From positions 1-46,766 of IMG/VR virus record IMGVR_UViG_3300048833_000105: a stretch of DNA of 46,766 nt. One strand, written 5' to 3'. This DNA comes from a virus. This document shows positions 1 to 46,766 of this stretch, piece by piece. The stretch's first letter is position 1; each line of letters opens with the position of its first letter. Both the position numbers and the translations under genes were made by a program. The notes under the pieces were generated by a model. That model had not been told where the DNA came from. It saw nothing but the letters and a program-made list of their open reading frames with translations, and ran no database searches.

Positions 1-6
1 GCGGCA

Positions 7-64
7 GTGACAGTCTATCACTCGGCGCTGCGTGCGCCGAGTGTCGTGACTGCCATCCCGGCAG
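7..64 (+). promoter_or_regulatory. structured intergenic element, copy 1
   Basis: Begins at the stop codon (8-10) of the gene that crosses the window end. Bases 11-15 (CAGTC) can pair with 48-52 (GACTG). They enclose a 10-bp hairpin, 19-28 with 34-43, loop TGCGT. Bases 50-54 (CTGCC) can instead pair with 60-64 (GGCAG), loop ATCCC. The two outer pairings share bases 50-52 and so exclude each other. The start codon at 82 lies 17 bases downstream. The same layout recurs at 45556-45614, with a different hairpin sequence that still pairs. The RNA role is inferred. Confidence 0.6.
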
Positions 65-81
65 GAAGCATGGAGACGATC

Positions 82-372
82 ATGGGCAAACAGATGACAT
101 TCGCCGAAGCGCGCGCACGGTGCCACGCGCTCGGCATTACGCCGGGCCGCAGCCTTGCGGAGTGCTTGCGCCGCGTCGAGCAGTGGGAAGCGTGCGCAGA
201 AACGGCACGCAACGCCATGCCGGCGCTTCGCGAGCGCCACGCGCAGGCGCACACACGCCACGCGCAGGCGCACACGCGTCGCGTGCGCCGTGTCGAGACG
301 ATCATGGGCAGCCTGACGGGCATGATGACGGTCGTGCGCATCATGGCGCCAGTCGGCCGCGGCGACTGGTGA
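82..372 (+). CDS. small hypothetical protein with tandem heptapeptide repeat
   Basis: A 96-residue protein that I do not recognise. The ATG at 82 is chosen because GGAG sits 6 bases upstream. An in-frame ATG at 70 would add METI. Residues about 5-25 look like a short helical domain (FAEARARCHALGITPG). Then comes a basic stretch with two exact copies of RHAQAHT, encoded by a 21-bp DNA duplication. Near the C terminus the start-region peptide ETIMG recurs in frame (ATG at 304), as if a gene-start module had been duplicated inside the gene. It is the first gene after the structured element at 7-64 and ends 5 bases before the next start. Function unknown. Confidence 0.6.
   Translation: MGKQMTFAEARARCHALGITPGRSLAECLRRVEQWEACAETARNAMPALRERHAQAHTRHAQAHTRRVRRVETIMGSLTGMMTVVRIMAPVGRGDW
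235..276 (+). repeat. 21-bp tandem duplication
   Basis: Two copies of a 21-bp unit (235-255 and 256-276), identical except for the last base. They encode RHAQAHT twice. Because the unit is a multiple of three, the frame is kept. This suggests recent slippage or unequal exchange. Confidence 0.85.
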
Positions 373-377
373 CAATC

Positions 378-602
378 ATGGGAAAAACCGCAGCACTGGC
401 CGCGGCCAGGGCGCAGGCGTCTCAACTGCTCAACATGCGGGGTGCTTGGTATTTTATCTATGCGGTTGACGCAGCGGCGTCAGCGTGGGCTTCAACAACG
501 CCAGCGCCCTACAAGGTGGCGCAGCAAACGCGGCGCGAATGGATAGCATCGCGCATGCGCGATCTGATGAAAGGGGGCGATCATGGGCTATCGCATGAAT
601 GA
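378..602 (+). CDS. small hypothetical protein
   Basis: A 74-residue protein of unknown function. The ATG at 378 lies in the recurrent context TGGTGACAATCATGGG, a variant of the start region at 82, and begins 5 bases after the previous stop. It has an alanine-rich amphipathic N terminus, an aromatic segment RGAWYFIYAV near residue 21, and a basic C-terminal helix with TRREWIASRMRDLM. Its last 20 bases overlap the next gene, whose start is read from inside the sequence for GGDHG, so the two are probably translated together. No signal peptide or clear membrane segment. Confidence 0.6.
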   Translation: MGKTAALAAARAQASQLLNMRGAWYFIYAVDAAASAWASTTPAPYKVAQQTRREWIASRMRDLMKGGDHGLSHE

Positions 603-840
603 CGCTTTCAGCGGAAAGCACGAGATCGCCGAAAATGTCACGATCGACGTTCGGTATCTCGACGGCGGCGGCGTGCGTGAGGTGTTCGGGTACAAGCCGC
701 CTGGCCACCCTGGCCGGAAAAAGATCGGCTGGTACTGGTCGCACGCCTTTGCCAGCTCTGGCGTGCATGGGCCGCACACAAGCAGCCGCATGGCATTCCA
801 GGCGGCGCAGAAGTTCTACGGGCAACACAAGGGAGGGTGA
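583..840 (+). CDS. small hypothetical protein
   Basis: An 85-residue protein whose start overlaps the preceding gene by 20 bases. The ATG sits in GGGGGCGATCATGGGC, another copy of the recurrent start context, with GGGGG as the likely ribosome-binding site. The composition looks like a compact soluble domain: a beta-rich N terminus (ENVTIDVRYLDGGG), then KKIGWYWSHAF and a C-terminal helix (SRMAFQAAQKFYGQHK). I do not recognise the family. It lies in the small accessory cluster ahead of the replication genes, where phages often keep host-takeover or anti-defence proteins. That role is only positional inference. Confidence 0.65.
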   Translation: MGYRMNDAFSGKHEIAENVTIDVRYLDGGGVREVFGYKPPGHPGRKKIGWYWSHAFASSGVHGPHTSSRMAFQAAQKFYGQHKGG

Positions 841-844
841 CACT

Positions 845-970
845 ATGGAGCCGTTTCTCGCCATTGGCGCCTTGGCCGCGGCCTACTACCTCGGCTGGCT
901 CTCACGGGCCGCACACGGGCCGCTGCGGCTGCCGCGGTACGTCATGCCGCGCAGATGGTGGCGCCCATGA
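845..970 (+). CDS. small membrane protein
   Basis: A 41-residue protein starting 4 bases after the previous stop, with GGGAGGGTGA upstream as the ribosome-binding site. Residues about 4-19 (FLAIGALAAAYYLGWL) form one hydrophobic membrane-spanning helix. A short basic tail follows, PRYVMPRRWW, expected to stay in the cytoplasm. The stop overlaps the next start (ATGA at 967-970), which supports translation of both. The function is unknown. The size and topology fit many phage inner-membrane microproteins, and nothing marks it as a holin. Confidence 0.55.
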   Translation: MEPFLAIGALAAAYYLGWLSRAAHGPLRLPRYVMPRRWWRP

Positions 971-1143
971 CAGCGAAGCCTGACGGGTGCCACGCGCTGC
1001 GCCAGAACGACGAGTGGCACTGCGCCATCTGCCATTTGCGATGGGGCGTCGAGGATGAAATACCTCGATGGTGCCATGCGCACGTTATCGCAACCGCATT
1101 GGCAACCACTAAAGCAACCCCTAAATCCGTCCGTCGCTGTTGA
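967..1143 (+). CDS. small Cys/His-rich, possibly zinc-binding protein
   Basis: A 58-residue protein, coupled to the previous gene by an ATGA overlap. Cysteines and histidines are clustered: C8, H9, H18, C19, C22, H23, C36 and H37, with the core HCAICHLRW followed by PRWCHAH. This spacing suggests a small zinc knuckle, although it does not match a standard zinc ribbon exactly. The C terminus is threonine- and lysine-rich. Function unknown. It could be a regulator or an adaptor protein. It is the last gene of the small accessory cluster before a ~100-bp spacer. Confidence 0.5.
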   Translation: MTAKPDGCHALRQNDEWHCAICHLRWGVEDEIPRWCHAHVIATALATTKATPKSVRRC

Positions 1144-1240
1144 AGTCGATCATGGGCGCTTCTGTCACTTGACGGAGGCGCCCTTGGCATGTCAGTCTCT
1201 CCGCGTAACTGGTTCCCACACACACAGGAGACGACACAGG
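1144..1240 (+). promoter_or_regulatory. spacer with hairpin and orphan start motif
   Basis: This 97-bp spacer contains the recurrent context GTCGATCATGGGC with an ATG at 1152 that opens only a 6-codon frame. A hairpin, GGGCGC (1154-1159) with GCGCCC (1178-1183), overlaps that ATG. There is no T-run, so it is not a convincing terminator. It may be the remnant of a lost small gene or a leader for the replication block. Confidence 0.35.
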
Positions 1241-2080
1241 ATGCCCCTCATTTTCAACATGAACCCGCCGCTCGATGACGCCTCGATCCGCGCAGTCGTA
1301 CGCGAAGCCGAGATGTCCATGGCGCAGGGTGTGGACGCAAAGGCCGTGCTGGTCGATGCGGTCGTGGCGCACTACGCCGGTCTGTTCGCCGAGGATGTGA
1401 AGGGCGTCATCAAAGGCGCGCTCGACCTGCATCAGATGCTCGGCGGCACGGACGACGATCTGTTCGCCAGCATCATGACGCATTTCGCCGGCCTGGAGGA
1501 CATCACGGCCAAGACGATCGCGGATGCGCTGTCGCCGGCCAGCACGCTGGCCGATGCGATCGATGTGCGTGCGTGGCACGTCGCCAAGATCGTCGCCGGC
1601 CAGCAGCCGGTGCCAGGTGATGACAGCCGCGGCAAGTGGCTGGCGGCCTACGGCATCGTCGCCGAGCACGTGGCGGCCATCTCGCCCTCGACGGGCGCCA
1701 CGCCAACCCCGCCTGCACCTCCGCTACCGCCCATGCCGAGCGCGCCGCCCCCGCCTCCGCTGCCGCCGGGCGCCCCGGCTGCGCCCCCGCCCCCTCCCGC
1801 CGCCCCCACCCTTGCCGACGCGGTGGCTGCCACCACTTCCGAGCCTGGCAACATGCGCGATCCGGTCATGGTGTTCTTCGAAGCCCTCGACGTGGATGAC
1901 AAGGCGCTCTCCACGCGGCTCGGTATCTCGCAGGGCTCCATGCGCAACTGGAAGGCCGGCAAGACCTCCAAGGTCCGCATGTCGATCGATCAGATGCGCG
2001 TCATTCTTTCCGAGATCGACGTGCGCGTGGCCAAGCTGCACAAGGCGGCGGCGGTGTTCGCGCAGGCGGTGGGCAAGTGA
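1241..2080 (+). CDS. putative HTH DNA-binding protein with proline-rich linker
   Basis: A 279-residue protein with three parts. Residues about 10-150 are helical and of unknown family. Residues about 151-190 form a linker made almost only of Pro and Ala. Residues about 205-260 resemble a helix-turn-helix (KALSTRLGISQGSMRNWKAG), so DNA binding is likely. The ATG at 1241 is chosen because GGAG lies upstream and the reading frame further 5' covers the hairpin spacer. Its stop overlaps the resolvase start (GTGA, 2077-2080), which makes it the first gene of the replication operon. It may be a replication initiator or an early regulator. A plausible target is the iteron array at 43072-43169, but nothing in the sequence proves this. 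Confidence 0.7.
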   Translation: MPLIFNMNPPLDDASIRAVVREAEMSMAQGVDAKAVLVDAVVAHYAGLFAEDVKGVIKGALDLHQMLGGTDDDLFASIMTHFAGLEDITAKTIADALSPASTLADAIDVRAWHVAKIVAGQQPVPGDDSRGKWLAAYGIVAEHVAAISPSTGATPTPPAPPLPPMPSAPPPPPLPPGAPAAPPPPPAAPTLADAVAATTSEPGNMRDPVMVFFEALDVDDKALSTRLGISQGSMRNWKAGKTSKVRMSIDQMRVILSEIDVRVAKLHKAAAVFAQAVGK

Positions 2081-2637
2081 TCACGCTCGGCATCGATCCG
2101 GGGCTGTCGGGCGCGTTCGCGCTCTACAACCCCAAGCCGCAGATCGTGAGCCTGCCAGGCGCAGAGCCGGTGCGTGGCGCGCCGGCGCCATTGCTCGCGC
2201 TGTGGGATATGCCCACGGTGCAGAAGGAAGTCAGCGGCAAGCCGCGCAGGATCCTCGATCCGGGCGGTGTGTACCAGCTCGTCGGCATGATCATCGATGT
2301 GTTCGGCCCCGAGCGCATCGTGATCGAGGAAGTCGGCGGTCTGCCAGGGCAGAGCGCGTCGGCGGGCTTCAACTTCGGCTTCGGTGTCGGCCTGCTGCAC
2401 ATGGCGTTTTTATCGCGCGGCGCGCAGTTCGATATCGTTCGGCCGTCGCAGTGGAAGAAGGCCGTCAAGGCGCCATCCGACAAGAAACTGGCGGTGTCAC
2501 GCGCTGACGAGGTGTTTCCGTGGGCGCGTGACAAGTGGCGCCAGCCGCCGGCGAAGGGCCAGAAGAACGATCAGCTATTCCCTGATCGTGCCGAGGCTGC
2601 GCTGCTGGCGTATTGGGCGGCGGGAGGTGTGGCGTAA
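2077..2637 (+). CDS. RuvC-like Holliday junction resolvase
   Basis: A 186-residue protein with the RNase H-fold resolvase signature. It has GIDPGLSGA at the N terminus (Asp7), IVIEEVGG (Glu84/Glu85) in the middle, and PDRAEAALLA near the C terminus (Asp170, Glu173), which together give the expected acidic metal-binding cluster. Family members cut four-way junctions, and phage versions debranch replicating DNA before packaging. The GTG start overlaps the previous stop as GTGA. Its length is close to that of bacterial RuvC. It sits beside an HNH nuclease and an SNF2 helicase, consistent with a recombination and replication module. The main uncertainty is substrate range: phage RuvC-like enzymes often also cut Y-junctions. 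Confidence 0.85.
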   Translation: MITLGIDPGLSGAFALYNPKPQIVSLPGAEPVRGAPAPLLALWDMPTVQKEVSGKPRRILDPGGVYQLVGMIIDVFGPERIVIEEVGGLPGQSASAGFNFGFGVGLLHMAFLSRGAQFDIVRPSQWKKAVKAPSDKKLAVSRADEVFPWARDKWRQPPAKGQKNDQLFPDRAEAALLAYWAAGGVA

Positions 2638-2639
2638 TC

Positions 2640-3137
2640 ATGCATGACGCCGGCCTCATCAGTCGTTTTTGGGACAAGATTGACGACATCGCCGGGCCTG
2701 GCGACTGTTGGGGTTGGGCGGCAGCTACAGGCAGTCACGGGTACGGCGTCATCGGTCGCACCGGCGGCAAGCACAAAGGGTTGATGAAGGCGCACCGTTT
2801 ATCGTGGGAAATACACAACAACTGCTGCATTCCGGCAGGAATGGTGGTGATGCACACATGCGACAACCCGCCATGTTGCAACCCCAAACACCTGCGTTTA
2901 GGGACGCAGATTGACAACATTAAGGACATGCGACGTAAAGGAAGAAATGTGGATTTGTCAGCACAGCCTGGCACGTCTAATCCCGCTGCGGTGCTCAGCG
3001 ATCTTGACGTGCTGGCCATTCGTGAGATGTGCCGAACACGCGCGGCAGGCCAGCGCGAAATTGGACGACAATTCAACATATCGCAATCGATCATCAGCGG
3101 CATTCATCTGCGAAAGCTATGGAAGCACATTCCGTGA
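2640..3137 (+). CDS. HNH homing-type endonuclease
   Basis: A 165-residue protein. The HNH core lies at about residues 55-95: AHRLSWEIHN, then MHTCDNPPCCNPKHLRLGT with NIKDMRRKGR after it, typical of the HNH_3 type with its conserved His, Asn and zinc-ligand cysteines. The C-terminal part (DVLAIREMCR to SIISGIHLRKLW) looks like a helix-turn-helix that would set target specificity. It begins 2 bases after the resolvase stop. Its base composition is visibly less GC-rich than its neighbours, a common sign of a mobile free-standing homing gene inserted into a phage operon. Its stop overlaps the helicase start (GTGA). Confidence 0.85.
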   Translation: MHDAGLISRFWDKIDDIAGPGDCWGWAAATGSHGYGVIGRTGGKHKGLMKAHRLSWEIHNNCCIPAGMVVMHTCDNPPCCNPKHLRLGTQIDNIKDMRRKGRNVDLSAQPGTSNPAAVLSDLDVLAIREMCRTRAAGQREIGRQFNISQSIISGIHLRKLWKHIP

Positions 3138-4501
3138 CGCTTGAACTTTTTCCCTACCAAATCCAAGGCGCACAGTTTCTCGCCGAACGAGCGCGTGCAG
3201 GGTTGTTCGACAGACCAAGATGTGGAAAAACTCCACAGGTTATTCGCGCCCTCGATCTTCGTGGATCGTCACGAGGCATCATTGTCGTGCCCGCAGTGGC
3301 GCGGGAGCAATGGCGCGGCGAGTTCGACAAGTTCGCGTTGCAGCGCAGGCGCATTGTCAAGGGCACATCAATTCACGACTTTGTAGCGTGGGCCAACGGT
3401 CGCTTTGATACGCTGATCACAAGTTACGAGATGATGGTTCACTGGACGCCGTACCTACACGATCGATGCGAAGCTTTGCAGTTTCTCGTCTTTGACGAAG
3501 CCCATTACCTTAAATCAGAAGAGGCCAGGCGCACCAAGACGCTGCTCGGCGAGCACGCGCGGACGAACGGCGGCGCTCTCATGTGGGCCGAGCAGGCGTG
3601 GTGGTTGACGGGGACGCCGGCGCCAAACGATCCGATGGACATTCTGACTTTCCTGCGCTTTCAGCACGTCATGCCGCTTGGAACCGAAGCGTTCCGCCGG
3701 CGCTATTTCACGAGCCGGGCCAAGACGTACGGATCAGCGCAGACAGCCAAGGCCGACATGCTGGCCGAGCTGCGCCTGCTGATCGCCAACAACAGCTTGT
3801 GCCGCACGCTCGATGACACAGGCGCGCAACGGCCGCCACTCCACACCACGACATACCTTGTCGATGGCGATGCGAAGCAGGTGCGCGATGTGCTGCTGCA
3901 ACACCCCGGCCTTGATGACACCATTCGCGATGCGCTGTTGAGTGAGCGCGGCCTGTCGAGCCTCGACGCACCGCACATCGCGACGCTGCGCCGCCTGATC
4001 GGCGAAGCCAAGGCGCCGGCCTATGCCGAGCTGCTTGTCGGCGAACTGCACGCAGGGCTCGACAAGATGGTGGTGTTCGCGCACCACAAGTCGGTGCTGG
4101 AGACGATCCGAGCGGCGTTGGTGAAGCACCACATTCGCTGCGGCATGATCGTCGGCGGCCAACCCGAGAAAGAGCGCGAGGCGGTCAAGCAGGCATTCGA
4201 CCATGATCCGCTGTTTCGCGTCGTGCTGTGCAACATCAGGGCCGCCGGTGTGGCGCTTACCCTGGCCGCATCCGCTGCGCTCGATATGGTTGAAGTGGAT
4301 TGGGCGCCCGCTGCGAATTTCCAAGCCATCATGCGCGTCTACGGCCCTATCCACGTGCAGCGCAGATCGGTGACTGTCCGCTTCATCACCCTCGCCAATA
4401 GTTTCGATACGCAGATCAACGAGATCGTCGCAGAAAAGACGAAAGCGATTGCTGCGCTCGACGCGGTAGGCGGCTCAACCCTGGAGGATATGTTGGCATG
4501 A
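3134..4501 (+). CDS. SNF2-family DNA helicase/ATPase
   Basis: A 455-residue superfamily 2 ATPase of the short phage SNF2 type. Motif Q/I region is LFPYQIQGAQFL, followed by DRPRCGKT (residues 26-33) where most members have a glycine-rich D-x-x-G-x-GKT. DEAH is at 121-124 and LTGTPAPN at 158-165. The C-terminal lobe carries LCNIRAAGVALTLAAS and a degenerate arginine-finger region (FQAIMRVYGPIHVQ). The GTG at 3134 is chosen for the GTGA overlap and the upstream GGAAG. An ATG at 3119 is the alternative. Such proteins accompany DUF2800 and DUF2815 genes in phage replication blocks and probably remodel forks. It ends in TLEDMLA, one of four similar C-terminal tails in this genome. Confidence 0.85.
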   Translation: MTLELFPYQIQGAQFLAERARAGLFDRPRCGKTPQVIRALDLRGSSRGIIVVPAVAREQWRGEFDKFALQRRRIVKGTSIHDFVAWANGRFDTLITSYEMMVHWTPYLHDRCEALQFLVFDEAHYLKSEEARRTKTLLGEHARTNGGALMWAEQAWWLTGTPAPNDPMDILTFLRFQHVMPLGTEAFRRRYFTSRAKTYGSAQTAKADMLAELRLLIANNSLCRTLDDTGAQRPPLHTTTYLVDGDAKQVRDVLLQHPGLDDTIRDALLSERGLSSLDAPHIATLRRLIGEAKAPAYAELLVGELHAGLDKMVVFAHHKSVLETIRAALVKHHIRCGMIVGGQPEKEREAVKQAFDHDPLFRVVLCNIRAAGVALTLAASAALDMVEVDWAPAANFQAIMRVYGPIHVQRRSVTVRFITLANSFDTQINEIVAEKTKAIAALDAVGGSTLEDMLA

Positions 4502-4740
4502 TCGACGCACCGCAACTGCGCTTCCAAGTCCGGTCGTATTTCGACACCGCCGGCGTGCACCACTCGGCACGCATGGTCGCCCTCGTGGACATGACGCCCG
4601 AGCAGCGCACCGACTGCTTGAAGTGGTGCGAAGGCGTCATGGCAGAGCCGTGGTATTCGAAGGCGGATCACACGCTGCAGCAGGGGCTGTGGACGGAGAA
4701 GATCGCCGCGGCGGCCGAATGGTTGAGAGCGCAGCCGTGA
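4498..4740 (+). CDS. small hypothetical protein
   Basis: An 80-residue soluble protein between the helicase and the methyltransferase, coupled to both: ATGA at its start, GTGA at its end. It contains LVDMTPEQRTDCLKWCEGVM and a C-terminal helix (WTEKIAAAAEWLRAQ). I do not recognise a family. Tight coupling to both flanking genes suggests it is expressed in fixed ratio with them and may assist one of them. Tryptophan- and glutamate-rich helices and the lack of a hydrophobic segment indicate a cytoplasmic protein. Confidence 0.7.
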   Translation: MIDAPQLRFQVRSYFDTAGVHHSARMVALVDMTPEQRTDCLKWCEGVMAEPWYSKADHTLQQGLWTEKIAAAAEWLRAQP

Positions 4741-5726
4741 CAGCGTACTACAACGAGAACGAGCCCTATGCCGCAGCGTGGCTGCGCAACCTCATCGCCG
4801 CCGGCCACATCGCGCCAGGGCATGTCGATGAACGGAGCATTGTGGATGTTGCACCCGGCGATCTTGCTGGCTATTCGCAATGCCATTTATTCGCGGGGCT
4901 TGGTGGATGGTCCTACGCGCTGCGTCTCGCGGACTGGCCTGACGACAAGCCTGTGTGGACCGGAAGCTGCCCGTGCCAACCATTCAGTGGCGCAGGACAA
5001 CAGCGCGGCACCGCAGACGATCGGCATCTGTGGCCAGAGTTCCGCCGCTTGGTCGAGCAGCACCGCCCTGCAACTGTCTTTGGAGAGCAAGTTGCAAGCT
5101 CGCTTGGAAGGGCTTGGCTCTCCACTGTTCGCGCTGACTTGGAAGCGTTGGAATATGTCGTGGGGGCCGCAGATTTGTGCGCTGCGAGCGTCGGGGCGCC
5201 TCATATCCGGCAGCGACTTTGGTTCGTGGCCGACAGCCGGCGCCAAGGACGGCGACAAGAGTGTGCGATCCATGACAGGGGCGGAAGCGGAAGCGGCACG
5301 GAAGGGGTGGACGAACGATTTGAACACGGCGGCGCTGTCAGCTTGGCCGACAGTAGCAGCCCGCGATTGGAAGGGCGCGACGCACGATCGATGGGGCGAG
5401 AATGCGCGACCGTTGAACGAGGTGGCGAGATTGGCACCATGGCCGACGCCTGTAGCGTCTCTATCGCCGCCCGCACCTTGGAAAGAGGGTGTGCAGTGGT
5501 GGAAGCAGTCACGCGCAGCACGAAACTGCGAAGCTCTGGCGATGCATGGCGAGACACCGAATGGCTCCCCTGCCGAGACGGAAAAGCCAGGCCAACTCAA
5601 CCCGGCATTCAGCCTTTGGCTCATGGGGTATCCGCCAGAGTGGGAAAGCTGCGCGCCGCCGGCAATGCGATCGTCCCGCAAGTAGCGGCCGAGTTCATCG
5701 CCGCGTATCTGGAGTGCCGCCCGTGA
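4737..5726 (+). CDS. DNA (cytosine-5) methyltransferase
   Basis: A 329-residue Dcm-type enzyme that transfers a methyl group from S-adenosylmethionine to cytosine C5. Motif I is CHLFAGLGGWSYALRLADW, motif IV is GSCPCQPFSGAG with the catalytic Pro-Cys, motif VI is VFGEQV (a Glu-Gln variant of ENV), and motif VIII is APHIRQRLWFV. The C terminus has motif IX/X-like RVGKLRAAGNAIVPQVAAEF. The target-recognition stretch between motifs VIII and IX is low in complexity, with recurring ADS/ADA units. The GTG start overlaps the previous stop (GTGA). No cognate restriction enzyme is visible, so the likely job is protecting phage DNA from host restriction. A second open frame runs through most of the gene (see 4768-5685). 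Confidence 0.85.
   Translation: MTAYYNENEPYAAAWLRNLIAAGHIAPGHVDERSIVDVAPGDLAGYSQCHLFAGLGGWSYALRLADWPDDKPVWTGSCPCQPFSGAGQQRGTADDRHLWPEFRRLVEQHRPATVFGEQVASSLGRAWLSTVRADLEALEYVVGAADLCAASVGAPHIRQRLWFVADSRRQGRRQECAIHDRGGSGSGTEGVDERFEHGGAVSLADSSSPRLEGRDARSMGRECATVERGGEIGTMADACSVSIAARTLERGCAVVEAVTRSTKLRSSGDAWRDTEWLPCRDGKARPTQPGIQPLAHGVSARVGKLRAAGNAIVPQVAAEFIAAYLECRP
4768..5685 (+). other. long alternative open frame inside the methyltransferase gene
   Basis: The +1 frame relative to the methyltransferase stays open for 305 codons and ends 41 bases before the methyltransferase stop. Its product is not random in appearance. It has ordered segments such as GSPLFALTWKRW, repeated SWPT/AWPT/PWPT units, and a C terminus LNPAFSLWLMGYPPEWESC. 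I recall similar conceptual proteins annotated next to or over phage Dcm genes, but could not check. The repeated WPT units arise from the same TGGCCGAC codons that give VADS/LADS/MADA in the methyltransferase frame. There is no clear ribosome-binding site. It could be true overprinting, a remnant of an older fused domain, or a GC-rich artefact. Confidence 0.25.
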
Positions 5727-6016
5727 CCAAGATCGACATCGACGACGTGATCTCACAACTCGACAAGCTCGGCTGGTCTGTGTGGCATGTCGGCCGCCCC
5801 GGTGGTCGAGGGTGCGAATGGTCGGCGCTGCTCTACACCGACCACGACCATCCCGCTGTGCAACAGCCCGAGATGCGATCCATGGGCGGCCTTCGTGGCG
5901 GCTTTTCGCATGCGGGGTACGGAAACACCTGGCGCGAGGCGATCGTCGATGCTGCCAGTGACATTTTGCCCGAACCGAAAACGGAGGTGTTGACACTGGA
6001 GCAGATGCTACGGTAA
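5723..6016 (+). CDS. small hypothetical protein with MLR tail
   Basis: A 97-residue protein coupled to the methyltransferase by a GTGA overlap. It has an alpha/beta pattern: DDVISQLDKLGW, a glycine-rich loop (HVGRPGGRGCEWSALLYTD), a second glycine-rich segment (GGLRGGFSHAGYGNTWREA) and then a helix. I do not recognise the family. The last residues, LTLEQMLR, match the tails of the ssDNA-binding protein (SIADMLR), the small terminase (SLDDMLR) and the SNF2 helicase (TLEDMLA), suggesting a shared binding partner. It is cytoplasmic, with no membrane segment. Confidence 0.7.
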   Translation: MTKIDIDDVISQLDKLGWSVWHVGRPGGRGCEWSALLYTDHDHPAVQQPEMRSMGGLRGGFSHAGYGNTWREAIVDAASDILPEPKTEVLTLEQMLR

Positions 6017-6055
6017 CTTGTTCATGCTACTTGCGCAACCACACAGGAGGGCCGA

Positions 6056-6484
6056 ATGGCCAAGACCAGCAACCAGTACACGTTCACCACGGATGATCCG
6101 AAGCTCGCCGGCGACATCATGCAGCTCATGACCGGCGGCGCGCCGGCCGCGGCGCCCGTCTCGGCGCCCGCGCCCGTCTCGGCGCCCGCGCCCGTCGCCG
6201 CGCCCCCGGTGTCCGCGCCGGCGCCCGTGGCCGCCCCGCCGCCCGCCGCGGTCGCACCCCCGCCCGTCGCCGCCCCGCCGTCCGTGCCGGCCGCGCCGAA
6301 GGGCGACCCCGCGCCGGGTTGGACCGTCGAGCATCCGCGCTCGGCCCTGGCCGCGCTCGCGGGCGTCAAGGGGCCGGCGGCCGTGGCCGGCGTGCTGCAG
6401 AAGTTCGGCATCACCGCAATCAGCGACGCCGATCCCGCGACGTGGCATCTGATCCACGCCGCCGCGACCGAAGCCGCTGCCTGA
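6056..6484 (+). CDS. hypothetical protein with long Pro/Ala linker
   Basis: A 142-residue protein with a strong ribosome-binding site (AGGAGG) upstream of the ATG. A short N-terminal segment (residues 1-28, with DDPKLAGDIMQLMTGG) is joined to a C-terminal helical domain (about residues 85-142, SALAALAGVKGPAAVAGVLQ) by some 55 residues made mainly of Pro, Ala, Ser and Val. The linker DNA contains imperfect 18-bp tandem repeats. The same build, small domains tethered by Pro/Ala linkers, is seen at 1241 and 7955. This suggests a tethering or scaffold role in the replication complex. No family recognised. Confidence 0.65.
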   Translation: MAKTSNQYTFTTDDPKLAGDIMQLMTGGAPAAAPVSAPAPVSAPAPVAAPPVSAPAPVAAPPPAAVAPPPVAAPPSVPAAPKGDPAPGWTVEHPRSALAALAGVKGPAAVAGVLQKFGITAISDADPATWHLIHAAATEAAA

Positions 6485-6510
6485 TCGACTGGCACAGGGA
6501 GGGTATCAGG

Positions 6511-7746
6511 GTGAAGCACGCAGCGCGCGATCATGCCAAGTACAGCGGATCCACTGCTGCGCGCACTCTTGCCTGTGCCGCTTGGGTCCGTCTCTCCGCG
6601 GGGCTACCAGCACGCGGAGAGACGGATGCCGCCGAGGAAGGAACCGAGGCGCACGAACTGCTCGATCAGTGCATGGCGGCCGGGCTGGAGCGTGCGCCAC
6701 GAGACAGCGATCCCGAGATGGCGAATGCCGTCAATGCGGTGTTGGACTACGTGACCAACTTGCGCATTTTGCACGGGCCGGGCTTGGTCGTAATACACGA
6801 ACTGCCGCTGCCATTCCCGCAATGCGCGGTGCCTGAATTGGACGCGATGGGGATACCGGATCTTATCGCCATAAGTGGGCGGCATGCGTGGTCGATCGAT
6901 TTCAAGTACGGCGCCGGTTTGATGGTCGAAGCGTCGCACAACGCACAGTTGCTATATTCGGCTACGTCCGCTTTCTGGTCTGTACCTATCACGAAGGTGA
7001 CGTGCGTTGTGATCCAGCCCCGCGGCTGGCACCCCGCCGGCGCGGTGCGCGAGTGGATCACAGACGGCGTCGAGCTGGCAGAATTTCAGCGCCGCTTTGA
7101 GGCGGCCATCATGCGCGCCGAGGCCGGCGGAGATCCGACGCCAGGCGCACACTGCCGCTTCTGCCCCGCAGCCATCGTGTGCCCCGCTTTCGAGCGGCAG
7201 GCGGTCGAAGTGCTGCAGCCGGGCGCGTCGGACTATCGGCAGGTTCCCGGCACGCTGCCGCCGCCCAAGACGATCCCGATGGATCGCGTGGCGCAGATCG
7301 TGGACCGGGCCGATTACGTGCGCAACTGGCTCAAAGAGGTGGAAAGCTACGCCTATGAACAAGCGCGCGCTGGCGTGCCGGTGCTTGGGCGTAAGCTCGT
7401 CGAAGCGCAGGCGCGCAGGAAGTGGAACGGCAAGCCGCTCGACATCGCACAGCGCCTCTATCAGATGGCCGGCGGCCAGATGCCCATGGAGGACATCATG
7501 CCTGCCAAGCTGGCGCCGCTGACGGAGATCGAGGACAGGCTTGTGCAGATCGCCAGAGCGGCAGCCCTGCCCGGCACGGCCGATGACGCCGCCCGGCAGA
7601 TGCGCGAGCGCCTTGCGTTTTTGACCACGAAGACGAGCAGCGGCAATCTGTCGCTCGTGCCGTTGAGCGATCCCCGCCCGGCGGCCGATCGCGTGGCGCA
7701 GACTTTCAAAGGCGTGGTGATCCCGCCATTGCCAGGACAGGAGTGA
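6511..7746 (+). CDS. DUF2800-type PD-(D/E)XK nuclease family protein
   Basis: A 411-residue protein. The N terminus has the signature YSGSTAARTLACAAWVRLSA followed by DAAEEGTEAHELLD. The middle has GIPDLIA, then SIDFKYGAGLMVEASHNAQL, which supplies the Asp and the Asp-x-Lys of a RecB/Cas4-like nuclease core with a conserved Asn-Gln. Cysteines in HCRFCPAAIVCPAF could bind an iron-sulfur cluster or zinc, as in Cas4/AddB-type nucleases. The GTG at 6511 is preceded by AGGGAGG. In other phages this family travels with DUF2815 and family A polymerase, exactly as here, and is thought to process DNA ends in replication or recombination. Confidence 0.8.
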   Translation: MKHAARDHAKYSGSTAARTLACAAWVRLSAGLPARGETDAAEEGTEAHELLDQCMAAGLERAPRDSDPEMANAVNAVLDYVTNLRILHGPGLVVIHELPLPFPQCAVPELDAMGIPDLIAISGRHAWSIDFKYGAGLMVEASHNAQLLYSATSAFWSVPITKVTCVVIQPRGWHPAGAVREWITDGVELAEFQRRFEAAIMRAEAGGDPTPGAHCRFCPAAIVCPAFERQAVEVLQPGASDYRQVPGTLPPPKTIPMDRVAQIVDRADYVRNWLKEVESYAYEQARAGVPVLGRKLVEAQARRKWNGKPLDIAQRLYQMAGGQMPMEDIMPAKLAPLTEIEDRLVQIARAAALPGTADDAARQMRERLAFLTTKTSSGNLSLVPLSDPRPAADRVAQTFKGVVIPPLPGQE

Positions 7747-7749
7747 GAC

Positions 7750-7947
7750 ATGCCCAACCCCATCATGCGCTTTTTCGATTACGAGCACTTGCCGCAGTTT
7801 TTGCAAACGGTCAGCAAGCCGTTTGGTGACATGGCGCGGTGCATCGAGGCCGACATGCCGGACAGCGCCGAGAAGTCGGCCGGGCTCCGCAAGTTGCTGG
7901 AGGCCAAGGATTGCATCGTGCGCGCCGCCCTCCCTGTGAAGGACTGA
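7750..7947 (+). CDS. Acb2/Tad1-hairpin-like small protein (candidate anti-CBASS sponge)
   Basis: A 65-residue, mainly helical protein with GGAG upstream. The segment SKPFGDMARCIEADMPDSAEKSAGL and the following RKLLEAKD match the pattern I recall for the two-helix hairpin shared by anti-CBASS protein Acb2 and the C-terminal part of Tad1: a helix ending near a Pro-Asp-Ser turn, then a helix with K-L-x-E-A. Family members form oligomers that sequester cyclic nucleotide signals of bacterial immunity. The N terminus (RFFDYEHLPQFLQ) differs from the forms I know. The match is by eye only. A replication accessory role is the alternative, because the gene lies between the DUF2800 and DUF2815 genes. 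Confidence 0.5.
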   Translation: MPNPIMRFFDYEHLPQFLQTVSKPFGDMARCIEADMPDSAEKSAGLRKLLEAKDCIVRAALPVKD

Positions 7948-7954
7948 GATCGCC

Positions 7955-8779
7955 ATGCCCATCATGAAGGACAGCCGGCTACCCGATGACTGGCTGACGC
8001 GCGCCGTCGCCGCCAATCCGTTCTCCAAGCAGGAGAACGGCATGTGGCGCACGTGCCCTGTGCGCCTGTCATTCGTCCACGCGGTCAAGCCGAACCCCAA
8101 CGCGAAGAATGACGACGGCACGCCGCGCGCCGAACCGCAGTACGAGATCACCATGCTCTGCCCGCCCGGCGCGCAGGAGCAGATCAACGCGCTCGTGTGG
8201 CCCGAGGTGTATCAGATGCTTCGCACGGAGTTTCCGGGCGACTTTGATGCAAGTGGCCAGCCGATGCGGCTCCACATTCCGTGGCGCGATCAGCACGAGA
8301 AGGCACACAAGTACAAGGGCTATACCAGCGGCTTCCCGTTCTTGCGCGCGACGACGAAGTTCAAGCCGCAGATCGTCGATCCCGCCGGCAACCCGATCGT
8401 GGACGAGAACCGCGTCTATGCGGGCGTGTGGGCGATCGTGTCGCTGAATTTCTACGTGTTCGGCAAGAGCCCGCCGCGCCCGAAGAAAGGCGTGTCGATG
8501 TCGTTCTCTGGCATCATGCTCGTCGCTGATGACGAGAAGCTGGCCGGCGGCGCGCCCGACGCGGCGACGCAGTTCAAGGGCGTCAACATCGACGCGCACT
8601 TTGATCCGAGCGCGGCCTTCGGGGCGCAGCCTGGCGCGCCGCCGATGCCCGGCTCGATCATGCCGCCGCCCACGCCTGTTGCGCCGGGCTACGCACCGCC
8701 TCCCGCGCCGGGCTACGCACCGCCTCCCGCGCCAGCCGCGGCACCGCCCATGCCGTCCATCGCGGACATGCTGCGGTAA
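7955..8779 (+). CDS. DUF2815-type single-stranded DNA-binding protein
   Basis: A 274-residue protein. Residues about 30-200 fit the DUF2815 fold: VRLSFVHAVKPN, then YEITMLCPPGA, LHIPWRDQHEKAHKYKGY, LRATTKFKPQIVDPAGNPI, YAGVWAIVSLNFYVF and KKGVSMSFSGIMLVADDEKL. The family is regarded as phage ssDNA-binding proteins working at the fork. The C-terminal ~60 residues are a Pro/Ala/Gly-rich disordered tail with two exact PGYAPPPA repeats, ending in SIADMLR. A disordered tail with a conserved tip is typical of ssDNA-binding proteins that recruit partners, although the tip is usually acidic. Its stop overlaps the next start (TAATG). Confidence 0.8.
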   Translation: MPIMKDSRLPDDWLTRAVAANPFSKQENGMWRTCPVRLSFVHAVKPNPNAKNDDGTPRAEPQYEITMLCPPGAQEQINALVWPEVYQMLRTEFPGDFDASGQPMRLHIPWRDQHEKAHKYKGYTSGFPFLRATTKFKPQIVDPAGNPIVDENRVYAGVWAIVSLNFYVFGKSPPRPKKGVSMSFSGIMLVADDEKLAGGAPDAATQFKGVNIDAHFDPSAAFGAQPGAPPMPGSIMPPPTPVAPGYAPPPAPGYAPPPAPAAAPPMPSIADMLR

Positions 8780-8937
8780 TGCCGCCGCTGGCGTCGGTCG
8801 TGTCGAGTGCAATTCCGATTGCACTCGCACTTCTGATCTTGCTGGCGGCGGCGCGCCAGCCGGTCCTGTTCGTCACAGCCTGCAGCGTGGCGCTGTGGGC
8901 TGCGATTGGGGCGTTCGTGTTTTCATTCGTGAGGTGA
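8779..8937 (+). CDS. small two-helix membrane protein
   Basis: A 52-residue protein starting on the last base of the previous stop (TAATG). Two hydrophobic segments, residues about 10-24 (SAIPIALALLILLAA) and 29-50 (VLFVTACSVALW then AAIGAFVFSF), are separated by Arg-Gln-Pro, giving a tight helical hairpin in the inner membrane. The function is unknown. It lies between the ssDNA-binding protein and the polymerase, so a membrane anchor for the replication complex is conceivable. A second holin is also possible. Its size and position support translation by coupling. Confidence 0.5.
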   Translation: MPPLASVVSSAIPIALALLILLAAARQPVLFVTACSVALWAAIGAFVFSFVR

Positions 8938-8941
8938 CGAA

Positions 8942-11236
8942 GTGCGTAAGGCGCATGCTGATTTCGAAACACGCAGCGCCCTCGATCTTCGCGAGTGCGG
9001 CGTCCATAAGCAGATGGAGCACATCAGCTCGTCGCCCTGGATGATGTCATGGTGGATCGAGGAAGATGGCAGGATTATCGAACGCGGCCGTTGGCACCCT
9101 GGCGACGCCGATCCTGTTCCGCTGCTTTCGCATGTCGCCGCCGGCGGCATCTTCGCCGCCCATAATGCGATCTTCGAGCGCACGGTATGGAACACGTGCA
9201 TCCGCCAACGCATCTGTCCGCACTGGCCGCCACTGCGCATCGAGCAAATGGACTGCACGATGTCGCGGTGTGCCGCTCTGGCTATCCCGCAAACGCTGGA
9301 AATCGCCGCGCAAGTCCTAGGCGCCAAGGCGAAGAAAGACATGGAGGGCAACGCCCTCATGCGGAAGATGATGGTGCCGAAAGCATCATATGAATGCACG
9401 CAATGCCGCGGTAGTAAGATTGAGGAAGTGTATGGCGGGTACGGCAACGTGCTTGAAGTGCCGTGCAGCGCGTGCGGCGGGCTAGGCGTCACATACGAGT
9501 GGCATGACGAGCCGCACAATGTCGCGCGCCTCGGCGCCTACTGCGATCAGGACGTGGTTACGGAAGCCGAGATCGATCGCCTCGCGCCGCCGCTGTCGGC
9601 GATGGAGCGCGAGATATGGATGCTCGACCAGCGCATCAATGATCGCGGCGTGAAGCTCGACATCCCGACGATCGAAAAACTGCGCATCATCCGCGACATG
9701 GCCAAAAAGCGCATGGATGCACGCATGGCGATCATCACCAACGGCGCGGTGACGAAGTGCAGCCAGAACGCGCGCCTCGTCGATTGGATCGCAGCGCACG
9801 GTATCCCGTGCAAGAGCATCGCGAAGGATCAGAAAGAGGACATCATCACGTGGGCAATGGCAGAGCACATCCCACAGATACAGGAAGCCATCGAGCTACG
9901 CACCGAGGCGGCCAAGACGAGCACGGCGAAGCTGGATGCCATGCTCGCATCAGCCTGTGCTGACGGCCGCTCGCGTGGCGTGCTGCACTACCACGGGACC
10001 AACACAGGCCGGTGGGCCGGGCGCATCTGGCAGCCGCAGAACCTTTACCGCACCGATGCCGATCGCGATGGCGCCGAGGTAGGTCGCACGCTCGACTTCG
10101 CCATGCACCACCCGAGCGCAGATGCGCTGTCGCTCATGGAGATGATCGATGGCCACCCGATGGTGTCGATGGCCAAGACGATGCGCTCCATGATCATCGC
10201 CGAGCGCGGCAACCTACTGCGCGGCGCGGACTTGGCGAACATCGAAGGCCGCATCGGCGCATGGTTGCCAGGCGAAGAATGGAAGCTGCACGCCTTCCGC
10301 GAATACGACGCCGGCCGCGGCCCCGATCTCTACCAAGTCGCCTATGCGAAATCGTTTGGCGGCGAGCCCGGTGAGGCGAAAGGGCAAAAACGCCAGATCG
10401 GCAAGGTTATGGAACTCGCGCTTGGTTACGGCGGCTCTGTCGGCTCGTTCATGTCGATGGGCCGCAACTACGGCATGAAGCCGGCGATGCTCGTGGCGCC
10501 TGTGCAAGCCGTGGTAGATGCCGACACGTGGATCAACACGGCCGCGCGCTACACCGCCGCGCAGGACAAGCGGGGCCTGCCGCCCGATCAGTGGACAGCC
10601 ATCAAGATCGTGGTCAACTCGTGGCGCGGCGCGCACCCGCAGCTCGTGCAAGGGTGGTGGGATTTGCAGGACGCGGCCGTGGAGGCGGTCAGCAACCCAG
10701 GCCTGATGTCCACCGTGTTCAACGGTCGCGTGTCCTACCTCGCCGCCCGCGGCTTCCTGTGGTGCCGCCTGCCGAGTGGGCGCGTGCTGGCCTACAGCAA
10801 CCCGCGCCTCAAGGTGCGCGTCGAGCGATGGGCAGAGATGCCAGACGGCTCTCGCGTCGATCTGGAGGAAGGCGAGGACGCGATGCGCTACGTCGTCGCC
10901 GGCGCGAAGATCAAAGAGCGCGCGCGCAACGTCGTGCTCTATGACGGCTATGACGGCGAGCACAAGCGGTGGACAACCTTCTCGCTGTATGGCGGCATGC
11001 AGTTCAACCACATCGTACAGGGCACGGCGCGTGACGTGCTGGCCGGCGGCATGCTGCGGCTTGAGGCGCGCGGCTACTGCATCATCCTGACGGTGCATGA
11101 CGAAACGCTGACAGAGAATGCGATCGGCTTCGGCTCCGTGCGCGAAGTCGAAGAACTGATGACACAGGGCGAACCGTGGCTGGCGGGCTGTCCGCTCGCG
11201 GCGAAAGGTTGGGAGGGGCCGCGCTATGGGAAGTGA
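8942..11236 (+). CDS. family A DNA polymerase with 3'-5' exonuclease and inserted zinc finger
   Basis: A 764-residue replicative polymerase. Exonuclease motifs are ADFET (Asp7, Glu9), AHNAIFER (71-80) and YCDQDV (Asp204). Polymerase motif A is GADLANIEGR (Asp430), the O-helix region is KRQIGKVMELALGYGG (about 483-498), and motif C is TVHDETL (Asp720). Between exonuclease motifs II and III there is an insertion with ECTQCRG and PCSACGGLG. Cys152, 155, 175 and 178 form two DnaJ-like CxxCxGxG-type knuckles expected to bind one zinc. Relatives that I recall lack it. The GTG start has GAGGTGA upstream. The C terminus overlaps the next gene by 11 bases. Confidence 0.9.
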   Translation: MRKAHADFETRSALDLRECGVHKQMEHISSSPWMMSWWIEEDGRIIERGRWHPGDADPVPLLSHVAAGGIFAAHNAIFERTVWNTCIRQRICPHWPPLRIEQMDCTMSRCAALAIPQTLEIAAQVLGAKAKKDMEGNALMRKMMVPKASYECTQCRGSKIEEVYGGYGNVLEVPCSACGGLGVTYEWHDEPHNVARLGAYCDQDVVTEAEIDRLAPPLSAMEREIWMLDQRINDRGVKLDIPTIEKLRIIRDMAKKRMDARMAIITNGAVTKCSQNARLVDWIAAHGIPCKSIAKDQKEDIITWAMAEHIPQIQEAIELRTEAAKTSTAKLDAMLASACADGRSRGVLHYHGTNTGRWAGRIWQPQNLYRTDADRDGAEVGRTLDFAMHHPSADALSLMEMIDGHPMVSMAKTMRSMIIAERGNLLRGADLANIEGRIGAWLPGEEWKLHAFREYDAGRGPDLYQVAYAKSFGGEPGEAKGQKRQIGKVMELALGYGGSVGSFMSMGRNYGMKPAMLVAPVQAVVDADTWINTAARYTAAQDKRGLPPDQWTAIKIVVNSWRGAHPQLVQGWWDLQDAAVEAVSNPGLMSTVFNGRVSYLAARGFLWCRLPSGRVLAYSNPRLKVRVERWAEMPDGSRVDLEEGEDAMRYVVAGAKIKERARNVVLYDGYDGEHKRWTTFSLYGGMQFNHIVQGTARDVLAGGMLRLEARGYCIILTVHDETLTENAIGFGSVREVEELMTQGEPWLAGCPLAAKGWEGPRYGK

Positions 11237-11555
11237 TGTGGTAGTGAGGCGCACCATCCTGCGCCATAGCAGAACGCCTGGCAGTGAGCGCCGGCGACAA
11301 GACATTTCGCACGACTGGCCGCCGCGCCAGAAGGCGCTGTGGGGCATGCTGCGCAACAGGAACCGCGATGTCCCGATCAACCGCCTGTACAAGCGGCTCG
11401 GCTTGCCCGAGACGAATGACATGCGCCTCAAGCAGCAGCGGCTAGGCGCTATCATCACCCGGATCAACAAGAACATCGAAGTCACCGGAAGGACCATCAA
11501 GCCCGGCATCGCCCGGCACACGTATCGCAACTATCCGCTCTCTCAGTTTCAGTAG
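11226..11555 (+). CDS. small basic, possible winged-helix DNA-binding protein
   Basis: A 109-residue basic protein, overlapping the polymerase end by 11 bases and preceded by GGGAGGG. Residues about 30-90 (PPRQKALWGMLRNRNRDVPI then NRLYKRLGLPE, MRLKQQRLGAIITRINKNI) have the layout of a winged-helix domain, with a basic, glycine-containing C terminus (GRTIKPGIARHTYRNY). Many Arg/Lys and the HTH-like pattern suggest nucleic-acid binding. No family recognised with certainty. Coupled expression with polymerase and primase-helicase suggests a replication accessory or regulatory role. Confidence 0.65.
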   Translation: MGSDVVVRRTILRHSRTPGSERRRQDISHDWPPRQKALWGMLRNRNRDVPINRLYKRLGLPETNDMRLKQQRLGAIITRINKNIEVTGRTIKPGIARHTYRNYPLSQFQ

Positions 11556-11561
11556 CGCGCC

Positions 11562-13541
11562 ATGTCGCTGCGCGATGCGGCGCTGGCGTGGGCGGCGCGG
11601 GGTTTCCGCGTCTTCCCGTTGCAGCCAAACGGCCGCCGCCCTACGCACGAGGGGTGGCACGAGTGGGCGTCGAACGATCCGGCAACCGTCGCCGGGTGGT
11701 GGAACGGCAGCCCTGATGCGAACATAGGCGTGCTGACCACGGGGCTACTCGTGGCCGATCTCGACTGTAAGGAAGGCAGGCGCGGGCTCGACACGTGGAT
11801 GTCGCTCTATGGCGGCTTCGACACGCTCACGGTGCGCACGCCATCGGGCGGCCTGCATCTGTACTATTCGGGCGCGGAGGTAGCGAACAGCCAGGGCGAG
11901 CACGGCGGGCTCGGGCCGGGGCTGGATGTACGAGGCCACCACGGCTACGTCATCGCGCCAGGCAGCGTCGTGGACGGGCGCACGTACCGTGTTGAAATTG
12001 ACAGGCCGATGGCGCCGGCGCCGCGCTCTATCGTCGCGCTGTGCCGCCCGCCGGGGTTCCGCGCGGAGAACGCCGCTGTCGCCTTGGTCGCGGCCGACAA
12101 CCCGCAAGCTATCGCCCTGGCTACGCAGGCCGTGGCCGGCTTTCCCGCCGCGGTTCAAGGCGAGCGGTCGATCGCGGTGTACAAGCTGGCGGCGGCGGTC
12201 AGAGACTACGGCGTGAGCGAGTTGATGGCGGCGACGCTCATGGCAGAGTGGGCTGATCGGTGCTCGCCGCCCGTGCCGCTTGACGATCTTCGAAGCATTG
12301 TGGGCAATGCCTACCTGTACGCGCAGAACCCCGCAGGCGCGAAGCATCCCGAGGCCATGTTCGGCAAGGTCGATCTGCCCGCACTGCCTGACGTTCATCC
12401 GCAGCTCAACGGGCACGCCGGCGCTGCGCTGCATTTCGGAAACGCGATCGCCGCCGGCGATCTGCAGCCGCGTGACTGGCTTCGGCACAGGTTCCTGATG
12501 CGCGGCCATGTGACGATGCTTGTGGCACCAGGCGGCGTCGGCAAGTCGCTGGTCCAGTTGACCACGGCCGCGTGTTTGGCGAACGGTGCAGACGTGTTCG
12601 ACTTCCGCGCTCCGATACCGGGCCAGTGGCACAAGTCGGTGATCTACAATGCCGAGGACACGTTGGAGGAAATGTCGATGCGCCTCGTGGCGATCTGCGC
12701 CACGCTTGGCTTTGACTACCCGACGACCGCCTCGCGCATCCTGCTGATCAGCGGCAAGACGCACGGCCGCGTGCGCATCATCAATGGTGGCAAAGAGATC
12801 GCGATCAACGAAGATGCGCTCAAGCTCCTGATGCGGTGGGCTGACGATCCCGAGGTGGCGCTGCTCGGCATGGACCCCTTGGCCAAGCTGCACACCGCGC
12901 AGGAGATCGACAACATGGCCATGACGTTCGTGATGGACGTGATGGAGATGATGGCCGAGAAGGCGCACGTCGCGGTCCTGCTGTCGCACCACACGAGCAA
13001 GCAATCGCTGTCGAGCAACGCGCGGTTTGCTGGCAATGCGGACAGCAGCCGTGGCGCCGGCTCCATCATCAACGGGCCGCGCTTCACCCTCACGCTGTCG
13101 TCTATGACGGAGGAAGATGCGGCGCACTATGCGGTCAGCGAAAGCGAGCGGCCTTGGTTCCTGCGCCTCGACGATGGCAAGCTGAATTATAGTGTGAAAT
13201 CTGACAAGGCGCTGTGGCTCAAGCGCGTGTCCTACAAGATGTGGAACGGGGAGGATGTCGGCGCGCTGGAGAAGGCCGACATGCACCTACGCACAGAAGG
13301 GCTGCGGCAGAATATCGCGACCGTTCTAGACGACGCTATGATGGGATTGAAGCACACCGCCGCGCTCAAACTCAGTGACGCTGTGGCGATGCTGCGCCAA
13401 GATCCCATGTTCGGGAAGCTGCCGGCGGCCGTGATGCGCACGCGCCTGTTGTCGTCTCTGGCCGATCCGGTCACGCTGCCGAACGGGCACACAATCTCTC
13501 TGACGGAGGATCGCGGCGCGACGCTGGTTGTGATGAACTAG
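11562..13541 (+). CDS. bifunctional primase-polymerase / RepA-like helicase
   Basis: A 659-residue fusion. The N-terminal prim-pol domain (about 1-160) shows RGFRVFPLQPNGRRP, VADLD (Asp66, Asp68), TPSGGLHLYY (His99) and LDVRGHHGYVIAPGS, the archaeo-eukaryotic-type primase residues. The C-terminal AAA ATPase (about 295-560) has Walker A APGGVGKS (322-329), YNAEDTLEE, Walker B ALLGMDPL (433-440), LLSHHTSK and an Arg-Gly-Ala sensor segment. Such proteins make primers and unwind DNA at the phage fork. There is no obvious ribosome-binding site, so translation may depend on the preceding gene, which ends 6 bases upstream. Its TAG stop shares CTAG (13538-13541) with the convergent spanin gene. Confidence 0.85.
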   Translation: MSLRDAALAWAARGFRVFPLQPNGRRPTHEGWHEWASNDPATVAGWWNGSPDANIGVLTTGLLVADLDCKEGRRGLDTWMSLYGGFDTLTVRTPSGGLHLYYSGAEVANSQGEHGGLGPGLDVRGHHGYVIAPGSVVDGRTYRVEIDRPMAPAPRSIVALCRPPGFRAENAAVALVAADNPQAIALATQAVAGFPAAVQGERSIAVYKLAAAVRDYGVSELMAATLMAEWADRCSPPVPLDDLRSIVGNAYLYAQNPAGAKHPEAMFGKVDLPALPDVHPQLNGHAGAALHFGNAIAAGDLQPRDWLRHRFLMRGHVTMLVAPGGVGKSLVQLTTAACLANGADVFDFRAPIPGQWHKSVIYNAEDTLEEMSMRLVAICATLGFDYPTTASRILLISGKTHGRVRIINGGKEIAINEDALKLLMRWADDPEVALLGMDPLAKLHTAQEIDNMAMTFVMDVMEMMAEKAHVAVLLSHHTSKQSLSSNARFAGNADSSRGAGSIINGPRFTLTLSSMTEEDAAHYAVSESERPWFLRLDDGKLNYSVKSDKALWLKRVSYKMWNGEDVGALEKADMHLRTEGLRQNIATVLDDAMMGLKHTAALKLSDAVAMLRQDPMFGKLPAAVMRTRLLSSLADPVTLPNGHTISLTEDRGATLVVMN

Positions 13542-13738
13542 CGCAGTGCTTTCCAACACGAGCGCGCGACACCGTACTCATTGTGCGACACGATCTGTCG
13601 CTCGGTGTCCTGCGTGAGCTGATCCTGCCGGGAGAGGGTGATCATCGCCCACCCGGCACAGCCGTCAGTCCCGCGTCCACCTTTCTCGCAGGACGGGAGC
13701 ACGAGCAGGATCAGCAAGCAGGCTGCGATCGACTTCAC
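13538..13738 (-). CDS. outer-membrane spanin lipoprotein (Rz1-like)
   Basis: A 66-residue o-spanin. The GTG at 13738 gives a lipoprotein signal, KSIAACLLILLVLPSC, whose lipobox LPSC would be lipidated on Cys17 and anchored in the outer membrane. The mature part is short (EKGGRGTDGC onward) and has a second and third cysteine. It joins the inner-membrane spanin to fuse the two membranes at the end of lysis. The start lies in another frame inside the 3' end of the i-spanin gene (74-base overlap), a classic Rz/Rz1 layout. The mature part is not proline-rich as in lambda Rz1. The stop is convergent with the primase gene. Confidence 0.75.
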   Translation of the reverse strand: MKSIAACLLILLVLPSCEKGGRGTDGCAGWAMITLSRQDQLTQDTERQIVSHNEYGVARSCWKALR

Positions 13739-13904
13739 TTCGCGTCTCCCTGTTCTCTTTGTCCTCGACGACGGCGGCGCGCTCCTGCTGCACGGCTTCA
13801 TCGCCGCGGCCCTTGAGATACAGCCACGTGCCGGTGCCGATGGCGGCCAGTACGAGAGCAATGACGAGGATCGTGCGAGGCGACAGAGCCGGGATCGGGA
13901 TCAT
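13665..13904 (-). CDS. inner-membrane spanin (Rz-like)
   Basis: A 79-residue i-spanin starting at an ATGA overlap with the preceding gene. Residues about 10-30 (ILVIALVLAAIGTGTWLYL) form an N-terminal signal-anchor. The rest is a charged periplasmic helix (DEAVQQERAAVVEDKENRET) expected to form a coiled coil. It is short for an i-spanin, but the pairing with an embedded lipoprotein gene in a different frame makes the call good. It sits last but one in the lysis cassette, after a holin-like gene. A start 9 codons upstream (13931) is possible but has no coupling signal. Confidence 0.75.
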   Translation of the reverse strand: MIPIPALSPRTILVIALVLAAIGTGTWLYLKGRGDEAVQQERAAVVEDKENRETRSEVDRSLLADPARAPVLRERWTRD

Positions 13905-14104
13905 CTGGAGTGCCCACCGTTTCGACGGCACTCAATGTACATGGTGTCAATGGTCGCGAGCAAGCGCGAGTACGCTTCTGTGTTGCGGCGCACAGCCCCG
14001 ATCTCGCGCATCTCATTCCTGTGCGGATCGGGAGGCGCAGGCTCTTTCACGGAAAAATAACGGCGAAAGGCGCGGCGCATCCACGAAGGGAGGATCGCGC
14101 ACAT
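13901..14104 (-). CDS. hypothetical protein in lysis cassette
   Basis: A 67-residue protein that begins 2 bases after the holin-like gene and overlaps the i-spanin start by ATGA. The N terminus is amphipathic and basic (SWMRRAFRRYFSV). The remainder is a helix with alternating charges (NEMREIGAVRRNTEAYSRLL). It has no membrane segment. I do not recognise the family. Its position suggests a lysis accessory role, for example an anti-holin-like or peripheral membrane protein, but this is inferred from neighbours only. Confidence 0.55.
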   Translation of the reverse strand: MCAILPSWMRRAFRRYFSVKEPAPPDPHRNEMREIGAVRRNTEAYSRLLATIDTMYIECRRNGGHSR

Positions 14105-14106
14105 TT

Positions 14107-14361
14107 TCAGGGCCGCTGCTTGTTGTCGGCGATCGCGTCGGCCAGCCTATCCGTGGCCGCCGTGCTGTTGTTGATCGCTGTCATCATTCGCTCGCTCATG
14201 GCCACATAACGCTCCATGTTCGCCAGATCCCGCGCCGCGAAGGCTTCCTCGCGGCGTTCCATGCGGCGCCATAGTGCCAGAACCACGATGCAGGGCAGTG
14301 CGATAAGTAACGCCAGAACCGGATGGAGGTTCCCCAACGCCGCGCCGACAGAAGTCTCCAT
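14107..14361 (-). CDS. putative holin (single transmembrane helix)
   Basis: An 84-residue protein. Residues about 12-31 (LHPVLALLIALPCIVVLALW) form one transmembrane helix, followed by a charged helical cytoplasmic or periplasmic domain (RRMERREEAFAARDLANMER onward) with many heptad-like positions. It is the first gene of the cassette that ends with the spanins, which supports a holin or lysis-timing role. The ATG at 14361 leaves 20 bases after the tail-fibre stop. Earlier in-frame starts would run into the fibre gene. Single-helix phage holins are known, but a helper membrane protein is equally possible. Confidence 0.55.
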   Translation of the reverse strand: METSVGAALGNLHPVLALLIALPCIVVLALWRRMERREEAFAARDLANMERYVAMSERMMTAINNSTAATDRLADAIADNKQRP

Positions 14362-14381
14362 GTCGATCCGCCCCCCGCCGA

Positions 14382-16340
14382 TCAGGAAATGATGGCCCTG
14401 TCTGTCACACGTCGCCAGTTTGTGCCATCCGAAAAAGCTGGCACGGCGCCGCCGCTTTCGTTGGTAATGTAGATCATGAAGTAGGTGAAGCTGGACGCTG
14501 ACGGCACGCCGGCTACCGTGAAGGATGGGAGTTGCAAACCGGGATTGTAGCCGCGGCAACCGTTGATCACGGCGACGTTGCCCGCCGCTGTCACGACCGT
14601 GCCAAAACCATCGGTGACGTTTCCGAGAAGATCAGTACCGCTGATTGTCAAGCTCGTGGCCAAGGAGTTCGACACGTACACGCCGTACCGCTGTGTCGGG
14701 GAGGAAGGACCAGAAGCCGCGCCCGACCCACCGTATCGGCCGCCTGCGATCGTGAGGTTGTTGAACCCGGCGTTGTGTACGCCGTCATAGGTGTTGCCCG
14801 CGGCCTGGCCGTTTCCTGATGCAACGCACCCTGTCATGGTCGCGCTGGAGCCGCCTGATGTGGTCAGCGCATAATACCAACCGTGCTGATTGTTGTTCAC
14901 CGCCAGGCATCCGACGAACAGCACTTGGCCGGTGGTCACAGTGCCGATCACCCACCCTGGGCCGGAGGTGGTCAGCGCAATCTGGCAGTCGATCCACGCG
15001 AGCCTTGTGCCTTGGTCAACAAGCCAGCCCTGGTCATTAAGCTCCAGTTCGAAATTGTGGAACTTCCAGAACGTGGGCGCGCCGACCGCCGTGGTCCGCC
15101 CCTCCATGCGCACGCCCGTAGCCCACGTGGTGATCGCCACCTGCGAGAAGTACATGGTGCCGCCGCCGAAACAGCGCATGCCGTAGCTGTTCGGCACGTT
15201 CGAAAAGCCCACCAGCGACAGGCCGCGGAACCGCAGCAGTTCGCACCCGATGGTCGAGGCGTCGGTAAGCAGCAGCCCGTGGCTGTCTCCCGAGCCATCG
15301 CCGAGGCTGTTGTTGCACCGAACGTCGGTGAAATCGGACTGCTTCACGCCGTCGAGGACAAGAAAATCCCATCCGTTGTTGAACGATACGTGGCTCATTG
15401 TGACCGACGTGGCGGCCGTGATGCGCATCAGGGCGTTCGTCGACGTGATCGTGACTGCGTTCTGATGCCCGATCTGCATGTCGAACACGCTGAAAAAGAA
15501 GAACGCCCCCACCTGAAACATATCGTGGTCGCTGTTGCCAATCACCTGCGAACCGATGGCGTTGTTCTGCCCACGGCCAGTGCCCTGCAGCGTCACGCCA
15601 TGGCGATTGATGATGATCGGCGAGCTGATCTTGTAGCGGCCAGGCGGGAAGTACACGACACCGCCGGTAGCAGACGTGATGCTGTTCTGCGCGGCCTGGA
15701 TTGCCACCGTGTCATCGGTTACGCCGTCGCCAACTGCGCCGTAATCCTTGACGTTCTTCCATTCGGCAAAGCGGTCCTGCAGCGAGCGCGGTGTCGTCGA
15801 GCCCGTGGACAGGATGAAGTCAGACGGGATCGTGCCGCCGTTGAACAGCGGCGGATACAGGACCGGCGAACCGACGCTGTCGAACCCGAGTAGTTGGTTG
15901 GCGCGCTGCGTGGCCGGCGGCAGTGGTGGCCCGATCGTCGCCTCGGTGACAGGCCCAACGATCGCACGATCCACATTCTCGCGAAGCTGCTGAATGGTGA
16001 ACATTTGCGTGTCAAGGCCGCCTTCGACAGCCTCGGGATAGTAGGCACCCTGATTGATCAGGTTCGTGCTCTGCTGTTCGGGCACGTTGCGCAGCAGCGT
16101 CAGGCGCGAGCCAGTCACAATGCCGACGCCGGCGAGCGGGTATGTGAAGGTGCCGCCGGTCGCGACGCCAGCGCCTGTCATTGACCACGCGCTCTGCGCG
16201 ATCAGCGTCGTGACGCCGGCGGCGGTCGTGAGATACAGATCGGCCTGCGACTTTGCCGGGATCTCGAAATTGTAGTTGAACACGGTCTGCACACCGTTGC
16301 CGAGGACCGTGACCTTCGCGGTTTGAGTGCTGACAGTCAT
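14382..16340 (-). CDS. tail fibre with T7-type N terminus and pectate-lyase-type beta-helix
   Basis: A 652-residue receptor-binding protein with AGGTGA before the ATG. Residues 1-130 match the T7 gp17 attachment domain (QTVFNYNFEIPAKSQADLYL, PEQQSTNLINQGAYYPEAVE, QLRENVDRAIVGP), which docks to the tail tube. From about residue 196 (VKDYGAVGDGVTDDTVAIQA) a right-handed beta-helix of the pectate-lyase type begins, common in capsule-degrading depolymerases. The short C-terminal part (about 610-652) looks like a globular tip (YFMIYITNESGGAVPAFSDG). It lies between the internal virion genes and the lysis cassette. Enzymatic activity is plausible but not shown by catalytic motifs. Confidence 0.8.
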   Translation of the reverse strand: MTVSTQTAKVTVLGNGVQTVFNYNFEIPAKSQADLYLTTAAGVTTLIAQSAWSMTGAGVATGGTFTYPLAGVGIVTGSRLTLLRNVPEQQSTNLINQGAYYPEAVEGGLDTQMFTIQQLRENVDRAIVGPVTEATIGPPLPPATQRANQLLGFDSVGSPVLYPPLFNGGTIPSDFILSTGSTTPRSLQDRFAEWKNVKDYGAVGDGVTDDTVAIQAAQNSITSATGGVVYFPPGRYKISSPIIINRHGVTLQGTGRGQNNAIGSQVIGNSDHDMFQVGAFFFFSVFDMQIGHQNAVTITSTNALMRITAATSVTMSHVSFNNGWDFLVLDGVKQSDFTDVRCNNSLGDGSGDSHGLLLTDASTIGCELLRFRGLSLVGFSNVPNSYGMRCFGGGTMYFSQVAITTWATGVRMEGRTTAVGAPTFWKFHNFELELNDQGWLVDQGTRLAWIDCQIALTTSGPGWVIGTVTTGQVLFVGCLAVNNNQHGWYYALTTSGGSSATMTGCVASGNGQAAGNTYDGVHNAGFNNLTIAGGRYGGSGAASGPSSPTQRYGVYVSNSLATSLTISGTDLLGNVTDGFGTVVTAAGNVAVINGCRGYNPGLQLPSFTVAGVPSASSFTYFMIYITNESGGAVPAFSDGTNWRRVTDRAIIS

Positions 16341-16347
16341 GGCTCAC

Positions 16348-18798
16348 CTATTGGCTGACGGTTGGGGATAGCCAGAATGTCTGGCTCTGCTCTCGTTCGA
16401 CGCGCTGCTCGTAGCGCGACAGGTAGCCAGGGTTCATGGCTTCCTGCAGGCGATACCAGATCATGTAGTCCATGGCGCCGCGCAGATAGAACAGGTTGAG
16501 AAAGGGCGCGTTGTTCTTGACGAGGCCGACAGCGCCGGCCAGCGCGTCGTTACCTGCGCGCCGATCGCCTTCCATCGCCCACTGGCGGAACTGCTGAAAG
16601 GTCTGCGCCATCTCGTCGGCGGTGCTGACGGTCGGGCCGAGCAGCGACACGACAGGGCCGCCACCTGTGCGGCTTGCTGCGCCGAACAGGAAGTCGCCAT
16701 AGAGCCCGGCGCCACCGCCCTGCACCATCGCCGCGGCAATGATCTTCGCGTAGTCGCCAGCGTCATCAGCGGCCTGCGTGCGCGTGTTGCGCCCCCGAGC
16801 AAGGTTCTTCATCTCCATCGCTGCGTAGCCGAGCAGCGTGGTGGCGACAAAGATGTGCGCGAGCCCGGCCACATCGACGCCATCGCCGCGCGCCCACTCG
16901 CGATTGAGCGTGCGGTTCACGAAGGTGACGGGGTAGGTCTTGAACTGCATGATCAGGCGCGCAGCGACGCCCGCTGGCGTGCCGGCCTGCGTGCCCCATG
17001 TCGTGATGGCGCGTGTGCCTGCGTCCGGCATCGTCATGCCTTCGCGCACCTGATCCTGAATGTACGTCGCGTACTTGGTGCGCAGCGCGCTGTTCTCGAT
17101 CGCCGGCGGCAGGATGTGCATACGGCCGTCAGCCGCCCGCGCTGCTGTCGCGCGGATCGTGTCCCAATCCGCCGCCTCGATACCGTAGCGACCGAGCGTT
17201 GTGCGCAGGCGCGGCGGCAGGGACGCAAATGGCTTGGCGGCGCTGCGCCCAAGGTTGTGCGTCAGCATGGTGGACAAGCCGCGCTCCATGCTCTGCGTCC
17301 ACCACTCCAGCCCGTTCAACTTGTGGAAGATGTCCACGAGGCGGGAGGCGGTGCCAGGCGCGCCATCGGCCGCTTGAAAGCGCGACGCGACATCACCTAG
17401 CACACCGTCGATGCCGGCGCCTGCCAACTCTGCCACTTCACGCTGCGCGCCACCCTTCATCCACGACGGGATCGCTGCGCGAAGCTGGTTGCCGTAGGCT
17501 TCGAACAGGCCGACGCCATTGTGCCGAAGCAGCGCGGCGTTGGTGGCAAGATCGGGGATCGACGAGAGCACCACGCCGCCGAGCTTGGACAGTGTGGCGA
17601 GCGCAGTGGCGGCATTCGAAAACGTCGCCCACCCCTCATTGCCAGGGATGTTCGCCTTGCCCGTGACGACATCGAGGATGCGGCTGTTCCATTCCTTCTG
17701 CAACGCATCGCTGGCGGCGAGATCGCCACGATCGACAGCACGCTTCATGGCGCGGTCGTTGATCGTCTTGAACATCGCTTCGGGGTTGGTGCCCATGACG
17801 CGCATCAACGCCGTGTTGCGGGCTCCCGTTTCGATGCCAGAGCGCACATTGGCCCACAGGTTCCCGTCGCCGAACTCCTGCGCATAGTCCATCCAGGCGT
17901 CGGCATCGCGGAAGTGCAGCTTGCGCTCGGCGCTTGCACGCTTGGCGATGCTGGCCGAGCCTGCGGTCGGAGAGAACAGATCGGCGCCTCGTGCTGTCAT
18001 ATGCACGCCGGATGCGATGCCCCGATAGACCGCCTCCATGTAGCCACGCACCGCCTCGGGTGTTGGCTCGGGCAGGTTGTCGAAGGTGCGATCATCCAGC
18101 TTCGGCAGGATCGAGGCGAACCACTTGTCGAAACCCGCCTCGCGCACCTTGCGCATGCTGTGCGTCTGGCGCGTGACGTAGTGATCCAGCTTGCCGATCC
18201 ACGCGCCCGCTGCGTTCTGCAGGTTCCGCGTGCGCTCCTGCGCCGTGTTGATCACCTCGGCCACTTCGCGCGCCAGGCGGTTCTTGGTGACACTGCCGCC
18301 GCCTGCCTCCAGCGCCCACAACTCGCGGGCGATGTCGCGATCGAAAGCCGGATCACCACGCGACAGGGCCCGCAGCACGCCGAGCTTGCGCAGTGGCGCC
18401 ACGAGCAGCGGGCCGAGGATGTCGCGCTGGATCGCATGCACCATGGCGTCCACGCTGTACGCATCGCCGACACGCCTGCCCTCGCGGCCGGTCAGGATCG
18501 CCTTGATGTCGGCGGCTTCCTGTCCGTCACGAATGCGCACCTCCAACTCGGCTCGGCGCGCGTAGTTGATGGCGCGTGTGCGCTTCTCGATCTCGCCGGC
18601 CAGGCGCATCTTGTCGCCCATCTCCTGCCCGGCGCGCACGGCCGCTTCGCGCGGCGTCAGGCCCTCGGCAGTGTAGCGGCGGATGCGCCCCTGGATCGCG
18701 CCGAACACCTCGATCAACTCGTTCTCGGATACCTCGCGCCCGGCGGCCGTTTCGACTGCGGTGACGCATTGGTGGAAGTTCGCGCGGCTACCTGACAT
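16348..18798 (-). CDS. large internal virion (DNA ejection) protein
   Basis: An 816-residue, largely helical protein. The ATG at 18798 lies 6 bases after AGGAG and shares a base with the previous stop. A GTG one codon earlier is the alternative. The N-terminal third is charged helix (ELIEVFGAIQGRIRRY, EIEKRTRAINYARRAELEVR). The centre contains hydrophobic stretches (LATLSKLGGVVLSSIPDLAT), and near residue 670 HIFVATTLLGYAAMEM could cross a membrane. This matches the large ejection proteins of podoviruses (T7 gp16/P22 type) that line a channel through the envelope. Position after the other core proteins supports this. Sequence identity to a named protein is not claimed. Confidence 0.6.
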   Translation of the reverse strand: MSGSRANFHQCVTAVETAAGREVSENELIEVFGAIQGRIRRYTAEGLTPREAAVRAGQEMGDKMRLAGEIEKRTRAINYARRAELEVRIRDGQEAADIKAILTGREGRRVGDAYSVDAMVHAIQRDILGPLLVAPLRKLGVLRALSRGDPAFDRDIARELWALEAGGGSVTKNRLAREVAEVINTAQERTRNLQNAAGAWIGKLDHYVTRQTHSMRKVREAGFDKWFASILPKLDDRTFDNLPEPTPEAVRGYMEAVYRGIASGVHMTARGADLFSPTAGSASIAKRASAERKLHFRDADAWMDYAQEFGDGNLWANVRSGIETGARNTALMRVMGTNPEAMFKTINDRAMKRAVDRGDLAASDALQKEWNSRILDVVTGKANIPGNEGWATFSNAATALATLSKLGGVVLSSIPDLATNAALLRHNGVGLFEAYGNQLRAAIPSWMKGGAQREVAELAGAGIDGVLGDVASRFQAADGAPGTASRLVDIFHKLNGLEWWTQSMERGLSTMLTHNLGRSAAKPFASLPPRLRTTLGRYGIEAADWDTIRATAARAADGRMHILPPAIENSALRTKYATYIQDQVREGMTMPDAGTRAITTWGTQAGTPAGVAARLIMQFKTYPVTFVNRTLNREWARGDGVDVAGLAHIFVATTLLGYAAMEMKNLARGRNTRTQAADDAGDYAKIIAAAMVQGGGAGLYGDFLFGAASRTGGGPVVSLLGPTVSTADEMAQTFQQFRQWAMEGDRRAGNDALAGAVGLVKNNAPFLNLFYLRGAMDYMIWYRLQEAMNPGYLSRYEQRVEREQSQTFWLSPTVSQ

Positions 18799-20744
18799 CA
18801 CACGCTCCTGACCATGCAGGCCGCGGCTGCTTCATACATGCGGGCGTCGCTCTCTGCAGTGCGCGTCACTTCGTTGATCCGGTCCAACTCGGCCGAGGCG
18901 GGCGGCACTTCCTCGCCTGCGGCTCGCGCCATCTCTGCCCGGTCACGCTCGATCGCCTGCATCAGCTTTGCGTTGTCCTCTTTGATCGCGGCCAGCTCGT
19001 CGGCAATCGGGCCGCCTTCGACAGGCGGTGCCTGATCGGCCACGGCGGCCGTGGCGCGATCTTCCGACAAGTCCTGCGCCGTGGGCTCGTCGCGCAGATT
19101 GGCGCGCAGCTTTTCCGCCGCCCGTTCCTCCGCAGCGGCGGCGCGCTGCACGGCGCGCGCAAAGCGCCCATTGGCAAGCTGCACGTCGCCGCCGTCTCGG
19201 CCTTCCTGTGCGAGTTGCGCAACTGTGCTGCGCTCGCGCTTGCTCAAATTCGACAAGACATCATCGAGCACCTTGGCCGCGTCGGCCGGCTGCGCGCGCA
19301 GAATACGGCTCGCCATTTCCGCCAAATCCTGCGGCGGCACCGTGACGCCCATCGCCGCGGCCGTGCGGCGCAGCGTGCGTTGCGTAAGCGCGGCCGTGAT
19401 GGCTTCGCGAGCGGTCAGCTTCTCGGATGCGATCGACAGGGCGCGCTCGGCCTGCTGCACGCGCCGCGCGGCGCGCTGCACCGTCGTCTCGGCAAGCGTG
19501 CTGACGCGCTCGATGCGTCCGGCGGCAGTTTCCAAGCCCTGCACTTCCTGTGCAATGCTTGGATCGTCCGGCCAGTCCACGCCTTCGCGGAGCATCGTGC
19601 GCTCCTGCTCCAACGCAGCGCGCCGGGCGCGCGGGATCGTGCCGGACAGTTCGGCATCGATCTCGGCCAATCGCGTCGTGGTCGTCGCGTCGTCCACGTA
19701 CTCGATGCGGCTGCGTGCATCCGCCGCCTCCGCGCGCAGGTTGGCCGCTTCGCCCTGCAGGCCGGCAAGGCGCTCCTGCGCCGCGGTCCTGGCGTTCGCG
19801 GCGCTATCGGCGCGTGCCAGGGCTTCGTCGGCTTCCTGCGCGACGCGCTGCTGCGCCTGATACCAATCCGTCAACTCCTGCCGCACCTGGCGCGCGGCGG
19901 TGTACTCCATCGCTTCGGCCGCCAGCACCGGGCGCCCCTCGGCGACGGCGGCTACGGACTGCCGGATCGCGCCCTCGTGCATCTCTGGCGACCACGACGG
20001 CAGAGCGCCGCGTCGCCGGTCGCCGATCGCACCAATGCCGCTGTGCAGCCCGGCGCCCATGATCGCACCGAAGGCGAGATTGGTGATCACGTCACCCATC
20101 GTGTAGTCGTCTTGATCGCGCTGTGAGAGCCAGTAGTTGGCCGGCTCCAGCGCGACAGATCCAGCCAGGCCGGCGCCCGCGCCCTGGATGCCGCGGACAA
20201 GCGCCCGGCCGCCCACGCCCTGCGCGGCCGAGCCTACCATCGCCGCGATGCGGGCGGTCGGTGCGAACGGCACAAAGGCCGAGGCGATATTGAGCGGGTC
20301 CAGGATTGAAGCGCCCAAGCCCACAGCGAACCGGGCTGCACCTCCTGTAAGGACGCCGCCCTCTCGGCGGGCGATGATGTCCTCGCGCACGATGTTGGCG
20401 CGGTGGTGCTCGTTGAGATCACGAGCAACCGCTTCTGCAACCGGCTCGGTGAACGACAGCCGCCCTTGTACGCCGAAGCGCGCATTGGCTTCCTCCGCTG
20501 GCATGAGCTGCACACGCTCGGCGGCTTCCGACACCGTTATGCCGAAGTCCAGATCGACGTAGCCGGCTTCGTATCGCGCGGCCCGGTTGCGCAAGATGCG
20601 CGTCGTCGGGTTGGATGCGATACCGCCTTCGAACACCGCGCCCGCCACCTCGCCGGCCGTGGACGGGATGGCGTCGGTGCCTAGGCGCTCGATCGCAGCA
20701 TCACCGAGATTGCCTGTCGTGAAAAAGCCGGCCGATCCGCTCAC
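18798..20744 (-). CDS. internal virion protein with coiled coils
   Basis: A 648-residue protein, GTG start overlapping the previous stop (GTGA) with GGGGAGA upstream. Residues about 135-250 hold glycine/alanine-rich hydrophobic stretches (ARFAVGLGASILDPLNIASA, LAFGAIMGAGLHSGIGAIG) that may insert in membranes. From about residue 285 to the end it is dominated by long coiled coils (AQQRVAQEADEALARADSA, AQERLAGLQGEAANLRAEAA). The layout fits an ejection or core protein between a muralytic core protein and the large ejection protein. It has no cysteine-rich or enzymatic motif that I can see. Confidence 0.6.
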   Translation of the reverse strand: MSGSAGFFTTGNLGDAAIERLGTDAIPSTAGEVAGAVFEGGIASNPTTRILRNRAARYEAGYVDLDFGITVSEAAERVQLMPAEEANARFGVQGRLSFTEPVAEAVARDLNEHHRANIVREDIIARREGGVLTGGAARFAVGLGASILDPLNIASAFVPFAPTARIAAMVGSAAQGVGGRALVRGIQGAGAGLAGSVALEPANYWLSQRDQDDYTMGDVITNLAFGAIMGAGLHSGIGAIGDRRRGALPSWSPEMHEGAIRQSVAAVAEGRPVLAAEAMEYTAARQVRQELTDWYQAQQRVAQEADEALARADSAANARTAAQERLAGLQGEAANLRAEAADARSRIEYVDDATTTTRLAEIDAELSGTIPRARRAALEQERTMLREGVDWPDDPSIAQEVQGLETAAGRIERVSTLAETTVQRAARRVQQAERALSIASEKLTAREAITAALTQRTLRRTAAAMGVTVPPQDLAEMASRILRAQPADAAKVLDDVLSNLSKRERSTVAQLAQEGRDGGDVQLANGRFARAVQRAAAAEERAAEKLRANLRDEPTAQDLSEDRATAAVADQAPPVEGGPIADELAAIKEDNAKLMQAIERDRAEMARAAGEEVPPASAELDRINEVTRTAESDARMYEAAAACMVRSV

Positions 20745-23700
20745 TGCGCATTCTCCCCACGCCAGCGTTGCGGGCCGCGAGGCCGCGCGCCACGAGGCTC
20801 GGTGCCAGGCTGCGGCCGGGGGCCAACGGGCGGCGGCGCGGCAGGAGAACCCGCCCCGCCGCCCGCGCCGCCTGCCGGGGCCGCTGGAGCACCAGCACCG
20901 GCGGGAGGGGCAAAGATGTCGGGGCGCTGCGGCGCGTAGGTGCCGGTCGCCCGGCCCGGCTGCCGCGCATAGGTGCCCGTGGCCGCGCCAGGCTGTTGCT
21001 GATAGACGCGCCCCGCACTGCCGGGTTGTACGGCGCTGTCGGGCTGTGGAAGCGAACTGTACCGCAGCTCTACCATCTCACCGTCCTGCCGGCGCACAGG
21101 CAGCACCGCGCCGTTGGCGCGTGTCGCCATGAGCACGAGCCCGTCGTCGCGCTGGTTCGGCACCCAAAAGCCGTTCTGTGCCGACTGCGCGTAAATCTCT
21201 CGGCGGCGCTCTGGCGTGAGCTGCGGGTTGCCGCCTGGATCGGGCAGCGTGTCGGGCGTCAGGCCGCGCATGACGACAGCCTGCGCACGCGACACCGGGC
21301 CGAGGCCGAGCGGCGTGCCGTCCGGCAGTGCGCGGGGCACGCGCATCGTTCCAAGGATCTCGTACTTGTCGTTGATGATCCGATCGGTCGCCGTCTGCAG
21401 CGCCGTCGCCGCGCTCTGGCCCTGCATGACGTAGTAGTGCGCCATGTTGGTGACGGCTTCGCTAACCATCGACGCAAGCTGGAAGCCGCCCGTCGATTGG
21501 CCCGCAACTGCCGTGCGGATGAACGGCTCCACGTAGCGGCCCACGTCGCGCGTGATCTGCGTGCTCTCGGCAGGATCGATGCTGCTGCGCATTTTGTCCA
21601 TGCCGCCAAGCTGGCGCGCGGCCGTCATCATCCGCTGGTAGTCGTTCTGCCCAACAGGGCTATCGATCGCCGCCAGCACACGATAGTCACCAGGCAGGCG
21701 GCCGTCGCGCACGAGATCGCCGAACACGCGCGGCCACAGGTCGCCGTACTGTGTCGCCAAACCTTGCAACTGCGCGCCGACCGTGACTGCTTCATCGGCG
21801 GGGTCGCCACGCATGAGGCGCGTCGCGATGTCTTGCGATACGCCCTTCGACAGCACACGGCGATCTTCCTCGGGCAGGCCCATGCGCTCCTGCGCGGCCA
21901 GCGTCGCCGTGACGTAGCTGCGCAGTGCGTCCTGATCACCGGGCGCTGCCATCATCGCGGCATTGGCGGCGCGCACGCCGGGTTCTTCCGCGACGAACTG
22001 CGCAGGATCGGCACGAAGGTTCTCATTGCGCACGCGCACGCGCTCGGCAAACTGCGCGCGCAGGGCTTCACGGATCGCGATGTCCTCGCCGCGATCTTCC
22101 GGCACCACCTGCCCGTCCTCGGTCATGCGGATGCCGCGCCGCTGGCGCAGTGCTTGCGAGAAGGGCCCGTTGCCGGTGGTGATGTCCTCTTGCATCGCCG
22201 CGATCTCTTGCGGCGGCGCGTAGCGGATCGCGGTGTACATCTGCCCCGACACTTGCTGCGTGAACAGCGTGTCGAGCATGCGATCGGCCTGCCCCGGCGG
22301 AAAGGCCCGGCGGATTTCAGCCTCCGGGATCGGCACCACTGCGCCAATCTCCAGTGCCGCGCCTGTCGTCTGCGCTTGCTGCGTGAGCGCCACGCGCTCC
22401 TGCGCCTGCATCTGGTCTTGCTGGCTGAAATGCGTGGCCAAACGCGACATCGCCACAGCTTGTAACTGCGGATCATCGGCCGTGCGGCGCATCACCTCCT
22501 GCATGGCTTCGGAGCGCGATGGCGCCCGCGCCGTCGATGCGCCAAGGGCCTGACCGTTCTCCACCTGCGCCATGGCTTCGATCAGCTTGCGGCGCTGCGC
22601 CGGATCGGCCATGTCGATCTCGTCGTTCGGGCCGATGCCCAATGCCCGAGCGACCGTGTTGGCGTAGGCGCCGGTATTGTTGCCGTCAGTCGGCGGCGCC
22701 CACCTGCCGATGAGCTCCATCGGCGTATTCAGGCCGCGGGCCGCGTAGCTTTGCAGCAGCGCGTCCGCGGCGGCTATGCCTTGTTCCTGCGTCTCGAAAC
22801 GGGCGAAGCGGCCATCGCTTCCCTGGAAGCCCGGTTGCCGCTGCGTGAAAGAGCCCGCTTCGATATTCAGCGGGTTGTTGTTCCTGATGCCCCGCGGCGC
22901 GCCGGCGCCGGCGGCCGGGCGCACCACATCGGCGACGATGTCGGATGCGACACGCACGCGCACCGGGCCTTCAAGCCGCTGCGCAATCTGCACCTGTGAT
23001 GTCGCGTCCAGGCTGTCGCGCACCGATCGGAACATGGCCGCCGCGCGCAGCGGGTCCGTCTCGGCGATCGACGCAATGACGGCGCCATAGGCCCCGCCGC
23101 GGTATTCGGCCTGACGCGCCGCGAGCGTGGCGGCATCCCACCCTTCCACCTCGCCGCGGTTCTGTAGATCCTGCTCGCCGGCGCGCACCGCAAGCGTCAC
23201 GTCCTCGGGGCGGTCGCGCGCTTGCACCGCATTGTTCACCTGTAGCGCAGCGGCGGCATTGCTCGCGTTGACGCTGGCGACACGTTGCTGCTGTGCGCGC
23301 CACTGGATGCCGCCGCGCTCCATCTGCAGCGTATGCTGCTGCAAGCTGCGCTCCAGCAAGCGACGTTCTGCCGGATTGGTCGTAGCGTCGAGCGCGGCCT
23401 GTTGCCGGCGGCGCAGCCCTTCCTGAAAGCCTACGAAGCCGGCGACCGCGTCACCGCCCTGGAGCTGTGAGTACGTCGCCCAATCCTCGTTCATCCCGCG
23501 CATCGCCTCGGTGGCCGAGTTGCGGGCGTTCGTCTCGTTCTGCAGGGCTTGCTCTTGGATCAGAATGTCCGACAGCGTCGCGCTAGTGCGCACAACGCTC
23601 TCGCCAGCCTGTGAGATCGCGCGGCCGATCTCACCTTCCGCCCTGGCCGCCCCGGCGCCGAACGCCTCCGCAGTCACCCCCTCGATACGCTGCGGCGCAA

Positions 23701-23764
23701 TTCGTCCCTGCTGCGGGGCGGCCGGCCCCGCGTCTGGATTGATGATCTGCGGTGCGCGGGCCAT
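20741..23764 (-). CDS. internal virion protein with muralytic (P5-type) domain
   Basis: A 1007-residue protein whose start shares one base with the preceding stop (TGATG). Residues about 291-410 form a compact lysozyme-like domain: GIRNNNPLNIEAG, GSDGRFARFETQEQGIAAAD, LIGRWAPPTDGNNTGAY and a Glu-rich end. This pattern is known from phage structural proteins of the P5 type that locally open peptidoglycan during DNA entry. Flanking regions are Gln/Ala-rich helices (EGLRRRQQAALDAT). The C-terminal ~90 residues are Pro/Gly/Ala-rich with repeated GTYA(R/P)Q units. By position and size it corresponds to T7 gp15/gp16-type core proteins. Confidence 0.7.
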   Translation of the reverse strand: MARAPQIINPDAGPAAPQQGRIAPQRIEGVTAEAFGAGAARAEGEIGRAISQAGESVVRTSATLSDILIQEQALQNETNARNSATEAMRGMNEDWATYSQLQGGDAVAGFVGFQEGLRRRQQAALDATTNPAERRLLERSLQQHTLQMERGGIQWRAQQQRVASVNASNAAAALQVNNAVQARDRPEDVTLAVRAGEQDLQNRGEVEGWDAATLAARQAEYRGGAYGAVIASIAETDPLRAAAMFRSVRDSLDATSQVQIAQRLEGPVRVRVASDIVADVVRPAAGAGAPRGIRNNNPLNIEAGSFTQRQPGFQGSDGRFARFETQEQGIAAADALLQSYAARGLNTPMELIGRWAPPTDGNNTGAYANTVARALGIGPNDEIDMADPAQRRKLIEAMAQVENGQALGASTARAPSRSEAMQEVMRRTADDPQLQAVAMSRLATHFSQQDQMQAQERVALTQQAQTTGAALEIGAVVPIPEAEIRRAFPPGQADRMLDTLFTQQVSGQMYTAIRYAPPQEIAAMQEDITTGNGPFSQALRQRRGIRMTEDGQVVPEDRGEDIAIREALRAQFAERVRVRNENLRADPAQFVAEEPGVRAANAAMMAAPGDQDALRSYVTATLAAQERMGLPEEDRRVLSKGVSQDIATRLMRGDPADEAVTVGAQLQGLATQYGDLWPRVFGDLVRDGRLPGDYRVLAAIDSPVGQNDYQRMMTAARQLGGMDKMRSSIDPAESTQITRDVGRYVEPFIRTAVAGQSTGGFQLASMVSEAVTNMAHYYVMQGQSAATALQTATDRIINDKYEILGTMRVPRALPDGTPLGLGPVSRAQAVVMRGLTPDTLPDPGGNPQLTPERRREIYAQSAQNGFWVPNQRDDGLVLMATRANGAVLPVRRQDGEMVELRYSSLPQPDSAVQPGSAGRVYQQQPGAATGTYARQPGRATGTYAPQRPDIFAPPAGAGAPAAPAGGAGGGAGSPAAPPPVGPRPQPGTEPRGARPRGPQRWRGENAQ

Positions 23765-24420
23765 CAGACGGTCACAGGCACGGTGGTCGATTGCGTCGTG
23801 CCGAACGGCACGCCGGTGCGCGACATATCGCTGTACTGCCCGGCCGCGCGCCCGGCGCCCGACAGCAACGTGGAGCCCGCCTGCCAGTACGATGCCTGCT
23901 GCGCAGCGTCGCCGGCGGCCGAGGCGTCTGCGCCGCGCGCCAGAGACAGCGACGCCGAAGATGTCTGGTTCATCGCCTCGTTCTCATAGTTCAAGCCTTC
24001 GATGCGGAACCCGGCGGCGCGGCGCGCTGCGGTGTCGGTAATGTTCGCCACGCTCTCACGCCCAAGGTCGGCGCTGCTCGTGCGCAGATCGAGGGCCGAG
24101 CCGGAATTGACATCGAGGCCGCGCCCGGCGGCCGACACCGCCTGCCCGGCGGCGAGGGCTCGCGTGCGTCGCGCCTGCGCAGTGACTTCCTGCGCGCCGG
24201 CCGTCTCGGCCTGCTGCGCACTGCGTTCGGAAAGCTGCGCATTGCGCCGGGCGATGGCGGCGTTGTTGGACTGCACGGCCGCCTGGTAGGCCGCGGCCTG
24301 CTGCCCGGCCTGTCCGGCACGCTTGGCGGCCTGCGCCTGCTGCACCATGCCATAGGCCGACACTGCCGTTCCGACAACGGTGGCCGCAATGGCGATTACG
24401 GGGAGCGCCGGACCCATCAT
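23764..24420 (-). CDS. internal virion protein, gp14-like
   Basis: A 218-residue protein with AGGAGA upstream of ATGATG and an ATGA overlap with the previous gene. A hydrophobic N terminus (VIAIAATVVGTAVSAYGMVQ) is followed by Ala/Gln-rich helices (AQAAKRAGQAGQQAAAYQAA) and repeated SxSxL segments. Size, hydrophobic start and position directly after the gp13-like gene fit T7 gp14, which forms the outer-membrane pore during ejection. The assignment rests on gene order and composition rather than on a diagnostic motif. Confidence 0.65.
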   Translation of the reverse strand: MMGPALPVIAIAATVVGTAVSAYGMVQQAQAAKRAGQAGQQAAAYQAAVQSNNAAIARRNAQLSERSAQQAETAGAQEVTAQARRTRALAAGQAVSAAGRGLDVNSGSALDLRTSSADLGRESVANITDTAARRAAGFRIEGLNYENEAMNQTSSASLSLARGADASAAGDAAQQASYWQAGSTLLSGAGRAAGQYSDMSRTGVPFGTTQSTTVPVTV

Positions 24421-24860
24421 GTTCTCCTGTACACCGAGTATATCGTTGCCGGGGTGATGACGCGGGACGCTTCACGGAACCCCAACCACTCAACCCATGC
24501 GCAGCCGGTATGGTAACGGAGATCGGTGAAGCATTCCAGCACCGCATACCGGGCGTTCATCCGGTCCACAAAGCGCCGCGCCAAGCGGCACACGCTGATC
24601 GGAAAGGCATGCAGGGCTTCGGTTCCAAGCATCCAAACGCGGGCATGGCCGCCAATCAACGATGTCGGGTTCACCCCCCACATGGCGATCGGCACGCCGT
24701 CCTGCAGGGCGGTTTCCGCTAAGGCCGCGCCGTCGAGCGACCCTTGTAGCGCCTCCAGCGCCGACATGCCCGCGCCTTCGCATTCCTCTCGATGCTCGCG
24801 CTGCATCATCTCGGCAACAGCCAAAACGTGCTCCTGCGTGGCGGGCACGATGGTGATCAT
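24417..24860 (-). CDS. gp13-like virion-associated protein, acetyltransferase-like fold
   Basis: A 147-residue protein coupled to the nozzle gene by ATGA, with GGAG upstream. The sequence MITIVPATQEHVLAVAEMMQ looks like the first strand and helix of a GNAT fold. It continues to LECFTDLRYHTGCAWVEWLG and FREASRVI, the pattern of T7 gp13/DUF2833 proteins. In T7 gp13 is needed for assembly of the internal core and is not known to acetylate anything. Position between the nozzle and the gp14-like gene agrees with this order. Confidence 0.7.
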   Translation of the reverse strand: MITIVPATQEHVLAVAEMMQREHREECEGAGMSALEALQGSLDGAALAETALQDGVPIAMWGVNPTSLIGGHARVWMLGTEALHAFPISVCRLARRFVDRMNARYAVLECFTDLRYHTGCAWVEWLGFREASRVITPATIYSVYRRT

Positions 24861-27800
24861 CCGTCGTCTCCAACCGTCACATTCGGGATGATGGCCAGCA
24901 CTGTCGCTGGCAGCGGGTACGCTTGCTGAATGCACACGATGCCTTCCTCGCTCCACAGCGCGTGCATGTTCACTTCGCTGTCCCGATAGAACATCGGCGC
25001 ACGCGCGGAAGGCGCAGACGAGATTGGCGGTTCGATCAGCTCGCCGCCAATTTCGAATGGCGTGGGGTCGCCCATCGGATCGGCCACATTGCGGTCAGCG
25101 ATCTCGACAAGATCCGTCCACGAAGATCCAATCTGAATGCCGCGGCACTCCGTCTTCCGCAGCGTGACGCCGGACAGCAGCTTGCGGTCGCCCTGGATGG
25201 TGGCCGCGCCAGGGATCGAGGCGTCAAGGCGTGGCGTCTGCAGCAACGCGGAGAAGCCCTGCCCGGCCACGATGGCGGTTGCGGCCGCATCAAGCGTGAT
25301 GCAGCCGTCCGTGACGATCTTCGGCGCTTGAACCGATCCATCGGCCAGCACTTGCACCGTCGCGCCGTTGAGGTGGTCGAGGCCGCCGATGGTGGTCACT
25401 GGCGCCGTGAGCGACCAAGTGCCAGGCGCCTGCTCGCGGATGACGACGTTGCCTGGATCGGGCAGGTTAGGCACCCCAACCGGAAACCTCTGCATGTCGC
25501 AACGGAGCGACGTGGCACTCGGCGCACTCAGCACCGTTCCGATACCGTTTGAGAAGCGCACCACCTTGCCGACATCGAGCGCGGAGAAGATGGCGGTGTC
25601 GAAATTGAGCACGAGGGGGTTGATCACCGTAACACTCACGACGCCGTCGCCATTGCCGCCGGGGACATTCACTTGCGGGCGCACGTACCCCGCCCCGGCC
25701 GCCGTGACGGTGACGGTCGATATAGCGCCGAAGGCGGCAGCCACGCGCACGACGCCGCCACTGCCTGGGCCATCTAAATCGATGACTGGAACAAACTGCA
25801 GATTTGGGTATCCGCTGCCGGCGGCGTCGATTGCAGCATTGGCTATTTGGCGCCTGTTCTCGTTGGTCACGCTGGTCAGTGTGGCGTTTGGTGTCGTCAG
25901 CGGGTAGGCCGCGCCGGCATCGACGCACCACGCCTTTTCGGGATCGGACGCGACGCCGGCGGCCGGATTGGCGCCGAAGGTGCGCGCGGCCATGCGCTCT
26001 GTCGCGTAGTGCAGCCCGAGCACCGACGTGTAGCGCCGCACGGTCAGGTACACCGCGTCCTCGCGGCCCTCCGGGATGACGCACACCGACACGACGAAGC
26101 CGGCGGTGTCGTGCCTGGCCCACCCGTACACGTCCTGCTCTTTGAGGTATGTCAAAGACAGCAGGATGCCATCGTCGCGCACGGCCCACACCAGTTTGAA
26201 CGGCTCCTCCGCGAAGCCCCATTGCGTGATAACCCGTCCATCGAGCAAGTGGGCCGACATCACCGACACGTCCTGTCCGGTGAAATTGTTGGTGTAGATG
26301 TTGAACGCCAGATCACGCACCGCCGAGCCGCGCGCCTGGAGGTAGAGCACGTTGTTGCCAACGCGCAGCGGGGCGAGATCGGCGGCGCCAGAGAAGATTT
26401 GCGGATTGGCTTGCACCGTCGTTGGTGACACGACGCCGCCCTGGCCGCCGCCATTGATCAGGTAGGCGCCTCCGGTCGTGAGTGCGATCAGCCCGTTGGT
26501 CACAGGCGTCAGCGACGAGATGATGTTCACCTCATTGGCAGACACGGTTGCGGTGATCGCATCGTCATCCTGCGGCGGTTCGGACGTGTCGAAATTGTTG
26601 TACTGGCCAGGGCGCGACATCCAGAACGTCGAAGGTGCGCCATCGTTGCCGGCGTACACCTTGCGCTGATCGAGAAAACTGACGCACTTCGCCGTCGCCG
26701 CGGCGCCCGCGACAAGCGACACTGTGCCGCCCGACGCTGGCGTGTCAGCGCCGATGATGGTGAAGTCGATCGTGTCGCTGCCGCCAGCAGACGACAGGCC
26801 CGTGCCCGGCGGCCCGAAGATGCTCCACGTGATCGCGGTTACGATGCCGCCGACAACCTGCGTGACATCGACGGAGAGCGCCTTTCCGACCACAGGCGAT
26901 CCGCTCGCGATGCCAGCGACGAAATTTGTGTAGGTGGCCTGGTGGTAGTTGCTCCCGCCGTTGGCGATCGTGATGCTGCCGGGCGCCGGGATGAAGCCGG
27001 ACCCGCTATCCGGCACCCACGCCCCGCTGAATGCGAGCGTCAGCCCGCTGCCGAGCGGCGCGGCGTCGAACACGGCGCCCGTTGGCGCGGTATAGTTGGT
27101 GCCTTTGGTGGTGACGGTTGCTGAAATCAACTCTCCGTATGGCGAAGCGCCAAGGCCGGTGTCTGATACCAACGCCACTTGACCGCCGGCGCCGCTCGCG
27201 TCGCTGATGACGAGGTACGGAGAGATGTATCCCTGGCCGGGGTTTGTGATCGTGGCGGTGACGATGCCACGATCCGACAACGGGTTGCTTGCGATCGGCG
27301 GCGACACCGCGAAGTCAGGCGCGTAATTCACGTCCACGAACACGGGTTCGAACACGGAGGCGACGATGCCATAGGTGTACGGGCCGCCGCCCTGCGTGCC
27401 GTTCGGCACAGGGAACGCCTTGTACACGCGGTACTGCGTGGCGCCGGATACCGCCGACCACGTCAGCCGGTTGACCACGGCGTTCGCCTGATCGAGGCCG
27501 CTGTTGACCGCAAAGGCGAAGCCAGAAGCGTTGCTCTCTCGCCCGTTTCCATCGATCGACGTGACCACGTAGAGGTAAATGTACTGAGGGTTCGCCGGCA
27601 CGTTGTTGAGCGGCGTCACTGTCACCGAGCTTGGGGGCGCGATCGTCGCGCCAAAGGTGACGGCTGTGATCTGCCAGTTCGTCAGGCCGAGGCGCCGAAT
27701 GTCGTAGATCTGGAAAAGCGGATGCACGACGGTCAGCACGTCGGCGCTCTGCGCAAAATTCAGTTCGAACAGCACGTCGCCGTTCCACGGTGTCACGATG

Positions 27801-28381
27801 CTGTAGATTTCCGCCAGCGTGCCACCCGACACCCACGGCGTCCACGTGCTGGCATCGACTGCGATGTAGCCGCCAAGCACCTGCCGCCCGAGCGTGACAT
27901 CGTTTCCGGCGACGCCTTGCACGCGCAGGGCGCGCCCATTGATGCCAGATATGCCGTTCGGCCGCACGAGGCCCACGAAAGTTGTATCGGCGTTGATGAA
28001 GTCACCAACCGACCACGGATGGCCAGGCACCGTGACGACGAGCGGGTTGAGCGATACCACGGCGGTGACGGCAAGCGGCGTGTTCAACACGTAGGCCCCG
28101 CCGCTGATGACGCGCATGCGGTTGTTGTTCAATTCGAGCACATAGGCTTGCTCGGTGGAGAACACGAATGGGATCAGCCGCGGCGCTGGCGCGTCGGTCT
28201 CGCGCCGGCACAGGCCGACGTGCTGCGTGCCGGCCCGCGTGCTGGCGCCGCCGCGGTAGTCCACGAAGAAATTGCGCATGACGGCCGCGCCGACCTTGTA
28301 CTTGTCGAGATCCACGCGGCCCATCAGCGTCGGCGACAGCTCGCCGCCGGCGAAACTGGTCTTGGCGATCGGGAAGGTCAT
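24857..28381 (-). CDS. tail nozzle protein (tail tubular protein B-like)
   Basis: A 1174-residue beta-rich protein. The N terminus is diagnostic: KTSFAGGELSPTLMGRVDLD, then KVGAAVMRNFFVDYRGGAST and RLIPFVFSTEQAYVLELN, as in podovirus nozzle/gp12-type proteins. Later it has repeated beta segments and many Gly-rich loops, and DQRKVYAGNDGAPSTFWMSR near residue 595, another typical nozzle segment. It is longer than T7 gp12 (~790 residues). The extra length lies in the central and C-terminal beta domains (QFVPVIDLDGPGSGGVVRVA), which resemble other adhesin-like inserts. It follows the adaptor gene by 9 bases. Confidence 0.85.
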   Translation of the reverse strand: MTFPIAKTSFAGGELSPTLMGRVDLDKYKVGAAVMRNFFVDYRGGASTRAGTQHVGLCRRETDAPAPRLIPFVFSTEQAYVLELNNNRMRVISGGAYVLNTPLAVTAVVSLNPLVVTVPGHPWSVGDFINADTTFVGLVRPNGISGINGRALRVQGVAGNDVTLGRQVLGGYIAVDASTWTPWVSGGTLAEIYSIVTPWNGDVLFELNFAQSADVLTVVHPLFQIYDIRRLGLTNWQITAVTFGATIAPPSSVTVTPLNNVPANPQYIYLYVVTSIDGNGRESNASGFAFAVNSGLDQANAVVNRLTWSAVSGATQYRVYKAFPVPNGTQGGGPYTYGIVASVFEPVFVDVNYAPDFAVSPPIASNPLSDRGIVTATITNPGQGYISPYLVISDASGAGGQVALVSDTGLGASPYGELISATVTTKGTNYTAPTGAVFDAAPLGSGLTLAFSGAWVPDSGSGFIPAPGSITIANGGSNYHQATYTNFVAGIASGSPVVGKALSVDVTQVVGGIVTAITWSIFGPPGTGLSSAGGSDTIDFTIIGADTPASGGTVSLVAGAAATAKCVSFLDQRKVYAGNDGAPSTFWMSRPGQYNNFDTSEPPQDDDAITATVSANEVNIISSLTPVTNGLIALTTGGAYLINGGGQGGVVSPTTVQANPQIFSGAADLAPLRVGNNVLYLQARGSAVRDLAFNIYTNNFTGQDVSVMSAHLLDGRVITQWGFAEEPFKLVWAVRDDGILLSLTYLKEQDVYGWARHDTAGFVVSVCVIPEGREDAVYLTVRRYTSVLGLHYATERMAARTFGANPAAGVASDPEKAWCVDAGAAYPLTTPNATLTSVTNENRRQIANAAIDAAGSGYPNLQFVPVIDLDGPGSGGVVRVAAAFGAISTVTVTAAGAGYVRPQVNVPGGNGDGVVSVTVINPLVLNFDTAIFSALDVGKVVRFSNGIGTVLSAPSATSLRCDMQRFPVGVPNLPDPGNVVIREQAPGTWSLTAPVTTIGGLDHLNGATVQVLADGSVQAPKIVTDGCITLDAAATAIVAGQGFSALLQTPRLDASIPGAATIQGDRKLLSGVTLRKTECRGIQIGSSWTDLVEIADRNVADPMGDPTPFEIGGELIEPPISSAPSARAPMFYRDSEVNMHALWSEEGIVCIQQAYPLPATVLAIIPNVTVGDDG

Positions 28382-28390
28382 GCGGAGCCC

Positions 28391-29188
28391 CTAGAACAGC
28401 AGGAAGGACGGCGTCCACCATCCTTGGTTCGACGCGCCAACGCCGTCATCGCCGAGGATCGCACCGCTGTAGCCGCGCACGGCGATCCAGTCCGGCGTGA
28501 AGTCCACCGACGTCGTGCCCTCATTGCCGTCGCGGCTGCGGGCCGTCTGCAGGGCGTTCATGGCGCCCTGCGCGCGCGCCCTCGCGATATCCTGCTTGCC
28601 CGAGATCGGCATGGCGAACCGGGTGGCCAGGGATTGCACCATGGCTTCCTGAAACAGCGGGTCCCACAAATCCTCGATCTCGATGCGCTGCGTATAGAGG
28701 CACAGCGCGCTCGCGCGGTTCGTCAGGACCACCTTCACCTGATTGCCGCTGTTGTCCGTATCGGCCGCGACGGCGAAGCGTGATGGCACGATGGCGCCAG
28801 GCGCGTAGCCGGCCGGCAGCGCGACAGAGAACATCGGCTGATCGAACCCAGGCTGTGCAACAAGCGACGTGATCATGCGCACCTGCACGCAGTCATTCGG
28901 GTACGCATAGGAGTAGAACCATGGAGGCGGCGGCATCGTCGCCGGATCATAGACGTTCGGCGTGCCGGTCGGGTTCTCTGGCGTGCCCGGCGCGGCCTTG
29001 AGCAGCGCGAGCTGCACCATCTTGCGCGCGAAGTTCCACGGGGCCGCCCGCAGCAGTTCATCGCGCGTCGGATCGTACAGCAGGCGCGCTTGCTCCGCTT
29101 CCGTGCTACGCTCGTTGAGGTTCACCAGCGACGAACGCGCGGCGATCGCTGAGAGCGCACGGTTCACGATGTCGGTGCGGGTTGTCAT
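28391..29188 (-). CDS. tail adaptor (tail tubular protein A-like)
   Basis: A 265-residue protein, start overlapping the spike gene stop (ATGA). It has the adaptor hallmarks: DIVNRALSAIAARSSLVNLN, EAEQARLLYDPTRDELLRAA followed by PWNFARK, then YAYPNDCVQVR. These match T7 gp11-type gatekeeper proteins that ring the portal and carry the nozzle. The second half contains EIEDLWDPLFQEAMVQSLAT and then the helix with the ATRF segment, also typical. Length is slightly greater than T7 gp11 (196), as in other BPP-1-like phages. Confidence 0.85.
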   Translation of the reverse strand: MTTRTDIVNRALSAIAARSSLVNLNERSTEAEQARLLYDPTRDELLRAAPWNFARKMVQLALLKAAPGTPENPTGTPNVYDPATMPPPPWFYSYAYPNDCVQVRMITSLVAQPGFDQPMFSVALPAGYAPGAIVPSRFAVAADTDNSGNQVKVVLTNRASALCLYTQRIEIEDLWDPLFQEAMVQSLATRFAMPISGKQDIARARAQGAMNALQTARSRDGNEGTTSVDFTPDWIAVRGYSGAILGDDGVGASNQGWWTPSFLLF

Positions 29189-30768
29189 GACGCCACCATT
29201 GCTGTCGTGAAGCGGTGCCGCGCCGATACCTCAGCCATGATCAGGCTGTTGCCGATCGAGGACGGAGCGACGTGCGTCAGCGTGATGGTCAGCGTTGCTG
29301 TCTGGACGCCTGCGCCGCCGACGACACCCCACGACGCTGCGGCCGACATGCCGGACGGGCCAGACGAGTTCTCGTCGCGCACCACGGCATAGTTCGAATT
29401 CGTCGCATTGGCGAGCCGCACTACGCCGGCCTCGATGTAGCCGCGATACGACGCGGCAACGGTTCCGCCGGTCTGCGAATTGACGGCCGTCAGCGTCACA
29501 ACGATGATCGACGATGCCAGCGTTTGCACCGGCAGGGTGCATACGATCACCACGTCTGTCGTGGTGCCAGCATTCAGGTTCTTGTACACCGGCATCAATT
29601 CGTTCGGGGCATTGCCGTCAACGAAGGCTGTCGGCGCCGGGAAGATGATGCCGTTGTAGTAGCCCTGGTGTGCTTTCGACCACCAGTTCTCGGCGTACAC
29701 ATGGCTGCCCGCCGTAGGGAAGTTGTTGAGCACCGGCATGGTCGCCGCGGTCGAGCCGCCCGTGATGTGTACGGAGCGCGACGATCCATTCCAGTTGATG
29801 ACGAGGCGCGCCGGCCCTTGGAACCGCGTACCATCGATCGTCATGGCGACAGGCGAAACGCCGCCACCGAGCGTCACCACCATGTCCTCGTCTTTGATGG
29901 TGTTGCCGATGAAGGCGCCTACTTGATTGGTGCCATCGACCGTAGCGATAGCTATGCCGCCATCGAACGTGCAGCCGGTGATACTCGTGCCAAAGCCAAA
30001 TTGCTGAAACACCGCGCCGGGCTGGAGCGTGTTGTCGTAAGTGGTGAAATTCGTCACCTGCACCCCGGCGCTGCTCTCGCACACGATGCCTTCCAGCGTG
30101 TTGCCGTGCGCATTGCCGCCGACGATTTGGATGTCTTGCACCTCGCTCTGCACGAGAAGGCCGCGGCCGGCGTTGTTGAGCCACAGGCAGTCGAAAAAGT
30201 GGTTATCAACCACGCTCGCGCAAAGCGTGTTGTTGGCGCTGCGCTCCGTCAAGTAGCACCCCGCCAGATTGCCGCCCGTCATCCAGCAGCGCGTGATGCG
30301 AGAGCGCGCCGTGACGAGCACGAGGGCGTAATCCTTGAGATCGTCGCCATCAACGACAACGCCCTCCAGCGTCAGGCCCCAATTGGCAAAGCCACTATTC
30401 GCCACATAGGCATTCGACGCGATCAGGTACGCAGGGTCGCCAAGGCCAGAAGCCTTGATTGTGGCCATGCCGAAGCACACGATCGCCACGCCGCGATTGT
30501 TGCGGTTCGGGATGGTCAAATTGTCAACGAGGTAGGTGCTGCCGGGCCGCAGCACGACGGCCGCGCCGTCCATCGACACGGTGATGGAGTTGATCGCCGA
30601 TTGGAAGGCGACGGTGTCGTTGGTGACGCCGTCGCCTTTCGCACCGAACGCTTCCGGCGTGATGTACGGGCCATTGATGACAGGGATCAGGATGCCGTCA
30701 CCTGCGTCGATGGCGCGCAGCTTGGCCCACATGCCGTTCGGTTGCTGGATCAGGATGTTGTCAGCCAT
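29185..30768 (-). CDS. tail spike with adaptor motif and pectate-lyase-type beta-helix
   Basis: A 527-residue protein with GAGG upstream of the ATG. Residues 1-30 (ADNILIQQPNGMWAKLRAID) are the adaptor motif shared with the next two upstream genes. From residue 38 (PEAFGAKGDGVTNDTVAFQS) a pectate-lyase-type right-handed beta-helix begins. The C-terminal ~130 residues are beta-rich and end in EVSARHRFTTAMV. It is probably a second receptor-binding spike or depolymerase besides the fibre at 14382. Being encoded next to head and decoration genes rather than beside the fibre suggests a separate attachment site on the virion. Confidence 0.75.
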   Translation of the reverse strand: MADNILIQQPNGMWAKLRAIDAGDGILIPVINGPYITPEAFGAKGDGVTNDTVAFQSAINSITVSMDGAAVVLRPGSTYLVDNLTIPNRNNRGVAIVCFGMATIKASGLGDPAYLIASNAYVANSGFANWGLTLEGVVVDGDDLKDYALVLVTARSRITRCWMTGGNLAGCYLTERSANNTLCASVVDNHFFDCLWLNNAGRGLLVQSEVQDIQIVGGNAHGNTLEGIVCESSAGVQVTNFTTYDNTLQPGAVFQQFGFGTSITGCTFDGGIAIATVDGTNQVGAFIGNTIKDEDMVVTLGGGVSPVAMTIDGTRFQGPARLVINWNGSSRSVHITGGSTAATMPVLNNFPTAGSHVYAENWWSKAHQGYYNGIIFPAPTAFVDGNAPNELMPVYKNLNAGTTTDVVIVCTLPVQTLASSIIVVTLTAVNSQTGGTVAASYRGYIEAGVVRLANATNSNYAVVRDENSSGPSGMSAAASWGVVGGAGVQTATLTITLTHVAPSSIGNSLIMAEVSARHRFTTAMVAS

Positions 30769-30777
30769 TGGGGTGCC

Positions 30778-31467
30778 TCACGGTGCGGCCACAAGGCCCA
30801 TGATCGGGACGCCCGGCGAAGACGCGAAAAACGACAACGCCGGCAGCGTTGGGAAGTCGTTCGCATAGGCGTCAGCCACCGATGCGCGATAGTAGGTTCC
30901 GGTGTTGCCGATCGAGCGGACGAACGCGGCCAGGCTCAGGCCCCCGTACATCAGCACTGCGCCTGCGCCCATGATGCCGCCGGGGTTCATCGTGTGCGGT
31001 TGCGCAGCGCCGTCGAATTTGGACATGGGCCAGTACCAGCCACGCTGCAGCAAGCGAGGCGCAGCAAATGCCGCGGTCAGGACGGTGTTGGCGGCGCTGT
31101 TCATGTCGAGGATCGTGGGGCTTTCCTCGATCAGCGCACCATTCACGCCGCCGGGGGCGCCTGCGCAGAGGGCCATCTTGCCGGATACGCCAGGGACTGC
31201 GGTGCCTACAGACAGAACCATCCCTGAGAACAGCGCCGTCTCTGGCACCCACAGCGGGTGCCCATAGAGTGTGTTGGCGGCGATGGCTGTCGTGGCGGCA
31301 GCGGCGGCACGGATGTCGGGGCCGATCGTGGTGCCGGCGCGCACGCCTGGCATGCCAGGGCCGCTATCGGTGTTCACCTGCGGCACAAGCACGCCGCCGC
31401 CGACATCTATGGCTCGGATTTCGGCCCATTCGCCGTTTGCCTGCTGGACGAGAAAATTGTCAGGCAT
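30778..31467 (-). CDS. virion protein with shared adaptor motif
   Basis: A 229-residue protein with GGGAG upstream. The first 30 residues (PDNFLVQQANGEWAEIRAID) are nearly the same as those of the spike at 29185. Thereafter it is beta-rich with Ala/Gly, containing LWVPETALFSGMVLSVGTAV and GMPGVRAGTTIGPDIRAAAA. The mature domain is not one I recognise. It looks like a small receptor-binding or decoration head on the same anchor as the spike. It lies 9 bases upstream of the spike gene and 21 bases after the next member of the set. Confidence 0.65.
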   Translation of the reverse strand: MPDNFLVQQANGEWAEIRAIDVGGGVLVPQVNTDSGPGMPGVRAGTTIGPDIRAAAAATTAIAANTLYGHPLWVPETALFSGMVLSVGTAVPGVSGKMALCAGAPGGVNGALIEESPTILDMNSAANTVLTAAFAAPRLLQRGWYWPMSKFDGAAQPHTMNPGGIMGAGAVLMYGGLSLAAFVRSIGNTGTYYRASVADAYANDFPTLPALSFFASSPGVPIMGLVAAP

Positions 31468-31488
31468 AGGCGCGCTACTCCCTGCTGA

Positions 31489-31680
31489 TCAGGCCACGCA
31501 GAGAGTGAGCACCCCTGCGCTTTCCACCGCGCCGAGCTTGGCCCACTCGCCGTTCGGCTGCTGGAAATTGAAGTACGTCGTCGGCGGCAGGTTCGTCACC
31601 ACGAGGGTTTCAATCCCGTCGTCGGTTGTCGTGGCCAACTGCTTCCACGTGCCATCAGCACTGAGAACAAGGATGGCCAC
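31489..31680 (-). CDS. minimal adaptor-motif protein
   Basis: A 63-residue protein starting at GTG 31680 (GGAAGTGA upstream). It is mainly two beta-hairpins: ILVLSADGTWKQLATTTDDG, then YFNFQQPNGEWAKLGAVESA with GVLTLCV. The second half carries the same QQPNGEWAKL motif found at the N termini of the two following genes, and the first half is a diverged copy (SADGTWKQL). It may be the free-standing ancestor of the adaptor module or the baseplate-like partner that holds the spikes. No known family. Confidence 0.6.
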   Translation of the reverse strand: MAILVLSADGTWKQLATTTDDGIETLVVTNLPPTTYFNFQQPNGEWAKLGAVESAGVLTLCVA

Positions 31681-31686
31681 GACAGA

Positions 31687-32112
31687 TCACTTCCGCGCCG
31701 CGGGCGGCGGGGGTGGAGGCGGTGCGGCCGCAGCCGGCGGCGCCGGCACGAGGCGCGCCAGCAGCGGTGCCAGGGCTTCGGCCAGCGCCTTCGCGATGAC
31801 GACGCCGAGGCGCTCCATCTGCACGTCGTCCTCGCCGGGCGTCGTCAGCGGGATGTGTCGCGTGAAGTCCATCACCTGGCCAGTCGGTGCGCGCGCCTTG
31901 GCCGCCCGCGCAGCTTCATCCAGCGGTTCCATGTGCGGTCCGGGCAGGCCGGCGAAATACACCTCGGCGCCGATCTCCAGCAGTTCGGGCTCGCCGCCAG
32001 GCTGCTTCGGGAGGTGCGACTTGGCGGAAAGCCGATACCGGCCCGGCGTCACCACCTCGATCGGGGTGGATGCCGGAACCGGGATCGGGTTCACCTGTAC
32101 TGCTTCGCTCAT
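31687..32112 (-). CDS. BPP-1-like hypothetical virion protein
   Basis: A 141-residue protein with GGAG upstream. It contains RYRLSAKSHLPKQPGGEPEL, VYFAGLPGPHMEPLDEAARA and then a helical region (LGVVIAKALAEALAPLLARL), ending in a Pro/Ala tail with seven consecutive prolines. The GLPGPHMEPLD segment recurs in hypothetical proteins I recall beside cement-protein genes of BPP-1-like phages. The role is unknown. The position between cement protein and adaptor-motif genes suggests a head or head-tail joining accessory. Confidence 0.65.
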   Translation of the reverse strand: MSEAVQVNPIPVPASTPIEVVTPGRYRLSAKSHLPKQPGGEPELLEIGAEVYFAGLPGPHMEPLDEAARAAKARAPTGQVMDFTRHIPLTTPGEDDVQMERLGVVIAKALAEALAPLLARLVPAPPAAAAPPPPPPPAARK

Positions 32113-32142
32113 GGCTTCTGCTCCAGTGCTTCTGCCGGTTGA

Positions 32143-32619
32143 TCAGACGTACTGCGTCGAGAAGCCGGACGGGTAGTACACCACGTCGTCGCGGTTGATC
32201 AGCATGTATGCCTGCAGGGTGCCGACCGCCATGGTGCCGACCACGACATAGTTGAGCCGCAGGAAGCGCGGTCGCGTGGTGGTCAGGTTGTCGATCGTGC
32301 GCGGCGCCCGCGGGACCGTCACCGGGAAGGCGTAGCCCCCGAGGTTCCAATCGGCGAGGGCGATGGCGGGCGTCTCGGCATACGTGACGTAGGTGCCGGG
32401 CAAGCCGCTGCCGTTGTCGGGCGCGCCCTGGAACTGCACCTGCGCCGACGTGCCGGTGGTGAAGTCGGTCGTGGGCAGCACGAAGATGTTGAGCGGAACG
32501 CCCTCGTGGCCGATGCCGATGTCACGCGCCTGCAGCAGGTCGATGATATTCGTGCTGGCGCGCGTGACAGTGAGTGCGGACCCCGCGGGGTCGAAGCACA
32601 GATTGCTGTCGAGGATCAT
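32143..32619 (-). CDS. Bbp16-like capsid cement protein
   Basis: A 158-residue beta-rich protein with AGGA upstream. The N terminus ILDSNLCFDPAGSALTVTRA followed by TNIIDLLQARDIGIG matches the capsid cement protein of BPP-1 (Bbp16 family), which binds the outside of the shell and stabilises it. The C-terminal RPRFLRLNYVVVGTMAVGTL is also in keeping. It lies two genes downstream of the major capsid gene, as in that phage. Assignment from recalled motifs. Confidence 0.75.
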   Translation of the reverse strand: MILDSNLCFDPAGSALTVTRASTNIIDLLQARDIGIGHEGVPLNIFVLPTTDFTTGTSAQVQFQGAPDNGSGLPGTYVTYAETPAIALADWNLGGYAFPVTVPRAPRTIDNLTTTRPRFLRLNYVVVGTMAVGTLQAYMLINRDDVVYYPSGFSTQYV

Positions 32620-32632
32620 GGCCGGGGTCCTT

Positions 32633-32959
32633 TCAGGTGTACGCGAGGGCGGTGATCGTGCCCGCGCCCGGCGTGATTGCGATGCCCGCGTAGTACGGCA
32701 TGTTCACGTTGTACACCGTTCCGATCGGCGCACTGGCGGGAATGACGAACATGAGCGTCGCCGCGGTGCGATCGGCGAGCACACCGGCATCATAGATCGA
32801 TGTGGCCACGGCCGCATCATCGATCACCACGATGGAGACGAGCCATCCCGAGCCAACCGTCACCATCTGGCCGACGCCGTTGATGTTGAGGTTCCGGCGG
32901 ATGGCGGGGCGCGACAGCACGATGCCGGCGGTGTCGGCCAGGAGGCGAGAGCCACTCAT
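32633..32959 (-). CDS. putative head decoration protein
   Basis: A 108-residue beta-rich protein, AGGA upstream, directly after the major capsid gene. It contains GIVLSRPAIRRNLNINGVGQ, a hydrophobic strand region (WLVSIVVIDDAAVATSIYDA), and PASAPIGTVYNVNMPYYAGI. No named family is recognised. The beta content, size and location between the capsid and cement genes suggest a minor decoration or head-completion protein. No signal peptide. Confidence 0.6.
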   Translation of the reverse strand: MSGSRLLADTAGIVLSRPAIRRNLNINGVGQMVTVGSGWLVSIVVIDDAAVATSIYDAGVLADRTAATLMFVIPASAPIGTVYNVNMPYYAGIAITPGAGTITALAYT

Positions 32960-32983
32960 TGGGGTGTTCCTTTCCTGGCCTGA

Positions 32984-34021
32984 TCAGACGACGCGGGCTT
33001 CGGTGGACAGGATGCTGTCCACCACGCGAACGGGCACGCCGCGGAACGTGGTGATGGGGTGCCCATCCCATTCCGTCATCTGCAGCAGCACGTTCGACTT
33101 GTTCATCGCCTGGCGGTCGAGCGCCGCAGCGACGGGGCGGTTGCAGTAGATCGCGAACCGGCTGGCGCCGACTTCGCCGCTCGGCGCCGTGACCGGCGTG
33201 GCGATGCGGGTGGAGGTGGGCGCGGTCGGGAAGCGGTAGAACGCCGACGCCAGGGCGTTGACGAGGTTCGCCGCCGACACACCGTTGAGCAGCGTCACGT
33301 CGATGTTGCACAGGCGCACGACATAGCGCCAATCGCGCACGGCGAGGCCGCTCTCCCACTTGAAGTGCGAGCGGTAGATTTGGTACTGCGAGCCATCGGT
33401 CAGGACGAGGGTATCCTCGCCGAGATCGCGATGCTGCAGCCCGGCGATCTTGCCCTTCGGGAAGATGCCGCACACCGAATTTGGCCCCCATCCGACGATC
33501 CAGACGGAGGTGTTGGTGGAGCCGGTGCCTCCCATGTCGATGACGTTCGCGCCAGAGGCCGCGCCCGACAGGGAGTTGTACCGGGGCGTGAAGCCCATGA
33601 TCTGCGCCGGCGTCGATAGCGCGTTCGAATAGATGAACGCGCTCTGCATCTGCTGCGTGATACCCTCGAAGAACGCGGCATCCTCCGACATGCGGAAGGC
33701 GGCGGTATTGCCGTTGAGATCAGCCAGGTCCTTGTCGATCTGGCTGTAGCCCTCCAGATTGCCGCACGCCTCGACGATCTGCGCCGTGGTGCTCTTGGTG
33801 GGCTGCACGCCCTGGTAGAGCTGGCGCCACGTGCCCTGCGGCAGGCCGGTGCGCACGGTCGTCTTGTGGCCCGTGGTGAGGTTGCCCTCGATCCACAGCA
33901 TGTCCTGCACCATCGCATTCGACTGCGACAGCAGATCGATGATGATGGGGATGTTGCCGTTCTGATCGGTGCGCTTGGCCCAATCAGCCAGGGTGAGCGC
34001 CGTGGCGCCAAGGGTGGCCAT
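32984..34021 (-). CDS. major capsid protein
   Basis: A 345-residue protein with AGGA upstream. Evidence is its place after scaffold and before cement genes, its size, and sequence features: ALTLADWAKRTDQNGNIPII, VRTGLPQGTWRQLYQGVQPT followed by KSTTAQIVEACGNLEGYSQI, and SGLAVRDWRYVVRLCNIDVT near the C-terminal third. These match major capsid proteins of BPP-1-like podoviruses, expected to have the HK97 fold. No N-terminal protease cleavage motif is evident. It forms the shell with the portal at one vertex. Confidence 0.8.
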   Translation of the reverse strand: MATLGATALTLADWAKRTDQNGNIPIIIDLLSQSNAMVQDMLWIEGNLTTGHKTTVRTGLPQGTWRQLYQGVQPTKSTTAQIVEACGNLEGYSQIDKDLADLNGNTAAFRMSEDAAFFEGITQQMQSAFIYSNALSTPAQIMGFTPRYNSLSGAASGANVIDMGGTGSTNTSVWIVGWGPNSVCGIFPKGKIAGLQHRDLGEDTLVLTDGSQYQIYRSHFKWESGLAVRDWRYVVRLCNIDVTLLNGVSAANLVNALASAFYRFPTAPTSTRIATPVTAPSGEVGASRFAIYCNRPVAAALDRQAMNKSNVLLQMTEWDGHPITTFRGVPVRVVDSILSTEARVV

Positions 34022-34037
34022 CTAGGTTGATCCTTTC

Positions 34038-34766
34038 TCAGTTCGCGGCGGCGCGGTGGGTTGGATACATGCGCTCGGCAGCCGAGAGCACCGACTTGCC
34101 AGCATCGCCGGCGACGTGACCACCCTCCGTCAGGCGGGCAGACATGCGATAGAGCGCGCGGACCACGCCGGGATGGTTCCCGGCGCCGGTCACATCGAGC
34201 GCGTCATTCAGCTCGCTGATCTCCTGCGGCGTCAGCACGGCATTCAGGCCAGCGGTGACGGTGGACATCGCGGCGTCGAGCTTGGGGCCGCCGAACTCCG
34301 GGTTGGTTTTCACCTGATTGACCCACGCGGCGTTCATGTCGCTCCACGCCTTCTGCGGCGCCATGAGCTGTTCATGCAGCTTCGGGCCGAGCTCGCTGAT
34401 GACAGCCTGGACGCTTTCCTTGTCCATGCCGCCCTTGGCCGCGCCGTCCACGAACGCCTTGACGAGCGGATCGTCGGGGCTCACGCCCTCGGGCAAGGCC
34501 AGCTCGCCGTAGTCCGCAGCCGTCATCGCGGGCGCGGCGGCATCCTCGGTTTTCGGCGCGGCGGCCGGATCGGGCGCGTCGGCGACACGCGCATCCTGCG
34601 CGGCGGCCGTCACGTCGGCGTTGGTGGCGGCGCCGAGAACCGATGGCGCGTCCAGGCCGGTCGTGATTGCCGCCGGCGCGTCAGCGGCGGGCGCGCTTTC
34701 ACCCCCGCCGCCATCCAGGGCTGCGGAGTACACGACGGCATGGAGCATGCGGCGGAACATGGGCAC
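34038..34766 (-). CDS. capsid scaffolding protein
   Basis: A 242-residue protein. Residues about 20-85 are Ala/Pro/Asp-rich and probably disordered. Then comes YGELALPEGVSPDDPLVKAF, a helix with QAVISELGPKLHEQLMAPQK, and AWVNQVKTNPEFGGPKLDAA, a recurrent pattern in phage scaffolds ending in a basic helix-rich C terminus that would contact the coat. Position immediately before the capsid gene supports this. GGGG precedes the ATG. It should be absent from mature virions. Confidence 0.75.
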   Translation of the reverse strand: MPMFRRMLHAVVYSAALDGGGGESAPAADAPAAITTGLDAPSVLGAATNADVTAAAQDARVADAPDPAAAPKTEDAAAPAMTAADYGELALPEGVSPDDPLVKAFVDGAAKGGMDKESVQAVISELGPKLHEQLMAPQKAWSDMNAAWVNQVKTNPEFGGPKLDAAMSTVTAGLNAVLTPQEISELNDALDVTGAGNHPGVVRALYRMSARLTEGGHVAGDAGKSVLSAAERMYPTHRAAAN

Positions 34767-34768
34767 CC

Positions 34769-35107
34769 CTATATCTTGTGGGCGTTTTCAGCAAGAAGGA
34801 CCATATACAGGTCCGGTGCGTCCTGCAACGCAGATTTCTGCACTGTCAAGCCAATATTGCGGGCGCCCTCCCGAATGAGGGTAAAATTCGGATTGGCGTC
34901 CCCGCTGATTGACGTGTGGAACAGGCCGCACTGCTCTATGACCAACCACGCCAGCCACTCCCGCCCGGCTGCCGACGCCATCAGCGATCGCAGAACTTCC
35001 TTGCGCTGGACGACAAGCTGCCGATGCGTCAGTTTGCGCTCGCCGACAACATCCGGGTTGGCGGCGTTGTCAGACGTATCACGCTCGCTGCTTTCGTCAT
35101 CAGCCAT
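34769..35107 (-). CDS. Bbp19-like phage protein
   Basis: A 112-residue protein whose ATG (35107) lies inside the end of the preceding gene. After an acidic N terminus (ADDESSERDTSDNAA) the core reads RSLMASAAGREWLAWLVIEQ, CGLFHTSISGDANPNFTLI and REGARNIGLTVQKSALQDAP, then LYMVLLAEN. This is the pattern of Bbp19-like proteins from BPP-1 and relatives, found between portal and scaffold genes. Function is not established. A role in head assembly is inferred from the neighbours. A start further upstream at 35158 is open but would overlap more. Confidence 0.7.
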   Translation of the reverse strand: MADDESSERDTSDNAANPDVVGERKLTHRQLVVQRKEVLRSLMASAAGREWLAWLVIEQCGLFHTSISGDANPNFTLIREGARNIGLTVQKSALQDAPDLYMVLLAENAHKI

Positions 35108-35333
35108 GGATATGCGGCCGATGCGGATCGTAGTCACCGATGACGCCCGGCGGCGCACGGTGCTCCAGATCCTTGTGCTTCTCGATCACATAGGTGCCGT
35201 AGAGCGACGGAATGGTGGCGGCGTAGGCCGCGGCTTCGTCATCGGCGCGAAACTGCAGGGCGGCGTCGCGATGCGGCTTCCACCCATAGAGCGACATGTA
35301 CTCCATGCGATCGATGTGCTTGATGATGTACAT
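35100..35333 (-). CDS. small hypothetical protein near portal
   Basis: A 77-residue protein between portal and the Bbp19-like gene, starting 3 bases after the portal stop. It has YIIKHIDRMEYMSLYGWKPH, an acidic helix (RADDEAAAYAATI) and a His/Pro-rich end (DYDPHRPHIHG). The ribosome-binding site is weak, so translation is probably coupled to the portal gene. I do not recognise the family. Conservation of the position in related phages would support a head-assembly role. Confidence 0.6.
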   Translation of the reverse strand: MYIIKHIDRMEYMSLYGWKPHRDAALQFRADDEAAAYAATIPSLYGTYVIEKHKDLEHRAPPGVIGDYDPHRPHIHG

Positions 35334-35336
35334 GGC

Positions 35337-37094
35337 CTACACTCCGTTGATCATCGCCGACAGGGCGTTCTGGCCGCCGCCGACATCGGTTTCGGACAGC
35401 ACCTTGCCGGCCTGGACAGCTTCCGCACCCACCTGCATGCCCGCCGCGGCCTGTTGTTCCTCGGTGCGCTTGGCGCGGATCGCGTCCTTGTCGGCCTTCG
35501 TCATCAGGATTTGCGGCGGCACGCGCAGCAGATCGGCATAGGCGGCGATCGTCTCGTCAGGGTCGAGGTTGTCGAGGATGGACGGGATGGCCGCGGCGAT
35601 GTTGCCGGCGAACTGCCACACGCGCTCGATGCCTGATGTGGCGCTGGCGCTCTGCACATCGGCCAGCAGGGAGATCAGATCGACCTTGACCGGGAAGCCG
35701 CGCATCGCCTCGGGCGGCGGCGGCAGCAGCCCGCGGCGCGCCATGATCTGGAAGATGCGGTTGATGTCGGGGTACAGCCCTTCGACCTTGTTCCGGTCAA
35801 TGACTGGCCCGAGCATGACAAGTTTTTCCTCGCGGCGCGCGTCGATCTCGGTGGCGGTGCGCACGGTATCGAGCTGGCTGATCATCAGGAACAGGTCGTT
35901 GAAGAACACATCCTTGATGCGGTTCTCGACCTTGGCGATGTCATCCTTCAATTCGCCGACGCCGGGGTTCACCTGATAGATCGGGCGCATGCCGACACGA
36001 GCGCCGTCCATCGGGGCGTAGTTCACCGCGCCGGGCAGCAGCGACGCCGGTTCGTTCTTCATCGACGGATCGGCGACCATCGGCGGGTTCACCATCTTGT
36101 CGATGGCTTGCGCCTTGCGCTTTTCCTCCAACTGGAGCTGCTTAACGTCAGGAAGCGCATCCATGCCGGGGCTGCGGCCGTAGGCGTCATTGCCGAGCGT
36201 ATCCCACCGCGGGCACGAGAACGGTGCCTCCATGAAGCCGCGGTAGCGCAGCACCTTTTCCGTCTCGGACGAACCCCATTCCCAATAGACTTCACGGAAT
36301 GAGAAATGCCGAGGCAAGCCGCCCTTTCCGACACGCATGGGCTTCTCCATGTTGTCGGTCGCGGCGTACTCAGGGTTCGGCTCGATCGCGTGGCAGACGA
36401 TAATCTCGGTGTCCACGTTGGAGCCGCGGCCGGCGCCCATCTGGCGCGCATACAGCGACTTGATGCTCTCCGTGCAATTCTCGATGCCGAACTCGGTGAC
36501 GACCTGGCTGATCGTCATCGTGAACTTGCGATAGAATGATTGGACTGTGTTCGACGGCCCGACTGCAGCATAATACTCGCCGGCGCTCGGGTTGAAGCAA
36601 CGGATGATCTGGTCCTTGTCCTCGTAGATCAGCATCGGCGCGGTGCCGAAGATGACGAGATCGAGGTACTGCACGGCCTTGGACATGTAGTAGTTGCTGC
36701 CGCCCATCACGCGCTGGATGCGCTTCGACACCTCCGCGCACCACTTCTGTACCTCGACATCCTGCATGATCTCGGGGTCGGGCACCTCCAGGCGAAACCA
36801 CGGACGCGCCGGCGACGACACGCCGGACATGATGCCGGACGCGCAGTTGCGCGCGGCCAGTGTTGCGGTGGAGTTGAGAATGCGGCCGTTGATCGGGCTG
36901 CCGCGGTTCCACTGGTTTGCCGTGACGAGCCAGCGATACCGACGCGGCAGGATGTACTCGGCCAGCTCCCGCCAGTGCGTCCACCACGACATGCGCTGCG
37001 CTTCAAGCGTCACCATGCGCGCATCGAGGTAGCGCCGGATCTGCTCCATGTCGGCAGAGCGCAGGCTGTCGCGCTTGTCCTCGATCGTCGCCAT
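35337..37094 (-). CDS. portal protein (head-to-tail connector)
   Basis: A 585-residue protein of the head-to-tail connecting family. Motifs: RRYLDARMVTLEAQRMSWWT with HWRELAEYILPRR near the N terminus, TLAARNCASGIMSGVSSPAR and PWFRLEVPD, YLDLVIFGTAPMLIYEDKDQ, RFRG-like and SPGMDALPDVKQLQLEEKRK, and RTATEIDARREEKLVMLGPV in the C-terminal wing/stem. It forms the dodecameric ring through which DNA is packaged and ejected. Length is typical. It begins 1 base after the preceding small gene. The C-terminal helix (EEQQAAAGMQVGAEAVQAGK) may form the barrel. Confidence 0.9.
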   Translation of the reverse strand: MATIEDKRDSLRSADMEQIRRYLDARMVTLEAQRMSWWTHWRELAEYILPRRYRWLVTANQWNRGSPINGRILNSTATLAARNCASGIMSGVSSPARPWFRLEVPDPEIMQDVEVQKWCAEVSKRIQRVMGGSNYYMSKAVQYLDLVIFGTAPMLIYEDKDQIIRCFNPSAGEYYAAVGPSNTVQSFYRKFTMTISQVVTEFGIENCTESIKSLYARQMGAGRGSNVDTEIIVCHAIEPNPEYAATDNMEKPMRVGKGGLPRHFSFREVYWEWGSSETEKVLRYRGFMEAPFSCPRWDTLGNDAYGRSPGMDALPDVKQLQLEEKRKAQAIDKMVNPPMVADPSMKNEPASLLPGAVNYAPMDGARVGMRPIYQVNPGVGELKDDIAKVENRIKDVFFNDLFLMISQLDTVRTATEIDARREEKLVMLGPVIDRNKVEGLYPDINRIFQIMARRGLLPPPPEAMRGFPVKVDLISLLADVQSASATSGIERVWQFAGNIAAAIPSILDNLDPDETIAAYADLLRVPPQILMTKADKDAIRAKRTEEQQAAAGMQVGAEAVQAGKVLSETDVGGGQNALSAMINGV

Positions 37095-37095
37095 G

Positions 37096-37365
37096 TCAGG
37101 TTCCCAACAGTTGCTTTTTGCGCTGATCGGTCGAATTGGTGTCGGCGATCAGGCCGGCGGGCGAGGTGAGTACCGTCCCGCCCTGGCCACGGCCGCGGGA
37201 CGCCGAAGCGGTCGTGCGCATGCCGCCGGATTGCGACCACGGGCTGTCCTGCATGGCGGCCGGCGGCAAGGCGCGCGCTGGCGTCACGGCGGCCCCGGTG
37301 TCGTCCTGCTCGATCGGCGCCGGCATCACGACAGGCGCGGGCCGGGGGGCTTTCCCAAATCCCAT
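37096..37365 (-). CDS. small head-region protein, paralogue B (KKQLLGT tail)
   Basis: An 89-residue, probably disordered protein with a strong AGGAGG. It shares with the gene at 37375 an MG-x-G start, the string ALPPAAMQ followed by PWS, a TVLT segment, and the C terminus KKQLLGT. Similar small proteins ending in K-x-L-L-G stand beside portal genes in many podoviruses. Their role is not known to me. The low complexity suggests an extended peptide that lies along the portal or capsid, with the conserved tail as binding site. Confidence 0.7.
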   Translation of the reverse strand: MGFGKAPRPAPVVMPAPIEQDDTGAAVTPARALPPAAMQDSPWSQSGGMRTTASASRGRGQGGTVLTSPAGLIADTNSTDQRKKQLLGT

Positions 37366-37374
37366 GGTTTCCTC

Positions 37375-37680
37375 CTACGCGCCGAGCAGTTGCTTGCGCC
37401 GCGGCGCCTGGTCCGGCGTGAGCACGCCGCCACCCGTCAGCACTGTGCTGGCGGTCCCACCGCCTCCGGTCCTGGCGCCTCCGCTCCACGGCGCGGACTG
37501 CATGGCGGCGGGTGGCAAGGCGCGCGTCGCGGACAGAGCCGGATCGGCCGCTGGCGTTCCACCGCCCGAGGGCTTGTTGAACGGCTCGTTGAAGTCGCGA
37601 ACCTCGCCGCCCTTCGTCCAGCTCTCGACATGTGCCCGCCTGTTGGCTTCCGGCGTGCCGGGCGTGGTGCCCCATCCCAT
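37375..37680 (-). CDS. small head-region protein, paralogue A (RKQLLGA tail)
   Basis: A 101-residue protein with CGGAG before the ATG. It begins MGWG and contains VESWTKGGEVRDFNEPFNKP, then shares ALPPAAMQ, PWS, TVLT and the tail RRKQLLGA with the gene at 37096. The two look like a tandem duplication that has diverged in the first half. It is the first gene after the terminator at 37760-37790 and so may start the head-gene transcript. Confidence 0.7.
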   Translation of the reverse strand: MGWGTTPGTPEANRRAHVESWTKGGEVRDFNEPFNKPSGGGTPAADPALSATRALPPAAMQSAPWSGGARTGGGGTASTVLTGGGVLTPDQAPRRKQLLGA

Positions 37681-37759
37681 GGTGATCTCCGGCCATTGTG
37701 TCTGTTCGTGCAGTCACACACTATGGCTGGTGTCAAGAAAAATGACCATAGAAAAAGAA

Positions 37760-37790
37760 AGGCCCCGCGCCAGTGAAGGCAGCGGGGCCT
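37760..37790 (-). terminator. Rho-independent terminator after the packaging genes
   Basis: AGGCCCCGC (37760-37768) pairs perfectly with GCGGGGCCT (37782-37790), loop 13. On the minus strand it is followed by TTTCTTTTTC, the U-tract of an intrinsic terminator. It lies between terminase large and the head genes. A TTGACA on the minus strand (37731-37736) follows, but no matching -10 box is evident. Confidence 0.75.
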
Positions 37791-37871
37791 AGTTTCGGGA
37801 GGAAACGTCCAAGATGGACATCTGGAGATGCGAGGCTCCGTGCGCACCTTGAGGCACAAGTTACTGCCGTG

Positions 37872-39368
37872 TCAAGCGTGAAGATCGTACTCCATCCTCG
37901 CCATGTTCCGATCGCGCTGGATGTTGGCCGGGCCGCCGGCGGTAGCGCGCGGCAAGACGGGGTAGGCGTAGGTCAATGCGAGCGCGTCGGCGCGATCGGG
38001 GCTTGGCATGCCGCGGGCCTTCATGTGCTCTTTCTTTTCGAGCAATATCTCCATGTCGCCCTTGTAGCCGTAGAGCACGGACGTGAGTTGGTCCTGCAGC
38101 TTTTGATCGTCAGGCAGCGCCGTGCCTGGCATCGCTTCCTTCATGATGCCCCACATCTCGGCGCGCTTGTTGGCGAACCGCGTAGCGATGATAGAGAGTT
38201 GCGCCCGATCGGGCTTTGCGCCGAACTGCACCTCGCGCACGTTCGGCACGCCGGCCGCGCGAAGCTGATCTATCACGCCGCCGCCCACGCCGCCGCCGTC
38301 AATGTGGATGGCGTCGGGCTTGTACTGCTCGTTGACCGACATGATCGCCTGCGTGATGGCGACGGTGTTCTGCCCCTGCAGATACACCCATGGCATGATC
38401 CGCGCGTCACGCCCCTTGCGCAGCGCGAGCACGCTTTCGTCCTGGCCGAAACGCGCGACATCGACACCGAGGATAAGCGGGTCGGTTTGGGCGATCGCCA
38501 CTTCCCGCTTGCGCGCCTCCAGCACCATGTCCTGGCCGATGAACTGCATGTCTGACACGCGCGGAAACAGGCCGCGGATCAGCGTGCGCACAAGGTCGCT
38601 GTCCTCGCCATAATCCTCTACATACTCGGCAAGGTTTTCCTTGTCGGTGATCGGCACGTCGCGACTGTCGATGTGCTTGATGTTCCACCGATGCGCCCGG
38701 CTTTCGAAGCACTCGCGGAAGAACCCGTCGCCGCGCGTGGGGTTTCCGTACATCGCCCACAGCACTTCGGTGTCGGCGTCGGTGAAGATGCCGGTGTCCG
38801 TCGTCTCGCAAATGCTGTCGGCGATCTGCGATGCCTCGTCGAAGATGACGACGATGCGCTTGCCCTGGTTGTGCAAGCCGGCGAACGCCTCAGGGTTCTT
38901 CTCGTTCCACGGGATGGCATCGAGGCGCCACGTCTTCTCGTGGTCGGGATCGGTGGACGCCAGGGAGGTGTTCGTCCAGTTGAACCAATGGCGGCAGATG
39001 CACATGCGATACCACTTGGCAACTTCCGGCATCAGCTTCGTGCGAAGCTGCGGCTCGGTGCCGGCGGTAAGAAGCACCTTCGTGTCAGGGAAGGTGGCAA
39101 GCGCCCACAGCGCGCCCATGGCGATCGTGCATGATTTGCCGATGCCCTTCCCTGATGCCGTCGCGTGGCGCCCCTTCTTGCTGGCGCTGCGAACAGTGTT
39201 GCCCCATGCGATCAGTTCTTCGGCCTGCCACTGCATCGGGCCAATCTGATGCGCGAGTGGGCCATCCTTGACACCCCACGGAAACGCGAACTGCACGAAG
39301 CCGAGTGGATCGTGACGGAACCCGGCGATCGTCTGTCGCAGCTCGTCCTCGATCTCCTGTCCGCGCAT
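37872..39368 (-). CDS. terminase large subunit
   Basis: A 498-residue packaging motor. The N-terminal ATPase has Walker A SGKGIGKS (about 72-79), Walker B RIVVIFDEAS (171-180) and a coupling segment WAMYGNPTRGDG. The C-terminal RNase H-like nuclease has LGVDVARFGQDES (Asp303), IHIDGGGVGGGV (second Asp) and PDRADALALTYAY (third acidic site). It cuts concatemers and drives DNA into the prohead through the portal. The ATG at 39368 shares a base with the preceding stop (TGATG). The upstream in-frame extension lacks a signal. The class (cos, pac or repeats) cannot be decided. The apparent circular closure of the window hints at headful packaging. Confidence 0.9.
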   Translation of the reverse strand: MRGQEIEDELRQTIAGFRHDPLGFVQFAFPWGVKDGPLAHQIGPMQWQAEELIAWGNTVRSASKKGRHATASGKGIGKSCTIAMGALWALATFPDTKVLLTAGTEPQLRTKLMPEVAKWYRMCICRHWFNWTNTSLASTDPDHEKTWRLDAIPWNEKNPEAFAGLHNQGKRIVVIFDEASQIADSICETTDTGIFTDADTEVLWAMYGNPTRGDGFFRECFESRAHRWNIKHIDSRDVPITDKENLAEYVEDYGEDSDLVRTLIRGLFPRVSDMQFIGQDMVLEARKREVAIAQTDPLILGVDVARFGQDESVLALRKGRDARIMPWVYLQGQNTVAITQAIMSVNEQYKPDAIHIDGGGVGGGVIDQLRAAGVPNVREVQFGAKPDRAQLSIIATRFANKRAEMWGIMKEAMPGTALPDDQKLQDQLTSVLYGYKGDMEILLEKKEHMKARGMPSPDRADALALTYAYPVLPRATAGGPANIQRDRNMARMEYDLHA

Positions 39369-39934
39369 CAGGCCATCGGTCCTTCCGCATCCATCGCACG
39401 GCCAGAGCGATCCCACGCGATGCCCCACGCCTGGCGGATCTTGTCGCGCTGCCACGATGCGCCATTCGACCACGCGCCAGGCCGCCACACGGCGAGATAT
39501 TGCTGGAAGGCGCCTTCCTCGTCATGCAGTTCGGGCAGTGGCGCCTTGTGGTTCCACAGGTTGAGGCGGGCGAAGACCGCAGCGAGCCTGTCGTCCTGCG
39601 CAAGCGCCTCGTGCACGGTGATGACAGTTTGGTGGTTCATCCCGGCGCGGACATCGTAGGTGTATGGCAGCTTGCGGTCGCCGAGTGCGTAGGCGACGAA
39701 TGCGGTCGTGTTCGGTCGCGTCATCACGTCGAGCACCGCGATCCGTTCGAACTGCCACAGGCCGCGGGCCGGGCCGCCGCCGTACTGATAGCGCGCCTCC
39801 AGATCTGGGCCGGCTTCCTTCTGCGCGATCGTTAGCAGCATCTTGCGCGCCTTGTCGGAAGGCTTGATGCCGTGCAACTCAAGCTCTTTGAGCGCAGGGT
39901 TGATGATCTCGTGCAGCAGCGTGACGGGGTCCAT
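39368..39934 (-). CDS. lysozyme-like protein (endolysin candidate)
   Basis: A 188-residue protein with AGGAGAAAG upstream. The segment LLTIAQKEAGPDLEARYQYG with GGPARGLWQFE resembles lysozyme/transglycosylase-like folds: a helix with a Glu (about residue 40) followed by GLWQFE. The rest is helical (AVFARLNLWNHKAPLPEL, YLAVWRPGAW). No signal sequence is present, so it would need a holin. No other endolysin is visible, and the lysis cassette at 13538-14361 has none. I recall similar proteins encoded between terminase subunits in BPP-1-like phages. A packaging-associated role remains possible. Confidence 0.5.
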   Translation of the reverse strand: MDPVTLLHEIINPALKELELHGIKPSDKARKMLLTIAQKEAGPDLEARYQYGGGPARGLWQFERIAVLDVMTRPNTTAFVAYALGDRKLPYTYDVRAGMNHQTVITVHEALAQDDRLAAVFARLNLWNHKAPLPELHDEEGAFQQYLAVWRPGAWSNGASWQRDKIRQAWGIAWDRSGRAMDAEGPMA

Positions 39935-39943
39935 GGCTTTCTC

Positions 39944-40741
39944 CTATCTGAGCATGTCGTCAAGGGAGGGGTGGTCCGGCTCGGCCTCGCCTTCGATCAG
40001 GCGCGGCTGGCCTTCGTGCGCTTCGTCATCCTCGATCATCTCGTACTCGGCGTCAGGGACGGCCGCCAAGGCCGCGGCTGCATCACCTTCGCTCGGTCGT
40101 GCGCGGCCTGTGCGGCGGTACGCTTCGTTGAGACGGTCGGCGAGCGACGAGGTGAAATTGATGTCGAGCTTGTCGTTGTTCATCCCTAGGTGGCGCATCA
40201 GGGAGTTGAGCGGCCCCATCTTGCTGACGAGTTTCACTTCCTGAATTTCGACAGGCACCATTTTCTGCTTGCCGGTGCTCTCGTCGATGGCCACCTCGAC
40301 GATGCGGCGCGTCTTGATGCCCTCGATCATGGCGCCGTCGTCGGCGTTGTATTCGGTCGGCGCCTTGAGGCTGCCATCCTCGCGGAACATGACGCGCGGA
40401 TCGCCGAATGCCAGGCGACCAAGTTCCTGCAGGACGCGATCCTGCGATATGCCGACGCGCGCTGACCGCTCTGCCATGGCGCGGGCGACGGCGTTGGCTA
40501 CCTTGCCTCCCGTTTTCATCCAGGCCGCGGCAATGGCGCTTGCTGTCGCAGGGGACGCCCCGGCCCGAATGGCCGCGGCGGTCTGGTTGAGATCGACGAG
40601 GTATTCCAGAACGAACGCCGCCTGGATCGGTGTCAGCCCTTCGGCGTTCTTTCGGCGCACGCTGCCGCCAACCCGCGGCTTTGGTAGCTGCTCGGCGGTC
40701 AGGTCGATGAAGGTGTTGCGATCGTGGGCTTCGTCAGACAT
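39944..40741 (-). CDS. terminase small subunit
   Basis: A 265-residue DNA-recognition subunit. LTPIQAAFVLEYLVDLNQTA then AAIRAGASPATASAIAAAWM is the HTH of the Terminase_2 type, followed by SARVGISQDRVLQELGRLAF (oligomerisation region) and a C-terminal acidic part (EYEMIEDDEAHEGQPRLIEG). It binds the packaging site and recruits the large subunit. AGGAGAG precedes the ATG. The final residues SLDDMLR repeat the tail on the ssDNA-binding protein, which is unexpected for a packaging protein. Confidence 0.85.
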   Translation of the reverse strand: MSDEAHDRNTFIDLTAEQLPKPRVGGSVRRKNAEGLTPIQAAFVLEYLVDLNQTAAAIRAGASPATASAIAAAWMKTGGKVANAVARAMAERSARVGISQDRVLQELGRLAFGDPRVMFREDGSLKAPTEYNADDGAMIEGIKTRRIVEVAIDESTGKQKMVPVEIQEVKLVSKMGPLNSLMRHLGMNNDKLDINFTSSLADRLNEAYRRTGRARPSEGDAAAALAAVPDAEYEMIEDDEAHEGQPRLIEGEAEPDHPSLDDMLR

Positions 40742-40779
40742 GGGGCTCTCCTGACGCTATAATGCCGCGCCTGTAGTGG

Positions 40780-40926
40780 CTATGTCCACCACCGCGCCGT
40801 AGCGATCAAAGCCGATAGCGCCCCTGCTAAGTAACCTTTCAGGAACACGGTGCCGAAGTTGTGGACGGCCTCCCGGTAGCCGGCGTGCCACCAGTGCTTC
40901 TCGTCCTTGGTGACTGGATCAATCAT
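40780..40926 (-). CDS. small possible membrane-associated protein
   Basis: A 48-residue protein that starts inside the end of the preceding gene (8-base overlap). It begins IDPVTKDEKHWWHAGYREAV, then has a hydrophobic stretch, FLKGYLAGALSALIATA, long enough for one membrane helix, ending RWWT. The function is unknown. The overlap and sensible amino-acid pattern support it, but it is short and has no strong ribosome-binding site. About 38 bases separate it from terminase small. Confidence 0.45.
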   Translation of the reverse strand: MIDPVTKDEKHWWHAGYREAVHNFGTVFLKGYLAGALSALIATARWWT

Positions 40927-41140
40927 TGCCTAGCGCCCGAGCCAGCGCATCAGCGGATAGATGATCGCGCAGGCGCTTCGCGAAATCATCGAACCCCTCT
41001 GGCGCGCCAGCCGCGCCAAACTCGGCCGATATCACCCTTAGCATGTCGTGCGCCATGCGCTCGGGGATTTCCGCTTCCGGCACGCCATTTGTGCGGAGCC
41101 ATTCGGCGTATTGCTCTGGCGAGGCTGTTTTGATGTCCAT
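40919..41140 (-). CDS. small hypothetical protein
   Basis: A 73-residue soluble protein with GAGG upstream. It is helical and acidic: SPEQYAEWLRTNGVPEAEIP, MAHDMLRVISAEFG and FDDFAKRLRDHLSADALARA. No family recognised. It heads towards the terminase genes in the late arm and lies 37 bases after the coiled-coil gene at 41178. An interaction or regulatory role is possible, but nothing in the sequence shows which. Confidence 0.6.
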   Translation of the reverse strand: MDIKTASPEQYAEWLRTNGVPEAEIPERMAHDMLRVISAEFGAAGAPEGFDDFAKRLRDHLSADALARALGND

Positions 41141-41177
41141 GTCATGATCCTCAACTGTTCGACGCGGGCGGGCGGGG

Positions 41178-41837
41178 TCAGTCGTGGCTTGGTATCTTCA
41201 TGGCGGCGCGGATGGCGGCGTCGATGGCTTCGGCGGCAGATGCCATGCGCTCCGCTATGCCTTTCTGTGACGCATTGCTCAGCGAACCGCGCTCGCTCTC
41301 GCGATAGGCCGCAGCGTGGCTGGCGGCAATCATCGCCGCCCGCTCCATCCCCCGCTGTTCTGCCGCCGCCACCTCCTGCGCGTGCTGCGCGGTCGCGGCG
41401 GGGAGGGTGCCGAGGTCGATGGCGCGGATGGCGCGCCCATAAGCCATGACGCCATCGAAGTAGGCGCGCTGGTATGGGCTTTCGTTGGGGTCTTCTGCGG
41501 TGCAGGGCTGTGCTGCCAAGCAAGCCTCCCGCACCGCCTCCCGCTCTGCCTGGATGCGTGCGGCGAGGTCGGCTTCAGTGCCAAGCAGCGACGCTTGCAG
41601 CGCAACGGCACTGTCGCTTGCAATGCGCCACCGCGCCACAGCCTCATCCCGCTCCCCCGCCAGCCTTGCATTGGCGACGGCGAGGGCGCGAAGATCGTTT
41701 ACCAACTGCGCCAACGAAAACGGAAGCCTCTCACCGTCTGGTGCGTACAGCCGTATCACCGTCAGGATGTTTCTCTCAACACCAACCGCCTTCTCGTTGG
41801 GCGCCGGCGCAGCAATGCGGTGCATGTCGTCACTCAT
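41178..41837 (-). CDS. coiled-coil hypothetical protein
   Basis: A 219-residue protein whose ATG lies within the end of the previous gene (8-base overlap). It begins SDDMHRIAAPAPNEKAVGVE, then a strand-like NILTVIRLYAPDGERLPFSL. From about residue 45 it is long Ala/Glu/Arg helix (ALAVANARLAGERDEAVARW, AARIQAEREAVREACLAAQP), probably coiled coil, with SPYQRAYFDGVMAYGRAIRA in the middle. Such Ala-rich proteins are common in phage accessory sets. No enzymatic motif. Confidence 0.6.
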   Translation of the reverse strand: MSDDMHRIAAPAPNEKAVGVERNILTVIRLYAPDGERLPFSLAQLVNDLRALAVANARLAGERDEAVARWRIASDSAVALQASLLGTEADLAARIQAEREAVREACLAAQPCTAEDPNESPYQRAYFDGVMAYGRAIRAIDLGTLPAATAQHAQEVAAAEQRGMERAAMIAASHAAAYRESERGSLSNASQKGIAERMASAAEAIDAAIRAAMKIPSHD

Positions 41838-42330
41838 TGTCTTCATCCGGCTTCGCGTTCGCATGCGCCACCAACGCCGCACGCAGCATGTCGATCGCGC
41901 GCTCTGACCCGTTCGTGTTGATGAATGGGAGTGCTCCGCGGATCACCACCGCCAGGTCGGGGGCCGTGGCGTTGATCTTGCCCTTGAGCACGTTGCCTGC
42001 AGTATCGACGACGCGCTCTGCGGCCACGACGTCCTGGCTCAGGCCGCGGCCGGCTGCATCGCTGGCAACGACGCGATCCATCTTGTGCAGGATGTGTGTC
42101 TGCATCCACAAGGCCGCCGGCTTGAGCGCGTCCTTACTCGGTGCGCTCGATGCACACACGACATCATGCGCGTGGTACTGCGGGTGCACGGCCAGCAGGG
42201 TGAACACGTAGCCGGGCTTGAACCGCGGTGCCAGGTAGCCGAACACCTGCGCGGCAAGGTTCTGCACTTCGGCCTTCGACATGCCGGCCTTCAAGGCCGC
42301 GTCGAGGACAGGATCGTTCATCGCGCTCAT
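41830..42330 (-). CDS. hypothetical protein
   Basis: A 166-residue protein coupled by ATGA to the gene before it and overlapping the next. The N-terminal half reads as a helix then strands (AEVQNLAAQVFGYLAPRFKP, GYVFTLLAVHPQYHAHDVVC), followed by KMDRVVASDAAGRGLSQDVV and a C-terminal helix with SERAIDMLRAALVAHANAKP. I do not recognise it. Cytoplasmic by composition. It belongs to the four-gene set that begins with the winged-helix regulator. Confidence 0.6.
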   Translation of the reverse strand: MSAMNDPVLDAALKAGMSKAEVQNLAAQVFGYLAPRFKPGYVFTLLAVHPQYHAHDVVCASSAPSKDALKPAALWMQTHILHKMDRVVASDAAGRGLSQDVVAAERVVDTAGNVLKGKINATAPDLAVVIRGALPFINTNGSERAIDMLRAALVAHANAKPDEDNE

Positions 42331-42581
42331 GACTTCGCCTCCACAGCAATCACGACGTTCATCGTTTTGTTGAGTGCAGCACGCGCAGCGTCTTCGGCCG
42401 CTTCGGCTTCCAGTCGCCGGCGGGCCGCGGCACCAAGCTCGATGCGCGTAGTGGCTTCCGCGCTCGCCGCGGCGATGCGCGCGGCCATCGCGGCTTTCAG
42501 TGCAGCGAGCGCAGCGAGAACATCGTTCTCTGCCGCCGCCAGGCGAGACGCTTCCTCCAGCGTCAACAACTTCTCGCTCAT
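42327..42581 (-). CDS. small alanine-rich helical protein
   Basis: An 84-residue protein, both ends overlapping neighbours by ATGA. It is almost entirely one amphipathic Ala/Glu helix (LEEASRLAAAENDVLAALAA, ATTRIELGAAARRRLEAEAA), likely a dimeric coiled coil. Such proteins can serve as partners of a regulator. Here it is translated directly after the MarR-like gene, which makes a joint function plausible. No known family. Confidence 0.55.
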   Translation of the reverse strand: MSEKLLTLEEASRLAAAENDVLAALAALKAAMAARIAAASAEATTRIELGAAARRRLEAEAAEDAARAALNKTMNVVIAVEAKS

Positions 42582-42847
42582 GTGAATATCTCCGTTGCGG
42601 CAGCCTTGCCGCTCTCTGTCAGGATGAAGTGCATGCACCGCTTGTCGCTCTCATGCGGTGTACGCTGTCCGTACCCTTTCGCTTCAAGAGCTGAAAGAGC
42701 CCGCGTGATGCACGGCTTTGCGACAGCCATACGGTACGCCAAGTCGCGCACTTCGTCACATAGCCCGCGGTGCACGAGATACAGGACGCGCAACTCGCGG
42801 AGCGTCGTGATGCCGTGATCTTCGGCCGCCGTATAACCGATCTTCAT
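42578..42847 (-). CDS. MarR-like winged-helix transcriptional regulator
   Basis: An 89-residue protein, first gene of the leftward arm, with a near-perfect GGAGGTGA 5 bases before the ATG. The sequence LRELRVLYLVHRGLCDEVRD and LAYRMAVAKPCITRALSALE with AKGYGQRTPHESDKRCMHFI is a compact winged helix: a recognition helix around ITRALSALE, then a beta-wing ending in LTESGKAAATEI, as in MarR proteins. It is shorter than MarR (about 140), lacking the dimerisation helices. It lies next to the control region with operator-like palindromes (43541-43574) and probably regulates the divergent arms. Confidence 0.75.
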   Translation of the reverse strand: MKIGYTAAEDHGITTLRELRVLYLVHRGLCDEVRDLAYRMAVAKPCITRALSALEAKGYGQRTPHESDKRCMHFILTESGKAAATEIFT

Positions 42848-42990
42848 TGTTCACCTCCATCCTCCATCTTCCCAAACACCGTCACGCATCCAGACCATTC
42901 TGTCAACAGGTCAATCGCACCCATTCTGCTTTAATGGCTCAGTGCCAAATAGGCCGCGCCCAATGAGCGATCTTAACGCGAGGGCTTGTC

Positions 42991-43010
42991 GAAATTTTAT
43001 AAATATAAGC
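42991..43010. other. AT-rich patch beside the iterons
   Basis: GAAATTTTATAAATATAAGC is the most A+T-rich 20 bases seen in this GC-rich genome. It lies about 60 bp to the left of the iteron array, as DNA-unwinding elements do at iteron origins. It also contains TATAAA and TATAAG, which could act as -10 boxes. Confidence 0.5.
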
Positions 43011-43071
43011 ATAGAAGCATGTTTGTGCGATTTGGTTATGTGTGGGGCGGGTAGGCTTTTTGTGCATATAA

Positions 43072-43169
43072 GACAAATTGCTCGTGGAGACAAATTGAAC
43101 GCGCAGTGGGTGCGGGGTGAAAATTGTGCAAATTGTGCCTACATACAAATTGCTCACAACGACAAATTG
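43072..43169 (+). repeat. iteron array, CAAATTG every 17 bp
   Basis: Five copies of a 9-bp unit (R/T-A/G-CAAATTG) start at 43072, 43089, 43127, 43144 and 43161. Neighbouring copies are exactly 17 bp apart within each of two groups (two, then three). Two of them continue as CTC. A related TAAATTGCTCGCC lies at 43364-43376 and GATTTGCTCGCC at 43636-43647. A partial copy (AAATTGTGC) is at 43121. Such phased repeats are binding sites for a replication initiator or regulator. Confidence 0.75.
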
Positions 43170-43283
43170 CACTCGTAGCAAAAGTGCACACGCCGTATGT
43201 CCTACCCCTGGGAGACACGAGGCGGGCGGGCATCGGCGGGGCCACCCCTCCCTGATCCGCGGCATCGATGGGGTGGGGTCCTG

Positions 43284-43299
43284 GCCAGCTCGAGCTGGC
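43284..43299. promoter_or_regulatory. perfect 16-bp palindrome
   Basis: GCCAGCTCGAGCTGGC is an uninterrupted perfect palindrome in the control region. It is followed by GCGCCTAGC at 43299-43307, which is repeated at 43325-43333. It could be a dimeric protein-binding site. As RNA it would make only a short hairpin without a usable loop. Confidence 0.5.
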
Positions 43300-43537
43300 G
43301 CCTAGCACGGTCCGGCCACATCAGCGCCTAGCCAAATGGCAAGCCGCATAAGAACCATTATGTAAATTGCTCGCCTAAGCCATTGATAAGGCTAGTTATT
43401 CTCGTGCGCGCTGCGCAGAGTAACCCTGCGTGCAACCTGATCTTGTTGTGTGGAACAACGAATGGGCCGCGCCGCGCATTCGTGGTGTTGCTGTGAGCGC
43501 GCTCTGTAGATCTGTGCTAGGTGGGCGCCAGGCCAGT

Positions 43538-43574
43538 GTTATGTTATAACATCTCGTAGGTTATGTTATAACGT
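43538..43574. promoter_or_regulatory. twin operator-like palindromes, 22 bp apart
   Basis: GTTATGTTATAAC occurs exactly twice, at 43538-43550 and 43560-43572. Each copy contains a dyad, ATGTTATAACAT (perfect, 43541-43552) and ATGTTATAACGT (near-perfect, 43563-43574). The 22-bp period places both on one face of the helix, as expected for cooperative binding of two repressor dimers. The embedded TATAAC could serve as a -10 box. Confidence 0.65.
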
Positions 43575-43802
43575 GGCTCATCTACTCATCGGGTCGTGGC
43601 CGAGTGAGCATAGGGGCAATGCGGACTATGAGTGCGATTTGCTCGCCTCGAACAAAGTCTATGAGCCCAATTGGTCAGAAAGCGTAGCAATCCGCACAAA
43701 TCTCACTCTCTGCACCACAGCCGCACTATGCGTCCCATGAGCAAAACTCGTGCTTCTAGCCTTATCCATAAATCATCAATATGAGTACCAAGAGTTGAAA
43801 GA

Positions 43803-43827
43803 GGGTGCCGAGTGCCCGCAGGCACCC
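43803..43827. terminator. G-C hairpin, weak terminator candidate
   Basis: GGGTGCC (43803-43809) pairs with GGCACCC (43821-43827), loop 11. On the minus strand it is followed by TCTTTC, on the plus strand by GCTTTCGGCCTTT. Neither is a strong U-tract, so it may be a pause or attenuator hairpin rather than a full terminator. Confidence 0.4.
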
Positions 43828-43869
43828 GCTTTCGGCCTTTGCAATCATAGCAAGATTGCCTTTTTCCTT

Positions 43870-43941
43870 CCCTCTGTCTGTGCCTTTGGTTATGTATTGA
43901 CAGACAGAGGGAGGGGCCCCTACCCCACCCTCTGTCTGTCA
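43870..43941 (+). promoter_or_regulatory. three-copy repeat forming two exclusive hairpins
   Basis: CCCTCTGTCTGT at 43870-43881, its inverse TGACAGACAGAGGG at 43898-43911, and CCCTCTGTCTGTCA at 43928-43941. The middle copy can pair with the first (12 bp, loop 18) or the third (14 bp perfect, loop 16 containing GGGGCCCC). This is the layout of an attenuator or antitermination switch in the leader of the gene at 44020. Confidence 0.65.
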
Positions 43942-44019
43942 TACTACCACTACTCGTCTTTACGACCCTCAACCCTCAGTTACGCGCCCGAGCGCGAGGC
44001 AGCGACAAAGGCAAAGATC

Positions 44020-44781
44020 ATGGAATGGCAAAAACTATCCGACACAGAATGGCTAGGTGAACAAGACGGCGCGGCTGTGCTGTCATCTGCGCATCTGGCC
44101 ATCATGCTTGGTGATTGGAATGGTAAAGGGTACGCGCGATTTCGGCTAAGTGATGGTCGAGCTGTTTGGGTGCGCCAATCTATCTCCGGCAAGCCGGGCT
44201 TATACCCCGCGTTTATAGCGCCGTGGGGTAGTTTGTTCGATTGTGACACCGTGCCAGATGACGACATGGCGCTATCTGTCAAACCGGAGGGATGGCGCAC
44301 AAAACCGCTAGACGGCATTCGAACCTATACAGTGCTCACGGATGCAGAACGCGCAGAGCGTGCAGAGCGAAAGGCAGCCGCAGACGCCGCCAAGGCCGCG
44401 CAGAAGGTTGAGAAGGCCGCAGCGCGTGCGCTGGCAGCCGCAGAGCGCACAGCCGCTACTCGGGAGACACGCAAGCACGCTATCGGCGCATTTGAGGCTG
44501 GCGCGCTTGCCGCAATAGAAGCAACGACCGGAGGCACCACTATGTGTCTCGTTGTCGCGCTTGGCGATGATAGGCTGCCTAGCCTTGTGCGCCTGTCTGA
44601 CACTGGCCTTGGTTTGACGCGAAACAGCCTTAGTGCAGAGTTTCCACAAGGCTACCGCTGGCGCTCTCTGTCAAAATGGCCAAACGGTGCTGACAAGGTT
44701 TGGCGATCCGGCCGCACCACGACGAAAACCTATTGGGCTTTGACGTGTAAGCTGGGCGGCGCTGAGAGCGGAAAAAGATAG
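44020..44781 (+). CDS. hypothetical protein, first gene of the rightward arm
   Basis: A 253-residue protein. The ATG at 44020 is chosen because it starts ordered sequence (EWQKLSDTEWLGEQDGAAVL). The in-frame codons upstream cover the hairpin repeats of the leader. Residues 1-105 look globular and beta-rich (YARFRLSDGRAVWVRQSISG). Residues about 107-160 are a charged Ala/Lys/Glu coiled coil (AERAERKAAADAAKAAQKVE). Residues 165-253 form a second domain (TMCLVVALGDDRLPSLVRLS, TTTKTYWALTCKLGG). Function unknown. As the first early gene, it may act in host takeover. Its codon use is less GC-biased than the replication genes. Confidence 0.65.
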   Translation: MEWQKLSDTEWLGEQDGAAVLSSAHLAIMLGDWNGKGYARFRLSDGRAVWVRQSISGKPGLYPAFIAPWGSLFDCDTVPDDDMALSVKPEGWRTKPLDGIRTYTVLTDAERAERAERKAAADAAKAAQKVEKAAARALAAAERTAATRETRKHAIGAFEAGALAAIEATTGGTTMCLVVALGDDRLPSLVRLSDTGLGLTRNSLSAEFPQGYRWRSLSKWPNGADKVWRSGRTTTKTYWALTCKLGGAESGKR

Positions 44782-44805
44782 GGTTGCGAAAAAGGTTGTT
44801 GACAT

Positions 44806-44865
44806 GGTTGCACCGTGTGGCCTAGGTTTGGGTCATCGAAACCACCAAGCCTAGGATGTGCAACC
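44806..44865 (+). promoter_or_regulatory. long hairpin ending at the next start codon
   Basis: GGTTGCAC (44806-44813) pairs with GTGCAACC (44858-44865). Inside, CCTAGGTTTGG (44821-44831) pairs with CCAAGCCTAGG (44845-44855) with one G-U pair, leaving a 13-base loop. The stem ends at the base before the ATG at 44866 and buries AGGA, the only ribosome-binding candidate. It follows TTGACA at 44799-44804. It could be a translational operator or a double operator in DNA. Confidence 0.65.
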
Positions 44866-45051
44866 ATGCAAGACCACACAGACGATCAGCGCCGCATCAT
44901 GCGGGATTACATCGCTGCGGCCGATGCAGTCGGCGGCCTGATCGCCACGCTTCGCATTCGTGGAGCGGCCGATAAGCACATCGTTGAAGCGGATCGCATT
45001 TTGCAGGCTATTCAAGCCGCGCTTACGAACTTCGCGAACACGGAGGACTGA
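44866..45051 (+). CDS. small hypothetical protein
   Basis: A 61-residue all-helical protein whose start codon immediately follows the long hairpin at 44806-44865. It reads DDQRRIMRDYIAAADAVGGL, then ATLRIRGAADKHIVEADRIL and a final QAIQAALTNF helix, giving a probable helical hairpin. No membrane segment. The ribosome-binding site would be hidden in the hairpin, so expression is likely conditional. No family recognised. The next gene begins 3 bases after its stop. Confidence 0.6.
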   Translation: MQDHTDDQRRIMRDYIAAADAVGGLIATLRIRGAADKHIVEADRILQAIQAALTNFANTED

Positions 45052-45054
45052 CCA

Positions 45055-45477
45055 ATGACCATCAAACCGACCCTTGACGCTGCTACCTACGCGGTAGAGC
45101 GCGCCATCTGTGACAAGGCTAACACCTACTGGGAAGCGCACGCTTCGCACAGCAAGGGCGGAAGCAGCATGAGTGCAGAACTTGCAGCGCATCCCGACTA
45201 TGCGGCGTGCTCCAATGCGATGCGCAGTCGTGTCGAGCAATACGAGTTGCTAACCAATCCGCCGGAACGCTTCACTGCCTACATCGGCCAAAATGGCAAG
45301 CTGACGACAGGGTGCGGCGATGTGCTCGGCGCGTGGATGCTGATGTCGTGTTGGCGCACGCCGCGTAGCTTCGTTTCCTCTCACATGGGTTCGTATCATG
45401 TGATGATGGCAGGCAAAAAGTATCACGGCCGTAGCGGCGGCGAAGGCTTGTGCATCAATCTGCGCGCTGTGCGCTGA
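45055..45477 (+). CDS. hypothetical protein
   Basis: A 140-residue protein with a strong GGAGG ahead of the ATG. The N-terminal half is helical (LDAATYAVERAICDKANTYW, MSAELAAHPDYAACSNAMRS). The C-terminal half has strands and loops, including RFTAYIGQNGKLTTGCGDVL, WMLMSCWRTPRSF and a Gly/Lys-rich end (MMAGKKYHGRSGGEGLCI). It has five cysteines. I do not recognise the fold. It lies in the accessory set between the control region and the replication genes. Confidence 0.6.
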   Translation: MTIKPTLDAATYAVERAICDKANTYWEAHASHSKGGSSMSAELAAHPDYAACSNAMRSRVEQYELLTNPPERFTAYIGQNGKLTTGCGDVLGAWMLMSCWRTPRSFVSSHMGSYHVMMAGKKYHGRSGGEGLCINLRAVR

Positions 45478-45554
45478 TGCTTGATCTTCTGCCCGAGATA
45501 ATCGGCTACTCAATCGCTTTCGCAATCGCCTCGCTGATGTGGGGCATGGTTTAG
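45477..45554 (+). CDS. 25-residue membrane microprotein
   Basis: An open frame of 25 codons starting on the last base of the previous stop (TGATG). Residues about 4-24 (LLPEIIGYSIAFAIASLMWG) are hydrophobic, with one Glu, and form a likely transmembrane helix. The stop lies just before structured element copy 2. Coupling and composition support it, but the length is near the limit of what can be called. Function unknown. Confidence 0.4.
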   Translation: MLDLLPEIIGYSIAFAIASLMWGMV

Positions 45555-45555
45555 A

Positions 45556-45614
45556 GTGACGGTCTATCGCGCAGCGCCTTAGCGTGCTGCGCGCCATGAC
45601 TGCCACACTGGCAG
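45556..45614 (+). promoter_or_regulatory. structured intergenic element, copy 2
   Basis: CGGTC (45560-45564) pairs with GACTG (45598-45602) around an 8-bp hairpin (45568-45575 with 45586-45593). CTGCC (45600-45604) can pair with GGCAG (45610-45614), loop ACACT. It shares GTGAC-R-GTCTATC and TGACTGCCA with copy 1 (7-64). The A-T pair of copy 1 is a G-U pair here, and the inner hairpin is different yet paired. The next gene's GGAGAGGG lies just downstream. Confidence 0.6.
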
Positions 45615-45637
45615 CTCAAACCGGAGAGGGTGGACAG

Positions 45638-46132
45638 ATGACGACACTAACGATTTGGACAATCAAGCGTGACGGCATGCCGTACGTTGCGGGCGTGTGC
45701 GCCACGCGCATGGAGGCCGAAAACGCGGTGCTTGCCGCTATGCACCGCATCACGGGATGTTCGGCTGCTCATGCGTTCAAGCATGAAGGCTATCAGGCGC
45801 ATTACGAAAGCCGCGCCGTAAAACACACCTATGGAGAAGATTGGGAAGCACAGAAGTGGCGCGAGCATTTCGAGAAATACGACAATCTGGCGCATCGGAT
45901 CAGCATTCCGGGTTTGCGGTCCGTTGTGCCAGTGTCGCGGCAAGCCATTGTCGAGGCTTTGGCTAGTGGTGACGAGCACCTAAACACCATCCCGTTGCAG
46001 AAATGGGATATCTGCCACCTCGCGGTGCAGGCCATGCTGCGCGGTACAGGCGTCAAGTCTTGGAGCCTTGGCGATACGGTTTGCGTCGTCAAGCATGTGG
46101 CCAAGCATCACATGGCGCCGCGCCGTATCTGA
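45638..46132 (+). CDS. hypothetical protein
   Basis: A 164-residue protein with GGAGAGGGTGG before the ATG and lying just after structured element copy 2. It begins like a small alpha/beta domain (TLTIWTIKRDGMPYVAGVCA, TRMEAENAVLAAMHRITGCS), continues with an aromatic and charged middle (AVKHTYGEDWEAQKWREHFE), and ends with helices (LQKWDICHLAVQAMLRGTGV) and a basic, His-rich tail. I do not recognise it. It is followed by element copy 3. Confidence 0.6.
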   Translation: MTTLTIWTIKRDGMPYVAGVCATRMEAENAVLAAMHRITGCSAAHAFKHEGYQAHYESRAVKHTYGEDWEAQKWREHFEKYDNLAHRISIPGLRSVVPVSRQAIVEALASGDEHLNTIPLQKWDICHLAVQAMLRGTGVKSWSLGDTVCVVKHVAKHHMAPRRI

Positions 46133-46141
46133 CCTTTTGGC

Positions 46142-46191
46142 GATGCGCGCATCCGTGTGCGCATCATCAAATGGCCAGGCAATCCCGCCTG
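46142..46191 (+). promoter_or_regulatory. structured intergenic element, copy 3 (divergent)
   Basis: A 7-bp hairpin GATGCGC/GCGCATC (46142-46148 with 46159-46165) is followed by a second, CAGGC/GCCTG (46176-46180 with 46187-46191), loop AATCCC. The second loop and the downstream GATGGAGACGATCATGGGC closely match copy 1. The 5' GTCTATC part is missing. It lies between the genes at 45638 and 46210. Confidence 0.5.
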
Positions 46192-46209
46192 TCGATGATG
46201 GAGACGATC

Positions 46210-46766
46210 ATGGGCAAAAAGTACGAGTTCACGGGCGAAACAAAGGGCAGGCTTCGCCAAATCCGTCGCGTTGCAGACGGCACAATAGGAGGCTGGATTG
46301 AGCACGAGCACAATTTGTCGCATGTCGGCGATGCGTGGGTGTCCGACAATGCGCGGGTGTTCGGCGATGCGCGGGTGTCCGGCGATGCGTGGGTGTTCGG
46401 CAATGCGTGGGTGTTCGGCGATGCGCGGGTGTCCGGCGATGCGTGGGTGTTCGGCAATGCGGGGGTGTCCGGCAATGCGCAGGTGTTCGGCAATGCGCGG
46501 GTGTTCGGCAATGCGCGGGTGTTCGGCAATGCGCGGGTGTTCGGCAATGCGCGGGTGTTCGGCGATGCGCAGGTGTTCGGCGACCTGAAAATTGCCACGC
46601 GATCGGACGGCTACACGTTCGCATTGTTTCCATGCACCGACGGCGTGTGGCGCTTGACGGCAGGGTGCCGATATTTCGGCATGGACGAAGCGCGCAAACA
46701 TTGGGCAGAGACGCGCGGCGGAACCGCACTTGGCGATGAGACGATGGACATTCTAGCCTTGTTTGA
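46210..46766 (+). CDS. hexapeptide-repeat protein, continues across the window end
   Basis: The frame is open to the last base (185 codons plus two bases). Joined to base 1 it reads on as Glu-Arg-Gln-stop (stop at 8-10), giving 188 residues. GGAG lies 6 bases before the ATG. After KKYEFTGETKGRLRQIRRVA and GGWIEHEHNLSHV come 14 hexapeptides of the type G-(N/D)-A-(R/W/Q)-V-(F/S), residues 40-123. These should wind a left-handed beta-helix. A conserved C-terminal domain follows: RSDGYTFALFPCTDGVWRLT, AGCRYFGMDEARKHW and ETRGGTALGDETMDIL. Similar phage and prophage proteins exist, with unknown role. The repeats are nearly identical in DNA, so copy number may vary. Confidence 0.75.
   Translation, partial: MGKKYEFTGETKGRLRQIRRVADGTIGGWIEHEHNLSHVGDAWVSDNARVFGDARVSGDAWVFGNAWVFGDARVSGDAWVFGNAGVSGNAQVFGNARVFGNARVFGNARVFGNARVFGDAQVFGDLKIATRSDGYTFALFPCTDGVWRLTAGCRYFGMDEARKHWAETRGGTALGDETMDILALF
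46327..46578 (+). repeat. 14 tandem 18-bp repeats
   Basis: Fourteen units of 18 bp, consensus GG(C)(A/G)ATGCGCGGGTGTTC. The last third contains several identical copies in a row. Each unit encodes one hexapeptide. Near-identity at the DNA level indicates recent expansion by slippage or unequal recombination, and it keeps the frame. Confidence 0.9.

Follow-up and report, generated by a model that had tools for sequence, protein, structure and literature searches.

The window analysed here is the whole of a single IMG/VR virus record (46,766 bases), in which about 54 genes were called. The rightward genes make up a DNA-metabolism module that encodes RuvC-like and HNH proteins, an SNF2-type helicase, a cytosine methylase, an orphan protein of 97 residues (gene at 5723), a protein that we call P6 (gene at 6056), a DUF2800/PD-(D/E)XK exonuclease, a gp2.5/Enc34-type single-stranded DNA-binding protein (SSB), a family-A DNA polymerase (PolA) and a prim-pol/helicase. 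The virion and terminase genes point leftward. The initial annotation of this DNA had claimed that four unrelated proteins end in a common motif, [ST][LI]xxML[RA] at the free carboxyl end, and the four tails were located exactly where it had placed them. The genes and tails are as follows.

3134-4501, plus strand: SNF2-type helicase gene, tail bearer (Pfam SNF2-rel_dom 6.9e-16, Helicase_C)
4475-4501, plus strand: SNF2-type helicase tail, STLEDMLA-stop (direct sequence; kept by orthologues)
5723-6016, plus strand: orphan gene, tail bearer (predicted alpha-beta-beta-beta-alpha domain)
5990-6016, plus strand: orphan tail, LTLEQMLR-stop (direct sequence; kept by orthologues)
7955-8779, plus strand: gp2.5/Enc34-type ssDNA-binding protein gene, tail bearer (Pfam Enc34_ssDNA-bd PF10991 1.4e-24; PHROG 112)
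8612-8755, plus strand: Pro/Ala-rich flexible linker of SSB, from OB-fold to tail (from sequence)
8756-8779, plus strand: SSB tail, SIADMLR-stop (direct sequence; kept by orthologues)
39944-40741, minus strand: terminase small subunit (TerS) gene, tail bearer (Pfam Terminase_2 2.8e-25; PHROG 51)
39967-39944, minus strand: TerS tail, SLDDMLR-stop (direct sequence; kept by orthologues)

Only these four of the called genes have such an ending. That their products are unrelated, as the initial annotation also held, is borne out by Pfam, which places three of them in three different folds (SNF2-rel_dom, Enc34_ssDNA-bd and Terminase_2). The GTG at 3134 that it had taken as the start of the SNF2 gene is plausible. 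The orphan has no Pfam match, and a fold search returned a weak resemblance to dsRBD and YcaO N-terminal domains that falls under the noise threshold (Z 6-6.7). In its AF model the protein ends in a short helix (residues 92-96) behind a low-confidence hinge. The codons of the four tails are unlike, which rules out that the tails are copied DNA; and since different codons specify them, selection acts on the protein.

A pattern of this kind invites the objection that it was found by looking for it. The narrow pattern matches 0 of 2,576 background genes taken from related loci, its per-protein chance is 9e-6 and about 5e-4 matches would be expected in the window, but the pattern was derived from the four tails themselves and its own p value is thus post hoc. 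A broader pattern, [STDGEN][LIM]xx[ML][LI]x, matches 5 of the 2,576 genes, most of them SSB, exonuclease or other DNA-metabolism genes, and with this frequency the probability of four or more matches among 54 genes is 4e-6. When the last 30 residues of the proteins were shuffled, four tails were reached in 0 of 20,000 trials. The initial annotation had counted occurrence at chance frequency as an argument against itself; by the background genes and the shuffles alike, the tail lies far above that frequency. Since the four tails themselves supplied the narrow pattern, relatives of the window provide a better, and an independent, test. Scans with polymerase alignments yielded 34 viral and 80 bacterial-genome loci, and scans with SSB, TerS or primase alone returned near relatives only.

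In the closest relative (G001) most proteins are 88-95% identical to those of the window, and SSB and TerS end in SIADMLR and SLDDMLR, unchanged; the SSB linker has acquired insertions and deletions while the tail has not altered. Among relatives generally this linker differs in length and sequence and the tail is constant. A second relative (G002) is only about 60% identical to the window. All four of its orthologues are tailed, with the version altered to an LLG, LIG or MLG end (SNF2 PGLEVMLG, orphan IDLAKLIG, SSB LDMSKLLG, TerS DDELQRLLG), and two further proteins that are tail-less in the window, a DNA methylase (..PDLAELLG) and a protein of 169 residues (..PDMKKLLG), bring the number with the common altered tail to six. 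In G003 and G004 three proteins are tailed (SSB ASLEDMLG, orphan ..LLDLEAMLA, SNF2 ADMAAMLS). The orthologues in all of G001 to G004 therefore retain tails, whose loss the initial annotation had named as a second argument against itself. The more distant G005 (38% identical in PolA) has no tail common to its proteins. The tail is thus a real feature of these four proteins and not a product of chance. The DUF2800 exonuclease of this group of close relatives (clade A) has no tail, so that the list of tailed proteins is not identical between clades.

Many proteobacterial phages and prophages (clade B) have other tails (DLV/DLA, DLI, [VMI]F[SNAV] or DLLS), common to SSB, the DUF2800 exonuclease, TerS, a primase-helicase, a clamp-like protein and methylases. 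In the Achromobacter type SSB ends in GDDLA, the exonuclease in GADLV, TerS in PGADLV and the VapE-type primase-helicase in FADLV; a Burkholderiales locus (L068) has the four ends DDIA, DDLA, EDLA and DDLA. Bordetella phage BPP-1 has EDLV on the exonuclease, ADLV on SSB, AGLV on TerS and ADLI on Dam, and BcepC6B has SDLA on exonuclease and primase. In Arenibaculum (L062) the tail is (A/E)DLLS, on SSB, the RuvC-like protein and a protein of 84 residues, and in Mycoplana (L067) the exonuclease ends in SLEDML and the methylase in GLEDML. The Enterobacterales tails are SLI or DLI, and in Xenorhabdus an SSB with [VI]F[SN] is paired with an exonuclease with [MI]F[VSA]. Beyond the four core families, proteins that end in DL[VAI] are mostly clamp-like proteins, methylases or polymerase fragments. 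The tails are in this sense nearly restricted to DNA-metabolism proteins. In a set of 39 non-redundant proteobacterial loci, SSB and exonuclease agree in their final three residues far more than under permutation (z 5.4, p<5e-5). Some proteobacterial relatives, namely L015, L067 in its SSB and the Acinetobacter loci, have no tail in common.

If the tailed proteins of a genome dock on a common site, their tails would be expected to change in concert, as they do here. The initial annotation had proposed such a site, on the polymerase, a clamp or a hub protein. Its general idea agrees with the concerted change; of its three candidates, the polymerase is not singled out by the covariation described below, a search of the window for a clamp gene found none, and a hub protein, encoded at 6056-6484, fits better. 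Within Xenorhabdus the prophages have two tail types, with Phe or Leu at -2, each used in concert across proteins, which argues for a reader encoded by the phage. The two families that are present in nearly all loci and tail-less are PolA, on which the tail is absent save on a split N-fragment, and P6. P6 family members were found in 100 of 115 related loci, with their gene immediately preceding that of the exonuclease, and P6 has no tail in the loci listed. In the window it is represented by two features.

6056-6484, plus strand: P6, proposed hub or reader, 142 residues (family occurrence, covariation with tail type, AF model m321df6fba344)
6314-6484, plus strand: P6 C-terminal domain, proposed tail-binding part (AF model and co-divergence with tails)

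P6 is predicted to consist of a short N-terminal element (MAKTSNQYTFTT..), a long Pro/Ala linker and a C-terminal domain of three helices (residues 92-105, 107-116 and 127-141), modelled with a pLDDT of about 93-97. The window protein belongs to no Pfam family, with scattered weak matches only; its profile found linker-type matches only among PDB sequences; and the C-terminal domain gave no significant Foldseek match, while the best VIA Z was 4.6, to unrelated proteins.

Covariation of P6 with tail type was examined in 13 closely related Enterobacterales prophages, which comprise a Phe-tail group, with Phe at -2 in both SSB and exonuclease, and 9 Leu-tail relatives. The two groups differ at 8 of 61 positions of the P6 domain and at 12 of 1,644 positions in the other proteins pooled (Fisher 1.5e-7), a difference in P6 that had been spotted by eye ahead of its test; the individual counts are 5/685 in PolA, 2/432 in SNF2, 0/160 in the SSB core and 5/367 in the exonuclease core. 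The Phe/Leu division is the best of 715 four-way splits in P6 only. The changes in the Phe-tail group include Leu to Ala, Ile to Leu and Leu/Ile to Val, so that the phages with the larger tail residue have smaller side chains in the P6 helices. The covarying positions include A/L and L/I in helix 1, V versus L/I in helix 2, and the start of helix 3; L075 is a phage of the Phe type and L076 one of the Leu type. Judged by PolA, SSB and exonuclease, Leu-tail and Phe-tail phages of Xenorhabdus fall together, and in SNF2 all six Xenorhabdus phages are alike; judged by the P6 domain, the Leu-tail phages of Xenorhabdus fall with the remaining Leu-tail phages.

A comparable result is obtained when divergences are compared. 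Among close pairs the partial correlation of tail divergence with divergence of the P6 C-terminal domain, given PolA divergence, is 0.69 (p<2e-4), a signal that comes mainly from the one group of 13 Enterobacterales prophages. The equivalent values are 0.17 for SNF2, -0.17 for the SSB core, 0.07 for the exonuclease core, -0.08 for VRR-NUC and 0.31 for the P6 N-terminus, below that of the C-terminal domain. The correlation with the P6 domain is 0.58 when the Phe group is left out, and it stands for the SSB tail alone, for the exonuclease tail alone and for 2-5 tail residues. Outside the 13 Enterobacterales loci it is weaker (r=0.41, p=0.048). With wider divergence (PolA distance <0.40) SNF2 and the exonuclease correlate with the tails too, and whole-dataset scans of columns, of distances (mirror-tree) and of nearest neighbours do not single out P6. 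Because of phylogeny these whole-dataset scans are not discriminating; the close-pair tests alone discriminate.

Based on these comparisons, we suggest that the tail is a lineage-specific C-terminal docking tag, and that a single hub encoded by the phage, most likely P6, reads every tail of that phage and co-evolves with them; we would assign this reading a probability of roughly 0.58. The tag would consist of an N-cap (S, T or D) followed by hydrophobic residues at i, i+3 and i+4, and would stop one residue later or, in the DLV type, at the last hydrophobic residue. It would thus form one to two amphipathic helical turns at a fixed distance from the free carboxyl end, with hydrophobic positions at -6, -3 and -2 (-2 and -1 in the DLV versions). 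The short helix past a flexible hinge in the orphan model agrees with such a helical tail. The tags would be presented behind flexible linkers on proteins that act on phage DNA, that is on SSB, the SNF2 helicase, TerS and the orphan and, in relatives, on the exonuclease, the primase-helicase, the clamp-like protein and DNA methylases, an arrangement that would suit a tool-belt hub. The three-helix domain of P6 may hold the tail, and its N-terminal element and long linker may allow it to collect a number of clients, for instance on phage DNA coated with SSB. Through P6, exonuclease, SSB, helicase, methylase and TerS could meet on the same replicating DNA. We infer the binding, its stoichiometry and its purpose, which would be to recruit recombination, modification and packaging enzymes to phage DNA as it replicates. 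The chances are about even that the fuller version also holds, in which this address tag and its reader, in gathering the enzymes of replication, recombination, DNA modification and packaging, co-evolve into a private code for each phage line, also among phages of a single host genus. A link between replication and packaging, as drawn by the initial annotation, would have one basis, the presence of the same tail on TerS in the window, in G002 and in proteobacterial prophages.

A different reading, which we consider unlikely, is that the tails dock on the phage family-A polymerase or its complex and that P6 covaries for some other reason. The C-terminal tails of T7 gp2.5 and gp4 contact the gp5 DNA polymerase (PMC5686142, PMC8472574), the window SSB belongs to the same gp2.5/Enc34 family and has a C-terminal tail, and PolA is itself tail-less except for the split fragment. 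In the whole dataset the strongest single columns also lie in PolA, where columns 977-989 have the highest local association with tail type. These columns, however, merely split the tail-bearing clade from its Firmicutes and Acinetobacter relatives, as phylogeny would, and in the Xenorhabdus contrast few PolA positions separate Phe-tail from Leu-tail phages. Moreover, the T7 tails are acidic, whereas here a short amphipathic motif is found on four to six proteins, those of packaging and modification included. The window tails are not strongly acidic and have no Phe end; that of SSB follows a Pro/Ala linker and contains one Asp.

Less probable again, and disfavoured, is a receptor in the host, with the tails docking on a protein such as the beta sliding clamp or marking their bearers, as a C-terminal degron, for a protease of the host. 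Their core x-x-D-[LM]-[LV] is like the beta-clamp binding consensus, Qx[SD][LM]F (Qxx[LM]F), but the anchoring Gln is present in 0 of the 4 window tails, and S, T, L, I or D stands there in the window and G002. The window tails likewise have no C-terminal signal of the ClpXP consensus, LAA-like or MuA-like (the endings in the window and G002 include MLR, MLA and LLG). SNF2, methylase, polymerase and packaging proteins do bind clamps in other systems (T4: PMC2988020, PMC9026906). On the other hand, the Xenorhabdus prophages use two tails in concert, and a conserved receptor in the host would create no need for this.

It is improbable, and somewhat more so, that there is no common partner and that the tails are convergent acidic or hydrophobic ends that tune the DNA binding or solubility of DNA-binding proteins. 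The acidic C-termini of gp2.5-type SSBs do modulate DNA binding on their own (Enc34 ORF6, PMC5686142), and there are the proteobacterial relatives without a common tail; but convergence leaves unexplained why unrelated proteins encoded by the same genome change their exact tail in concert, why its distance from the C terminus is fixed and why the covariation is specific to P6. Finally, a chance resemblance selected by an earlier reader, who defined the pattern only once the sequences had been seen, has almost no probability left, since shuffles never yield four tails and relatives retain or co-change them.

The proposed docking by P6 has precedents with which it may be compared. In bacteria the C-terminal peptide of SSB (SSB-Ct, DDDIPF) serves many genome-maintenance partners. 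There one SSB tail has many partners, whereas here there are many tail bearers and one proposed hub; and the C terminus of the window SSB, PPMPSIADMLR, has no acidic stretch with a Pro-Phe end. In T4 the polymerase, gp55 and gp33 have in common C-terminal motifs that are freely interchangeable and bind the gp45 clamp (PMC2988020), and packaging is linked to the clamp machinery, with coupling proposed (PMC9026906). The likeness is that three or more unrelated phage proteins (four in the window, six in G002) end in nearly the same hydrophobic motif after a flexible linker, and that a single phage hub reads it, as is proposed here. By analogy, the present system may work like the shared clamp-binding motifs of T4 with a different, unnamed candidate hub. 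It differs in that the T4 hub is a sliding clamp and its clients are the polymerase and sigma factors, while the candidate reader here is a small three-helix linker protein, and the clients would be SSB, SNF2, TerS, exonuclease, methylase and others. A clamp-like HMM matched none of the called genes in the window or in G001-G003, with a match in G005 only. A further comparison is with lambda Red-beta and Orf. The small C-terminal domain of Red-beta, encoded together with exonuclease and annealing functions, consists of three helices and has two binding partners, the exonuclease and E. coli SSB (PMC8303780). The C-terminal domain of P6 is likewise predicted to be three-helical, the P6 gene lies upstream of those for exonuclease and SSB, and the tie of P6 to these two proteins is one of covariation. 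P6 has no annealing domain, and no sequence match or significant fold match was found. The DUF2800-gp2.5-polA module is already known (PMC8093625), but we did not find the shared tail, or P6 as its reader, described in the open-access papers searched.

If the proposal is correct, a phage protein of unknown function would be the organiser of phage DNA metabolism, and it would become clear how methylase, exonuclease, SSB and small terminase of a small phage come together on one DNA. A handful of residues at the C terminus would be enough to predict clients, which would offer a first way into unannotated proteins like the orphan. The Leu-type and Phe-type tails would be a natural set of orthogonal peptide-receptor pairs, and the coupling of replication to packaging would become testable beyond T4, in named relatives such as BPP-1.

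Several other features of these genomes were noted. The family-A polymerase is encoded in two genes in G002 (C1:22275-25995), with a DNA methylase gene between the parts. It is also split in L034-L043 (e.g. L041:9532-12385), where the N-fragment ends exactly at a tail-like ..DAEDLV; in L041 a methylase gene again lies between the two parts. In two Paenibacillus prophages (L099:11956 and L106:11956) the protein directly after PolA ends in DFDI(N/D)LDDLLK, like the window tails; these Firmicutes phages are otherwise without tails in common. A DnaN-like sliding-clamp gene lies beside the phage polymerase in L018 (7732-8403), L029 (12640-13332), L077, L083 and L120. Its family is labelled 'RusA-like resolvase' in PHROG 3007 and yet matches Pfam DNA_pol3_beta_2 (1e-5) and PHROG 947 'processivity factor' (4e-11); among clade B phages that have this protein, it ends in DLV or DLA in 5 of 13.

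In the structural gene block of BPP-1, bbp15 (L141:18009-18215) encodes a protein of 68 residues with a GGDLV end like those of the BPP-1 replication proteins. A second, different C-terminal motif occurs in the structural module of the window, where adjoining paralogues on the minus strand (37096-37365 and 37375-37680) end in RKKQLLGT and RRKQLLGA; the C terminus of BPP-1 bbp22, GKSTLLGQ, resembles these ends. Also on the minus strand, three adjacent genes at 29185-31680 have in common a repeated motif like ..QQPNGMWAKLRAIDAGDG, which suggests a duplicated N-terminal adaptor module.

Follow-up and report, generated by a model that had tools for sequence, protein, structure and literature searches.

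Repeat array at the divergence point of the gene arms

At the point where its left and right gene arms diverge, a tailed-phage genome from the IMG/VR collection carries a row of short direct repeats, which raises the question whether this row starts replication or switches genes. The genome (virus record IMGVR_UViG_3300048833_000105, 46,766 bp, roughly 64% G+C) was analysed over its whole length, here called the window. A preliminary description, which interpreted the row as an iteron-type replication origin, had placed five CAAATTG units in two groups with exact 17-bp steps, at the divergence point of the arms and near the most A+T-rich spot of the genome. The positions, the spacing and both statements on the surroundings were borne out. 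CAAATTG occurs eight times in the window, and five of these copies lie on the + strand at 43074, 43091, 43129, 43146 and 43163, with start-to-start distances of 17, 38, 17 and 17 bp. The most A+T-rich 50-mer of the record (74% A+T) starts at 42992. For comparison we used the relatives IMGVR_UViG_3300048589_000274 (G001), IMGVR_UViG_3300033076_000881 (G002), L018/L066 (G003) and L080/L084. A + strand ORF listed at 43750 has a frame that is broken in G001 ahead of Met 44020 and is thus noncoding before this residue, so that the intergenic region spans 42848-44019 (1.17 kb). It contains the following features:

42980..43041: A+T-rich stretch, candidate unwinding element; 42980-43011 is identical in G001 (a 32-bp run)
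43074..43097, + strand: CAAATTG units 1 and 2, 17 bp apart
43120..43126, + strand: degenerate unit AAAATTG between the two groups, the same in G001
43129..43169, + strand: CAAATTG units 3, 4 and 5, 17 bp apart
43230..43280: G+C-rich block (GGGGCCACCCC...GGGGTGGGG); in G002, G003 and L080, a block like it lies ahead of the dif-like site (see below)
43538..43572: GTTATGTTATAAC in two copies at a distance of 22 bp, with hardly any change in G001

The array is far beyond chance. Shuffling the intergenic region 300 times never yielded more than 3 copies of any 7-mer per 100 bp, and the maximum in 20 whole-record shuffles was 4. At least three CAAATTG copies, or a pair 17 bp apart, were found in none of 3000 shuffled intergenic regions. 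Denser 7-mer clusters occur only as in-frame coding repeats at 46300-46580. These repeats of 18 bp give rise to a protein with a hexapeptide repeat (FGDARV-like).

In G001, the units lie at L002 5366, 5383, 5422, 5439 and 5456, with the same in-group 17-bp spacing. All core bases are unchanged (35/35), whereas 14 of the 61 inter-core bases differ and 47 are the same (Fisher p 0.0016). Since the cores are kept while the bases between them diverge, the CAAATTG units behave as protein-binding sites. The repeat unit is wider than 7 bp; in window and G001 together, an A precedes the core in 9/10 copies and a C occupies unit position 10 in 10/10. Judged from this conservation, the units are very probably protein-binding sites, and the protein probably acts either at a replication start or in a gene switch. 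Two outlying copies had also been pointed out. The copy at 43364 turned out to lie in the right arm of a dif-like site that the preliminary description had missed, and G001 lacks the stretch that holds the copy at 43636.

Other elements of the intergenic region were examined as well. The GTTATGTTATAAC copies are likely operators of the rightward genes. A 47-bp run at 43441-43487 is the same in G001 and holds most of an imperfect inverted repeat (43455-43486). At 43776-43852, 77 noncoding bases with a GGGTGCC...GGCACCC stem are identical in G001 and possibly form a leader RNA element. A very stable hairpin at 43898-43944 (-41 kcal/mol, z -7.4 for 43885-43955), the arms of which still pair in G001 despite base changes, is likely a terminator or leader RNA structure. 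As a DNA hairpin, the G+C-rich block was no more stable than its shuffles and was rejected. Rfam gave weak sub-threshold matches only, and no phage record matched the region at the DNA level.

Related genomes with and without the array

When the viral collection was scanned for the exact array layout, G001 was the only match. G002 and G003 are related to the window by virion and replication genes, and L080/L084 by virion genes, the only kinship seen there. The CAAATTG array is absent from these three lineages, even though G002 and G003 carry replication genes homologous to those of the window. At the place of the array, G002 (L017 1671-1744) has two 32-bp repeats (GGCATAACGTAAGGCTTGGAC), 42 bp apart. 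Elsewhere in G002, between L009 and L011 (G002:C1:24062-25309), the DNA polymerase gene is apparently split by ~1.2 kb, a candidate for an intron or intein.

This distribution bears on the idea that the row serves packaging (pac/cos) or partition. Direct repeats are known from some sites of either kind, and the terminase small-subunit gene (TerS) lies on the - strand 2.3 kb from the array. We nevertheless regard such a role as very improbable, because TerS is ~60% identical in G002 and G003, which both lack the array, and because no ParA-type ATPase was found.

Replication genes and candidate binding proteins

The - strand carries the virion genes, including a Head-tail_con protein and a terminase large subunit with 42-46% identity to Pseudomonas phage AF and phiV10-type phages. 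A replication module on the + strand encodes a RuvC-like resolvase, an SNF2-type helicase, a DUF2800 exonuclease, an Enc34-type ssDNA-binding protein, a family A polymerase and PrimPol-AAA_25. Three of the proteins encoded in the window bear on the function of the array:

11562..13541, + strand: PrimPol fused to a RepA-like AAA_25 helicase (Pfam; helicase part 30% identical to IncQ RepA, 2e-13)
42578..42847, - strand: 89-aa MarR-like winged-helix protein, candidate array binder (Pfam MarR, 3.5e-09)
1241..2080, + strand: 279-aa protein with a C-terminal Cro-like HTH, alternative binder (HTH resemblance; conserved in G002, G003, L019 and L020)

Among plasmids, the PrimPol-fused helicase domain is closest to RepA of IncQ plasmids. 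No Rep-family initiator was matched among the ORFs scanned in the window, which yielded two HTH candidates only, the same two that had been proposed as binding proteins. As genomes without the array have kept the 1241 protein too, this protein does not track the array; a fold search with this protein gave no significant match. For the 42578 protein, a homolog was found only in G001, which also carries the array, and is missing from G002 and G003, an association that covers one clade with two genomes. Used alone as a search query, the gene found no relative. Its detection only together with the array makes this protein a candidate binder and suits a transcription operator equally well.

In the latter case, the MarR-like protein or another regulator would sit on the repeats, ahead of the leftward operon, and activate or repress divergent promoters. 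Besides occurring and being missing together with the array, the MarR-like gene opens the leftward operon at a distance of 226 bp from the array, and exchange of regulators and operators is common between related phages. On the other hand, G001 has ~0.4 kb of extra DNA between the gene and the array, a scan for sigma-70-type promoters found none, and five direct repeats would be a large number in a MarR-type operator. Such an operator would be palindromic and bound by a dimer; the CAAATTG units are direct repeats, although CAAATTG itself is nearly palindromic. Its 89 aa make the protein smaller than those MarR proteins that form dimers and leave no room for the outer dimerisation helices, so that a monomer bound to direct repeats is conceivable. 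Because the array is lineage-specific and goes together with a regulator-like gene, we consider an operator nearly as likely as an origin.

Origin of replication as the most likely reading

An iteron-type origin remains the single most likely reading of the array, because the array is noncoding, conserved like binding sites and located beside an A+T-rich stretch; we give this reading a probability of about 40%. Iteron-type origins are characterized by multiple, regularly spaced direct repeats in noncoding DNA and by an adjacent A+T-rich unwinding region, and both are present here. The A+T-rich peak is also found at the corresponding place in G003 and L080. The balance is tipped slightly towards an origin by the IncQ RepA-like helicase in combination with the A+T-rich stretch. 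In the proposed mechanism, a winged-helix or HTH phage protein would occupy the CAAATTG row and melt the conserved A+T-rich stretch beside it, where the PrimPol-RepA-like helicase would load.

Other observations argue against an origin. No initiator was identified, and the sole candidate that tracks the array is the MarR-like gene of the leftward operon. Iterons of Rep_3-type plasmids are usually spaced by about two helical turns, which the 17-bp period of the array does not match. Moreover, G002, G003 and L080/L084 lack the array, although the first two share homologous replication genes with the window. GC-skew analysis, which had been suggested as a check, was uninformative; the extremes lie elsewhere and the position of the array is not singled out. 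One DnaA box with one mismatch was found at 43762 and is absent from G001, where none is conserved.

A dif-like site beside the array

The dif-like site, rather than the array, is the more surprising element of the region. Comparison of the relatives by eye revealed a common element at 43346-43388, GCATAA-N5-ATTATGKAAA-N8-CTAAG..TGATA, which belongs to two features:

43341..43368, + strand: dif-like XerC/XerD site (XerC arm 43341-43351, centre 43352-43357, XerD arm 43358-43368)
43375..43388, + strand: phage-specific flank CTAAG-N4-TGATA on the XerD side, at 38 loci (27 distinct sequences) in several phage lineages

A simple dif consensus count discriminated poorly (17 here vs up to 16 in shuffles), so we used a matrix derived from 38 published dif sites (PMC2731167). 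In the window, it gave 32.1 bits at 43341-43368, compared to 12.8 at the next place and 14.6 for the best of 60 shuffles, and it ranked the same element first in 9/9 other sequences scanned. Xer sites consist of 11-bp arms with CATAA/TTATG inner parts and asymmetric outer parts around a variable 6-bp centre (PMC2731167, PMC7315799), and 43341-43368 shows this layout in its arms, centre and asymmetry. We therefore designate it a predicted dif-like XerC/XerD site. An ordinary palindromic operator was also considered for the CATAA...TTATG element and is disfavoured by the asymmetric arms, the variable 6-bp centre and the matrix score. In its XerD arm, TTATGKAAA, the site resembles dif of alpha-, some beta- and some deltaproteobacteria more closely than gammaproteobacterial TTATGTTAAAT, which may be a hint to the host group. 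In BLAST searches, a member of the element family matched Acinetobacter plasmid sites; a dif query used as yardstick gave ~1 match per E. coli chromosome.

Scanning IMG/VR for a portion of the element returned 44 stretches. Refining the pattern by a preceding G and a following TGAT, bases that in contrast to those of the scan pattern are not conserved by construction, left the 38 loci, which include the window, G001, G002 and G003; the element thus recurs in at least 34 other records. Most of them lie near PrimPol/primase and/or terminase genes. A tyrosine integrase was found in 1/15 element-bearing records tested and ParA (PF13614) in 0/15, several of these records being fragments. The window itself has no PF00589 match and, like integrative elements exploiting Xer (IMEX), is without a tyrosine integrase of its own. 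Two further sequences were observed just downstream of the dif-like site in relatives: a perfect 15-bp inverted repeat (TAGGACACAATGCGC) in G003 (L018 1177-1246) and a GTG microsatellite at L080 6043-6090.

The end of the array lies 171 bp from the dif-like site, on its XerC side. It might therefore be an accessory array, where an architectural or Xis/Cox-like protein on the repeats steers recombination at 43341-43368, as cer/psi accessory sequences do. Small winged-helix directionality factors bind direct repeats, which counts for this explanation. So does the length of about 180 bp of the accessory sequences of plasmid Xer sites (PMC5357621). We still judge it improbable, since many phages keep the dif-like site without any such array; near the element in other phages, no comparable repeat array was found, L080/L084 having only the microsatellite.

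Returning to the origin, the array would be part of a plasmid-like control region that also holds the dif-like site, and this site would serve dimer resolution or integration via the host Xer recombinases. The intergenic region looks plasmid-like. What the sequences show is the array with its base-level conservation, the A+T-rich neighbour, the kinship of the helicase and the recurring dif-like site; protein binding, initiation and Xer recombination are inferred from them. More broadly, we tentatively propose, at somewhat less than even odds, that a broad range of mainly uncultivated tailed phages, most of which do not encode a tyrosine integrase, possess a dif-like site with its own conserved CTAAG-TGATA box, often near the terminase, and use host Xer for integration at dif or for dimer resolution of a plasmid-like prophage, the CAAATTG array being the origin in this clade. 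Should the dif-like site prove functional, exploitation of host Xer would extend from filamentous and tailless phages to tailed ones, and phage contigs without an integrase, often taken as lytic, may stem from temperate or plasmid-like phages. At 1.17 kb, the region with the A+T-rich stretch, repeat array and Xer-like site is small enough for direct assays of replication, protein binding and recombination.

Comparison with known systems

The window resembles epsilon15/phiV10-like podoviruses in its terminase large subunit (42% identical to phiV10) and its Head-tail_con protein. It differs from them by another replication module (PolA, PrimPol-RepA, SNF2-type helicase), by the dif-like site and in that no integrase was found. 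With IncQ/RSF1010 oriV, which uses RepA as helicase and RepC as initiator, it shares a related hexameric helicase domain and direct repeats that adjoin A+T-rich and G+C-rich blocks. IncQ plasmids replicate from iterons bound by RepC, and the iteron period of RSF1010 is 20 bp. In the window, by contrast, the period is 17 bp, the order of the blocks is different, no RepC homolog was detected and the helicase is fused to PrimPol.

Like the Xer-exploiting CTXphi, VGJphi, TLCphi, XacF1, NO16, Jorvik and LME-1, the window has a dif-like site and represents a phage without its own tyrosine integrase. Those elements are filamentous or tailless, whereas the window is a tailed phage, for which integration is a candidate use of the site. 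Use of dif by phages that lack an integrase has been documented for filamentous and tailless ones (PMC5357621, PMC4076744, PMC9966536, PMC10589892). We found no report of tailed phages doing so in the literature searched, which is no proof of absence, and none of the CTAAG-TGATA flank in the literature examined on Xer-exploiting integrative elements. Rep_3-type iteron plasmid origins with Xer (pdif) sites, for example on Acinetobacter plasmids (PMC7315799, PMC11705084), differ from the window, a tailed-phage genome, in that no Rep protein was found beside its repeats. Nevertheless, in both cases a single replicon combines direct repeats with an A+T-rich stretch and a XerC/XerD site, and the plasmid site CGCATAACGTCCATTATGTTAAAT is close to the phage dif-like site.

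Follow-up and report, generated by a model that had tools for sequence, protein, structure and literature searches.

Why does one short sequence, able to fold back on itself, recur between the small genes of this virus, and does it act at the level of RNA or of DNA? The IMG/VR record IMGVR_UViG_3300048833_000105, analysed here over its full length of 46,766 bases (the window), represents a whole virus, and a preliminary description had singled out a structured RNA element with compensating changes, present in two copies at 7-64 and 45556-45614. Both copies are found at these positions, and the spaced pattern GTCTATC-N20-40-TGACTGCCA has exactly two matches in the window as compared to 0.00 expected (100 shuffles). 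The element is not limited to two copies, however, since a third and more divergent one, missed before, is located at 46129-46178. The three hairpins, all on the plus strand, are named w1 (7-56), w2 (45556-45606), and w3 (46129-46178).

An ORF that begins at 46210 reads in frame across the ends of the record to a TGA at 8-10, and for this reason the record is considered circular, with its two ends contiguous. On the circular map all three hairpins fall within about 1.3 kb, inside a rightward array of small genes that leads to replication genes (resolvase, helicase, methyltransferase, exonuclease, DNA polymerase, and primase). Directly before the first small ORF, the plus-strand segment 44797-44868 includes a TTGACA-like hexamer and a strong dyad, CCTAGGTTTGG-N13-CCAAGCCTAGG, kept in a relative; although a strict promoter scan missed it, it looks like an early promoter with an operator and is the probable start of the transcript. 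Further along the plus strand, a 25-codon ORF, MLDLLPEIIGYSIAFAIASLMWGMV (45477-45554), also kept in the closest relative, ends at a TAG (45552-45554) directly before w2, which has the structure GUGACGGUC-UAU-10 bp hairpin-CCAU-GACUGCCAC. The leader that follows (45607-45637) includes UGGCAG, capable of an alternative pairing, and then the ribosome-binding site GGAGAGG of an ORF of 164 amino acids (45638-46132). The stop of this ORF, TGA 46130-46132, is the UGA of w3, whose structure is CUGACCUUUUGGC-10 bp hairpin-AUCAAAUGGCCAG. After w3 comes the 188-amino-acid ORF, which codes for a YdcK-type beta-solenoid (46210-46766, read on over the record end as far as the UGA of w1) and contains 18-nt tandem repeats; in a distant relative a pentapeptide-repeat gene (L174:3515-4261) is likewise found between two hairpins. 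The stop of the beta-solenoid ORF is the UGA at 8-10 of w1, GUGACAGUC-UAU-10 bp hairpin-UCGU-GACUGCCAU. Its leader (57-81) includes GGCAG at 60-64, with an alternative pairing to CUGCC, and then GGAG before the ATG at 82 of a small ORF (82-372, 96 amino acids, without a Pfam match), for which an alternative in-frame ATG exists at 70.

Elsewhere in the window, a long non-coding stretch includes GTTATAACAT/ATGTTATAAC palindromes and repeated CCCTCTGTCTGT inverted repeats (43543-43572 and 43866-43941) that are operator- or origin-like in appearance. On the minus strand, directly after the terminase gene, 37747-37826 matches the Rfam suhB/mmgR small RNA model with 49 bits (cut-off 41), a match that the closest relative lacks in its terminase region (L148), and 14382-16340 encodes a Pectate-lyase-like protein that is possibly a depolymerase tail spike.

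The preliminary description proposed a search of related phages, and this yielded further copies in which the pairings are kept, which supports the structured RNA element with compensating changes. The total stands at 13 hairpins in four tailed phages: three in the window, three in its closest relative, six in a distant relative, and one in EBPR siphovirus 5. The closest relative, IMGVR_UViG_3300048589_000274 (L121), has a DNA polymerase 86% identical and a terminase 94% identical to those of the window; its copies L121:2107 (L121b) and L121:2494 (L121c) are near-identical to w2 and w3, respectively, while L121:1729 (L121a) is quite different. The distant relative, IMGVR_UViG_3300032116_000404 (L174), came to light when the protein family of ORF 45055-45477 was used as a query; it shares matching replication and terminase genes, and its six copies lie inside the first 4.3 kb. 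The single copy of EBPR siphovirus 5 (1181-1224) is located directly before gp4, a homologue of ORF 45055-45477. The pattern TGACNNTC-N26-36-GAGCGCC, run over nine records, gave seven forward matches, six in L174 and one in the closest relative, all on the coding strand, with no reverse and no reversed-control matches; the seven other records, including the window, had none, in the case of the window because its copies have another arm sequence.

Other searches had a narrower yield. A whole-record model search of DNA-polymerase relatives gave nothing credible beyond the closest relative, BLASTN of the elements against phage records gave weak matches or none, and a pattern search of terL relatives gave none. 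When eight other relatives were scanned for stop-codon hairpins with a similar script, each record gave roughly one solitary hairpin or none at all, and no arrays were seen; across general relatives, TGAC/GCCA hairpins were not clearly above control termini. The matches to GTCTATC-N-TGACTGCCA in viral contigs (118 stretches) are attributed to chance, with no comparable hairpin among the matches listed, and the same applies to the genome-contig matches L144 and L145. The element had been called undescribed, and no Rfam model matched the hairpin at gathering score.

All 13 copies consist of a single imperfect hairpin of 44 to 49 nt that starts with UGAC and, in 12 of them, ends with GCCA, the lone exception being GCCC in L174:3443. 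Read from the base upward, the lower stem opens with a closing pair that varies (G-C, G-U, C-G, or U-A, and a mismatch in one copy) and goes on with U-A, G-C, an A·C mismatch, C-G, and at least four variable pairs; it is topped by an internal loop that differs in size between copies, an apical stem with 8 to 10 pairs, and a short loop. The A·C mismatch near the base is invariant across copies. The internal loop, on the other hand, is not constant: it is 3/4 in w1, w2, and L121a, 3/2 or 3/3 in L174, 2/2 in EBPR siphovirus 5, and almost closed in w3. The fold proposed for w1 and w2 holds for both, with two corrections. The apical stem has 10 pairs in each (one of them G-U in w2) rather than 10 and 8, and the closing stem given as CAGTC/GACTG is part of a longer lower stem, (G/C)UGACRGUC with GACUGCCAN, which comprises nine positions including the A·C mismatch. 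The 50- to 51-nt cores of w1 and w2 fold with -29.9 and -28.6 kcal/mol (z of -5.0 and -4.3, respectively), and the five RNA cores analysed range from -24 to -30 kcal/mol (z of about -4.3 to -5.0), while the corresponding DNA folds are much weaker.

The sequence of the apical stem differs between copies but its pairing is always kept, and compensatory changes occur in lower and apical stems alike. Even between the near-identical L174:1680 and L174:3443 there is a double change in the apical stem, from C-G to U-A. The four core copies show changes on both sides at 6 of 19 pairs, and 90.9% of their cells pair as compared to 80.1% after shuffling and at most 43% in slid controls. For the nine distinct pairs of lower-stem arms, 82.7% of the cells pair (70.6% shuffled, reached in 0 of 500 shuffles; slid controls at most 40%), with a covariation score of 0.386 against 0.137 shuffled, a value that none of 500 shuffles reaches. 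The w3-type copies could not be aligned by MAFFT, and for these the covariation count is restricted to the stem arms. The shuffles make no correction for relatedness, and arm placement was manual; against either factor carrying the result speak the slid controls and the differences among the apical stems. We have high confidence that the pairing is under selection and that the element is an RNA hairpin at cistron boundaries.

The location of the copies is as regular as their fold. Each of the 13 occupies a junction of small early genes and is oriented with the coding strand, and 22 to 32 nt beyond the hairpin come a ribosome-binding site and a start codon. The preliminary description correctly placed the start of the element at or just after a stop codon, and the relation is in fact sharper: at 9 of 11 loci (w2 and L121b being taken as one, and w3 and L121c as another), with about one third expected from frame, the preceding gene terminates in frame on the UGA of the UGAC box. 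This holds directly for w1, w3, five of the L174 copies, and EBPR siphovirus 5; in L174:1680, where two in-frame stops stand in tandem (TAG TGA), the UGA is the second of them. At the w2/L121b locus a TAG ends 2 nt ahead of the pair that precedes UGAC, and in L121a a TGA ends 5 nt ahead of UGAC. In L121c the upstream ORF ends early at a TAA and the frame is then open up to the hairpin UGA (L121:2440-2497), as if this UGA had been the original stop and the gene had been shortened by a nonsense change. In-frame RUG start codons within the 3' arms of w1, w2, and w3 were considered and attributed to chance; they have no upstream Shine-Dalgarno sequence, and in L121a the codon is out of frame.

It had also been proposed that two folds compete, the 3' arm pairing with a downstream GGCAG. 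When the lower stem is opened, as it would be by a ribosome terminating on the UGA, an alternative hairpin is indeed available in some copies, through CUGCC/GGCAG in the window and GAGC/GCUC in L174. The downstream GGCAG is found only in w1, w2, and L121b, six L174 copies having GAGC/GCUC instead, and downstream of w3, L121a, L121c, and the EBPR siphovirus 5 copy there is no match to the stem arm. The competing fold is thus absent from at least four copies and is not supported as the essential feature. Predicted accessibility of the ribosome-binding site (mean unpaired) is 0.63 with the lower stem free and 0.59 with it occupied, and because this access is practically unchanged the competing fold lacks support as a switch; a ligand- or translation-controlled switch is unlikely on these predictions.

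The closest counterparts in layout are the processing sites of phage T7, whose early message includes five RNase III cut sites (PMC4858673). R0.3, R0.5, R1, R1.1, and R1.3 are, like the elements described here, imperfect hairpins of about 45 to 65 nt located between the genes of an early polycistronic message, and R1.1 is a 60-nt structure with a 4/5-nt asymmetric internal loop located between genes 1.0 and 1.1 (PMC6121014). When we refolded R0.5 and R1.1, each gave a lower stem and an upper stem of 9 to 10 bp separated by an asymmetric internal loop, and R0.5 runs from the UGA of gene 0.4 to a point shortly ahead of the start of gene 0.5. The T7-type layout is also that of the present phages, with a hairpin in the junction, the upstream stop at its 5' edge, and a ribosome-binding site after it, presumably on a single transcript. 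A T7-type signal comprises about 20 bp of imperfect duplex. In w1, w2, L121a, and L121b the geometry consists of a 9-bp lower stem, a 3/4 loop, and a 9- to 10-bp upper stem; other copies have loops of 3/2, 3/3, or 2/2, or nearly closed ones, so that the hairpin is not a strict copy of a T7 site. The two groups have no sequence in common: what recurs among T7 sites is the upper stem together with UUUAU^GA, and what recurs here is the base UGAC/GCCA, with an upper stem that varies; the present hairpins also reach, unlike those of T7, up to six copies per 3.4 kb between tiny genes. We do not claim membership among the T7 RNase III sites; the likeness is one of layout and, as proposed, of working.

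By this analogy, the hairpin can be considered a cistron boundary in an early polycistronic message that is subject to RNase III-type processing as in T7, an explanation to which we give an even chance. Host RNase III would recognise the hairpin in the transcript, cutting or binding it, and the long early RNA would be split into separately stable messages, as happens in T7. No RNase III domain was found in the phages themselves, and therefore it is the host enzyme that would have to act. Both the cut and a single transcript are inferred, as is any role for the A·C mismatch. The base sequence and the A·C mismatch are conserved beyond the need of RNase III recognition alone, which counts against the RNase III reading.

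A hairpin in this location could instead be a passive insulator or 3'-end stabiliser that blocks exonucleases or ribosome read-in without a specific cut. The position in the junctions and the stability of the folds fit this explanation too, there is no T-run and hence no terminator, and a variable internal loop suits a purely mechanical role; it leaves unexplained, however, the invariant A·C mismatch and the fixed UGAC/GCCA in four phages, and we regard it as unlikely. That same conservation, concentrated at the base and including the A·C mismatch in all copies, would be expected if a phage or host RNA-binding protein read the UGAC/GCCA base to bring about antitermination or translational regulation, and the early-operon location is like that of antitermination sites such as put of HK022. 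The put sites are a pair of neighbouring stem-loops immediately downstream of an early promoter, whereas here there is one hairpin per gene junction, not one per promoter. Together with a predicted ribosome-binding-site access that does not depend on the fold and the lack of a candidate protein, this makes a regulatory protein site rather doubtful.

We hold similarly doubtful a proposal that combines protein recognition with gene exchange, namely that the hairpin is a dedicated gene-cassette boundary in which a stop-codon hairpin with UGAC/GCCA and the A·C mismatch is read by a specific protein, divides the message, and fixes the sites of exchange. Gene exchange, which also counts in favour of the cistron-boundary explanation above, is seen when the window is compared with its closest relative. 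A block of homology, 90.9% over 165 bases (45476-45640), includes the 25-codon ORF, w2, and its leader, and reaches the start codon at 45638. Homology is then lost over the 164-amino-acid ORF, in place of which the closest relative has an unrelated ORF of 83 amino acids, exchanged from start codon to stop codon, and it is regained at 46128, with the stop codon at the start of w3 (block 46128-46413). A second replaced stretch, from about 44871 to 45476, has its left edge at the start codon that follows the conserved dyad; in the relative it contains an additional hairpin. The link between hairpins and break points is suggestive for this one pair of genomes and is not a general one. If the cassette-boundary proposal were true, accessory genes would travel as stop-codon-to-stop-codon modules.

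Precise exchange of an ORF between hairpins, arrays of gene plus hairpin in L174, and the fact that the ORF 45055 family is flanked on both sides by hairpins in L174 and EBPR siphovirus 5 could also point to recombination at the DNA level, with a single-stranded DNA hairpin moving gene cassettes in the manner of integron attC sites, which are imperfect hairpins located directly after ORFs, with conserved ends and a variable middle. The elements described here differ from attC in that no integrase was found and there are no R-boxes, the ends are UGAC/GCCA, and the covariation is found at the RNA level. The four records yielded no domain of a tyrosine or serine recombinase, and no match to PF00589; the hairpins fold far more strongly as RNA than as DNA, they are strictly oriented with the coding strand and anchored to stop codons, and the exchange can be explained by ordinary homologous recombination in shared boundaries. 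A DNA recombination site is accordingly improbable.

Readthrough of a leaky stop, suggested by UGAC with a hairpin immediately 3' of the stop codon and by a frame that in L174:3443 is open into the next gene, is highly improbable, as the tandem in-frame stops of L174:1680 largely refute it, L174:927 has a second in-frame stop six codons on, and w2 and L121a follow a different upstream stop. Chance similarity among GC-rich hairpins can be practically discarded: the genome is GC-rich and hairpins with other termini are similarly rare in relatives, but the shuffled expectation for GTCTATC-N20-40-TGACTGCCA, the seven forward and no control matches of TGACNNTC-N26-36-GAGCGCC (all in two genomes), and the covariation controls stand against it.

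Repeated intergenic elements have been described in other phages. The PeSL (promoter early stem-loop) elements of T4-type phages are promoter-terminator composites, according to the passages of PMC4503421 that cite Arbiol 2010 and Comeau 2014, and they resemble the present hairpins, as far as those passages go, in being repeated intergenic stem-loops of an early region in which genes are shuffled as modules. The bounding of shuffled genes is seen here in the replacement of the ORF between w2 and w3, in one genome pair. Unlike PeSL, no sigma-70-like promoters were found by the scan of 43700-46766 and no T-run terminator-like site at the scanned window copies. The SAS/ESAS of Cluster K mycobacteriophages are also repeated imperfect inverted repeats in gaps upstream of non-structural genes (PMC3203893). 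The departures among ESAS repeats do not support RNA pairing, according to the authors (PMC3203893), whereas here RNA pairing is kept; the anchor is in our case the stop codon and not the start codon as in SAS, and the 13-bp SAS, GGGATAGGAGCCC, beside start codons is absent from the examined leaders.

Different junction repeats were also observed in several of the phages compared. In EBPR siphovirus 5 (L171), the region 3530-5329 includes a repeat AGACCTCGCTCTCCC ... GCGCATTCGCGC ... AAAGGA between small early genes, and at 1728-1774 a hairpin that begins at the UGA stop of gp4 has the same layout, with the base UGAA/GUCC instead of UGAC/GCCA. Caulobacter phage CcrRogue (L186) and Brevundimonas phage Kabachok (L188) have, at several junctions, TAAC-N5-GTTAAGAC followed by a CTA-containing box; this repeat is opened by a TAA stop codon and probably represents promoters. 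Erythrobacter phage XM05 (L189) and Sphingobium phage Lacusarx (L185) have long repeated junction cassettes made of a GC hairpin with a T-run, a GTTAAGGTTAAC palindrome, and a CTTGACCGAATC motif, which are PeSL-like terminator-promoter units. Because these phages have their own different elements, repeated junction elements can be seen as a more general trait of phages rich in small genes; the UGAC/GCCA element is set apart from them by its RNA covariation and by the stop codon that it contains.

The existence of a structured RNA family in phage early operons, with at least 13 copies in four phages, no Rfam entry, and no description found, is well supported. If RNase III-type processing is its function, the early message would be divided in a T7-like manner in unrelated phages, by a signal that embeds the stop codon. 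With the same type of boundary at each junction, genes could be swapped between phages with their expression undisturbed, the exchange taking place by ordinary homologous recombination within the shared boundaries. Should the boundary guide exchange, it would provide a testable account of how small accessory genes are swapped without broken expression, and the UGAC/GCCA hairpin would be a sequence handle for such gene arrays in metagenomes.
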